Assembly (NCBI GenBank): GCA_903939735.1
Contig: CAJAIA010000001.1
Span: forward strand, 1-39,168
Reading direction: 5' to 3'
Length of the DNA stretch: 39,168 nt
DNA from: an uncultured Ignavibacteria bacterium
Lineage (GTDB): Bacteria; Bacteroidota; Ignavibacteria; Kapaibacteriales; Kapaibacteriaceae
Below the pieces are notes generated by a model, which was given only the letters and a program-made list of their open reading frames with translations, did not search any database and had not been told where the DNA came from. Position numbers and translations under genes: made by a program. This document shows, in pieces, positions 1-39,168 of this stretch (position 1 is the first letter of the stretch; each line of letters begins with the position of its first letter).

Positions 1-2511
1 AACGGCACCACTTGTAAGTGCCAGGAGTGAGTGCTGACCGCCAACACACAGATTCGTTGAAGCAGGGGACTGCGTAACGATGACTTCCGAAGCAACCGCA
101 AACGTTGTTGTTGTTGCTGTGATATCAGTACGCTCTACACCAGTAACGCGGATGCGGCATTGTCCAGCGAACTCGATTGCTGGAACTGTCCATGCTGCAA
201 CACCAGACGCTGCAGGTACCGTTGCGACCGTCTCCCACGAAAGGCCGTTGTTACGAGAAAACTCAATGCGAACATTCGTTGTACCGCGAGCGAGGAATCG
301 TGTTGTTGCTTCCTTGCCAGCGCAAAGGGTATCACCCGTAGCAGGTGAGGTAACAGTGATACGTGGTGTTTCAAGAATGATTGGTGTTGCGAAGCCGCCT
401 GGCGCTGCGTACGACGATGGATTGGTGTTGATACCGTTCCAGATGCCATCGTTCGATGTCACCGCATAGACGATTGCATTTGTGCGATAGTCGCGCTCTT
501 CGATACGACGAACACCGTTCGGAAGTGTGTTCGGGATGAATGTTGCCCACGCACCTGCAGAGTTTTGACGCGCAGCATAGAATGCCTCTGCGCCGTTGAT
601 TGCAGTACCGAGCGACTGGATAGCAGCAACTGTTACCGGACGTCCTGTGCCAGCTGTGTTATCGTAGAGCAGAACGTAGTTCTTCGGTGTCAACTGCGAC
701 TGATTGTCTGCAATACCTGTTGCTTGAGTTGTTGCAGTGCCGAGACGGATTACTTGTGATGTTTGGTTGAGCTCGAACATCCGCATCAAACGACCTTGGT
801 TGTCACCGAGAGCAACGCGCCAGAAGATCGTGTTTCCTTCCTGGAAGTCTGGATTCGTCGAAGCAACAAGATTCACCCAAACCGACTTTGACGTCTCGTT
901 AGAGAGTGTCGAGAATTGTGAGAATGTTCCGTCTGTCGTCAAGCTCTTCGATGACGCATAAACGTACGTGTTCGTATTCGCGTTGAAGTGAATGTTGAAA
1001 CCACCACCCACGCTTGTTGCTGTTTGCGTTGTCGCAAGACCTGTGTTGTAGCGATATGTTGTGTTTGGTTGAAGACCCGTGAACGTCACACGTGCAAACA
1101 CCGGAACAGGAAACGCCTGCGTGCTTGAATTACATGTGCCCGATGCCACGCGCGACTGAATGAACTGAGGAACGATGTCCGTGTTCATTGCTGGTGTCGC
1201 GAACGCCGTTGTAAATGGCAGCGTCTGCGTTGGCAATCCTGGAATATTCACTTGAAGCTGATACGTTCCAGGTGCCGAAACCGCAACGTTTGAGAACGTT
1301 GCAACACCCTGAACAGCCGAAACTGATGTCGTACCAGTAAGAACGCCTGGACCACTCACGCGCACGATTGACAATGTCGATGCATAGTTAGCATCGACGA
1401 CGTTGTCTGCACGGAACACGCTGATCGTGATCGGATTGAATGCAACGCCTGCATATCCGTCCTGTTGTGCACCAGTAATCAAGGCGTATGCAGCCGGACC
1501 CTGGACGATGAATGCGTTGCTGTTGCCGAGTGTCAATCCAGTTGCGCTGGCGCGAATCGATACACCTGCTTCAACAGTGTTGTACACTACGTTGCTGAAA
1601 TCAGCAGTGCTCTGTCCCGCCGGAATGGTACCAGTGAGTGTTCCGCTGAGAATGCCCGTGCCCGAGTTGAGCGAGAGCGTTACCGGAGTCGCAACAGTAA
1701 CATTCTTAGCTGCGCCCAACGCGTCTGTGGAACGCACACGAACGTTGAACGCTGTGTTTTGGGACGGAGAACCTGGTGTTACGTTTTCGACGATCACGTT
1801 AGTTGCAACGCCAGCGATCGCGTTCGATGTGATTGCAATCTCATCGAGACGAACCGGTGGGCGTGAACCAGATGCAAATGCAGGCACTTGGTAGTAGAAC
1901 CAACGAAGCTGCACAAGTGGCTGATTCTCGCAAACCGTAGGAAGCATTGCGCTGAAGTTCTGCTGCGGCCATACTGCCGACGATGAACTAGTCACAGTCG
2001 TAACCAGTTCAACCGGTGCTCCATTGTTTACAACTGGCGACCATGCTCCAGTTGACCCGATGCGATACTCAAGTCGGAGTCCGTGTACGCGTTGTCCCTG
2101 ACCTGGCATTTGCTGAGCCACGAACGAAACATTGACTTGCGCACGATTCGTTGTGTTTACCGCAACTACCGCACTTCCAACGTAGGCACAGTTACATACG
2201 AGCGTTCCCGTATTAATAAACTGGATGCCAGTCGTGCCAAGGCCATTGACACGCGCGCCGCTCGTGAGATTATACGCGCAGTTGTAGTCAGCCGAAGGCG
2301 CAGTACCCAGCGGTTGATCGATGACAGGCGCTTGGTGAAACACCATGCTCGGCGGATAGGTACCCGCAGCCTGCGTGTTATTCCACGTCGTGAATGAATA
2401 CGATCCCGCGTTCAAATCGAACGGCAGTGGATTCGATTGGCCATGCATGACGACGGATCCAACCGCGATCATGAGTGTCAGGAGTACACTCCAGGCAGTC
2501 ACTCTCTTCAT
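1..2511 (-). CDS. Large secreted multidomain surface protein (5' part; C-terminus off the left edge)
   Basis: Reading the minus strand from the ATG at 2511 gives 837 uninterrupted codons to the window edge, so the gene is truncated at its 3' end. The start MKRVTAWSVLLTLMIA is a clear signal peptide, probably cleaved near HGQS at about residue 25. The mature chain is rich in Thr, Ser, Val and Asn, with almost no Lys, as in extracellular beta-sandwich proteins. A stretch reading RLDEIAITSNA is followed by repeated Ig-like/invasin-like units (for example phrases of the type TNVIVENVTPGSPSQ, ATFSNV, VRVSGPGVL). A fibronectin-like segment (TGLQPNTTYRYNTG) follows, then another Ig-like module (SPATGDTLCAGKEAT). 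No catalytic motif is seen. Related proteins in this lineage usually end in a type IX sorting domain, but that part cannot be seen here. The Shine-Dalgarno match is weak (AGG about 14 nt upstream). It is clearly a real gene, but its function is unknown: adhesin or cell-surface protein is the most that can be said. Confidence 0.88.
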   Translation of the reverse strand, partial: MKRVTAWSVLLTLMIAVGSVVMHGQSNPLPFDLNAGSYSFTTWNNTQAAGTYPPSMVFHQAPVIDQPLGTAPSADYNCAYNLTSGARVNGLGTTGIQFINTGTLVCNCAYVGSAVVAVNTTNRAQVNVSFVAQQMPGQGQRVHGLRLEYRIGSTGAWSPVVNNGAPVELVTTVTSSSSAVWPQQNFSAMLPTVCENQPLVQLRWFYYQVPAFASGSRPPVRLDEIAITSNAIAGVATNVIVENVTPGSPSQNTAFNVRVRSTDALGAAKNVTVATPVTLSLNSGTGILSGTLTGTIPAGQSTADFSNVVYNTVEAGVSIRASATGLTLGNSNAFIVQGPAAYALITGAQQDGYAGVAFNPITISVFRADNVVDANYASTLSIVRVSGPGVLTGTTSVSAVQGVATFSNVAVSAPGTYQLQVNIPGLPTQTLPFTTAFATPAMNTDIVPQFIQSRVASGTCNSSTQAFPVPVFARVTFTGLQPNTTYRYNTGLATTQTATSVGGGFNIHFNANTNTYVYASSKSLTTDGTFSQFSTLSNETSKSVWVNLVASTNPDFQEGNTIFWRVALGDNQGRLMRMFELNQTSQVIRLGTATTQATGIADNQSQLTPKNYVLLYDNTAGTGRPVTVAAIQSLGTAINGAEAFYAARQNSAGAWATFIPNTLPNGVRRIEERDYRTNAIVYAVTSNDGIWNGINTNPSSYAAPGGFATPIILETPRITVTSPATGDTLCAGKEATTRFLARGTTNVRIEFSRNNGLSWETVATVPAASGVAAWTVPAIEFAGQCRIRVTGVERTDITATTTTFAVASEVIVTQSPASTNLCVGGQHSLLALTSGAV

Positions 2512-2692
2512 GTTGCTTGCAACCTGTTACTGGGACAGAAAGATTAGTCTTCAGAATCATGCAAACCTACACAAAAGCACCACCAGAACGGTAGCACTCA
2601 GGTATAGATTGTGCAACGTGGCGGGATGTTTACAGTGAGACACCTCGCATCTTACGCTAAGTGCACACTGCAACCACGTGCCATACAATTAG
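2512..2692. other. 181-bp gap: leader and promoter region of the secreted-protein gene
   Basis: This is the longest non-coding stretch in the window. It lies between the stop of the M3 peptidase gene and the start of the large secreted-protein gene, both on the minus strand, so it should hold the promoter of the latter. On the minus strand it contains one TAGGTTTG octamer (2562-2569), which fits the Bacteroidota TAnnTTTG -7 box. No convincing terminator for the peptidase gene was found: short inverted repeats occur but no T-tract follows them. No small gene is evident. Confidence 0.5.
2562..2569 (-). promoter_or_regulatory. Possible TAnnTTTG-type -7 promoter box
   Basis: On the minus strand the octamer reads TAGGTTTG, matching the Bacteroidota primary-sigma -7 consensus. 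It would place the transcript start near 2555 and give a leader of about 44 nt. No TTTG-like -33 element lies at the expected 19-21 nt upstream, so this is only a weak candidate. Confidence 0.22.
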
Positions 2693-4408
2693 TTACGACG
2701 CTGTTTGCATGTACTCGGGATACGTTGCATCAAGCCAAGCATAGGCTGTATCAACGATTCCCTTGAGACATCCAGGTTCAAATGGTGATACGAGGCCCCC
2801 TGCAGCTACGATATCAAGGAACGACTTTGATCCACCGATGTCACAGATCGATACGTAGGACGCAAATGCTGCCGTACGGTCTTGTTCAGCCCATTTCCAG
2901 TACTGCATCGCGCACGTTTGTGCAAGAGCATAGTCGATGTAGTAGAACGGAGACTCATAAATGTGGCGCTGGAACTGCCATGCTCTGCCTTCTTCGGCCG
3001 CAGGGATGCCCGAAGCATCACGCCAAGGCATGTAGGTTGACTCCATGTGTTTCCACGTGGCCAGCCGCTCAGCTGGTGATGCCGTTGGGTTGGCGTAGAC
3101 CCAATGCTGGAAATGATCCACAGCACATCCGTAGGGGAGGAACAGGAGCGCGCCTTGGAGATGGTAGAAGCGGAACTTATCCGTCTGCTCACCGAAGAAA
3201 TCCTTCATCCATGGCCATGTGAGGAACTCCATGCCCATTGAGTGGATCTCACATGCCTCCATCGTCGGCCAGAAGTACTCGGGAACCGAGTGATGACGGC
3301 TACGGTATGCTTGGAAGGCATGACCTGCCTCGTGTGTAAGCACTTCGATGTCGTGTGTAGTCCGATTGAAATTCGCGAAGATGAACGGAACGCCATACTT
3401 GGGGAAACTCGTGCAATAGCCCCCGGTGGCCTTGTTATCGCGTGTCTTCAGGTCCAGAAGATCACCGTCGAGCATGAGCGTGAAGAATTCATGCGTCTCA
3501 GGAGACAACTCAGCGTACATGTTTGCTGCCTTGGCAACGATCCAATCATGATCTCCTTCGGCGACGGGGTTTCCGTCAGGGAACTGAACCTTCTCATCAG
3601 CAATTGTAAGCGACTCGATACCGAGGCGGTGCTTCTGTGCATTGCGCAATTGCATGACAAGGGGCACAACTACTTCGCGAACCTGTGCGCGGAAACGCTC
3701 AACATCAGCAGCATTGTAATCGACGCGACCGTACTCGATGTACCGCAACTCCGTGTAGGACGGGAAGCCTAGTTTCGCAGCCTTTTCGGTGCGGAGCTGC
3801 ACGAGTTCATGGTAGATGCGATCGAGTGCTTCGGCATGCTGCGAAAGAAACCCATACATCGCCTGGTGTGCCCGTTGACGCACGCCGCGATCCAAATCAA
3901 TGAGCAGCTTCCCGATCGAACTCAAGTTGTAGATCACTCCGTCTACATCAATCTTCGCCGAAGCTGTGAGCTCGTTGTACTCGCGTGATAGTTCACTTTC
4001 CTTCACGAGAAGATCCATGATCTCCGGACGGAACGTAAGTGTCGAATGCTCGAGTCGTGTTACGAACAGCGAACCAAACTTCTCTGCAAGAGCGCCTTTC
4101 CATTGCGATGCAAGCAGGACGTGGATGAACGTCTGATCCATCTCAACGATGGATGGTCCATGCTCGTCGAACCAGAGCTTCTCGGCCTTCGCTGCCTCGT
4201 TTACGACATTCTGCGTGAAATGCACCTCGGCAAGTGACGCCATGGTGCTTACATCGATGCGTACAGTGTTCCATGCATCGACGACACTGATGGCAGCCTC
4301 AGCCGATGTGGCGTGTTGCATTTGCTGCGTTAGATCTGCATATGTCGTGCGCAGGTGGTCGAGGTTCGGACGCACATAGGGAAGGTCAGAGAATGTTCGT
4401 ACTGACAT
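2693..4408 (-). CDS. M3-family oligoendopeptidase (PepF-like zinc peptidase)
   Basis: This 571-aa protein matches the M3 (thimet/oligopeptidase F) zinc peptidases, which cut short peptides, usually in the cytoplasm. The HExxH zinc site is HEAGH at residues 359-363. It is preceded by TGGYCTSFPKYGVPFIF and followed about 25 residues later by EACEIHSMGMEF, which carries the third zinc ligand glutamate. Length and architecture (helical N-terminal half, catalytic C-terminal half) fit the family. The frame is open 36 codons further upstream, but that extension runs into the neighbouring gene. The chosen ATG at 4408 has a GGAG seven bases before it and leaves a 25-bp gap, so it is preferred. No signal peptide is seen. 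It is the last gene of the seven-gene minus-strand run. An M24 peptidase lies two genes upstream, suggesting peptide turnover as a shared theme. The family call is secure; the substrate is not known. Confidence 0.93.
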   Translation of the reverse strand: MSVRTFSDLPYVRPNLDHLRTTYADLTQQMQHATSAEAAISVVDAWNTVRIDVSTMASLAEVHFTQNVVNEAAKAEKLWFDEHGPSIVEMDQTFIHVLLASQWKGALAEKFGSLFVTRLEHSTLTFRPEIMDLLVKESELSREYNELTASAKIDVDGVIYNLSSIGKLLIDLDRGVRQRAHQAMYGFLSQHAEALDRIYHELVQLRTEKAAKLGFPSYTELRYIEYGRVDYNAADVERFRAQVREVVVPLVMQLRNAQKHRLGIESLTIADEKVQFPDGNPVAEGDHDWIVAKAANMYAELSPETHEFFTLMLDGDLLDLKTRDNKATGGYCTSFPKYGVPFIFANFNRTTHDIEVLTHEAGHAFQAYRSRHHSVPEYFWPTMEACEIHSMGMEFLTWPWMKDFFGEQTDKFRFYHLQGALLFLPYGCAVDHFQHWVYANPTASPAERLATWKHMESTYMPWRDASGIPAAEEGRAWQFQRHIYESPFYYIDYALAQTCAMQYWKWAEQDRTAAFASYVSICDIGGSKSFLDIVAAGGLVSPFEPGCLKGIVDTAYAWLDATYPEYMQTAS

Positions 4409-4433
4409 GTCAGCTCCGTTGTGAGAAGAATTC

Positions 4434-6245
4434 TTAGGAATCGCCGCGGAGTTTACGAATGCGATCCCGCGCGGCTGGAACAAAGATAGAGCGGGGATAG
4501 GCAACGAGGAGAGCATTCAATGCTTGCATTGCAGCTGCAACATCACCTCGACGTTCTTCGATCTCAGAAAGGCGCATGAGAACGCGATCACCCCATATCG
4601 TCTCTGGAATACGCTCTGCAATCGTCCGAAGGGGCATGAGCGCCAGTGAATCATCACGCATCATCAATGCAACTTCCGCAGCTCGCATGAGTGCACGTTC
4701 CCGAAGTTCTGGATCTCGCGCTGTTGAGCCCAAACCCATGAACTGCGGATAGGCGACGGTATACGACCGCCGAACGAATTGACCTTCGGCAGAAGCAAAT
4801 GCAAGAACCGAAGCTGAGTCGTCTTGCGCCAGATCAATGAGCAACATGCGGTCAATTGCGTCGTTTGCTGCAGCAGACGTATGCTGGTCAGCTAAATCGC
4901 TGTAAAGCTCACGAGCCGTGTTGATCTTCCCTTGCCATAACTGCATATCGGCAAGCATGAGCCGAGCGATGTCCTTTCGGTCGCTCACAACAAGGTCGGG
5001 CGCAGCAATGAGTTGTTCAAGGACGACACGTGCCTCTGAATCGTTGCCCATTGACAGGTACAGAGTAGCAAGGAGCAATGCCGCTTCGCCATAGACAGTT
5101 GTACCACGCCATTGTACTTGAATGCGTTGCAGCCGCGAACGAGCCGATTCAGAATTTCCAAGAATGACATCTTCAATGCGCGCTGCATTAAGCAGGGCAT
5201 CAGCACACAGCGGATGATTCGGATACGATGCAATCACATCATCATACCGCTTGACGATCTCACGGGCATCCTGAAGCGACAAATCACGCTGGCGCCGCAA
5301 CTGCTGCTCGAGTGTGCGAACAGACCCATAGGCTGCCGCTATCGATGTACGTTGGTCTGCGGCAAGCCGTAGCACCTGCTCGTAGGCCTGCAGTGCTGTG
5401 CCATATTGCTCGTCATTACGAGCACCATCAGCAAACATGAGGAGCTCATTACCCCTTGCACGAACGAGCCGATCCAGCGTTATCGTTTCATCAAGCGCGC
5501 GTTCCCATTGCTTGAGTTGTCGATAGACCCATTGTTTGAGCCGCACCGACTCTTCTTGATCAGACGCGAGGCGCGCCACACGTTTGGCCACTGGTGCCGC
5601 TGCAGCGTCAGATGCCAGAAGCAGCGTCAGCGAACGCATAGTGCGATACACATCACGGTCGAGTGCAAACACAGCAAGGATTTCATCGCATGCTTCGTCA
5701 TACGCCCCGGTCAATGTGAGCAGGGCGACAACCTCATCGCTATATGGGTGCTGTTCTTCCCGTTGCGATCGGACGATGGCCTTGCGAAGTGATACAAGTG
5801 CAGCATCGTATAGCCCAGCTTTGCGCTGCTCGTTGCTCACAGCCACAAATGCTTGTTCTTTGTCGTTGCTTGCATCTATGGCGGCATCCCACCAGCGTAT
5901 CGCTAGATCGCGCTCACCCCGGCGTGCGCGCAACGTTCCCGCAAGGATGTATGCAGATTCAGTGCGTGTAGTCGTCGCGTGCGATTCAACCAGTGGCATG
6001 AGGGCATCGAACTGCTGAAGCGCAGAAAGCGTTCGGACGACACCCTGAAAGTATGACTCGTTCGATGTATGTTGAGCGTAGAGCTCCTGATAAATGCGGG
6101 CTGCTCCACGATTATCGCCAGCACGCTCGTACGTGGCAGCCATACGAAGGCGATCACGATCGTCAGAGCTTTGCCCAGCTGCCATCATAACAGCAGCAAG
6201 CATCACAATGAATGAAGCACTGAGGAGGCGGATCACTGCTTCCAT
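4434..6245 (-). CDS. Exported tetratricopeptide-repeat (TPR) protein
   Basis: This 603-aa protein begins with a signal peptide (MEAVIRLLSASFIVMLAAVM, likely cut after AAGQS). It is otherwise almost entirely helical. TPR-like units recur through the chain, with the A-x-x-Y/W and P-x-x-x-x-A spacing typical of these repeats. Examples are AATYERAGDNRGAARIYQEL near residue 35, YGTALQAYEQVL in the middle, YPNHPLCADALLNAARI, and AMQALNALLVAYPRSIFVPAA near the end. TPR proteins of this kind are scaffolds in the periplasm or at the outer membrane. The gene overlaps the M24 peptidase gene by 13 bp and is followed 25 bp later by the M3 peptidase gene, so all three should be co-transcribed and translationally coupled. 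No Shine-Dalgarno is seen; coupling probably suffices. The binding partner is unknown. Confidence 0.85.
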   Translation of the reverse strand: MEAVIRLLSASFIVMLAAVMMAAGQSSDDRDRLRMAATYERAGDNRGAARIYQELYAQHTSNESYFQGVVRTLSALQQFDALMPLVESHATTTRTESAYILAGTLRARRGERDLAIRWWDAAIDASNDKEQAFVAVSNEQRKAGLYDAALVSLRKAIVRSQREEQHPYSDEVVALLTLTGAYDEACDEILAVFALDRDVYRTMRSLTLLLASDAAAAPVAKRVARLASDQEESVRLKQWVYRQLKQWERALDETITLDRLVRARGNELLMFADGARNDEQYGTALQAYEQVLRLAADQRTSIAAAYGSVRTLEQQLRRQRDLSLQDAREIVKRYDDVIASYPNHPLCADALLNAARIEDVILGNSESARSRLQRIQVQWRGTTVYGEAALLLATLYLSMGNDSEARVVLEQLIAAPDLVVSDRKDIARLMLADMQLWQGKINTARELYSDLADQHTSAAANDAIDRMLLIDLAQDDSASVLAFASAEGQFVRRSYTVAYPQFMGLGSTARDPELRERALMRAAEVALMMRDDSLALMPLRTIAERIPETIWGDRVLMRLSEIEERRGDVAAAMQALNALLVAYPRSIFVPAARDRIRKLRGDS

Positions 6246-7438
6246 TCATCAGCAAGAAGTGGGAGAATACTGGTCTGCAGCGGCGACGATGGAACGGCTA
6301 CAGTACCATCATGCTGAACGACAACATCGATTTCTGTGCGCATACCGAGTATGTCCGGGATATAAATGCCCGGCTCAATTGAGAACATTGTTCCTGGCAA
6401 GATCCGTCGCGTATCATGCGTCTCGTAATCATCCATGTTCGCACCCGGTCCGTGGATCTCGGTTGTGATATTGTGTCCGGTGCGATGAATAAAGTGCGAC
6501 GCCATACCCGCTTGTTCGACAACAGCACGACATGCACGGTCGACCTCGTATCCATACACGGGGAGGTTGCCACGATAGCGCTCAGCCACCAACGCAAGCG
6601 CAGCATTACGTGCATTTGCGATGATCGTAAACGTGGACGCAACATCGGCAGGTATTGCAACGCCTGTGTAACCGACCCACGTGAGATCGGCATAGGCTGC
6701 ACCGGGAACATTCCTCTTGCACCATGCATCAATCACAACGACCATTTCTGTCTCAATGGCAGATGATTCCACCACGGACGGAGCATAGTGTGGTGATGCA
6801 GCATTTGGTCCAATCGCTACAATCGGTGCTGAATCAGTTACCAATCCAAGCCGCGCGAACTCCTGCAGGATGAATTGTTGAACCTCATACTCTTGCACAG
6901 GTGCGCCGCCAATGAGACGCTCGCGAATAAGCTCGAACGCGCTCGTAATGACATCGCGCAACTGACCGCCCGTAACTGCTGCACCTGCGAGCTGTTCCTC
7001 AGATAGGACGGCCGTGAACTGCTGAGCGATGTCCGCCGAGGATACAACTGTATGGCCCAGCGCACGAATTGATTCAATGGTTCCGGCATCAACTTTACTC
7101 GTCACTGGTAGAGCATTCATGGGTGAATACTCCATTGCAACTGTCTTGTAGGATCCGAGCGCGGTCCGGAGCGCATCGTCCCATGACTCTCGTGTGTCGT
7201 AGAGCACAACGGGAATGTCGATGTGTTCAAGCGGAAGTTGTTCCATGCGGTGCACGATTTTCACAGGGGTGCCCTGAGCGGGGATCACCACCGCCCAACG
7301 GCGTGTGCAGTGTGCATGCGGTGCAATGTCGAGCATTTGCCACGCCAGATCATTTGAACCACGGAAGTCATACATCATCCAAGCGTCTATCGTTGCTGCT
7401 CGCAAAGCTTCTTGATACCGAGGAAGAATCCGCTTCAT
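6233..7438 (-). CDS. M24-family metallopeptidase (Xaa-Pro aminopeptidase-like)
   Basis: This 401-aa protein has the two-domain form of Xaa-Pro-type peptidases: a creatinase-like N-terminal domain (about 1-140) and a pita-bread catalytic domain. All five metal ligands are in place: D237 (VVVIDAW), D251 (AYADLTW), H322 (in HRTGH, 318-322), E355 (SIEPGIYI) and E369 (MRTEIDVVV). These bind two Mn or Co ions and release N-terminal residues, in most family members ahead of proline. The start is well supported: GGAGGT lies 3 nt before the ATG, and that ATG overlaps the meaB stop as ATGA. It has no signal peptide, so it is cytoplasmic. The gene shares 13 bp with the TPR gene downstream. Substrate choice within M24 (prolidase, aminopeptidase P or creatinase-like) cannot be settled from sequence alone. 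Confidence 0.92.
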   Translation of the reverse strand: MKRILPRYQEALRAATIDAWMMYDFRGSNDLAWQMLDIAPHAHCTRRWAVVIPAQGTPVKIVHRMEQLPLEHIDIPVVLYDTRESWDDALRTALGSYKTVAMEYSPMNALPVTSKVDAGTIESIRALGHTVVSSADIAQQFTAVLSEEQLAGAAVTGGQLRDVITSAFELIRERLIGGAPVQEYEVQQFILQEFARLGLVTDSAPIVAIGPNAASPHYAPSVVESSAIETEMVVVIDAWCKRNVPGAAYADLTWVGYTGVAIPADVASTFTIIANARNAALALVAERYRGNLPVYGYEVDRACRAVVEQAGMASHFIHRTGHNITTEIHGPGANMDDYETHDTRRILPGTMFSIEPGIYIPDILGMRTEIDVVVQHDGTVAVPSSPLQTSILPLLADEWKQ

Positions 7439-8430
7439 ATGACCTCCTGAAATGACAAGGATACATGGGCTAAGAACTGATGAACAGCTACCGTCGGCAC
7501 ACGCGTGCCGTTATCGACGTCGTTGTGGAGTGTGTGTAGACGTTCTGTAACGTCAGGATGTTGCATCAACCGACGGACGATTTGCTGTTGCAAAATGGCA
7601 TCAAACCATGCACGGCGCTGTCGTCGCCGTTGATCAACAAGTTCCTGATGATAGCCGTCCGCAAACACTCCGTCGAGCCATGCAACCACATCAGACACGC
7701 CGCTACCTTCGCGAGATGATATCGGTAACACAGGAACAGGTAGCGAGGGTATTGGGGGATGGAGAAGCCTGAGTGCGCTCGTGTACATTGCTGTTGCCAT
7801 CCTGGCTGCTTGCTCGTCAATGTCTGTCTTGGCAACGATGATGGCATGTGCCATTTCCATGATGCCGCGCTTGATACCTTGCACTTCATCGCCAGCGGTA
7901 GGCAGCACAAGAAGCAGAAACACATCCACCATATCCGAAAGGTCTGTCTCGCTTTGACCAACACCAACGCTTTCGACAATCACCGTTGAATACCCAGCTG
8001 CTTCACAGACGATGATAGCATCACGTGTGGTTGGTGTTGTACCACCGAGAGCCAAACGAGATGGTGACGGACGTACGAATGCACGTGGATGATTCGACAG
8101 ATGTTGCATCCGAACCTTATCTCCGAGGATGCTTCCACCTGATTTGCGACTCGATGGGTCGACGGCCAGCACGGCAACGCGTTCACCTCGCTCAACGCAG
8201 GTCATACCCAGAGCTTCGGCGAAGGTACTTTTCCCAACTCCAGGTGCTCCTGTGAGACCAATTCTCTTTGTTCGGTGTGGTTGCGAAGCGCACTGATCGA
8301 GCAGCCACATGGCATGCTCTCGATCCTTCGGTGATGTGCTTTCAATGATCGAAAGTGCCTTGGCAAGCGCTCGACGTGATCCCGATGTGAGATCACGGTA
8401 CACTTGCTCTATGGACGGCTCAGACATCAT
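7435..8430 (-). CDS. meaB: MeaB/ArgK-type G3E GTPase (methylmalonyl-CoA mutase chaperone)
   Basis: This 331-aa GTPase belongs to the MeaB/ArgK group, which guards and reactivates B12-dependent acyl-CoA mutases. Visible motifs are the Walker A GAPGVGKS at 61-68, the family signature AVDPSSRKSGGSILGDKVRM at about 89-108, VESVGVGQSE at 152-161, and the base-recognition AKTD at 200-203. Two adjacent ATGs (8430 and 8427) are possible starts; both lie 3-6 bp after the glmS stop, and there is no strong Shine-Dalgarno. The usual partner, methylmalonyl-CoA mutase, is not in this window, so the client must be encoded elsewhere. The gene ends in a 4-bp ATGA overlap with the M24 peptidase gene. It was formerly called an arginine/ornithine transport ATPase (ArgK), which is a misnomer. 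Confidence 0.94.
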   Translation of the reverse strand: MMSEPSIEQVYRDLTSGSRRALAKALSIIESTSPKDREHAMWLLDQCASQPHRTKRIGLTGAPGVGKSTFAEALGMTCVERGERVAVLAVDPSSRKSGGSILGDKVRMQHLSNHPRAFVRPSPSRLALGGTTPTTRDAIIVCEAAGYSTVIVESVGVGQSETDLSDMVDVFLLLVLPTAGDEVQGIKRGIMEMAHAIIVAKTDIDEQAARMATAMYTSALRLLHPPIPSLPVPVLPISSREGSGVSDVVAWLDGVFADGYHQELVDQRRRQRRAWFDAILQQQIVRRLMQHPDVTERLHTLHNDVDNGTRVPTVAVHQFLAHVSLSFQEVI

Positions 8431-8433
8431 TGC

Positions 8434-10266
8434 TTACTCAACGGTAACGCTCTTCGCGAGATTCCTCGGCATGTCGACATTGCATCCACGCTCAACTGCG
8501 ATGTAATAGGCCAGCAGCTGGAGGGGGATTGATGCAAGGATCGGCGTAAGAATTGGGAGCGTGCGTGGAACACGCAACACGTGATTGGCGACGTTCTCGA
8601 TGTACGTGTCCTCGTCGTCTGCAATCGCAATGACCCGACCGTTTCGTGCGCGCACTTCTTCAATGTTGGACACGATCTTGTCGTAGATCTCATCATGTGG
8701 TGCGATGAACACGACGGGCATGTTCTCGTCAATAAGAGCAATCGGACCGTGCTTCATCTCCGCTGCTGGGTAGCCTTCGGCGTGGATGTAGGAGATCTCT
8801 TTCAACTTGAGTGCCCCCTCGAGAGCAGCAGGGAAGTTATATCCGCGGCCCAAGTAGAGGAAGTTGGACGCATGCGCATACGCGTGTGCAATAGCTTTGA
8901 CGTCGTCTGCACGTTCGAGAATCATCGAAATGTACTCTGGAATGCGTTCGAGCTCCTGCGCGATTCGCTTGCCTTCTTCTGCCGAAAGCCCACGCATGCG
9001 CCCCATATAGAGAGCGAACTGCGTTAGGACGCAGAGTTGCGACGTAAATGCCTTCGTTGATGCTACACCAATCTCGGGTCCGGCATGGAGATACACTCCG
9101 GCGTCTGTCTCACGCGCGATGGTGCTTCCAACGACATTCACCATTCCAATAACGGTTGCACCCTTCAGCTTTGCTTCTCGAATGGCGGCAAGTGTATCTG
9201 CAGTCTCACCACTCTGTGATATCGCAATAACCACGTCATCCGATGAGATGATTGGATTACGATAGCGGAACTCGCTTGCATACTCAACTTCGACCGGAAC
9301 GCGTGCGAGAGCTTCGATGAGATATTCACCAACGAGCGCTGCGTGCCACGAGGTACCGCAGGCAGTAATAATGATCCGCTTGGCCGATTGGAGCTTCTCG
9401 CGAACAGTGGCGAGTCCACCGAGCTTTACCGTTCCTTCCTCCGTTTGCAGACGGCCACGGAAGCCATCACGGAACGTGATTGGTTGCTCGTAGATCTCCT
9501 TCAGCATGAAGTGCTCAAAGCCGCCCTTTTCGATCTGCTCGAGTTCAAAGGCAATCTCCTCGACAACGCTATGCGTGTCGATGTTTGCGATGGTCTTCGT
9601 TTGAAACCCATCACGACGCAAGATTGCCATCTCGTTTTCGTTGAGATACACAACCTGACGTGTGTGTGCGATTACTGCAGCTGCATCTGATGCAACGAGA
9701 TACTCACCATTGCCGATACCGAGAATCAAGGGGCTTCCACGGCGTGCAGCGATGATCATATCTGGATCATGCGTGCTAATCACCACGATACCAAACGTTC
9801 CTTCCACTTCAGCAAGGGCCGTGCGAACAGCCTGCTCAAGGTCCTGCAGTGTTTCATACAGCATCCCGATGAACACTGCGAGCACTTCACTATCCGTATC
9901 CGATCGGAACGTATAGCCTGCATTGAGCAGCTTCTTTTTAATCGTCAGATAGTTCTCGATGATGCCGTTATGCACGAGAGCGATCGTACCTGACTGATCG
10001 GTATGTGGGTGAGCGTTCGCATCGTTGGGCACCCCGTGGGTAGCCCAGCGCGTATGGCCAACACCGACCGTGCCATGAAGTTGATCCATATCAACAGCAC
10101 GCTCGAGGTCCATAACGCGACCAGCCTTCTTTTCAATACGGATACCGCCATCAGCAAGGAGACACACTCCAGCTGAATCGTACCCACGATACTCCAGACG
10201 TTTGAGGCCCTGCACGATCAGCGGAGCAGCTTGTTTCGTGCCGATATAGCCAACGATTCCACACAT
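8434..10266 (-). CDS. glmS: Glutamine-fructose-6-phosphate aminotransferase (isomerizing)
   Basis: GlmS converts fructose-6-phosphate and glutamine to glucosamine-6-phosphate, the first step toward UDP-GlcNAc for peptidoglycan and lipid A. The 610-aa chain starts MCGIVGYIG, with the catalytic N-terminal cysteine (Cys2 before processing). Glutaminase-domain landmarks follow (HTRWATHG, HNGIIENY, DTDSEVLAVF). Two SIS sugar-isomerase domains come next (ITACGTSWHAALVG, AISQSGETADT, ASTKAFTSQ, and the end DMPRNLAKSVTVE). The length is that of the family. The frame stays open 75 codons upstream into the lptD-like gene, but the enzyme needs the exposed cysteine, so the ATG at 10266 is the start. No Shine-Dalgarno or glmS ribozyme is seen, and the gap to the upstream gene is only 22 bp. 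Pairing with lptD and a LolA-like gene makes an envelope-building operon. Confidence 0.97.
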   Translation of the reverse strand: MCGIVGYIGTKQAAPLIVQGLKRLEYRGYDSAGVCLLADGGIRIEKKAGRVMDLERAVDMDQLHGTVGVGHTRWATHGVPNDANAHPHTDQSGTIALVHNGIIENYLTIKKKLLNAGYTFRSDTDSEVLAVFIGMLYETLQDLEQAVRTALAEVEGTFGIVVISTHDPDMIIAARRGSPLILGIGNGEYLVASDAAAVIAHTRQVVYLNENEMAILRRDGFQTKTIANIDTHSVVEEIAFELEQIEKGGFEHFMLKEIYEQPITFRDGFRGRLQTEEGTVKLGGLATVREKLQSAKRIIITACGTSWHAALVGEYLIEALARVPVEVEYASEFRYRNPIISSDDVVIAISQSGETADTLAAIREAKLKGATVIGMVNVVGSTIARETDAGVYLHAGPEIGVASTKAFTSQLCVLTQFALYMGRMRGLSAEEGKRIAQELERIPEYISMILERADDVKAIAHAYAHASNFLYLGRGYNFPAALEGALKLKEISYIHAEGYPAAEMKHGPIALIDENMPVVFIAPHDEIYDKIVSNIEEVRARNGRVIAIADDEDTYIENVANHVLRVPRTLPILTPILASIPLQLLAYYIAVERGCNVDMPRNLAKSVTVE

Positions 10267-10288
10267 GGCAGCTAAAATACGGAGCCGA

Positions 10289-12790
10289 CTACCGATACAA
10301 CGGTGTAGACTGTTTAGGAATGACGAGATCTCGCAGTTGTTGCGCCGAAGCGCCGAAACGGAGGAAGAAGCCCTGATTGACACCAAGGGGAACCCAATTG
10401 AGCGATAGGTACCAACAATGAAGTCGCTTTGTAATGTCAATAATCGGCGAATTGACCTGTCCGCGGAGCACATCGATACTACCAACAGCATTCACGTCAA
10501 GCGTTTGGGTGATCGACATAGACCCACGAAACGAGACGTACAGAGACTGCACGGAGAGATCCGGATTGGGCTGGGAATACGAATACACCGCCTGGAGTGA
10601 GAGTTCCCATGGGATAGTAACAGGTGACCACCCCGGAGTACGTTCACCAAACAAGTCGACGTCGTCTCGATGGTAGTTCACGCGACGGTCGAAGCGGGAA
10701 GCCAAGTCCGAAGGCTGGTCTGCGGTGGTATCGGTTTCCTGCTGGGCCCGAGGGGTAAAGGACATACCCTGAGAGCTGAATCGCGTTCCGGCTTGTACGG
10801 TTAACGACGTGAGCCTAGCGAGCCCCTTACCATTTGCCAGCATGCTCGTTCCAATATCCGTCCAACTCGATCTGCCTGTTGCAGGGTCAACGATACGTGT
10901 CTGATCATAGGGCGATAGGACGCCATTCACGTTGAACTCCAGCGCATCAAGAACTGGTGTGCGAAGATTAAACGACAGGGGAGCAAGTTGAAGTGAGTCT
11001 GCTGCAAGGTTATACGATGTTGCTACGTTGAGTGTGAACAACTCGATCGAACGCTCCGATGTGTCGCTGTCCTTGACCTTGATTGCGACACGATTTAGGA
11101 AGGAACCTGTAACGAGGAACTGCTGCTGACGACTCGCCAATGCTCCTGCTTGACCGAATCGTCCGTACTGCACGCGCTGTCCTGTGATGGGACTCACATA
11201 CGCCCCTACAAAGCCAAGCGATGGATCGGATTGATCCGGTACGTAGGCCAGGCCAATTGACGGCTGAAACGTATGGCGTATGGATTGCCATCCGAGAATT
11301 CGTGGGTGCGCCAAGCCGTACAGGAATGTACTCGCCGATACGCCGACACCGTACGTGTACTCACGAAAGAACCCAGACTCGCGTGATCGGCGGATGGTAG
11401 AATCCGTTGGATCGACGCTTTCGGTATAGCGCTGGAAATACCAGTTTTCAGAATATGATATCGACGGGGCCAGAAGGATGTTGCCGAGGCGTGGCGTAAC
11501 CGTAAGCGATGGGCGGTGTTCAATTGCTGAACGCTCATCGGTAAGAAATGCGCCAGTATCAAGCGTCCTCGTCGACGAGTGAAAATACCTCGCTGTCGAC
11601 CGGTATGAGAACTGCAGATCACGCAACCAGTGGTCGCCAGAAATGAGACCTCGCAAGGGCTGCAATTGTGGTATCGCAAACGTGGCAAACGGATTCTGCG
11701 TGACGGAGCCATTGATCATATTCTGGTCACGTGTGTATCCCACATTGAGCGTCATGCCGTTGTAGAACGTCCGCTGATACGATGCATTCGAGCGAGCATT
11801 CTGTCGAACACGATCGATCGGATTGAGCGAGGTGTTCTGAAAGAAGCCTTGCGACGTAAAAAACAGATCGACCACGGCGCTCTCGTTTGGGCGAAACTGT
11901 TGTTGATGTGTAAGGGTTACGCCAATATTCGTGGCATATGGATCACGTACATTGAAGCGGCTATACCCGAGCGTGAACTGTGCGCGACCAGAGAATCTAT
12001 CGCGCAAGGAATACTGGGTTCTGCTATAGAGCGTAATACCACCCTTCGTTGTGATGTCGGCAGAGAGTTCCGTGTCCACGTAATCACTCAGTGCGAAGTA
12101 ATAGCCGAGATTCTGGAGCACGACTCCACGGTCAGACGTCATCAATGGTGTTGGCAGGATAAGTCCCGAACGACGTCCACGTTCCATGCTGACGAAGATG
12201 CCAAAGGGAAGCGCGAACACTGGAACATCCTCAACATACCAGACTGCTGGGTCGAGAAAGATCTTGTCGTTCAACAAGACTTTCATCTTCGAGGCTTTGA
12301 AGTAGAAGTGAGGGTGGGGTGCGTCACATGTCGTAAAACATCCATCCTCGACAAAGGCAGTTGTCTCTCCTACGCGTTTGATCGACGACCCGTAATAGAA
12401 TCCGCCTTCTACATTCGTTTCGCCATACACCACACGTCCACGGCGGGAATCAAAGCTGTACTGCATTTCCCGTCCGGCAAACTCTTCGCCATTATCCCGA
12501 AACATCGGGAAACCTCGGAGCCGTCCCGAAGAGTCCGTGGCACCCTCTGCCTTCATTGTGCGAGCATTGAAGTCAAGAACAATGACTTCCGCTTCCAGCT
12601 CCTGCGTGCGATACTTCACATCTGACGTACCACGCAGTCGTAGCTGACGTTTTCCAAGGTTAAAATGCGCACTGTCCTTTGCGGAAAAGGCGACGATCGT
12701 GTCAATCCCATTCATCGAGCGTGTTGTGTCCTGTCCTTGCCCGGGTATGGCGAGGAAACAGAATACCACATACACGATGATCCACTTCAT
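10289..12790 (-). CDS. LptD-like outer-membrane LPS assembly protein
   Basis: This 833-aa protein resembles the LptD/OstA family, which inserts lipopolysaccharide into the outer leaflet of the outer membrane. It has a signal peptide (MKWIIVYVVFCFLAIPGQG). An OstA/LptA-like beta domain follows (about 50-180; for example DVKYRTQELEAEVIVLDF and FYFKASKMKVLLNDKIFL), then a block typical of the family (VPVFALPFGIFVSMERGRRSGLILP, near 195-225). The remainder is a long transmembrane barrel of alternating aromatic and polar strands. LptD of E. coli is similar in size. A single CxxxC-like pair (GCFTTC) is visible in the N-terminal region, but the full E. coli cysteine pattern is not obvious. The start overlaps the upstream gene by 4 bp (ATGA). 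No lptE, lptA, lptB or lptC is in the window. The family call is firm; the exact role is inferred. Confidence 0.87.
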   Translation of the reverse strand: MKWIIVYVVFCFLAIPGQGQDTTRSMNGIDTIVAFSAKDSAHFNLGKRQLRLRGTSDVKYRTQELEAEVIVLDFNARTMKAEGATDSSGRLRGFPMFRDNGEEFAGREMQYSFDSRRGRVVYGETNVEGGFYYGSSIKRVGETTAFVEDGCFTTCDAPHPHFYFKASKMKVLLNDKIFLDPAVWYVEDVPVFALPFGIFVSMERGRRSGLILPTPLMTSDRGVVLQNLGYYFALSDYVDTELSADITTKGGITLYSRTQYSLRDRFSGRAQFTLGYSRFNVRDPYATNIGVTLTHQQQFRPNESAVVDLFFTSQGFFQNTSLNPIDRVRQNARSNASYQRTFYNGMTLNVGYTRDQNMINGSVTQNPFATFAIPQLQPLRGLISGDHWLRDLQFSYRSTARYFHSSTRTLDTGAFLTDERSAIEHRPSLTVTPRLGNILLAPSISYSENWYFQRYTESVDPTDSTIRRSRESGFFREYTYGVGVSASTFLYGLAHPRILGWQSIRHTFQPSIGLAYVPDQSDPSLGFVGAYVSPITGQRVQYGRFGQAGALASRQQQFLVTGSFLNRVAIKVKDSDTSERSIELFTLNVATSYNLAADSLQLAPLSFNLRTPVLDALEFNVNGVLSPYDQTRIVDPATGRSSWTDIGTSMLANGKGLARLTSLTVQAGTRFSSQGMSFTPRAQQETDTTADQPSDLASRFDRRVNYHRDDVDLFGERTPGWSPVTIPWELSLQAVYSYSQPNPDLSVQSLYVSFRGSMSITQTLDVNAVGSIDVLRGQVNSPIIDITKRLHCWYLSLNWVPLGVNQGFFLRFGASAQQLRDLVIPKQSTPLYR

Positions 12791-13548
12791 CGATCGTACA
12801 CACGCCGCGTGAACGATGAGGGTACCTCGGGCATGGCAATCGGAGCAGTCGTGAGGCTAGGTGCAACAGCATCGAATCGGAATCGCACTGCTTGCGCCTT
12901 GTCATTGAGATCTACGTCAACGGCATACGCAACATTGACAGACGAGACTGCACGGATATCGCCGAGCACAAGATTCAGGAGTGTCGCCCCCTGACGGTTT
13001 TTACGCTGATACTGGGTCAAGATTGATACTGCAGTATCAATAAGTGCATACTCTGTTGTTGACGAATCACGCGAAACGAACAGGAGCTTGCTATCATTTC
13101 GTGGTGCGCCTCGTTGAAAACGACCGAGATCTCCAGGCAACGAGCCACGCATGAAGGCTCGAATATCAGTCAGCGTAAGTGGAATAGGCGAAACGGAAGC
13201 TACAGATTTGGCATCTGGATGGCCAACGAGCACTTCTCGGCTGAGGTAGTTCACGACAACAAATGTGTCGGCCGTGGCGTACATAACGCCCGCCATCATA
13301 CCGAATGGACCCTGCACTGATACCGATATCGTATCACCAGATGTCTGCGCACTGAAGGGCAGGTTTCCGATGGTCATCTCACCGTCGAGGGAGATTGTAC
13401 CCTCGATTGTCGTGCGTGGAAACACATGTCCAATGCGCGTCAAAGCAGAGCCATTCGAATCTCGTTCGGGCCTTGCTGCGTGTTCCGTGCTGAAAACACC
13501 ACCTGTGACCAAGCACAGGAGGAGGATTGTCGTAGTTTGTAGGCGCAT
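12787..13548 (-). CDS. Exported DUF4292/LolA-LolB-like protein
   Basis: This 253-aa protein begins with a signal peptide (MRLQTTTILLLCLVTGGVFS). The rest is beta-rich, with a pattern like that of DUF4292 and other LolA/LolB-fold proteins. A segment of the type GTISLDGEMTIGNLPFSAQ is followed by SGDTISVSVQGPFGMMAGVM, then by TADTFVVVNYLSREVLVG (about 50-115). These folds form half-barrels that carry lipid or lipoprotein in the periplasm. No lipobox cysteine follows the signal, so it is probably soluble. It is the first gene of the minus-strand envelope run and overlaps the lptD-like gene by 4 bp, which supports a role in outer-membrane biogenesis. An AGGA lies 5 nt before the ATG. The family assignment is by pattern and is moderate; no substrate can be named. 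Confidence 0.68.
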   Translation of the reverse strand: MRLQTTTILLLCLVTGGVFSTEHAARPERDSNGSALTRIGHVFPRTTIEGTISLDGEMTIGNLPFSAQTSGDTISVSVQGPFGMMAGVMYATADTFVVVNYLSREVLVGHPDAKSVASVSPIPLTLTDIRAFMRGSLPGDLGRFQRGAPRNDSKLLFVSRDSSTTEYALIDTAVSILTQYQRKNRQGATLLNLVLGDIRAVSSVNVAYAVDVDLNDKAQAVRFRFDAVAPSLTTAPIAMPEVPSSFTRRVYDR

Positions 13549-13660
13549 AATGTCCTGTTCTGCTGCAAATATCCAACATCGGCCGCGAACGATCGTCCTG
13601 TCGGAACGATTTCAGCATCCGCGCTGTTAACCCCAACGTCATTCACGGAGCTGCACCCTC
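13549..13660. promoter_or_regulatory. Divergent promoter region (112 bp)
   Basis: This gap separates the start of the LolA-like gene (minus) from the start of the PTPS gene (plus), so both long transcription units must begin here or nearby. The minus strand has GATATTTG near 13579-13586, one mismatch from the TAnnTTTG -7 box. No exact match is seen on the plus strand. A GGAG at 13647-13650, 10 nt before the PTPS ATG, is its likely ribosome binding site. Confidence 0.4.
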
Positions 13661-14128
13661 ATGATCTACGTTACGCGCAAAAGCACATTTTCTGCCGCAC
13701 ACCGCCTGTACAACCCAACGTTTACGGACGAACGGAACGATGCGGTATTTGACAAATGCAATAATCTCTGGGGACACGGACACAATTATGTCCTCGAAGT
13801 GACGGTTAAGGGGCTACCAGACCCAGAAACAGGGTACGTAATCGACCTCAAGGAACTCAAGGATATCCTTGACGATGCCATCATTCAAAAGGTCGACCAC
13901 AAGCACCTCAATCATGATGTCGAGTTCCTCTTCGGCATCATCCCAACAGTTGAGAATCTTTGTGTCGTCTTCTGGGATCAGCTTCGTAACAGGCTTCCGA
14001 GCGGCGAGCTGCATCGAATCCGCGTCTATGAATCAGATCAGAACGTCGCCGACTACTATGGCGAGCCAGTATCGATCCCCCGGTATGCCGTTGGCGCATC
14101 AATGCACGGTGAAGGAGTACCCGCATGA
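13661..14128 (+). CDS. 6-pyruvoyl-tetrahydropterin synthase family protein (PTPS/QueD)
   Basis: This 155-aa protein carries all the hallmarks of the PTPS/QueD family, which acts on 7,8-dihydroneopterin triphosphate. The zinc ligands are H14 (FSAAHRL), H39 and H41 (GHGHNY). The catalytic residues are C33 (KCNN), D79 and H80 (VDHKHLN), and E124 (RVYESDQN) is the pterin anchor. The KCNNxxGHGHNY block is closer to the biopterin-making PTPS type than to E. coli QueD. PTPS would yield 6-pyruvoyl-tetrahydropterin (biopterin-type cofactors), and QueD would yield the queuosine precursor carboxy-tetrahydropterin. The next gene, overlapping by 4 bp (ATGA), is FolE, which supplies the common substrate. 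No queC, queE or sepiapterin reductase is in the window, so the final product is open. Confidence 0.92.
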   Translation: MIYVTRKSTFSAAHRLYNPTFTDERNDAVFDKCNNLWGHGHNYVLEVTVKGLPDPETGYVIDLKELKDILDDAIIQKVDHKHLNHDVEFLFGIIPTVENLCVVFWDQLRNRLPSGELHRIRVYESDQNVADYYGEPVSIPRYAVGASMHGEGVPA

Positions 14129-14856
14129 ACCCAACCACAAAGCCACAACGCTCGTCACTCGTTGATCTCGACGACGAGGAGCTTGAACGCCAGCTGCTTC
14201 GCCAGGGTAATCTCTACCCAACGGTCAGCCGCAGCGGACATCGCCTGTTTGATGCAAATGGCAACATGCCGGTAAGCGCAGAAGAGCGCGAACAGATGGT
14301 CGAACAGGTTGAGACGAAGTTTGCTGAGATCTTTGAGATCCTACGCATCGACCGTAATGATCCGAACAGTACGGACACGCCCTTCCGACTTGCGCGGATG
14401 TGGATCAATGAACTTCTGGATGGTCGTTATTCAGCGCCACCAAAGATTACGGTGTTCCCGAATCGCAAGGACGTCGACGAACTCGTGATCTCAAAGGGCA
14501 TCAAGATCATGAGCGTGTGTTCGCATCACTGGCAGCCGATCTCAGGTACCTGTGCCATCGGCTATGTACCGCGCGAAAAGGTGATTGGTCTGTCCAAGTT
14601 CACGCGTATCGTAGAGTGGTTTGGCCGCCGTGGTCAGATCCAGGAGGAGTTGGGTGAACAGATCGCTGATTTCCTCATCGAACTACTCGACCCGATTGCG
14701 CTGGGTGTTGTGATCAACTCGAAGCACTATTGCATGATCGCTCGTGGGGTTGAAGCTCATGATTCAAGCACGATGATCACATCTGTGATGCGCGGAGAAC
14801 TGTCATCGAATCAAGCATTGCGGAACGAATTCCTCCGTCTCATCGGCGAGCAGTAG
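14125..14856 (+). CDS. folE: GTP cyclohydrolase I
   Basis: FolE opens the guanine ring of GTP to make 7,8-dihydroneopterin triphosphate, the entry to folate, biopterin and queuosine. The 243-aa chain has the zinc ligands C132, H135 and C203, spaced 71 residues between the cysteines as in E. coli (110 and 181). It also has the active-site block VIGLSKFTRIVEWF (153-166). Compared with the classical enzyme the motifs are shifted: CSHHWQP instead of CEHH, GRRGQIQEELGEQI instead of RRLQVQERLT, and ARGVEAHDSSTMITS near the end. It also has a longer N-terminal extension of about 50 residues. It is therefore a divergent but intact type I enzyme. The start overlaps the PTPS gene by 4 bp, so the two are coupled and probably form one pterin pathway. 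Confidence 0.95.
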   Translation: MNPTTKPQRSSLVDLDDEELERQLLRQGNLYPTVSRSGHRLFDANGNMPVSAEEREQMVEQVETKFAEIFEILRIDRNDPNSTDTPFRLARMWINELLDGRYSAPPKITVFPNRKDVDELVISKGIKIMSVCSHHWQPISGTCAIGYVPREKVIGLSKFTRIVEWFGRRGQIQEELGEQIADFLIELLDPIALGVVINSKHYCMIARGVEAHDSSTMITSVMRGELSSNQALRNEFLRLIGEQ

Positions 14857-14859
14857 GTT

Positions 14860-14879
14860 TGTGGCGGTATGTCGCCACA
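14860..14879 (+). promoter_or_regulatory. Hairpin presenting the rnhB start codon in its loop
   Basis: Bases 14860-14866 (TGTGGCG) pair perfectly with 14873-14879 (CGCCACA). The six-base loop GTATGT holds the rnhB ATG at 14869-14871. The stem begins four bases after the folE stop. No clear purine-rich ribosome binding site precedes the ATG, so the fold may control how rnhB is translated after folE. It is a direct sequence observation; function is inference. Confidence 0.45.
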
Positions 14880-15504
14880 TCACGAAATAGAACGCTGGCA
14901 GATCGGACGTCTTGTCGTTGGAGTTGACGAGGCAGGGCGCGGTGCGCTTGCAGGCCCCGTCGCAGCAGCAGCTGTAGTATTTCCTAGCTACGGTATTCCT
15001 GAGGGGCTCAACGATTCGAAGGCATTGACGGCTGAGCAGCGAGTTGTCGCTGCTCAGCGTATCACCACGTCGGCTCTCGCTTGGTCTGTCGCGCTCGTGC
15101 ATCACGACCGAATCGATGAAGTCAATATTCTGCAAGCAACATTCGACGCAATGCATGCTGCGATCGATGATGTAACATCACAGCTCAAGGCCTCATTTGA
15201 GCTCGAGCTCCTCATCGACGGCAACCGCTTCCGTCCGCACGTAGTGCCTTCAACGACGATCGTTCGTGGGGATGCGATCTGTCCGTCTATCGCGGCCGCA
15301 TCAATACTCGCCAAGACCACGCGTGATCAGTGGATGCTGGACATCGATCGCACCTTCCCATCCTATGGGTTCGCAGCACACAAAGGCTATGCTACGAAGG
15401 TCCACCGCGCATCAATCATCAGTCATGGTCCGTGTCCGATTCATCGTATGACGTTCTTGCGTACGATTCTCGGAAACACACAGCCTCGAGTAACGCATGC
15501 ATAG
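14869..15504 (+). CDS. rnhB: Ribonuclease HII
   Basis: RNase HII cuts the RNA strand of RNA-DNA hybrids and nicks 5' of single ribonucleotides left in DNA. The 211-aa protein has the type 2 signature VDEAGRG (19-25) with catalytic D20 and E21, D117 in LLIDGNR, and D153 in TTRDQWM. HKGYAT and HR near the end are also conserved. Its length is normal for the family. It begins 12 bp after folE, with its start codon inside a short hairpin loop. It ends overlapping the symporter gene by 8 bp. An alternative start further in would remove the first catalytic residues, so the ATG at 14869 is very likely correct. Confidence 0.96.
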   Translation: MSPHHEIERWQIGRLVVGVDEAGRGALAGPVAAAAVVFPSYGIPEGLNDSKALTAEQRVVAAQRITTSALAWSVALVHHDRIDEVNILQATFDAMHAAIDDVTSQLKASFELELLIDGNRFRPHVVPSTTIVRGDAICPSIAAASILAKTTRDQWMLDIDRTFPSYGFAAHKGYATKVHRASIISHGPCPIHRMTFLRTILGNTQPRVTHA

Positions 15505-16885
15505 CTTACTCTCGACGGCAGATGTTGTAACGATTATCGTGAGCCTTTTGGCGATTCTCACTGCCGGACTTCTTGGAGGCCGGCGTGGACGAAGCGATAA
15601 TGCCACGCAGTACATACTCGCTGGACGTTCGCTAACTCTTCCGGTGTTTGTTGCGTCATTAGTTGCCACCTGGTATGGTTCAATCCTCGGCGCTACAGAG
15701 TTTGTTGTCAATTACGGCATAGCCTTCCTCGTCTGCTTCGGATTGCCGTATTACACCATTGCAATCATCTATGCACGTTGGCTTACCAAGCGAATTCGTC
15801 GCTCCGAAGCTGTCTCTATTCCAGACCAGATTCGGATCGTCTACGGTAAGCGTGCGGCCTCGGTTGCTGCTGTAATGATGCTCGTGATCACCATCCCAGC
15901 ATCGTATCAGTTGAGTCTTGCGCTGATCGCACAGACATTTACGGGATGGACGCTCGGCGCAAGCCTACTTGTTACATCGGCCTTCTCGTTCTTGTACATC
16001 GTCAAGGGTGGACTTCGCTCTGACGCCTATGCCAATGTTGTTCAAGCGGGGCTGATGTACCTTGGATACATAGCATGTGTGATCTTTTGCGTCACGACGC
16101 TTGGCTCGTTTTCATGGCTTGCTGCACACACGCCGCAGAACCTTCTTGACTTGCCTGGTCCACTCGGATGGATGCCGATTGTTGTGTGGACGGTGATCGC
16201 ACTGCAAACATTTATTGATCCGAACTTCCATGTTCGTACCGCGGCAGCAGCAGATGCCGACACGGCACGACATGGCGTGTACTTGAGTGTTGCTGCCTGG
16301 ATCGTCTTTGACTTACTACAACTCGTCGTTGGGTTGTATGCTCTTGCGGCGGTGGGTTCTTCACATGGTGCACAATCGGCAATCCACGTAGCACTCCAGG
16401 TATTGCCGGACATTTGGCGTGGTATCTACGTTGCTGGTATTGTCGCTGCTGTGATGTCGGCGCTTGATGGATATGCTCTTGTTAGTGGCACGACATTAGC
16501 CCATGATCTCCTTCCGACCGGTCGAGAAGAACGACGTATCGTCCGCCTACGTCTGGGTGTCGCAATAAGCCTGTGTATAGGAGGGATCGTAGCCTACGCA
16601 TTTCCGAGCGTCATCGACCTCATCTACAGAGCCGCATCGATCGCTGTACCTGCCATTCTGATTCCGCTGCTGTGCAGCTACACAATCTATGCCAGCCGAA
16701 TTCAGACATCGATCGTCCAACTGATCGTCGTACCTGCGACCGCCAGCCTGTGCATCATGATTGCCCAAGCAGCTGGGTTGACGCTTCCGGTTGTTGCAGA
16801 GCCGATGCTAGTGGGTATTCTTGTATCTGCTGCCATGCTTCTCATCATTCTCATCCGATCGAATGTCAAGTCAACTCCCGCGTGA
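15497..16885 (+). CDS. Sodium:solute symporter family (SSS) transporter
   Basis: This 462-aa integral membrane protein has about 12-13 hydrophobic segments. The SSS-family landmarks are an N-terminal YILAGRSLTLPVFVASLVATWYG-type block near residue 40 and ILGATEFVVNYG. Further on are GLRSDAYANVVQAGLMY near 175 and VAGIVAAVMSALDGYALVSGT near 310. Members use the sodium gradient to import sugars, amino acids, organic acids, osmolytes or ions. The substrate cannot be read from this sequence, and the neighbours (RNase HII upstream, PgsA downstream) give no metabolic hint. The gene overlaps rnhB by 8 bp and pgsA by 23 bp, which points to one transcript. The length is slightly short for the family (often 480-550), and the C-terminus ends soon after the last membrane span. 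Confidence 0.9.
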   Translation: MHSLLSTADVVTIIVSLLAILTAGLLGGRRGRSDNATQYILAGRSLTLPVFVASLVATWYGSILGATEFVVNYGIAFLVCFGLPYYTIAIIYARWLTKRIRRSEAVSIPDQIRIVYGKRAASVAAVMMLVITIPASYQLSLALIAQTFTGWTLGASLLVTSAFSFLYIVKGGLRSDAYANVVQAGLMYLGYIACVIFCVTTLGSFSWLAAHTPQNLLDLPGPLGWMPIVVWTVIALQTFIDPNFHVRTAAAADADTARHGVYLSVAAWIVFDLLQLVVGLYALAAVGSSHGAQSAIHVALQVLPDIWRGIYVAGIVAAVMSALDGYALVSGTTLAHDLLPTGREERRIVRLRLGVAISLCIGGIVAYAFPSVIDLIYRAASIAVPAILIPLLCSYTIYASRIQTSIVQLIVVPATASLCIMIAQAAGLTLPVVAEPMLVGILVSAAMLLIILIRSNVKSTPA

Positions 16886-17396
16886 TACGTTTCTGACTGC
16901 GTCAAATGTGATCAGCATTGTGCGCGGAGTGATGACGATACCCATCGTCGTGGCACTCATGTCGCACGATCGCTGGCTCGCTGTCGTGCTCTGTTTGGTG
17001 GCTGCCATAACCGACTGGCTCGATGGGTTTGTAGCTCGACGGACGGGGACGGTAAGCGAGTGGGGGAAGGTTCTGGATCCCGTGGCCGATAAGATTCTCG
17101 TCGGTGCCGTTGTTGTGGTTCTGACCATCCAGGGGATCTTGCCTCCCTGGTTCGTGGCTGCCGTCATCCTGCGTGATGTTGTGATTCTCATGGGTGCCTG
17201 GTATGCGAAAACACGGTCTGCCGTGATCCTCCCTTCGTTGATGAGCGGGAAGCTCGCCGTATCGGCCATTGCCCTCGCCGGGGTCGTAAGTATGGCACTC
17301 GGTGAACCGTCATTCGCATTGATTATCGTGAGCTGTTGTGTTATGGCCGTATCTTTGTGGCAATACGCAATGAGACTCCATGGGCTTCTTCGATAA
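16863..17396 (+). CDS. pgsA: CDP-alcohol phosphatidyltransferase (PgsA-like)
   Basis: This 177-aa inner-membrane enzyme carries the complete CDP-alcohol phosphotransferase motif: D51, D54, G55, A58, R59, G68, D72 and D76 (DWLDGFVAR...GKVLDPVADK). PgsA joins CDP-diacylglycerol and glycerol-3-phosphate to make phosphatidylglycerol phosphate, the precursor of phosphatidylglycerol and cardiolipin. Five to six hydrophobic segments follow, as expected. The LDPVADK ending is typical of PgsA, although phosphatidylinositol-type or phosphatidylserine-type homologues share the core. The start at 16863 overlaps the symporter gene by 23 bp. An ATG 42 bp upstream is also in frame but adds an unlikely leader. 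The end overlaps ftsY by 17 bp. Confidence 0.9.
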   Translation: MSSQLPRDTFLTASNVISIVRGVMTIPIVVALMSHDRWLAVVLCLVAAITDWLDGFVARRTGTVSEWGKVLDPVADKILVGAVVVVLTIQGILPPWFVAAVILRDVVILMGAWYAKTRSAVILPSLMSGKLAVSAIALAGVVSMALGEPSFALIIVSCCVMAVSLWQYAMRLHGLLR

Positions 17397-18387
17397 ATTC
17401 AAGCAAAAAATTAGTGGTGTGACCGAGGCGCTCTCCTTTGATCGTCTCAAAGAAGGTCTGTCCAAAACCCGAGAATCCCTCGTCGGTAAGCTGCGCTCTG
17501 TGCTCTTTATGGGGCGCAAGATCGATGCACAACTTCTGAGTGAGATCGAAGAGATCCTCATTACATCGGACGTCGGTGTAACGACGACCGAGAAGATCAT
17601 CAGTAGGCTCACCGACCGCGTGAAGAAGGACAATATTCAGGAAGCTGAGCTCATTCTCGATGTCCTGAAGGAAGAAATCGCCGCTATGGTGGCACAGTCT
17701 CCTTCTGCGCAAAACGACGCGACATTCGCCATTGACGAGGCTACTAAGCCCCATGTCATTATGCTCATCGGAGTGAATGGTGTTGGCAAGACCACAACCA
17801 TTGGGAAGCTTGCACACAACTACAAGCGAGCCGGTCGCAGCGTCCTCATCGGCGCTGCCGATACATTCCGTGCAGCCGCAAACGAACAATTGGAAGTCTG
17901 GGCGCAACGAGCGGGTGTTGATATCGTCCAGCAGCAGCACGGTGCCGATCCTGCTGCTGTGGCATATGATACCTTGTCGGCAGCAAAAGCTCGAGGTACA
18001 GACGTTGTGATCATCGATACCGCAGGGCGTTTGCACAACAAACAAGGACTCATGCAGGAGCTCGAGAAGATCGGTCGTGTCATGAAGAAGATCCAGCCGG
18101 ACGCTCCTCACGACATCTTCTTGGCGCTCGACGCCACAACGGGTCAGAACGCCCTCCAGCAGGCGAAGGAGTTCACCAAGGTGGCCCCCATAACAGGTAT
18201 TATCCTGACCAAGCTTGACGGCACGGCCAAGGGCGGGGCGGTTTTGGCAATTACTGATGCAATGCAGATCCCAGTACGTTATATTGGGGTGGGCGAGCGG
18301 ATCGACGACCTCCAGGTTTTTGATGCGAGCGCGTTCGTAGAGGCGATGTTCTCTGACGCCGCTTCCGACGAACCAGCAGGACAATAG
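17380..18387 (+). CDS. ftsY: Signal recognition particle receptor FtsY
   Basis: FtsY is the membrane-associated GTPase that receives ribosome-nascent chain-SRP complexes for co-translational insertion of membrane proteins. The 335-aa protein has an N domain (about 20-110, helical). The NG GTPase motifs are G1 GVNGVGKTTT (131-140), DTFRAAA, DTAGR and TKLDGTAKGG. The C-terminal GVGERIDDLQVF is also characteristic. The acidic A domain found in E. coli is missing, as in many bacteria, and the N-terminus MGFFDKFKQKI is a short amphipathic membrane-binding helix. It overlaps pgsA by 17 bp. SRP's Ffh is not in the window. Confidence 0.97.
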   Translation: MGFFDKFKQKISGVTEALSFDRLKEGLSKTRESLVGKLRSVLFMGRKIDAQLLSEIEEILITSDVGVTTTEKIISRLTDRVKKDNIQEAELILDVLKEEIAAMVAQSPSAQNDATFAIDEATKPHVIMLIGVNGVGKTTTIGKLAHNYKRAGRSVLIGAADTFRAAANEQLEVWAQRAGVDIVQQQHGADPAAVAYDTLSAAKARGTDVVIIDTAGRLHNKQGLMQELEKIGRVMKKIQPDAPHDIFLALDATTGQNALQQAKEFTKVAPITGIILTKLDGTAKGGAVLAITDAMQIPVRYIGVGERIDDLQVFDASAFVEAMFSDAASDEPAGQ

Positions 18388-18416
18388 GGGGCTATTCTCC
18401 ACGATGGGAGCGACAC

Positions 18417-18695
18417 ATGGATGCGAATGTGATCGCAGGTTTAACGTATTACGCAACGCTATGCCTCGGCGTAGGCGCTAGGGTGTTTCGTCGCCGTTTT
18501 GGTGTCTGGCATCATGTGATGTTCGGATGTTCATGCATTACACTCGCAGTGGCCGTGATTCTCAATCCATCACCCATACATGTTCTTCCCGCAATCGCAC
18601 TCCTCGTTCTCCCCGCCACACGCCCGCAACAGTCACGCGTGCATGATCTTGTGGCTACGATTGGTGCCATCTCTGCGATCTTTCTCATCCTGTAG
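18417..18695 (+). CDS. Small integral membrane protein, unknown function
   Basis: This 92-aa protein was not recognised. It has about three hydrophobic segments (roughly residues 5-22, 33-50 and 52-65, with another at the very end), separated by short basic loops (RVFRRRFG, RPQQSRVHD). It ends in IFLIL. A GGAG lies 7 nt before the ATG, and that GGAG can pair with CTCC at 18397-18400, which might weakly mask the site. It starts 29 bp after ftsY and is followed 11 bp later by another unknown membrane protein. Size, codon use and a good ribosome binding site support a real gene. Confidence 0.65.
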   Translation: MDANVIAGLTYYATLCLGVGARVFRRRFGVWHHVMFGCSCITLAVAVILNPSPIHVLPAIALLVLPATRPQQSRVHDLVATIGAISAIFLIL

Positions 18696-18706
18696 TCTGT
18701 ATTTGC

Positions 18707-19219
18707 ATGTCTAAGGCAGAAGGTTCGCGCATCCCGCACGCGCGGTGGATTGTCCTCATCCTTGCGCTTGTTGCCGTGGTATATCTCGGAATGGTGCTAT
18801 GGAAGTTGTTCAATGAAGCAAACATGGCCTTCGGTCTCCTTGGCACTGAACAGCAGGGGATTGAGCGCTTGATCACAGCGCGTGAGCACACTGACCCCGA
18901 TGTCGATACCGTACTCACACCACGCCAGATCTCTGTTCTTCTCGACATTGCCGAGGACGTCTCGCGTCTAACTCCCGGTGCTGATCTGGCACAGCGAACC
19001 CGCCAGATACTTGTGCAACGGTTGAATGCGTCCTCGATGACACTTGCTGAGTACCGTCGTGCACGAACACGCATCGAGCACTTCCTCATCGAGAAGCCAC
19101 GCAGGAATCAGCCAGACTCCCTAACTGCGGATCGTATGGCCGTGGTTCTGCCGCGATTCAAGCAGGTTGCACGCTTTTTCAAAGAGCATCAAGACAGCAT
19201 TGGGTTAGCACCATTCTGA
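18707..19219 (+). CDS. Single-pass membrane protein with helical C-terminal part, unknown function
   Basis: This 170-aa protein is not recognised. Residues 1-13 are polar, residues 14-33 (WIVLILALVAVVYLGMVLWK) form one membrane span, and the rest is predicted helical and charged. A block reading LTPRQISVLLDIAEDVSRL is near residue 65, and EYRRARTRIEHFL near 118. No cysteine or catalytic motif stands out. The N-in, C-out topology that the flanking charges suggest would put the soluble part in the periplasm. The gene sits between a small membrane protein and four exported proteins and may serve them, but that is inference from position only. Confidence 0.68.
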   Translation: MSKAEGSRIPHARWIVLILALVAVVYLGMVLWKLFNEANMAFGLLGTEQQGIERLITAREHTDPDVDTVLTPRQISVLLDIAEDVSRLTPGADLAQRTRQILVQRLNASSMTLAEYRRARTRIEHFLIEKPRRNQPDSLTADRMAVVLPRFKQVARFFKEHQDSIGLAPF

Positions 19220-19256
19220 GCTGTCACGTTCTGCTGCTGTCGTCCCTCAGTAGAGC

Positions 19257-19988
19257 ATGCGCACGTTTGCTCTCTGCACCCTTGTTTTCATTCTCTGCTC
19301 GGCGTCTAGTCTCGCACAGGTAGGCTTCGGTCTTCAGATTGCGATTGACGACGAGCTTGTTGCCGATGGTTGGTACACCATCACGCTCCGATTCTATGAT
19401 AACATCGGAGCCACGCAACCGCTTGCCACTGAAGCTGTACCTGGACGTTTCTTGGGTGGCAGATGCGTATTGGTTGCCGGACTCAGTGTGGAGCTTCCAC
19501 CTGAGTTTCTTGAGAACACGACGAGCGCAATAGGTTATGCTCTTGATGGGGCAGACGAGCGAGTTCCACGATTGAGCTTACCGGCGCAGGCCTATGCAGT
19601 TCTCGCGTCACGCGCGCGCATCGCCGATGCCCTTAGTCCTACGTTCACAGGACTCGTCACATCAATCAACGAACTGGCAGGTCCTATAACACTGTCGGCC
19701 GGTTCTGGAATCGACATTGACCGTGCTGGATCAACGTTGGTGATTCAACAGAAACGTCAGCTACTTGCTCACGGCCAAGTGCGCAGTGATAGCTGCGACC
19801 ATGTCTTTCGTATCAATCCAGGTATCGCGATTACTGATCGTATGCGTGTCACGGCGCAGCTCGTCAACAGCACTACGCATATCACGGTTGCAACAGCAAT
19901 CGATGTGACGAACGGCATACTCATCATCACAACAGCAGCACCGCTTCTCCCAACAGAGACGATACTCTGGGAACTACGGAACGAATAA
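19257..19988 (+). CDS. Exported fibre-like protein with C-terminal beta domain (first of three)
   Basis: This 243-aa protein starts with a signal peptide (MRTFALCTLVFILCSASSLA, cut before QVGFG). A beta domain (about 22-110) leads to a short A-rich helix, YAVLASRARIADAL (about 112-125). A phrase common in phage tail-fibre-like and bacterial surface proteins follows (FTGLVTSINELAGPITLSAGSG, about 128-150). The last 75 residues match the end of the next gene's product (IT...N...I.V....VN..I.I.T..PL...I.W.L). No type IX sorting domain or lipobox is present. The ribosome binding site is weak. It lies 37 bp after the previous gene and 36 bp before the next start. It is likely a surface or periplasmic structural protein. 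Confidence 0.75.
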   Translation: MRTFALCTLVFILCSASSLAQVGFGLQIAIDDELVADGWYTITLRFYDNIGATQPLATEAVPGRFLGGRCVLVAGLSVELPPEFLENTTSAIGYALDGADERVPRLSLPAQAYAVLASRARIADALSPTFTGLVTSINELAGPITLSAGSGIDIDRAGSTLVIQQKRQLLAHGQVRSDSCDHVFRINPGIAITDRMRVTAQLVNSTTHITVATAIDVTNGILIITTAAPLLPTETILWELRNE

Positions 19989-20024
19989 GTGATCATCTCT
20001 CTCACCACCATCAAGGGACGTTCT

Positions 20025-20933
20025 ATGCAACGCATGCTCAACATTCTCGCCATCATCACAGCGATAGTCCTCCTCGTGAATGGACAACATCGCTTGATGG
20101 CACAAAGTCAAACGACTGGTACGCTCAACCTGCGAAACACGCAACCATCGACTGTTTCACTATCAATTCCCCAAACGGGTGTTGCAGGTTATACGCTCTT
20201 ACTTCCTGCGCAGCAAGGGTCTGCAGGACAAGTGCTGACGGTTGCTACTGTTACAACCGGACAGTCAAACCTGACATGGAGCGACGCAGCCTACTGGGGT
20301 CTGGCCGGCTCATCGATCGTAAAGGGCGGAACAGCCTCTGGTGAACAATACCTCGGAACATCAAACGAGCAGGATCTTGTGCTCGCAACGAACGGTGTTG
20401 AACGACTTCGCATCAATGGTGCCGCTGGACCTCGACAGGGCTTCATTGGTATAGCGACTGCAACGCCCAATGCGCCGGTTGATCTCGGCGCAACTGTTCT
20501 GCTGTCAAATTCCGGCTCGGCAACAGAACTACGTTTTGCGGAGCCCTTTAGCTCCGGCACTAACTTCACGTCGTTCAAAGCTCGCGAGCAGGCACAGGAT
20601 ATCACCTATACTCTCCCAGGTGCAGCGCCTACATCGGACGGTATGGTACTGACGAGTTCCACGGGTGGAGATCTGCAATGGCGTAGGCCCCTTGCGGATG
20701 TGCGACGTGGCGTGTTTACTCCAGCCATCGGTGCCTTTGTGCACGTCATTGCTGTCGGCACAGACATCACCTCTGGATCCATACCGCTCATCACAATGAT
20801 GAATCCGGCAGGTACGACGATTGGACTGAGCGTCACTGGCGTTGATGACGTCAACGACACGTTCACCGTCGAGACATCCGTTCCGCTCGGTGCGGCCGAT
20901 CGCATCGCCTGGATGATTGTCCAACCGAACTAA
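20025..20933 (+). CDS. Exported tail-fibre-like surface protein (second of three)
   Basis: This 302-aa protein has a signal peptide (MQRMLNILAIITAIVLLVNG, likely cut after LMAQS). It contains the Bacteroidota fibre signature YLGTSNEQDLVLATNGVERL (near residue 105), followed by GFIGIATATPNAPVDLG. A repeated unit occurs at about 50-85 and 195-230 (YTL-LP...G..VL......L.W). The last 75 residues resemble the C-terminus of the preceding gene's product. An earlier in-frame GTG at 19989 would add 12 polar residues before the signal peptide. The ATG at 20025, with AGGGA 8 nt upstream, is preferred. Similar motifs occur in phage tail fibres and in surface proteins of this phylum; no other prophage genes are near, so a host surface role is favoured. 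Confidence 0.78.
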   Translation: MQRMLNILAIITAIVLLVNGQHRLMAQSQTTGTLNLRNTQPSTVSLSIPQTGVAGYTLLLPAQQGSAGQVLTVATVTTGQSNLTWSDAAYWGLAGSSIVKGGTASGEQYLGTSNEQDLVLATNGVERLRINGAAGPRQGFIGIATATPNAPVDLGATVLLSNSGSATELRFAEPFSSGTNFTSFKAREQAQDITYTLPGAAPTSDGMVLTSSTGGDLQWRRPLADVRRGVFTPAIGAFVHVIAVGTDITSGSIPLITMMNPAGTTIGLSVTGVDDVNDTFTVETSVPLGAADRIAWMIVQPN

Positions 20934-20936
20934 CAC

Positions 20937-22352
20937 ATGCTGCTCGTTGCCTTCATACTTGCACTTCTCCCATGCAGCGTGCGACTGTCTGCACAGGGAT
21001 TAAGTACGAGCCGTGTTGAGTCATCAGCGAATGCACCCCTCGTGATTGCTCAACGTGCACCTGCGGGAATGCCGATCCGCATTCTCGCTGGTGCAGGCGG
21101 TTTGACGCGTGCTCTTGAGATCGACGGAACAGGAGGTACGTGGCTTCGAGGTCCAGTGAGTATCGGTGCGCTCACGGGAGCAGCACCACTCGAAGTCATG
21201 CGACTTTCAACGATAGCTGCAACTGACGGCAAAGGAATGGTCGTCTCACTCAATGGGTGTTCAACGAGCAGCGGCGTTGTCATCGCCGACATCGGCATGA
21301 CAGGTTCCGACCATGCTGGTATGGTGCTTTCGTCGGCAGCCAATGGTGTTGGTACCGGACTACGCATAGGAGGTCCATCAGGCGCAAACCGACCGACACT
21401 TGCCACGGGTATCGATATCACGGGTGGAGTGGGGATGAGGTACAATGCCCTTTCAAGCGGTACAGGTACTGCCCTCGATATCGGTGGATCTGTCCCACCA
21501 CGGCGCGGGATGGAAGTCGTAGCAGCTGGTTCGGATCATATCGGTGTGATTGCACACGCCAATACACTCGGTGTGGGTCTTGTCGGCTCGTCTCGCTCGC
21601 TATCATACCCGACGGTCGGCCCATTTGCTCGGATCGGTGTCGTAGGACATAGCGCAACGAATTCCGCCGTAAGTATGGATTCGAGCACCGGTATGCTAGG
21701 CATAGGAATTCGAGGTGGCACGAGTGGTGCGGCAACGGTCACGATCGGTGTCCACGGGATAGGAGATCTTCGTTCAGGATCATCAACGGGTATGGCTGTC
21801 GGTGTGCTGGGGCGCGCCCTCCAGAACGACAATTCCGGAGGTCTTTTGATCGGCGGATTACTCAGATCATCCACAAGCGGCTACGCGATCGTCGCCGATG
21901 GTGATGTGTATCTCGGAGGTGCAAGCGACGAGCGCCCGAGCGAACTTTCACGACCGTCGCTTGCGCTGCAATCAGCGGCACCGACAACGCACGTGTTTAA
22001 CCTCCGTGTAACTGGCATGCACCAGCTTCGTGCAATCAGTATCGTGCCCTCAAACGGCACCATCAACATCACCGCAGCAGGAAGCGTAGTCGACTGTGGT
22101 GATCGTTCCGCGCAGCGCATCACTGGTCCATTCGGAGCTCGCATTATCGGTATCACACCCGTTGGTAACGGACGTCTTGTGCAGCTATGTAACACGGGAA
22201 CACAGGACATGGTTTTGGTGCATGACGATCAGACGGCTCCAATTCAAACGCGGCTTCAGCTCGCGCGAGAAGTCGATGGTGTTATCCCGAGTTCAGCATG
22301 TATTTGGTTGTGGTACGACGATGAGGTAGACCGATGGCGACACATTCAATGA
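20937..22352 (+). CDS. Exported Gly/Ser-rich repeat protein with tail-spike-like C-terminus (third of three)
   Basis: This 471-aa protein begins with a signal peptide (MLLVAFILALLPCSVRLSAQ). The middle (about 80-330) is built of short Gly-rich repeats of the kind G.G..I.G or G.GV.G.S (for example GTGLRIGG, GTALDIGG, GVIAHANTLGVGLVGSS, GIGIRGG, GVLGRA), as in stacked beta-roll or beta-helix stalks. The last 100 residues resemble tail-fibre/appendage caps: ...GRLVQLCNTGTQDMVLVHDD, then ...IWLWYDDEVDRWRHI at the very end. No type IX domain is seen. The gene begins 3 bp after the previous stop and overlaps the next gene by 19 bp, so the exported proteins form one unit. A surface fibre or adhesin is the most likely role. 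Confidence 0.78.
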   Translation: MLLVAFILALLPCSVRLSAQGLSTSRVESSANAPLVIAQRAPAGMPIRILAGAGGLTRALEIDGTGGTWLRGPVSIGALTGAAPLEVMRLSTIAATDGKGMVVSLNGCSTSSGVVIADIGMTGSDHAGMVLSSAANGVGTGLRIGGPSGANRPTLATGIDITGGVGMRYNALSSGTGTALDIGGSVPPRRGMEVVAAGSDHIGVIAHANTLGVGLVGSSRSLSYPTVGPFARIGVVGHSATNSAVSMDSSTGMLGIGIRGGTSGAATVTIGVHGIGDLRSGSSTGMAVGVLGRALQNDNSGGLLIGGLLRSSTSGYAIVADGDVYLGGASDERPSELSRPSLALQSAAPTTHVFNLRVTGMHQLRAISIVPSNGTINITAAGSVVDCGDRSAQRITGPFGARIIGITPVGNGRLVQLCNTGTQDMVLVHDDQTAPIQTRLQLAREVDGVIPSSACIWLWYDDEVDRWRHIQ

Positions 22353-24373
22353 TCTGTACATACATGATGCACGTACTTGCTCTTGCGATGCTATGTGCCG
22401 CGCCATGCCTAGCTAGTAGTGATCCACATCACCAACGAGCGTGCCGCATTGTAGACCTTGATTCATGCGCTGGTATTGCTCGTGTCGCGATACCGTCCTT
22501 CTTCCGCTCAGGTGACACGGTCGTGATCATGCAGACGCAGTCGATCGATGCACGTCTGACGGGGGCCCTTGAGTGGAACGTCGTTGATACGCTCGTTGGA
22601 TCTGCGCTGCACCTGCGGTACGTCCTCCAGGGTCGGTACGATCCGCAAGGTGAACTCCAGGTGATCAAGGCAATCACAACACCTTCACGTGATGCCCTGT
22701 CTGCCATCACCGTTTCACCGTGGAATGGTCAGCATGGCGGTGTCCTCGCTGTGATCAGTCGTGATACGCTTCTACTTGACGGCAGTATCTCGGCATCAGG
22801 TGTAGGGTATCGTGGCGGCGTACAACTCTACAACGCACGTGATACAGCCGAAGAGCAGATCTCGACAACCACCGAGGGCATTGTTCCGTCGCGGAATGGA
22901 CAGGCACGCAACGGAGGTGGACATGGAGGGTCGCACGTGGCGCGCGGAGGACGTGGAGGATTGACGACGGATGCGTTTCCAATTGTTGATGTCCAGACAT
23001 CAACGGACGTCATTGAGACGCGCGATACATCGCGCTGTCGAGCGTTTATGGGCAGCGGAGGCGGCTACGGACATCAAAATGATCTTCGGGGTGGGCGAGG
23101 AGGAAACGGGGGTGGCGTTGTGATTCTCTCTGCGCCGGCGATAGTTGCCACACAGCGTGCATCGATAGATGCATCTGGTAGCGATGGCGGCGATGCTCAA
23201 CAGGATGGCGCGGGTGGAGGTGGTTCAGGTGGTACGATCATGCTCCTTGCAGATACGATCATTGGTGCATTGCGCTGTGATGTATCAGGCGGTATCGGTG
23301 GCACTGCACGTGGTACGATCTTTCGCTACGGACCCGGGGGTGGTGGATCGGGAGGACTTTTGCATGTAGCACATTATGGTCTGCTCAACGCAATCCGACT
23401 TCAGCGCGACGGTGGAGGCGAGGGGCGATCATTACGTGAGGATGGATTGCCACCAGTCACACACAATGCCACGCCCGGTGAAGAAGGTGTGATTCGCGTT
23501 CATCCGTGGAAGCTCCTGCATTCTCGATCAGAGTATGCTGCACGCACGCTCATTGCGCGTGACACCACGATCGACGGAGTTGTATACACGCGAATCACTA
23601 CGCTTCATGGGACGCCTCTTCGATGGTACACCGATGGTGAGCCAACAGATGGATCCTCCGAGCTTCTGATACCCTCCGACGCAAGAGTTCGATTGGTGGA
23701 AGCCGACGTTCTTCTCAATGGTTGCATCGCACGTATCGCGATCGATCTACCACAGCAACCGAACAACGAAGATGGCATTCGCATATCGATGGATAATGTC
23801 CGAGCAGATGCTGGAGACACCATCGCGCTCTTTGTCCGCATTGAACGTATCACGTCGCGAGCCACGCTCAAAGGTAGTGTCTACCTCCGCCTGTACCAAC
23901 CCGTCGTTCTCCCATTGAAGGAGCGTGATCGCCGTCGCTCTCGCTACGCAACCGTTGAACTTCCATTCACTCTTGCGAGCGATGCCCAGCGTACGTTTCG
24001 CCGTGTTGAAGCAATAGCCCTGCTAGGTGATTCATCATCGGTGCAGATGAGCATCGATAGTGTAGCCATCTCTCCTGGCGCTACGACAGTTGAACTGCAG
24101 CACGGACGACTCACACTGAATGATATCTGCGACACGCAGGGCAGTCGATTGTTTGACCACGCTACTGGGTTCAGCATACAGGGAAGGGAAGTCAGAATCC
24201 GCGGCGACGACGCAGTGATCACGGATGTGACCGGACGCATTCTTTGCACACTTCAACCTGACGCATCCGGATGGATGAAGGGGACTGTGCCTCAGACATT
24301 TCGCGGTATGTGCTTTGTGACTGTCACAACACACGGACGTATACACACACGTACTGTCCTTGTCGGTGACTGA
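22334..24373 (+). CDS. Gly-rich secreted protein with type IX (Por) C-terminal sorting domain
   Basis: This 679-aa protein has a signal peptide (ending around CLASS, residue 29). An N-terminal beta part carries two cysteines (C37, C45: CRIVDLDSCAG). A Gly-rich section of about 134-342 contains three imperfect repeats of the form GG.V/I-L..-D.I/L....-D.SG/ASG..GG (for example GGVLAVISRDTLLLDGSISA and GSGGTIMLLADTI). A second beta part follows (350-600). The last 65 residues (VRIRGDDAVITDVTGRIL ... RTVLVGD) have the strand pattern of a type IX secretion sorting domain. It should therefore be exported across both membranes and anchored or released at the surface. GAGG lies 8 nt before the ATG at 22334, which overlaps the previous gene by 19 bp. 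Its last codon is one base from the stop of the convergent cytochrome gene. Confidence 0.82.
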   Translation: MATHSMICTYMMHVLALAMLCAAPCLASSDPHHQRACRIVDLDSCAGIARVAIPSFFRSGDTVVIMQTQSIDARLTGALEWNVVDTLVGSALHLRYVLQGRYDPQGELQVIKAITTPSRDALSAITVSPWNGQHGGVLAVISRDTLLLDGSISASGVGYRGGVQLYNARDTAEEQISTTTEGIVPSRNGQARNGGGHGGSHVARGGRGGLTTDAFPIVDVQTSTDVIETRDTSRCRAFMGSGGGYGHQNDLRGGRGGNGGGVVILSAPAIVATQRASIDASGSDGGDAQQDGAGGGGSGGTIMLLADTIIGALRCDVSGGIGGTARGTIFRYGPGGGGSGGLLHVAHYGLLNAIRLQRDGGGEGRSLREDGLPPVTHNATPGEEGVIRVHPWKLLHSRSEYAARTLIARDTTIDGVVYTRITTLHGTPLRWYTDGEPTDGSSELLIPSDARVRLVEADVLLNGCIARIAIDLPQQPNNEDGIRISMDNVRADAGDTIALFVRIERITSRATLKGSVYLRLYQPVVLPLKERDRRRSRYATVELPFTLASDAQRTFRRVEAIALLGDSSSVQMSIDSVAISPGATTVELQHGRLTLNDICDTQGSRLFDHATGFSIQGREVRIRGDDAVITDVTGRILCTLQPDASGWMKGTVPQTFRGMCFVTVTTHGRIHTRTVLVGD

Positions 24374-24374
24374 T

Positions 24375-25892
24375 CTAGCGCGCCGTATTGCGCAAGATGA
24401 GAGCAAGAACTCCGCTTGATGTCCAGGACGTCGCTTGCTCGTCAGGTACGATACCAGGACCGATCGAAACATTCCCAAGAATGATGTCGAGGTCACCGTC
24501 GGCGTCGATATCTGCCATATCGGAAACAAGCCAACGACCGAGTGAGGCACCCGCAACCCTCCATGAAGTCGCATTTCGTTGCAGGACATCTTGGTCGAAA
24601 CGAACGAGGTCGTAGTCGCCGCGATCGAACCGAGGGAAGTAGCTGTAGGAGAAGAGATCCAACTGCGCATCACCCGTGAAGTCAGCCACCCATGCGCCGT
24701 ATGCGCCATCCATCCGTTGGAAGAATGTCTGCTTCCAACCGTCCTTGGACTGGTCAAAGATGTAGACACCGTGATATGGCTTGTATGGTGGCATGTCGTA
24801 GTCGCCATTGTCACCCGCGGTATACACCAGCTCAAGCTGCGGGTCTGCATCGACGTTATACAGTCGTATCGACGATGAGCCTCGCGATGGCGGGAAGGTG
24901 AGGATCTCGCGTGACGTGAACTTCCCACGACCCTGATTTGTGTAGACAACGATCGACTCGCGAGCCTGTGCCATTTGCACGATAATGTCTGGTCGGGAAT
25001 CGCCATTCACGTCATGTACAATTGCACGAATTGCACCTGGCAATGGAGATAGCTGATGGTACACGGTACGACCACCATCAAGGATCTCATACCACCCGAA
25101 CTGTCCGAGAAGATTACCATACTCGCATACCACATAATCAACAATGCGGTCGCCGTTGAGGTCGGCACACTGTACGTCCGTAGGACGGCGCAGTGAATCG
25201 ATCACGACGCGCGTACTCGGCGTCTGATCGGACCACGTGACCTCCACGAGTGAACCAATTGCTGAATCGTGCGGGAGAAGTTTTCCCATGTCGGTGACGT
25301 ACCAACGTCCGCTGTGCGCTGCAACAGATGATGGTGGCCCCTTGAGCGTTATCGATGCTGATACTGTACCATCCGCCGCAGCAACGTGAAGTTGGTTTCT
25401 CATACCGTCACCGATCAACACCCGCTGTGCTGCAGAGTCGAACTTCACAAATGTGGTCATGGGGACAACAGCCGCATTCTTGATCGGGGTGGCCTGAAAC
25501 ACATTGGTGACGCCGCGAACCGTTACCGGAGGCGGAGGGGGAAGTTCGGCCGGAGCACGGTCGATGTACCATTGCGCAATAGCGAACCACTCGTCCTCCG
25601 TCATTGACGGACTCGTCGGGTAGAATGCTTGCAGGTCGTGTGGTAATGTATTGTGTTGCGGTAACGGGTCGAGACCCATGTACCGGCGCATCATGGGAAA
25701 CACCTTCGAGACCCACGTGGCCTTATCGAGATCAGAAGGGGCAGGCAGGACGTGGCATGACTGACAATAGGTGCGAGCCAACCGTTCACCATTGTCATTC
25801 TGCGGTGACGATGCTCTGAACGAGTAAACCGCCGTCACGATGAGACAACAGCTCACGAACCCCATCATCAACCAATGTCTCACAATCCACAC
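24375..25892 (-). CDS. Secreted mono-heme cytochrome c fused to an FG-GAP/VCBS propeller
   Basis: This 505-aa protein starts with a hydrophobic export segment (about 8-24). It has one covalent heme site, CQSCH at 43-47, in a short cytochrome c-type domain (about 30-115). A Pro-rich linker follows ([10 protein letters not shown]). The remaining 380 residues carry FG-GAP/VCBS calcium-type motifs: [47 protein letters not shown] and [13 protein letters not shown]. These are the marks of a seven-bladed propeller. Such fusions could pair electron transfer with protein binding at the cell surface or in the periplasm; the partner is unknown. No second heme or catalytic site is seen. The start overlaps purB by 13 bp, so it is likely read through from the purB promoter. 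Confidence 0.85.
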
Positions 25893-27172
25893 CGGCGGAA
25901 GATCGTGTCAACATTCGAGAGCATACGACGTCCGTCGAAAATTGCATCGAGCTCTGAAACTGACAGTAAGGCTGTGATCTCGGCATCCTCAGCGATCGTT
26001 TGACGCAATGGTGTCTTGGTTTCCCATGTCTGCATTGCATTACGTTGAACCATGCGATAGGCGTCTTCTCGCGTGACGTCTTTACCGATCAGTGCCAGCA
26101 TCACACTCTGAGAGAAGGGGAGACCATGCGTAAGCTCGAGATTACGTTGCATCGCTTCAGGATACACCAGGAGGCGATCAATCAGACCCGTGGCCAGGTG
26201 CAGCATGTAATCCAATGTGATGGTCGAGTCTGGACAAATCACGCGCTCGACAGAGCTATGGGAGATGTCACGCTCATGCCACAGAGCATTGTTCTCGACG
26301 GCAGCCAGAGCATTCGTGCGCAGCAACCGCGCCAGACCACAGATCCGCTCACTCAGGATCGGGTTGCGCTTATGGGGCATTGCAGATGATCCCTTCTGTC
26401 CTGGAGAGAAGTACTCCTCCGCCTCACGCACTTCTGTGCGCTGAAGGTGACGGATCTCCGTACCAATCTTCTCAAGAAACGCGCCGATAAGTCCGAGCGT
26501 CGTGAGGTATTCAGCATGACGATCACGCTGGATGACCTGTGTGCTCACGGGTGCTGGCTTGAGGCCGAGTCGATCGCAGACGTACTCTTCAACAGCGGGG
26601 GACAAGTGTTCAAAGGTGCCCACCGCACCGCTAATCATCCCAACGCTGATTGTCTCAATCGCCCGTTCAAGACGCACAATGCTACGTTCGCACTCCTGAT
26701 GCCACAGCGCAAGTTTGAGACCAAACGTTGTCGGCTCTGCATGGATGCCATGGGACCGACCGATGCAAACAGTGTTCTTGAACTCTACGGCACGGCGTGC
26801 CAAGACATCACGGAACTGCTGAAGGTCTGCAAGGAGCAGTTCTCCCGCCTGCTTAAGCTGCACAGCCAGGCACGTATCAAGCACGTCGCTTGACGTCATG
26901 CCAAGGTGAATGAACCGTGACGATGGCCCCACATACTCGGCAACGTTTGTCGTGAAGGCAATCACATCGTGCTTCGTCGTCTCCTCGATTTCGAGAATGC
27001 GCTGCACATCGAAAGAAGCCTTTTCACGAATCTCACGAACGGCGTCCTTCGGGATCACTCCGAGCTCCGCCTGCGCCTCGCAAGCCAGTATTTCGATCTC
27101 AAGCCAAATGGAGTACTTGTTGTGGTCAGACCAGATAGCGCCCATATCGGGCCGTGTATAGCGTTCAATCAT
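25880..27172 (-). CDS. purB: Adenylosuccinate lyase
   Basis: PurB makes fumarate twice in purine synthesis: from SAICAR to AICAR and from adenylosuccinate to AMP. The 430-aa protein fits the bacterial length and has the superfamily signature [10 protein letters not shown] (262-271), with the catalytic flexible-loop serine S262 or S263. Other family blocks are [12 protein letters not shown] (89-100), [14 protein letters not shown] (138-151; H141 is a general-acid candidate) and [11 protein letters not shown] (180-190). It is preceded by a C-rich leader (seven Cs on its strand at 27176-27182) rather than a purine-rich ribosome site. The 3' end overlaps the cytochrome fusion gene by 13 bp. Confidence 0.97.
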
Positions 27173-27319
27173 GACGGGGGGGAGTTTGTGTGAACAAGAC
27201 CTACGAAACTACGACCATTCATCGTGATGCATAGGAACCATTTACCCACCGTTTTTGTTGGGCTGACATTCGCATTTTAGCGGTCTACGACACACTTTAA
27301 TTATGCGTAGGCTGACACC
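27173..27319. promoter_or_regulatory. Divergent promoter region between purB and the peroxidase gene (147 bp)
   Basis: Both flanking genes start here. On the plus strand, TTTT (27275-27278) and TAATTATG (27298-27305) are 19 bp apart and one mismatch from the Bacteroidota TTTG/TAnnTTTG pair. They would give a start near 27312 for the peroxidase gene. On the minus strand TAGTTTCG (27204-27211), also one mismatch, could serve purB with a leader of about 25 nt. Neither is an exact match. Confidence 0.33.
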
Positions 27320-28342
27320 ATGAGAAAGGTTACGGATATGTTCCCTGCACGCACTGTATTCGCGATCGCCCTCGCAGTTCTCGTCACAGCATGTGGCAAG
27401 CCCGGCGATACACAAGAACCCAAGGAAGTTATCCGCGCACTTTCCGGTGCTGAGGAAACAGAGCTTCGGTCAATGGCTGCTGGTGTGTTTGCCGTTCTGC
27501 CAGACGTGATGCCTGGTCATGAGGGTACAACTGCCGAGATGATCGCGCTTGGTAAATCGTTGTACTTCGACAAGCGCCTTTCCGTGAACGACAAGCAATC
27601 GTGTAATACGTGTCACGACGTTTCCAACGGAGCTGCCGGCGTCGACAACGAGGTGACGTCAGAAGGTGCGCTTGGTGGACGTGGTACGCGAAATTCACCG
27701 ACAGTATTTAATGCTGGTTTTCATGCGATGCAGTTTTGGGATGGACGTGCTGCCGACCTGATCGAGCAGGCGAAGGGTCCAATTTGCAACCCAGCTGAGA
27801 TGGCCATGCCGGAACCTGCGGCTGTCGAGGCGAAGCTCAGGAAGACGGCGGAATACCCTGGACTGTTTGCTGAGGCATTCCCAGAACAACCATCACCTGT
27901 GACGTTTGACAACGTTGCGAAGGCTATTGCTGCCTTTGAGCGCACATTGATTGCACCATCGCGATTTGACAAGTGGATTACAGGCGACACTGCCGCGCTT
28001 ACCATGTCGGAGCGCCGTGGCATGCACACCTTCATCAACACGGGTTGCATTTCATGTCATAACGGTCCACTGTTTGGCGGCAACGGTCTCCAAAAGCTGG
28101 GCAACGTGCAGCCGTATGCGACGTCCGATCCCGGACGCTATAACGTTACGAAGGACCCAGCCGACAGCCTGATGTTCAAGGTGCCGTCATTGCGCCTCGC
28201 AGCGCGAACGAAGCCGTACTTCCATGATGGTAGCGTACCGACTCTGTCGAAGGCCATCGAACTCATGGGCTGGCATCAGCTCGGCAAGAAGCTCAGCAAC
28301 CAAGATGTTGCCGAGATCGAGACGTTCCTCAAAGCACTCTAA
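27320..28342 (+). CDS. Di-heme cytochrome c peroxidase (CcpA/MauG family), predicted lipoprotein
   Basis: This 340-aa protein has two covalent heme motifs, CNTCH (95-99) and CISCH (243-247), in the arrangement of bacterial di-heme peroxidases. These reduce hydrogen peroxide to water with electrons from small cytochromes. Family landmarks are LGKSLYFDKRLS (78-89), RNSPTVFNAGFH (124-135) and GPICNPAEMAMP (153-164), where family members usually have L or M in place of the Cys. FWDGRA (139-144) and the closing KPYFHDGSVPTL are also present. The export signal ends in VTAC, so C25 should be lipidated, tethering the enzyme in the periplasm. The ATG at 27320 is listed; an in-frame ATG at 27338 has AAAGG upstream and could equally be the start. 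It is divergent from purB and the cytochrome fusion gene. Confidence 0.93.
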   Translation: MRKVTDMFPARTVFAIALAVLVTACGKPGDTQEPKEVIRALSGAEETELRSMAAGVFAVLPDVMPGHEGTTAEMIALGKSLYFDKRLSVNDKQSCNTCHDVSNGAAGVDNEVTSEGALGGRGTRNSPTVFNAGFHAMQFWDGRAADLIEQAKGPICNPAEMAMPEPAAVEAKLRKTAEYPGLFAEAFPEQPSPVTFDNVAKAIAAFERTLIAPSRFDKWITGDTAALTMSERRGMHTFINTGCISCHNGPLFGGNGLQKLGNVQPYATSDPGRYNVTKDPADSLMFKVPSLRLAARTKPYFHDGSVPTLSKAIELMGWHQLGKKLSNQDVAEIETFLKAL

Positions 28343-28351
28343 CATCGTCGA

Positions 28352-28999
28352 TTATCGAGGAATGAAGTCCTGCTGGTACTGCGGGACGAATGCATCGACA
28401 TCGACGCACGGCACTCCTGCTTCAAGCATGTGCCAACTCGCAAACGCTACGAATCGCGCCGACAATCGTGTGAGGCCACTCACCGGTGTCGGCGTGAAGT
28501 GTTTTGCACCAGGCCCAACAACAAACGTCTCAGGCGTTATGCGTGCTTCGACATCTGCGGCGGTACATACCAACACAGCTTGCTCATGCACGACATCCGA
28601 ACATGGCGCCTGGACCACGTAATACAGGTCTCGGTGCGAGGGAATGATCGATGTGATAGTCTGTGCTCCCGAGAGGAGTGCAACCTCGCGGGCAGCCACA
28701 TGCAGTGATGTGAGTGTTGGTACAGGAAGGATCCGTGGGGTTCCGCCGAATGCGAGCCCCTTAACAAACGAAGCACCAATCCGCAGTCCTGTGAATGAAC
28801 CAGGGCCTGCTGAGATGGCAACGATATCGATCTTCTCCATTGAGACGTCGGCGAATCGAATTGCGGAATTCACGACCTCTGGAAGAAATGCATCATGTGC
28901 CGCATCGCGGATGATCTCCGATGACGACACAAGTGCTCCATCGATTGCGACGGCTGCACCGCATACATTCCCCGAGGTTTCAATTGCCAAGACGATCAT
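28352..28999 (-). CDS. tsaB: tRNA threonylcarbamoyladenosine modification protein TsaB
   Basis: TsaB is the inactive paralogue that supports TsaD in making the universal t6A modification at position 37 of ANN-decoding tRNAs. The 215-aa protein starts with the actin-like fold signature VLAIETSG (3-10). It contains the block SAGPGSFTGLRIG (about 63-75), which is shared by the TsaB/TsaD/YeaZ family. The metal-binding histidines of TsaD are absent, as expected for TsaB. It is the last gene of its operon, and its start overlaps the mfd stop by 4 bp. tsaC, tsaD and tsaE are not in this window. Confidence 0.94.
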   Translation of the reverse strand: MIVLAIETSGNVCGAAVAIDGALVSSSEIIRDAAHDAFLPEVVNSAIRFADVSMEKIDIVAISAGPGSFTGLRIGASFVKGLAFGGTPRILPVPTLTSLHVAAREVALLSGAQTITSIIPSHRDLYYVVQAPCSDVVHEQAVLVCTAADVEARITPETFVVGPGAKHFTPTPVSGLTRLSARFVAFASWHMLEAGVPCVDVDAFVPQYQQDFIPR

Positions 29000-31900
29000 A
29001 CATGCTCCTCTACATCACGTTCTTCATCGCGCGTCGTAGCAACCTTCGTAAGGTGTGCAACGACCGATAGTGCTTCGTCACGATTGCCCAGTGCGACATC
29101 AATGATCAAGCGCTTACCCTGCTGCACAAACTTTGCGTTTGGCATCGTTGTGAGTGCGTGGAGTAGACGCTTGAACACATGAGCGTACCACGCGGCATTA
29201 CCGTCAGGCGGGAGCTCCATTACCAGGCGTTCACGTCGAACATTGACACGCACAATACCAGAAGGAAGAGCGAGAATCCGAAGCTTGACAGCAAACAGCA
29301 ACTCCTCAACTTCGTGTGGAAGTGGACCAAAGCGATCACGAAGTTCATCATAGACACGATCAACTTCGATGATATCGTGCGCGTTGTAGAGGCGCTTATA
29401 CACGTCAAAGCGCTCAGTATCCGCTGGGATGTAGCTTCGCGGGAGAAGTGCATCTGCATCAAGCTCGACGGCAATATCCTCATTCGAGAAGTCACGTACG
29501 AGCTCCTTACTTCCGGCGAAGAGTTCGGCAAACTCATCGTGTTTAAGCTCTTCAACGGCCTCGTCGAGAATCTTCTGGTAGAGCTCAAAGCCCATGTCAA
29601 GGATGAATCCACTCTGCTCACCACCGAGAAGATTTCCAGCACCGCGAATCTCAAGGTCACGCATTGCCAACTGGAATCCAGATCCCAAATCGGTGTATTC
29701 TTCGAGCGCCTGCAAACGGCGCAACGCCATACGTGAGAGCGTATGCGGTGGGGGAATCAGCAAGTAGCAGTATGCCTGAATATTGGAACGTCCAACACGA
29801 CCCCGAAGCTGGTATAGCTCGGCGAGTCCGAAATTATCGGCGTTCTCAATGATCATCGTGTTCGCGTTCGGGATGTCGAGTCCGGACTCAATGATCTTCG
29901 TGGCAATCAAGACATCAAACTTTCGCTCGAGGAACGCTTCCATCACATCTTCGAGTGCATCAGACTCCATCTGTCCGTGCGCCATTGTCACGCGCAGTGT
30001 CGGGACAAGCATCTTGATTTTCATCATGAGCTTATCCATATCCGTGATGCGATCAGTCACCACAAACACCTGTCCACCGCGCTCAAGCTCTCGCAGGAGT
30101 GCCTCACGTAGAACGGCATCCTCCCATTGAAGGATCTCCGTGCGAATAGGCAAGCGGTTGCGAGGGGGCGTTTCAATCACCGAGAGATCGCGTGCTCCCA
30201 TGAGGGAGAAGTTTAAGGTGCGCGGAATCGGTGTTGCCGTGAGTGTCAACGTATCGATGGTAGCACGAAGCTGACGGAGTTTTTCTTTTGCTGCCACACC
30301 AAACCGATGTTCTTCATCGATGATCAGCAAACCGAGGTTCTTGAATGCAACATCCTTACTGAGAAGTCGATGCGTACCGATCACGATATCTGCACCGCCA
30401 GTATGAACGCGCTCAAGAATATCCTTCTGTTCCACCTTTGAACGAAAACGCGAGAGAACATCGATCCTCACAGGATATCGATGCAGACGATCACGGAACG
30501 TTACACCATGTTGCTCAGCAAGGATGGTTGTGGGCACGAGAACAGCAACCTGACGTCCGGACTGTGCTGCTTTGAATGCGGCGCGGACGGCGATCTCTGT
30601 TTTTCCAAAGCCCACATCTCCACAGACCAGTCGATCCATCGGAGTGGGTAGCTCCATATCGTGTTTGACCTCAGCTGTGGCGCGCGCTTGGTCGACCGTA
30701 TCCTCGTATTGGAACGAAGCTTCAAACTCTTTCTGCCAGACGGTATCGACTGGGTAGCCATAGCCAGCCTGCGACTTACGTTGCGCATAGAGCTTGATCA
30801 GATCACGAGCGATGTCTTTGATGCGCTTCTTCGCGCGCGCCTTCTTGCGTTCCCACTCAGCAGATCCGAGCTTGCTTAGCTTCGGGACCGAACCCTCTTC
30901 GGATGCATACTTCGAGAGTTTATGCACGTAGTTCAGGTGCACAAACAGGTTGTCGCCGCCATCGAATGTGAGCTTTACACACTCAACCTGAGCACCATTA
31001 ATCACGATTGTTTCAAGACCATCAAATCGTCCAATACCCTTATCGGCATGTACGACGAGATCACCTCGGTGGAGCTGTTGAATGTCGCGCAGCGACATAC
31101 CCGAATCCTGGCGCGACGTCCGGCGTTGGCTCCGTTGACGTCCAAACACCTGATGTTCGGTGAAGACAGCAAGTGCTAGATTTTCCCAGAGAAAGCCTGA
31201 TGTGAGTGATACCGGCAGCCAGGTTATCCCTGCTATGACGCGATGGAGAGCGATTCCGTCGTCCTCCGCTTCCAACTCAACCTGATCGGCGAATGCATCA
31301 CATAACTCACGCAGACGTCGCGAGTTCTGCCGTCCTTCTCCACCAATGAAAACCTTGTACGACTTACGTTGCACGCGGGACGCCGTCTGCAGAAGGTGCT
31401 CAAGCGAGCCATTACTCGGCGGCTGAACAAGTGTCTGCGCTTCATGCGTTACTGCACCAAGTGGATTGATGCGAATGGTGTAGGTGGCGCGTGTTGCAAC
31501 ATCCAGCGTGAGGTCTCTCGCGTGCGCTTCTGCTTCGATCGCCTCAGGCTCATCGAGCACCATCACGGTCTCACTCGGCAGGTGATCCAAGATGGTCGAG
31601 GTTAACGACGGATCATCGTCATGAAACACATGGGCGAGGAATGTGACCGAGGTATGTTCACGAATGGAGCGCTGAGAAAGGGGCTCGAATTCTCGAATCG
31701 ACTCAATCGTGTTGCCGAAGAATTCGATCCGGAGAGGGTTATCCCATCCGCTGGGGAAGACATCTACGATACCGCCACGGATGGCAAGCTCACCAGGTTT
31801 GCTCACGAAATCTGTGCGCTCAAATCCGGCCAACGCCAAGTCGGTAATGAGCGCATCATAGTTGCGCTCCGATGATCGCTCAATCGTCCATTGCGCGCCC

Positions 31901-32325
31901 TCCAACATGCCGGTAGACGGCATTGCGAGTCCGAGTGCTGCGACCGAGAGAATCACAACGTAGGGCTCGGTGCTATCACTTCGCAGGCGCGTTAGAGCAT
32001 CTACTTGCTCGTGGTGGACAATTCCACCACTTGCAAGTGCGCTATGCTTTGTTGCTCCATGAATACCAACGACGCGATGTGCTGCAAGAAGTAAACCGAC
32101 ATCATGGACGTAGGCATCGACCTCGTCGTCGCTCGACACAATGATGACGAACGGAAGGTCACCGAGTGAGCACAAAGCCGATATAAATGCGGCCTTAGCT
32201 GAACCACGCAACGTCTTAATCGAAATCGTCGTATCGCGCATGAGCGCTTGAGCGCTCTGCAGCACAATCGGTGACGTTCGGAGGATTTCCGTGATCGTTG
32301 ATACGTCGGTACGCAGTTGGGCCAT
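28996..32325 (-). CDS. mfd: Transcription-repair coupling factor
   Basis: Mfd displaces RNA polymerase stalled at DNA damage and recruits UvrA for nucleotide excision repair. The 1109-aa protein shows the full domain order. A UvrB-like N-terminal region is followed by the RNA polymerase-interaction domain ([17 protein letters not shown], about 418-434). The superfamily 2 translocase motor has Walker [10 protein letters not shown], Walker [14 protein letters not shown], and the later motifs [10 protein letters not shown] and [11 protein letters not shown]-terminal TRCF domain completes it. It has no stretch of unusual composition. It is preceded 34 bp upstream by a small membrane protein, and it overlaps tsaB by 4 bp. 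Confidence 0.97.
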
Positions 32326-32352
32326 AGGTGTCGGTGAGACGTCGAATCGTGT

Positions 32353-32369
32353 GAGGAAGTTACTTCCTC
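32353..32369 (-). promoter_or_regulatory. Hairpin with the small-ORF stop codon in its loop
   Basis: Bases 32353-32359 (GAGGAAG on the plus strand) and 32363-32369 (CTTCCTC) pair perfectly. The three-base loop is the TAA stop of the 58-aa membrane-protein gene read on the minus strand. No T-tract follows, so it is unlikely to be a terminator. It lies 28 bp before the mfd ATG and could influence processing or ribosome release between the two genes. Confidence 0.4.
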
Positions 32370-32536
32370 TGTTTCCGCATCGAGTCGAGGTAGTCTCGCA
32401 TCATCTTCTGTCGCTCCATCTTTCGTTCGTAGCGCTCGCATTGTCCGCCGTTGAGCACGACAAGAATGAGCGCGGCACCAAAGACAACGCCGAGAAGAAC
32501 CGAGATCCACACTCGTTGAGGTTTACGCGTCGACAT
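32360..32536 (-). CDS. Small single-pass membrane protein (58 aa), unknown function
   Basis: This 58-aa protein has a short basic N-terminus (MSTRKPQR), a single hydrophobic span of about residues 10-28 (WISVLLGVVFGAALILVVL), and a highly charged helical tail (ERYERKMERQKMMRDYLDSM). It is not recognised. The ATG at 32536 overlaps the prmA stop by one base (TAATG), a common coupling arrangement. The frame stays open 12 codons further upstream inside prmA, but that start has no support. The gene is read with prmA upstream and mfd downstream. Size alone makes this less certain than its neighbours. Confidence 0.6.
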   Translation of the reverse strand: MSTRKPQRVWISVLLGVVFGAALILVVLNGGQCERYERKMERQKMMRDYLDSMRKQRK

Positions 32537-33384
32537 TACGTTGTTGGTGTTGTTAATGCCAGTGCACACCACTCGGTTTCAGCGAGTTCGTCCACCAACG
32601 TACATCCAGCTTCAAGAAATGGCGCAGCGACGTCATCGCGGTCGTACTTGAGGATTCCCGAAACGAGAATGATACCGCCTGGTTCAACGGCATCAATGAA
32701 CGCTAGGGCGTAGGGAATAACAAGGTGTCGATAGAGATTAGCTGCGAGTCCATTGCATCGGGGTAGTTGCACATCTTGGAGTTCAACTTGTTCAAGGCGG
32801 ACGATATGCTCGACCGCGTTACGTGCAACGTTCTCTTGGCTATTGACGATTGACCACTCATTGTTGTCGAAGGCATAAACGCTCGTCGCACCCAGCTTTG
32901 CCGCCATAATGGCGAGCACGCCCGTGCCCGTTCCAACGTCAATCCAGGTGTCGCCTGGCTTAGCGTAGACTTCCATCAAACGGCACATCATCCGTGTTGT
33001 CGCATGATGCCCCGTACCAAAGGACATTTTCGGGGTAATAACGAGCGTCATCGGATACGAGAATTCTTCTGCACGCCATTCGGGAACAATAATGATCCGC
33101 TCGTTGACAACCACCGGATCGATACTTGCCTCCCATTCGGCATTCCAATTCTGATCTTCTTCCGTACTGAGCTTAACAAGCTCCACGGCGACGCCAACCT
33201 GCTGCAGTTCAGCTACGATTGAATTCTCGTAGCCTTGTTGCCAGTCATTTTGCTCGAAACATACGGTGCACGCGTCGAGCCCTTGCTCCACCCCAAGCAG
33301 GGGATAGCCACTAAGAACACCCATCGCGAGGTCCATGTCCTCTTCAGGAATCGACAACGTGAGAAGAACGTAACGCTTCGGCAT
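32536..33384 (-). CDS. prmA: Ribosomal protein L11 methyltransferase
   Basis: PrmA trimethylates several lysines and the N-terminus of ribosomal protein L11 using S-adenosylmethionine. The 282-aa protein has an N-terminal L11-binding domain (about 1-90). The Rossmann-fold methyltransferase domain follows, with FGTGHHATT (near 121-129), VGTGTGVLAIMAAKLGA (motif I, near 150-166) and GLAANLYRHL (the NANLYRxxL-like family block). An AGGAA lies 4 nt before the ATG. A TAGTTTTG promoter-type box is about 26-33 bp upstream. The gene is the first of the prmA / small membrane protein / mfd / tsaB run. Confidence 0.94.
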   Translation of the reverse strand: MPKRYVLLTLSIPEEDMDLAMGVLSGYPLLGVEQGLDACTVCFEQNDWQQGYENSIVAELQQVGVAVELVKLSTEEDQNWNAEWEASIDPVVVNERIIIVPEWRAEEFSYPMTLVITPKMSFGTGHHATTRMMCRLMEVYAKPGDTWIDVGTGTGVLAIMAAKLGATSVYAFDNNEWSIVNSQENVARNAVEHIVRLEQVELQDVQLPRCNGLAANLYRHLVIPYALAFIDAVEPGGIILVSGILKYDRDDVAAPFLEAGCTLVDELAETEWCALALTTPTT

Positions 33385-33409
33385 GCACTTCCTATCCGTA
33401 ATTTGAGCA

Positions 33410-33417
33410 CAAAACTA
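33410..33417 (-). promoter_or_regulatory. TAnnTTTG-type -7 promoter box for prmA
   Basis: On the minus strand the octamer reads TAGTTTTG, an exact match to the Bacteroidota -7 consensus. It would give a transcript start about 20 nt before the prmA ATG. No exact TTTG -33 box lies upstream. The kdsC gene starts in the opposite direction 41 bp away. Confidence 0.4.
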
Positions 33418-33457
33418 CGCATTGATTGAACCACACGATTGACCAAAGAGGTATCGA

Positions 33458-33973
33458 GTGACCTTGCAAGAGCGCGCAGCGCGTATACAACTCGTCGTCA
33501 TGGATGTGGACGGCACACTTACCGATGGAGCCATGTACTATGGTCCTCAAGGTGAAGCGCTCAAGCGCTTTAGCACGCGCGACGGAATGGGGCTCACATT
33601 GCTACGACGTGCCGACATTCAGTTGGCGATCATCACAAGCGAGGATACGCCTATCGTCACGACCCGAGCCGCAAAACTCAAAATTCCCCATGTGATCATG
33701 GGGTGTCATGACAAGTCTGCAACATTCCTCGACCTTTCCCGTCGTCTGTCGGTGTCGCCTGAATGCATTGCGTATATTGGCGACGACGTTAACGACCTGC
33801 ACGTTATGGGATTATGCGGACTAGCAGCATGTCCGTCTGACGCGGTCGAGGCAATTCAGCAGCGGGCACACTACATCGCCCGAGCCACGGGTGGCAATGG
33901 TGCCGTTCGAGAGATTGCCGAGATCATTCTTCAGGCACAGCTCAAGCCCCTTACCCTCCCAGAACAATGGTGA
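33458..33973 (+). CDS. kdsC: KdsC-like HAD phosphatase (KDO 8-phosphate phosphatase)
   Basis: KdsC removes the phosphate from 3-deoxy-D-manno-octulosonate 8-phosphate, giving KDO for the LPS inner core. The 171-aa protein is a C0-type HAD phosphatase of the usual length, with no cap domain. D16 and D18 lie in the nucleophile motif (VVMDVDGTLTDG), then TRDGMG (40-45), the lysine K86 (CHDKSAT) and the metal aspartates D109 and D110 (IGDDVNDL). The start codon is GTG, supported by AAAGAGGT at 6-13 nt upstream. It is the first gene of a three-gene plus-strand unit ending in a terminator. A related phosphatase of the same family acting on another sugar phosphate is the alternative; kdsA and kdsB are not here. 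Confidence 0.9.
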   Translation: MTLQERAARIQLVVMDVDGTLTDGAMYYGPQGEALKRFSTRDGMGLTLLRRADIQLAIITSEDTPIVTTRAAKLKIPHVIMGCHDKSATFLDLSRRLSVSPECIAYIGDDVNDLHVMGLCGLAACPSDAVEAIQQRAHYIARATGGNGAVREIAEIILQAQLKPLTLPEQW

Positions 33974-33996
33974 CACCAAATCGGAAGGAGACTGCA

Positions 33997-34389
33997 ATGG
34001 AAGACAACAACTCATCGTATTCAAAAGGATTCCTCATTGGCGCCGTTGTTGGTGGTGCCGTAGGAGCCGTTGTTGCATTGCTGTTTGCGCCGAAGAGTGG
34101 GCGTGAATTGCGTCGTGACATTGCCGATCGCACCGAAGAGGTTGTCGATAAGGCACAGCAGATGTTCAACAAAGCAACAGGTGGCGCACAAACTGCCCAT
34201 TCAGGCTTTGACGACGTCGTAAACGAAGGCCGGATCGCAGCTGAGCGTATCGTGTCGACTGCGCGCCATCAAGCGGATAACCTCATGTCGAATGCCGAGC
34301 AAGTGCTCCGCGATGCAAAGAACCGTGCTTCGCGGGTCAGTGACGCAACCAAGGCAGGGGATGATGCATTCCGTTCGGAGTTTCAATAA
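33997..34389 (+). CDS. YtxH-type membrane-anchored protein
   Basis: This 130-aa protein fits the YtxH family. It has a short polar start and a Gly-rich membrane segment (about 12-32: LIGAVVGGAVGAVVALLFAP), followed directly by the family phrase KSGRELRRDI. A long charged, probably coiled-coil helical tail completes it (about 45-130, Ala-, Asp-, Glu- and Arg-rich). The role of the family is unclear; members are often linked to general stress. The start at 33997 is chosen because GGAAGGAG lies 7 nt upstream; an ATG at 33967 is in frame but overlaps kdsC. It is followed 3 bp later by a DUF948-like gene, a pairing commonly seen for this family. Confidence 0.85.
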   Translation: MEDNNSSYSKGFLIGAVVGGAVGAVVALLFAPKSGRELRRDIADRTEEVVDKAQQMFNKATGGAQTAHSGFDDVVNEGRIAAERIVSTARHQADNLMSNAEQVLRDAKNRASRVSDATKAGDDAFRSEFQ

Positions 34390-34392
34390 GCA

Positions 34393-34800
34393 ATGGACGC
34401 CACACTACTTCTGTTTCTGTATGTCGCTCTCGGAGCAATCACGATTCTCGCGGTTGTAGCGGCTGTAGTCCTTATCAAGGCTAGCGCGAATATCGAACGC
34501 ATGACCGAGACCGTCGAGTCGATGCAGCGCGATGTTCATCAGGTGAAGGAACAAGCCATCCCCGTGCTGGCGAAGACCAGTGAGGCTCTAGATCGCGCAA
34601 ATTCTTCCTTGCGGAAGCTCGAGGAGCAGGTCGACACCCTCGGTGGTGGCGTGCGCAACATCGCGGCAATCGCCGACGATGTTCGCGAACTTGAACAAAG
34701 CCTTATTGCCCGTGTACGGCCAGCGCTGGAAGACCTTGCATCGCTTGTTACGGGTGTTGCGCGCGGCGTTACCGCATTCGCACGCAAGCTCACGAGCTAA
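34393..34800 (+). CDS. DUF948-like single-pass membrane protein
   Basis: This 135-aa protein has one membrane segment at about 5-28 (LLFLYVALGAITILAVVAAVVLI). A long coiled-coil tail follows (IERMTETVESMQRDVHQVKE and onward), with a less regular C-terminus (ARVRPALEDLASLVTGVARG). The arrangement is that of DUF948, small proteins often found beside YtxH-type genes. The pair may act together at the inner membrane, but no function is established. It begins 3 bp after the YtxH gene, and its stop codon lies inside the terminator stem. Confidence 0.78.
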   Translation: MDATLLLFLYVALGAITILAVVAAVVLIKASANIERMTETVESMQRDVHQVKEQAIPVLAKTSEALDRANSSLRKLEEQVDTLGGGVRNIAAIADDVRELEQSLIARVRPALEDLASLVTGVARGVTAFARKLTS

Positions 34801-34826
34801 GCCCGTACAAACGCTTAGCGCTTTTT
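34796..34826 (+). terminator. Intrinsic terminator of the kdsC unit
   Basis: A perfect 7-bp stem (GCTAAGC at 34796-34802 with GCTTAGC at 34813-34819, 10-nt loop) is followed by GCTTTTTCTT, with five Ts at 34822-34826. It overlaps the stop codon of the DUF948-like gene and the stop of the convergent PhnD-like gene. On the opposite strand no T-tract follows, so it should stop plus-strand transcription only. Confidence 0.68.
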
Positions 34827-35756
34827 CTTCCGCAGAGTACCCTCGACATCAACGCCATAGCGTGCAACAAGCGCGCGGACGCCGTCGTACTCGGCATCTG
34901 TCGTCGGGACAAAGCCTTCGATACTTGCAATCGTCACCAATGCCCGCTTACCCTCTGGTGTTGATTGGAAATCAAGCAGGGCAGCGATGAGCTTCTCGCG
35001 CACGTCATTTGGTAGCCCCTTACGCGTCACGACTGGATCATTCGGAATCTCGTCGGTTAGCGCCAAAACCTTTACACGCGAATACACATCAGGGTACTCC
35101 GTCACCACCTTCGCGCGGGCGTCAAGCTGTTCGCCCGTCACCGTGTCTGGGCGTGAGAAGAAGACGGCACCAGCATCGACATCCCCCTGATACACCTTGG
35201 TAACGACTTGGTTGTGTCCATTGGCAAACATCTCCTCACGAGGGCGCACGCCGATGCGACGGAGCATTTCCTTGGGATAGATGTATCCTGACGTAGATGA
35301 CGGGTCGACATAGGCGATGGTCTTGCCGTTGAGTTGCTGCAAGGAATCGATCCCTGCGTCGGCGCGCACGATAAACTCACCCCGGTAGGTAAGCTCACCG
35401 TATCGACGTGCCACACGCAGGCTTGCCTGTGCTCCGTACTTCGCGTGCGCCAGCAAATACGAAAACGTATTCATGATGGCCATGTCGGCACGCCCCGTGC
35501 CAAAGGCCTCCACCACAGTGATATAGTAGTTCGGAACCGAAACCTGCACATGCAGACCCGTTCGTGCGTGCAGAAAGTCGGCAAGCTTGTCGCCGTCCTG
35601 GATAATGGCATGAGCGTCGGTCGACGGGGTGAGCATAAGCCGAATGGGATTGGCTTCGCTACCCGGCGACATGTCCTCTGTGAGGATCACCGGACGGAGG
35701 GTGAGCCAGGCCAGAATCAGGACGGTAGCCGAGAGATAATATCGGGCGATGTTCAT
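34815..35756 (-). CDS. PhnD-like periplasmic substrate-binding protein (phosphate/phosphonate type), orphan
   Basis: This 313-aa protein has an N-terminal export or membrane-anchor segment (about 5-23; IARYYLSATVLILAWLTL). A type 2 binding-protein fold typical of PhnD/PtxB homologues follows. Landmarks are IRLMLTPSTDA near 40, LADFLHARTGLHVQVSVPNYY near 60, VEAFGTGRADMAIMNTFSYL near 82, GKTIAYVDPSSTSGYIYPKEML near 135, and NDPVVTRKGLPNDVREKLIAAL near 245. Family members bind phosphonates, phosphite or related small anions, but some serve as sensors or bind other molecules. No permease or ATPase gene is next to it. The ATG at 35756 is preferred over an upstream in-frame extension that would overlap the sucC leader. 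Confidence 0.85.
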   Translation of the reverse strand: MNIARYYLSATVLILAWLTLRPVILTEDMSPGSEANPIRLMLTPSTDAHAIIQDGDKLADFLHARTGLHVQVSVPNYYITVVEAFGTGRADMAIMNTFSYLLAHAKYGAQASLRVARRYGELTYRGEFIVRADAGIDSLQQLNGKTIAYVDPSSTSGYIYPKEMLRRIGVRPREEMFANGHNQVVTKVYQGDVDAGAVFFSRPDTVTGEQLDARAKVVTEYPDVYSRVKVLALTDEIPNDPVVTRKGLPNDVREKLIAALLDFQSTPEGKRALVTIASIEGFVPTTDAEYDGVRALVARYGVDVEGTLRKKKR

Positions 35757-35795
35757 GTGGATGATTGCTTGTTCGCGATTACCGCGCAGGTTCCG

Positions 35796-35803
35796 TAATT
35801 TTG
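35796..35803 (+). promoter_or_regulatory. TAnnTTTG-type -7 promoter box for sucC
   Basis: The octamer TAATTTTG is an exact match to the Bacteroidota -7 consensus. A TTCG 20 bp upstream (35772-35775) is one mismatch from the -33 TTTG. The expected start near 35810 gives a leader of about 41 nt before the sucC ATG. Confidence 0.42.
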
Positions 35804-35811
35804 TAGCCGCA

Positions 35812-35819
35812 CAAAAGTA
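35812..35819 (-). promoter_or_regulatory. TAnnTTTG-type -7 promoter box for the PhnD-like gene
   Basis: Read on the minus strand this is TACTTTTG, an exact -7 match, with no good -33 box. It lies only 8 bp from the sucC box on the other strand. The two transcript starts would fall inside each other's promoters, so binding of polymerase should be mutually exclusive. Confidence 0.35.
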
Positions 35820-35850
35820 CGACGCGAAATTCCACCCCATTGAGGATCAC

Positions 35851-37104
35851 ATGAACATTCATGAATATCAAGCCAAAGACCTCCTGCGACATTACGGTGT
35901 GCCCGTCCTTCGTGGCAAGGCCGTTACCTCTGCAGTTGAGGCTGGTGCAGTAGCATACTCCGACTTTGTCGCACATGGAGTTGGCGCGTTGGTCGTCAAG
36001 GCGCAAATCCATGCGGGTGGACGTGGAAAGGGGACAGTGCATGATGCCTCGACAGGCGCTGCCATTGAAGTAAATGGTAAGGGGCTTCGTGGTGTCACTG
36101 TTATCACACAGGGAAATCTTGCTGACGAAGCAACGAAGATCGCAGAGGGTCTGCTCGGCAACACGCTGATCACGATCCAGACAGGACAAGAAGGAAAGAC
36201 TGTTCGCCGCGTTCTGATTGAGGAAGGCTGCAACATTGGTCACGAGTATTACTGCTCGATCCTGCTTGATCGTGGATGTGGTCGGAACCTCATCATGGTT
36301 TCTACAGAAGGCGGCGTCGATATCGAGACCGTCGCTGAAGAGACACCAGAAAAGCTCATCAAGGTGCATGTCGACCCAACATCGGGTTTCATGCCGTTCC
36401 AAGCCCGTGAGCTGGCATTCGGTCTGGGCCTCTCGGGTCAGGAATACAAGAGCTTTGTCAGCTTCATCACCAAGCTGTACCATGCCTACGATGCAATGGA
36501 TTGCAGCATGTTGGAAGTCAATCCACTGGTAGCAACCAAGGATGGCGAGTTTATCGCGCTTGATGCGAAGGTCAATTTTGACGATAACGCCGAATACCGT
36601 CATCCACACTGGGCGGAACTTCGCGACATCACAGAAGAAGATCCACTCGAAGTCGAAGCTGGCAAGTACAACCTGAACTACATCAAGTTGGACGGTAACG
36701 TGGGTTGCATGGTTAACGGAGCCGGCTTGGCGATGGGTACCATGGATATCATCCAGCTTGCTGGTGGTAAGCCGGCAAACTTCCTGGACGTGGGTGGTGG
36801 AGCGAACGTTGAGCGTATCGCAAATGCGTTCCGCATCATGATGAGTGATCCGCACGTCGAAGCACTTCTGATTAACATCTTCGGTGGCATTGTGCGTTGC
36901 GACCGGGTCGCAAATGGCATCCTTCAGGCGCTCGAGCAAGTCACGGTTACCGTGCCAGTTATCGTGCGTCTCGATGGTACAAATGCAGTCGAAGCCCGCG
37001 AAATCCTTCAGAAGTCTGGTCTCAACTTCTTGGTTGCGGCAACGCTTCAAGATGCTGCAGATCAAGTGACTAACGCCTTGACAAGCAATAAGGTTAATGG
37101 TTAA
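35851..37104 (+). CDS. sucC: Succinyl-CoA ligase (ADP/GDP-forming) beta subunit
   Basis: SucC is the nucleotide-binding beta subunit of succinyl-CoA synthetase, which makes ATP or GTP in the citric acid cycle. The 417-aa protein begins MNIHEYQAKDLLRHYGVPV and has the ATP-grasp domain (VKAQIHAGGRGKG near 50). The metal/nucleotide region MLEVNPLV ... ALDAKVNFDDNA follows (near 220-245). The C-terminal ligase domain has LDVGGGANVE, NIFGGIVRCD and VRLDGTNAVEAREIL. It is about 30 residues longer than the E. coli protein (388), with the surplus spread over loops, which is common in this phylum. A GAGG lies 6 nt before the ATG. The alpha subunit gene sucD is not adjacent. Confidence 0.96.
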   Translation: MNIHEYQAKDLLRHYGVPVLRGKAVTSAVEAGAVAYSDFVAHGVGALVVKAQIHAGGRGKGTVHDASTGAAIEVNGKGLRGVTVITQGNLADEATKIAEGLLGNTLITIQTGQEGKTVRRVLIEEGCNIGHEYYCSILLDRGCGRNLIMVSTEGGVDIETVAEETPEKLIKVHVDPTSGFMPFQARELAFGLGLSGQEYKSFVSFITKLYHAYDAMDCSMLEVNPLVATKDGEFIALDAKVNFDDNAEYRHPHWAELRDITEEDPLEVEAGKYNLNYIKLDGNVGCMVNGAGLAMGTMDIIQLAGGKPANFLDVGGGANVERIANAFRIMMSDPHVEALLINIFGGIVRCDRVANGILQALEQVTVTVPVIVRLDGTNAVEAREILQKSGLNFLVAATLQDAADQVTNALTSNKVNG

Positions 37105-37227
37105 GAATCACCGCTGATTCAACACCAGGAACCCCTTCAGATTGAAATATAATCTGCATTATGTAAACTAAGCGATATCATGGGATACTCCCTGTTGATA
37201 TCGGTGACGAACTTCTCGGAGCCCATC
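37105..37227 (+). promoter_or_regulatory. Structured leader of the DUF6580-type gene
   Basis: This 123-bp gap holds three inverted repeats. GAATCA (37105-37110) pairs with TGATTC (37115-37120) just after sucC; no T-tract follows, so termination is doubtful. CAGATT (37138-37143) pairs with AATCTG (37151-37156) around a perfect TATAAT (37148-37153). GATATCA (37174-37180) pairs with TGATATC (37196-37202), with an inner GGGA/TCCC stem (37182-37185, 37189-37192). A TTGAAA (37142-37147), 16 bp from TAAACT (37164-37169), is an alternative promoter. The third hairpin would then lie at or just after the transcript start. CGGAG, 8 nt before the ATG at 37228, is the ribosome site. Confidence 0.4.
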
Positions 37228-37779
37228 ATGAATCTTCGCCTTGACCGAACAACGCTGATGACAATTGCCGTCGTTGCCGCGTTCCGAGTAATCCCACACT
37301 GGCCGAACTTTACGCCGGTGATGGCGATCGCACTCGTTGGTGGTGCGCTTGCGGCTGACCGTCTGAGGTCGCTGTTCGTGCCGCTCGTAGCAATGATCCT
37401 TTCGGATCTTGCATTAGGGTTCATCATGGGCGCTGAATACGCCATACATGCTACGCAACCGTGGGTCTATGGATCTGTCGCAGCAATCGCCCTGGCCGGC
37501 CATGCCATGCGGTCGTGGAAGCCAAGCTCGCTCGTTCTCGCGGGCGGTACGCTGAGCGCCGTTGGATTCTTCCTCGTAACCAACTTCGCAGTTTGGTTGA
37601 ACGGCGGCTTCTATCCGATGACAATTGAAGGACTTGTCGCGTGCTATGCCGCAGGCCTCGCGTTCTATCGCGATGCTGGAAACTTCCTTCTCAATGGCGT
37701 CGTATCTACGTGGCTCTTTGCCACAATCATCGTTGTTGCACCTGCAGTACTTCGTAAGACTGCAGGCGCAACACGCTGA
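37228..37779 (+). CDS. DUF6580-type membrane protein, putative ECF-like transporter S component
   Basis: This 183-aa protein has about five to six membrane segments. The family phrases are FRVIPHWPNFTPVMAIALVGGA (about 19-40) and SLFVPLVAMILSDLALGFIMG (about 49-69), followed by a short HATQPWVYGS block. These fit DUF6580, a family with the compact form of vitamin-binding S components of ECF transporters. No energising ATPase or T component is near, and the substrate is not known. The start at 37228 is chosen for the CGGAG upstream; the frame is open 16 codons further but through the hairpin region. Confidence 0.72.
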   Translation: MNLRLDRTTLMTIAVVAAFRVIPHWPNFTPVMAIALVGGALAADRLRSLFVPLVAMILSDLALGFIMGAEYAIHATQPWVYGSVAAIALAGHAMRSWKPSSLVLAGGTLSAVGFFLVTNFAVWLNGGFYPMTIEGLVACYAAGLAFYRDAGNFLLNGVVSTWLFATIIVVAPAVLRKTAGATR

Positions 37780-37803
37780 TAATTCAACTGGTTAACAGCT
37801 CGT

Positions 37804-38835
37804 TTACGGCAGCGATCCTACACCAGATACCGTGGTGTACTTGATCACGTGCTTCTTCTCTGGGTGCTGGCGCTGGAATTCGTAATTGAGCGCAACGGCG
37901 GCCTCGTGGAATCCGCAGAGAATCAACTTAAGCTTGTTTGGGTACTCACTAATGTCGCCAACGGCATAGATGCCCGGCGTGCTCGTCTGAAACGTGAGCG
38001 GATCGACAGTCACGGCATTCTTCTCAAGCGAGAGACCCCAATCGGCAATTGGACCGAGTTTTGGGGACAAGCCGAACAACGGTACAAAGTGATCAACGTC
38101 AATCTGACGCGTTGATGCGTCGTTATGCGTGATGGTCACGCTTTGGAGCGCTCCGTCGCCATGTAGGTCTGTTACTTGCGCATCTGTGATAAGCGTGATG
38201 CGTCCAGCATCGGCCAACGCCTGAGCCTTTGCAACTGAATCGGGAGCCGCACGAAACTGTGCGCTTCTGTGGATCATTGTGACGTGGGAGGCAATGTCGG
38301 CCAGTACGATTGTCCAATCGAGTGCCGAATCTCCCCCGCCACCGATGATGACGCGCTTGCCTCGATAGAACTCGGGATCCTTGATGATGTACTCAACCCC
38401 ATTGTCTTCGTAGGTCGGCAACGATGCAATCGTCGGCTTGCGCGGTTCGAAGCAACCAAGGCCACCAGCGAGGAACACCGTTTTGCCTGTGATAACGCTG
38501 CCACGGGAGGTCGTGACGCAGAATCGGCCATCGTCGAGACGTTCAAGTGCGTCTGCACGCTCACCCAGCGTAAATGTTGGGTGGAATGGCTCGCCCTGCT
38601 TGAGAAGATTCTCAACCAGCTCACCAGCGAGTACCGACGGAAAACCAGGAATGTCGTAGATCGGCTTTTTCGGGTAGATCTCCGTGCACTGGCCACCCGG
38701 AAGTGGGAGGTAATCAATCAGGTGACACTTCCACTTAAGCAATCCGGCCTCAAACACGGTAAACAGACCACATGGTCCGGCACCGATGATGATAACGTCT
38801 GTCTCGTGAACAGCGGGAGTCGTATCTGTTGTCAT
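37804..38835 (-). CDS. Thioredoxin-reductase-like ferredoxin-NADP reductase
   Basis: This 343-aa flavoprotein matches the TrxR-like ferredoxin-NADP(+) reductases of Chlorobium and Bacillus (YumC type). These move electrons between ferredoxin and NADPH. The FAD site is GAGPCG at 18-23, then LPGGQCTEIYPKKPIYDIPGFP (45-66), the NADPH site IIGGGGDSALDW (163-174) and the second FAD motif GIYAVGDIS near 290. The C-terminal HPEKKHVIKYTTVSGV tail is also typical. The redox CxxC of true thioredoxin reductases is absent, which supports the FNR assignment. It overlaps the upstream gene by 4 bp (ATGA), so the two are co-transcribed. Confidence 0.92.
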   Translation of the reverse strand: MTTDTTPAVHETDVIIIGAGPCGLFTVFEAGLLKWKCHLIDYLPLPGGQCTEIYPKKPIYDIPGFPSVLAGELVENLLKQGEPFHPTFTLGERADALERLDDGRFCVTTSRGSVITGKTVFLAGGLGCFEPRKPTIASLPTYEDNGVEYIIKDPEFYRGKRVIIGGGGDSALDWTIVLADIASHVTMIHRSAQFRAAPDSVAKAQALADAGRITLITDAQVTDLHGDGALQSVTITHNDASTRQIDVDHFVPLFGLSPKLGPIADWGLSLEKNAVTVDPLTFQTSTPGIYAVGDISEYPNKLKLILCGFHEAAVALNYEFQRQHPEKKHVIKYTTVSGVGSLP

Positions 38836-39168
38836 GATGATGAAGATGAATTTTGAAGATTTCGAAGTGAAGCGAACGTGATGCCGTTGCGACTCTCATA
38901 GAGCCAGCAACAGCCACCAACGACAAACGAGATGCCATAGTTCACCATCCAGGCGATCATGGCAAAGGCGAGAGCCTCCGATGCCGTAGCAGATGTCAAC
39001 GCCATCAGACCAACCTGGGCGAAACTCTGATACACTCCGAAGGCACCTGGTGTTGGGGCAATCGTAACACCAACCGACACAACCAAGAGCAACACCGTAG
39101 CCTCCCACATCGTGAGCGACTGTGCCGAAGAAAACGGCATCGCCTGGGCAGTGAGCCAAATTGGGAGA
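38832..39168 (-). CDS. LPG-synthase/flippase-like membrane protein (C-terminal part; N-terminus off the right edge)
   Basis: The minus-strand frame is open from the right window edge to the TGA at 38832, giving the last 112 codons of a membrane protein. An apparent ATG at 39140 is internal, since the frame continues upstream of it without a stop. The visible part has two to three hydrophobic segments. It carries the family-type phrases IAPTPGAFGVYQSFAQVGL and MIAWMVNYGISFVVGG, which are typical of the lysylphosphatidylglycerol synthase TM region (PF03706-like proteins). These are often linked to lipid or polyprenyl flipping. The rest of the gene and any synthase domain cannot be seen. Its stop overlaps the FNR start by 4 bp. 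Confidence 0.75.
   Translation of the reverse strand, partial: LPIWLTAQAMPFSSAQSLTMWEATVLLLVVSVGVTIAPTPGAFGVYQSFAQVGLMALTSATASEALAFAMIAWMVNYGISFVVGGCCWLYESRNGITFASLRNLQNSSSSS

Follow-up and report, generated by a model that had tools for sequence, protein, structure and literature searches.

A conserved four-gene locus in one family of Ignavibacteria probably encodes a phage-tail-fibre-like surface fibre split over three secreted proteins

How fibres of the mosaic adhesive trimer (MAT) type cross the outer membrane and stay on it is an open question. The MAT fibres of Bdellovibrio bacteriovorus are secreted proteins, displayed on the cell surface, with phage-like shaft modules of trimeric beta-helix or prism fold and variable C-terminal tips, and all 21 of them carry a conserved, beta-rich domain of about 130 aa directly behind the signal peptide; this N-domain is described as having no homologue in the PDB, and the surface element that it binds is given by the authors as unidentified (Caulton et al. 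2024, PMC10769870). The locus analysed here may bear on this question. It is a run of four genes, A to D, within a stretch of 39,168 nucleotides (the window) from an uncultured Ignavibacteria bacterium. In our reading, which on balance is the probable one, A, B and C form a cell-surface fibre of the MAT or tail-fibre type that is split over three secreted proteins, and D is probably its partner in export, capping or anchoring.

All four genes lie on the forward strand. Gene A (19257..19988, 243 aa; delimited by its ORF and a 20-row family alignment) comprises a signal peptide, the domain A_N (19320..19646, aa 22-130), a short linker and a C-terminal head (19749..19985, aa 165-243, placed by profile comparison). 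Gene B (20025..20933, 302 aa when read from an internal ATG) has a signal peptide, two fibre modules, B_mid and B_mod2, around a QDLVLATNG region (20298..20690, aa 92-222), and a C-terminal head (20691..20930, aa 223-302, placed by hhalign). Gene C (20937..22352, 471 aa) has a signal peptide, a G-rich repeated fibre body with GTGLRIGG and GTALDIGG units, and a C-terminal head, C_head (22014..22349, aa 360-471), ending WYDDEVDRWRHIQ. Gene D (22334..24373, 679 aa) combines a signal peptide, a Gly-rich AgmC_N-like region (aa 69-345), a middle domain (aa 475-600) and a degenerate, sorting-like C-terminus. In the ORF map, gaps of 36 bp (A-B) and 3 bp (B-C) are followed by an overlap of 19 bp (C-D). 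The original prediction was right about the order and spacing of the genes; the motifs that it quoted are found in the sequences, and its view that the proteins are exported agrees with the putative signal-peptide-like N-terminus read from the sequence of all four proteins. In the family alignments, the presumed cleavage site is followed by a Q that is invariant in B and nearly invariant in A and C.

Upstream of A, on the same strand, lie three closely spaced genes: ftsY (17380..18387, Pfam SRP54), which is the conserved upstream flank, and two small genes that often separate ftsY from A, one for a membrane-like protein of 92 aa (18417..18695) and one for a single-TM-like protein of 170 aa (18707..19219), the latter ending 37 bp 5' of A. 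Downstream, on the opposite strand, the Pfam scan identified an FG-GAP protein and, as the conserved flank on that side, a purB-like lyase (25880..27172, reverse strand). A tandem repeat search found none, and promoter and terminator scans gave site counts below the mean of shuffles.

We compared the window with its close relative L041, the contig of which ends inside C, and obtained dN/dS values of 0.26 for A, 0.04 for B and 0.10 for C. These values indicate that all three genes code for proteins and evolve under purifying selection, which is strongest on B. In the family alignments B is likewise the most conserved of the four proteins (mean column identity 63%), and D is the least conserved (29%).

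To determine the distribution of the locus, we searched 60 related genomes with all four proteins in turn and drew up a gene map of 24 loci. The A-B-C-D cluster is present, as a single copy, in 22 of the 23 genomes of family f1, to which the window belongs; the 23rd genome is 80% complete. Among these 22 genomes, A is present in 21 (the contig of G004 begins inside B) and D is also present in 21 (the contig of G005 ends inside C; the D of G021 is short), and in G001 and G006 the cluster is split over two contigs. At every mapped cluster A, B and C are separate genes, a contrary gene order was seen in 0 of the 24 mapped loci, and in 20 of 21 loci D starts before C has ended (starts estimated from alignments). 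The genomic site is also fixed. With the window included, ftsY is upstream in 17 of the 18 loci that have DNA there, G013 being the exception, with 1.3-5.9 kb between ftsY and the cluster in G002, G012 and G015; purB is downstream of D in 19/19 loci that reach that far. It should be noted that L041 and L042, judging from their equal lengths, apparently duplicate the contigs G005:C152 and G020:C187 and were not counted as extra evidence, and that a match of the family-A profile in L087, which is a fragment of B, was left out of the counts.

Full or near-full-length relatives of C were found by its profile in 22/23 f1 genomes. No full-length C was detected in 100 other genomes of the order, with up to 13 candidates scored per genome, or in the 385 non-f1 genomes of a phylum sample, with up to four candidates scored per genome. 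The phylum sample (n=395) overlaps the order sample, and the 10 f1 genomes in it have C. Outside f1, the profile recovers parts of C, mostly its head. The original prediction had proposed a comparison of gene order within the lineage, and had named homologues scattered singly as an outcome that would speak against it. Gene order is kept across family f1. On the other hand, other fibre genes contain parts of the three fibre proteins A-C, either alone or in mixed combinations.

Do A, B and C then belong to a phage? A rival explanation is that they are remnant or domesticated genes of a phage tail or tailocin. A module of B is indeed found in 46 viral contigs, and B_mod2 occurs in all 46 viral loci, which were fetched with B; when seven viral ORFs with the B module were scanned, three matched tail fibre families, one matched only a virion structural family, and three matched nothing. 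Together with a weak match of B to a Bdellovibrio fibre structure (see below), these observations show that the resemblance to phage fibres noted in the original prediction is genuine, and C_head was also found in one of the 46 loci (L109). Conversely, A_N was found in 0/46 viral loci, direct scans of the viral contigs with A and C gave no relative, and PHROGs contained no family that convincingly matched A-C of the window or any of 21 members of the B family. The matches of A-C to Pfam, NCBIfam and PHROGs families that did appear were set aside as being at chance level; examples are Adeno_shaft for A (E 0.02, with a score of half the cut-off), A2M in one of the 21 B members (E 0.001) and, for B, the conjugal pilin TrbC (E 0.04).

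The setting of the genes also differs from that of a phage. The ten proteins scanned with Pfam, the other genes of the window being known as ORFs, included neither a capsid, terminase or baseplate protein nor an integrase, which agrees with what had been claimed for the neighbourhood. The cluster occupies a fixed site in one copy, with housekeeping genes on both sides, family-wide; the virion structural or integration neighbours and the variable site that are expected of a prophage or tailocin were not seen. Thus, a remnant or domesticated tail is highly improbable, the earlier argument against a prophage stands, and the A-B-C-D cluster is core chromosomal equipment. The long tail fibres of phage T4 are segmented and assembled from several gene products. 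The likeness of A-C to phage tail fibres therefore lies in the shaft module shared with B and in a fibre made, as in T4, from several gene products, whereas the differences are the lack of phage context, the signal peptides and the absence of A_N from the 46 viral loci.

The last ~80 residues are common to A and B (hhalign probability 96%, E 2e-9). Profile comparison of C with A and with B detected no common domain beyond the signal region, and no counterpart of A_N was found by the same means in B or C. We ran the module profiles on ORFs fetched around partial matches, and found the modules of the three genes joined in long single chains. A_N is also the N-terminal domain of large single-chain fibres of the order, its matches lying close to the start of ORFs 595-3768 aa long, and B_mid and B_mod2, which are shaft modules of the phage-fibre or MAT type, are repeated in single-chain fibres. 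We distinguish the following three combinations: (i) A_N at the start, followed by B modules, in nine ORFs from five genomes of other families, these nine having been selected because matches to A and B coincided in them; (ii) A_N near the start and C_head at the very end, in four ORFs of 1610-1902 aa from three genomes of the same genus (one each in G001 and G003, two in G007); (iii) B modules followed by C_head, in further single-chain ORFs. Judged from these profile matches, the three proteins consist of modules that also make up long fibre proteins of one chain.

The single chains thus begin with A_N and have C_head behind the B modules, which matches the order of genes A, B and C. This parallel is the main argument for our reading of A, B and C as the base, shaft and tip of one functional fibre, with A_N as the candidate base or anchor domain. 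Pieces of the C body (C_N and C_core) are flanked on both sides by B-type modules in L160, L163, L164, L166 and L195, so that A_N and C_head are the only parts for which the order of base, shaft and tip is clear.

Another explanation of the same modules is that the three genes encode separate, co-expressed short surface fibres or adhesins, each of which trimerises alone and none of which is a segment of a common fibre, with D as an ordinary type IX cargo protein. Each of the three has a signal peptide and a C-terminal head of its own, as independent fibres would, and f1 genomes hold other clusters with several fibre ORFs in a row. However, B and C have no counterpart of A_N, and as independent fibres both would be without the usual base; the strict gene order across the family is likewise not what this explanation leads one to expect. 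We consider it rather unlikely.

The other clusters just mentioned form a second kind of fibre cluster. A relative of one of its genes is present in 15/23 f1 genomes, including the window's own (G000:C28). Where mapped, these clusters consist of several fibre ORFs with heads of the A/B type or the C type, with four or five conserved genes behind them; nine of the latter, from two genomes, were tested and had no Pfam match. In the second-kind clusters there are ~100 extra residues after C_head, which, like the flanked pieces of the C body, slightly mars the parallel in order. These clusters suggest that fibres split over several genes are recurrent in this family.

How close is the predicted three-chain fibre to a MAT? 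The B profile matches PDB 8OL4/8ONF (MAT fibre Bd2439) with E 4.8e-4 for the whole chain, made up of two short stretches (E 2.5 and 0.66), neither of which is significant alone; one is at a GIGT motif in the shaft, and the other, in the tip, is probably due to chance. L184, a sibling fibre with the same modules, matches the structures of Bd2133 and Bd3182 (8OND and 8OJN; E 1.3e-4 and 5.4e-4), and another sibling, L191, gave no MAT match. A has a domain of ~110 aa behind its signal peptide, which is also the first domain of large fibres and occupies the same place as the MAT N-domain; the likeness is one of position. Mean pLDDT of the predicted structures, made from three-row alignments (window, L041 and L042), was 33 for C and 50 for A, and at these values we claim no fold; a Foldseek search of the A model against the PDB returned mainly antibody Fabs, and none of its matches was convincing (best E 0.085). 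In summary, A-C resemble MATs as fibre proteins of a secreted type with phage-like shaft modules, of which B and one sibling match MAT structures weakly. MATs, in contrast, are single chains with N-domain, shaft and tip in one polypeptide, whereas the candidate base, shaft and tip are here encoded by three genes that are kept as a unit, with single-chain forms at other loci. The locus further differs from MATs in having no S74 domain detectable by Pfam and in the attachment of a fourth gene of the T9SS-cargo type.

This fourth gene, D, had been credited with a type IX sorting domain, which the domain searches did not bear out: D has no Pfam match at E<=1, it is not among the 89 Por_Secre_tail (PF18962) matches listed for its own genome, and TIGR04183 is weakly matched by one of 17 D members (E=0.0069). 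The genome itself has a T9SS, as indicated by SprA_N over its cut-off and by the 89 PF18962 matches listed. The C-terminal half of D, including most of the presumed sorting region, can be aligned by profile (hhalign 96.7%, E 3e-10) with a group of related small exported proteins, which we call partners, and the Pfam sorting domain is present in 3/9 members of this group. From this profile alignment it is plausible that D carries a degenerate sorting domain. The D members of genus g5 have a shorter C-terminal end. In the D alignment (A4), row L094 contains unknown letters; it was dropped from the domain profiles that it spoils and kept in the full-length D profile.

The partner profile was built from nine proteins that were chosen for following fibre genes with a C_head. 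Of the 23 f1 genomes searched with it, 12 contain full-length matches (E<=1e-39), 19 in all. In 17 of the 17 testable cases, two further matches being at contig edges, the partner match begins 3-60 bp past the end of a fibre ORF; eight of these are independent and nine had built the profile. For six of the eight independent partners the upstream ORF has A_N or B modules by profile, and for the other two (G006:C120 and G008:C43) it was accepted on C-terminal resemblance to other fibres. The lesser matches, which bring the total to 24-56 per genome, cover mostly the C-terminal half alone. Since this half is common in exported proteins of f1, the likeness of D to the partners is not specific, and we dropped it as proof of kinship with them. 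A role of D as a partner is favoured by its position behind the tip gene and by its retention there. The proposal that D serves in export or anchoring thus gains indirect support from the recurrent pairs of fibre and partner, whereas the T9SS domain of D itself is weak. D resembles the type IX cargo of Bacteroidota in its middle domain and C-terminal region, which are like those of many f1 exported proteins, and differs in that its sorting domain is undetected by Pfam.

The Gly-rich region of D bears on a further explanation, in which A-D are parts of an envelope or matrix, such as a sheath, a mat or a gliding track, with the AgmC-like region of D as the main structural element and A-C as minor cross-links, and not of an adhesive fibre that projects from the cell. 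Residues 69-345 of D match the model of the AgmC N-terminal domain (NF047640) with E 7e-27, and 17/17 D members scanned match it. A literature search for AgmC with gliding motility found nothing. The retention of one copy family-wide would be easier to reconcile with a structural role than with receptor binding of a variable kind. However, the score of 94.4 bits is well below the cut-off of 275, and D is the least conserved of the four proteins, whereas the shaft protein B is the most conserved. An envelope or matrix made mainly of D is accordingly quite improbable.

The three-chain fibre is the reading to which we return. It is backed by the gene order, the conservation, the homology of the modules, the head common to A and B, and the pairs of fibre and partner, all of which were observed here. 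Trimerisation, assembly in the order A-B-C, a location on the surface, the role of D and adhesion as the purpose would be parts of the following mechanism. Sec signal peptides would carry A-D over the inner membrane; we know of no export route over the outer membrane for A-C. A would sit at the base via A_N, B would extend the fibre, and C would supply the fibre body and the tip, with the head common to A and B as a possible joint between subunits. D, exported along a type IX-like pathway or assisted by one, may cap or anchor the fibre. The strong constraint on B and the family-wide retention of the cluster suggest that the locus encodes a housekeeping structure and not a quickly varying receptor.

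A more specific proposal goes further, and we put it forward tentatively and with low confidence: the locus would encode a segmented fibre of three subunits (A base, B shaft, C tip), in which the A/B head forms a socket that receives the following subunit, and a type IX-type partner helps to display the fibre; lineage-wide, partners of this type encoded directly behind fibre genes would be the surface element that holds the N-domain of MAT-like fibres. The MAT paper aside, a literature search of titles and abstract openings gave nothing that points to the A-B-C-D cluster. In this locus the predicted base, shaft and tip are each a short protein of their own, and related fibre genes have a candidate partner gene immediately downstream, which makes the order of assembly and the anchoring testable by pairwise binding. 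If the proposal is true, phage-like fibres would be tied to type IX secretion across a whole bacterial family.

For A, the first gene of the candidate surface-fibre cluster, synonymous divergence (dS) between the window and L041, the contig of a close relative, was 0.15 (window 19257-19988 against L041 739-1467), far below the 0.59 of B and the 0.52 of C in this one genome pair. The low dS of A relative to B and C may result either from recombination or from chance.

Two small, fast-evolving membrane-like genes lie between ftsY and A (window 18417-19219), and the gene map shows their order to be reversed, compared to the window, in 6 of the 8 loci in which both were detected. Downstream of D, a secreted FG-GAP repeat protein with a weakly cytochrome c-like N-terminus (CQSCH) is encoded on the minus strand (24375-25892); its gene adjoins D in 15 of the 19 loci extending that far in the gene map, and is absent beside D in four, all from genus g5. 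A di-haem, MauG-like cytochrome c peroxidase is encoded further along, on the plus strand (27320-28342).

Elsewhere, a fibre gene is paired with a gene for a small exported partner protein, which resembles the C-terminal half of D (L186, L189, L191, L193 and L205-L210); in L205 and L206, three tandem fibre genes precede a single partner gene. Two types of fibre end seem to be paired each with one of two partner subtypes.

The window's own genome carries a second fibre cluster (L220 2512-13992, G000:C28), in which several fibre ORFs are followed by a conserved run of proteins of approximately 140, 690, 705, 445 and 270 aa. Clusters of this kind were also found in L213, L214, L216, L217, L218 and L219, and in part in L215; the smallest protein of the run (approximately 140 aa) was not seen in L219. 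None of the nine conserved-run proteins tested in a Pfam scan had a match. The conserved run behind the fibre ORFs could serve split fibres as a set of assembly or outer-membrane proteins.
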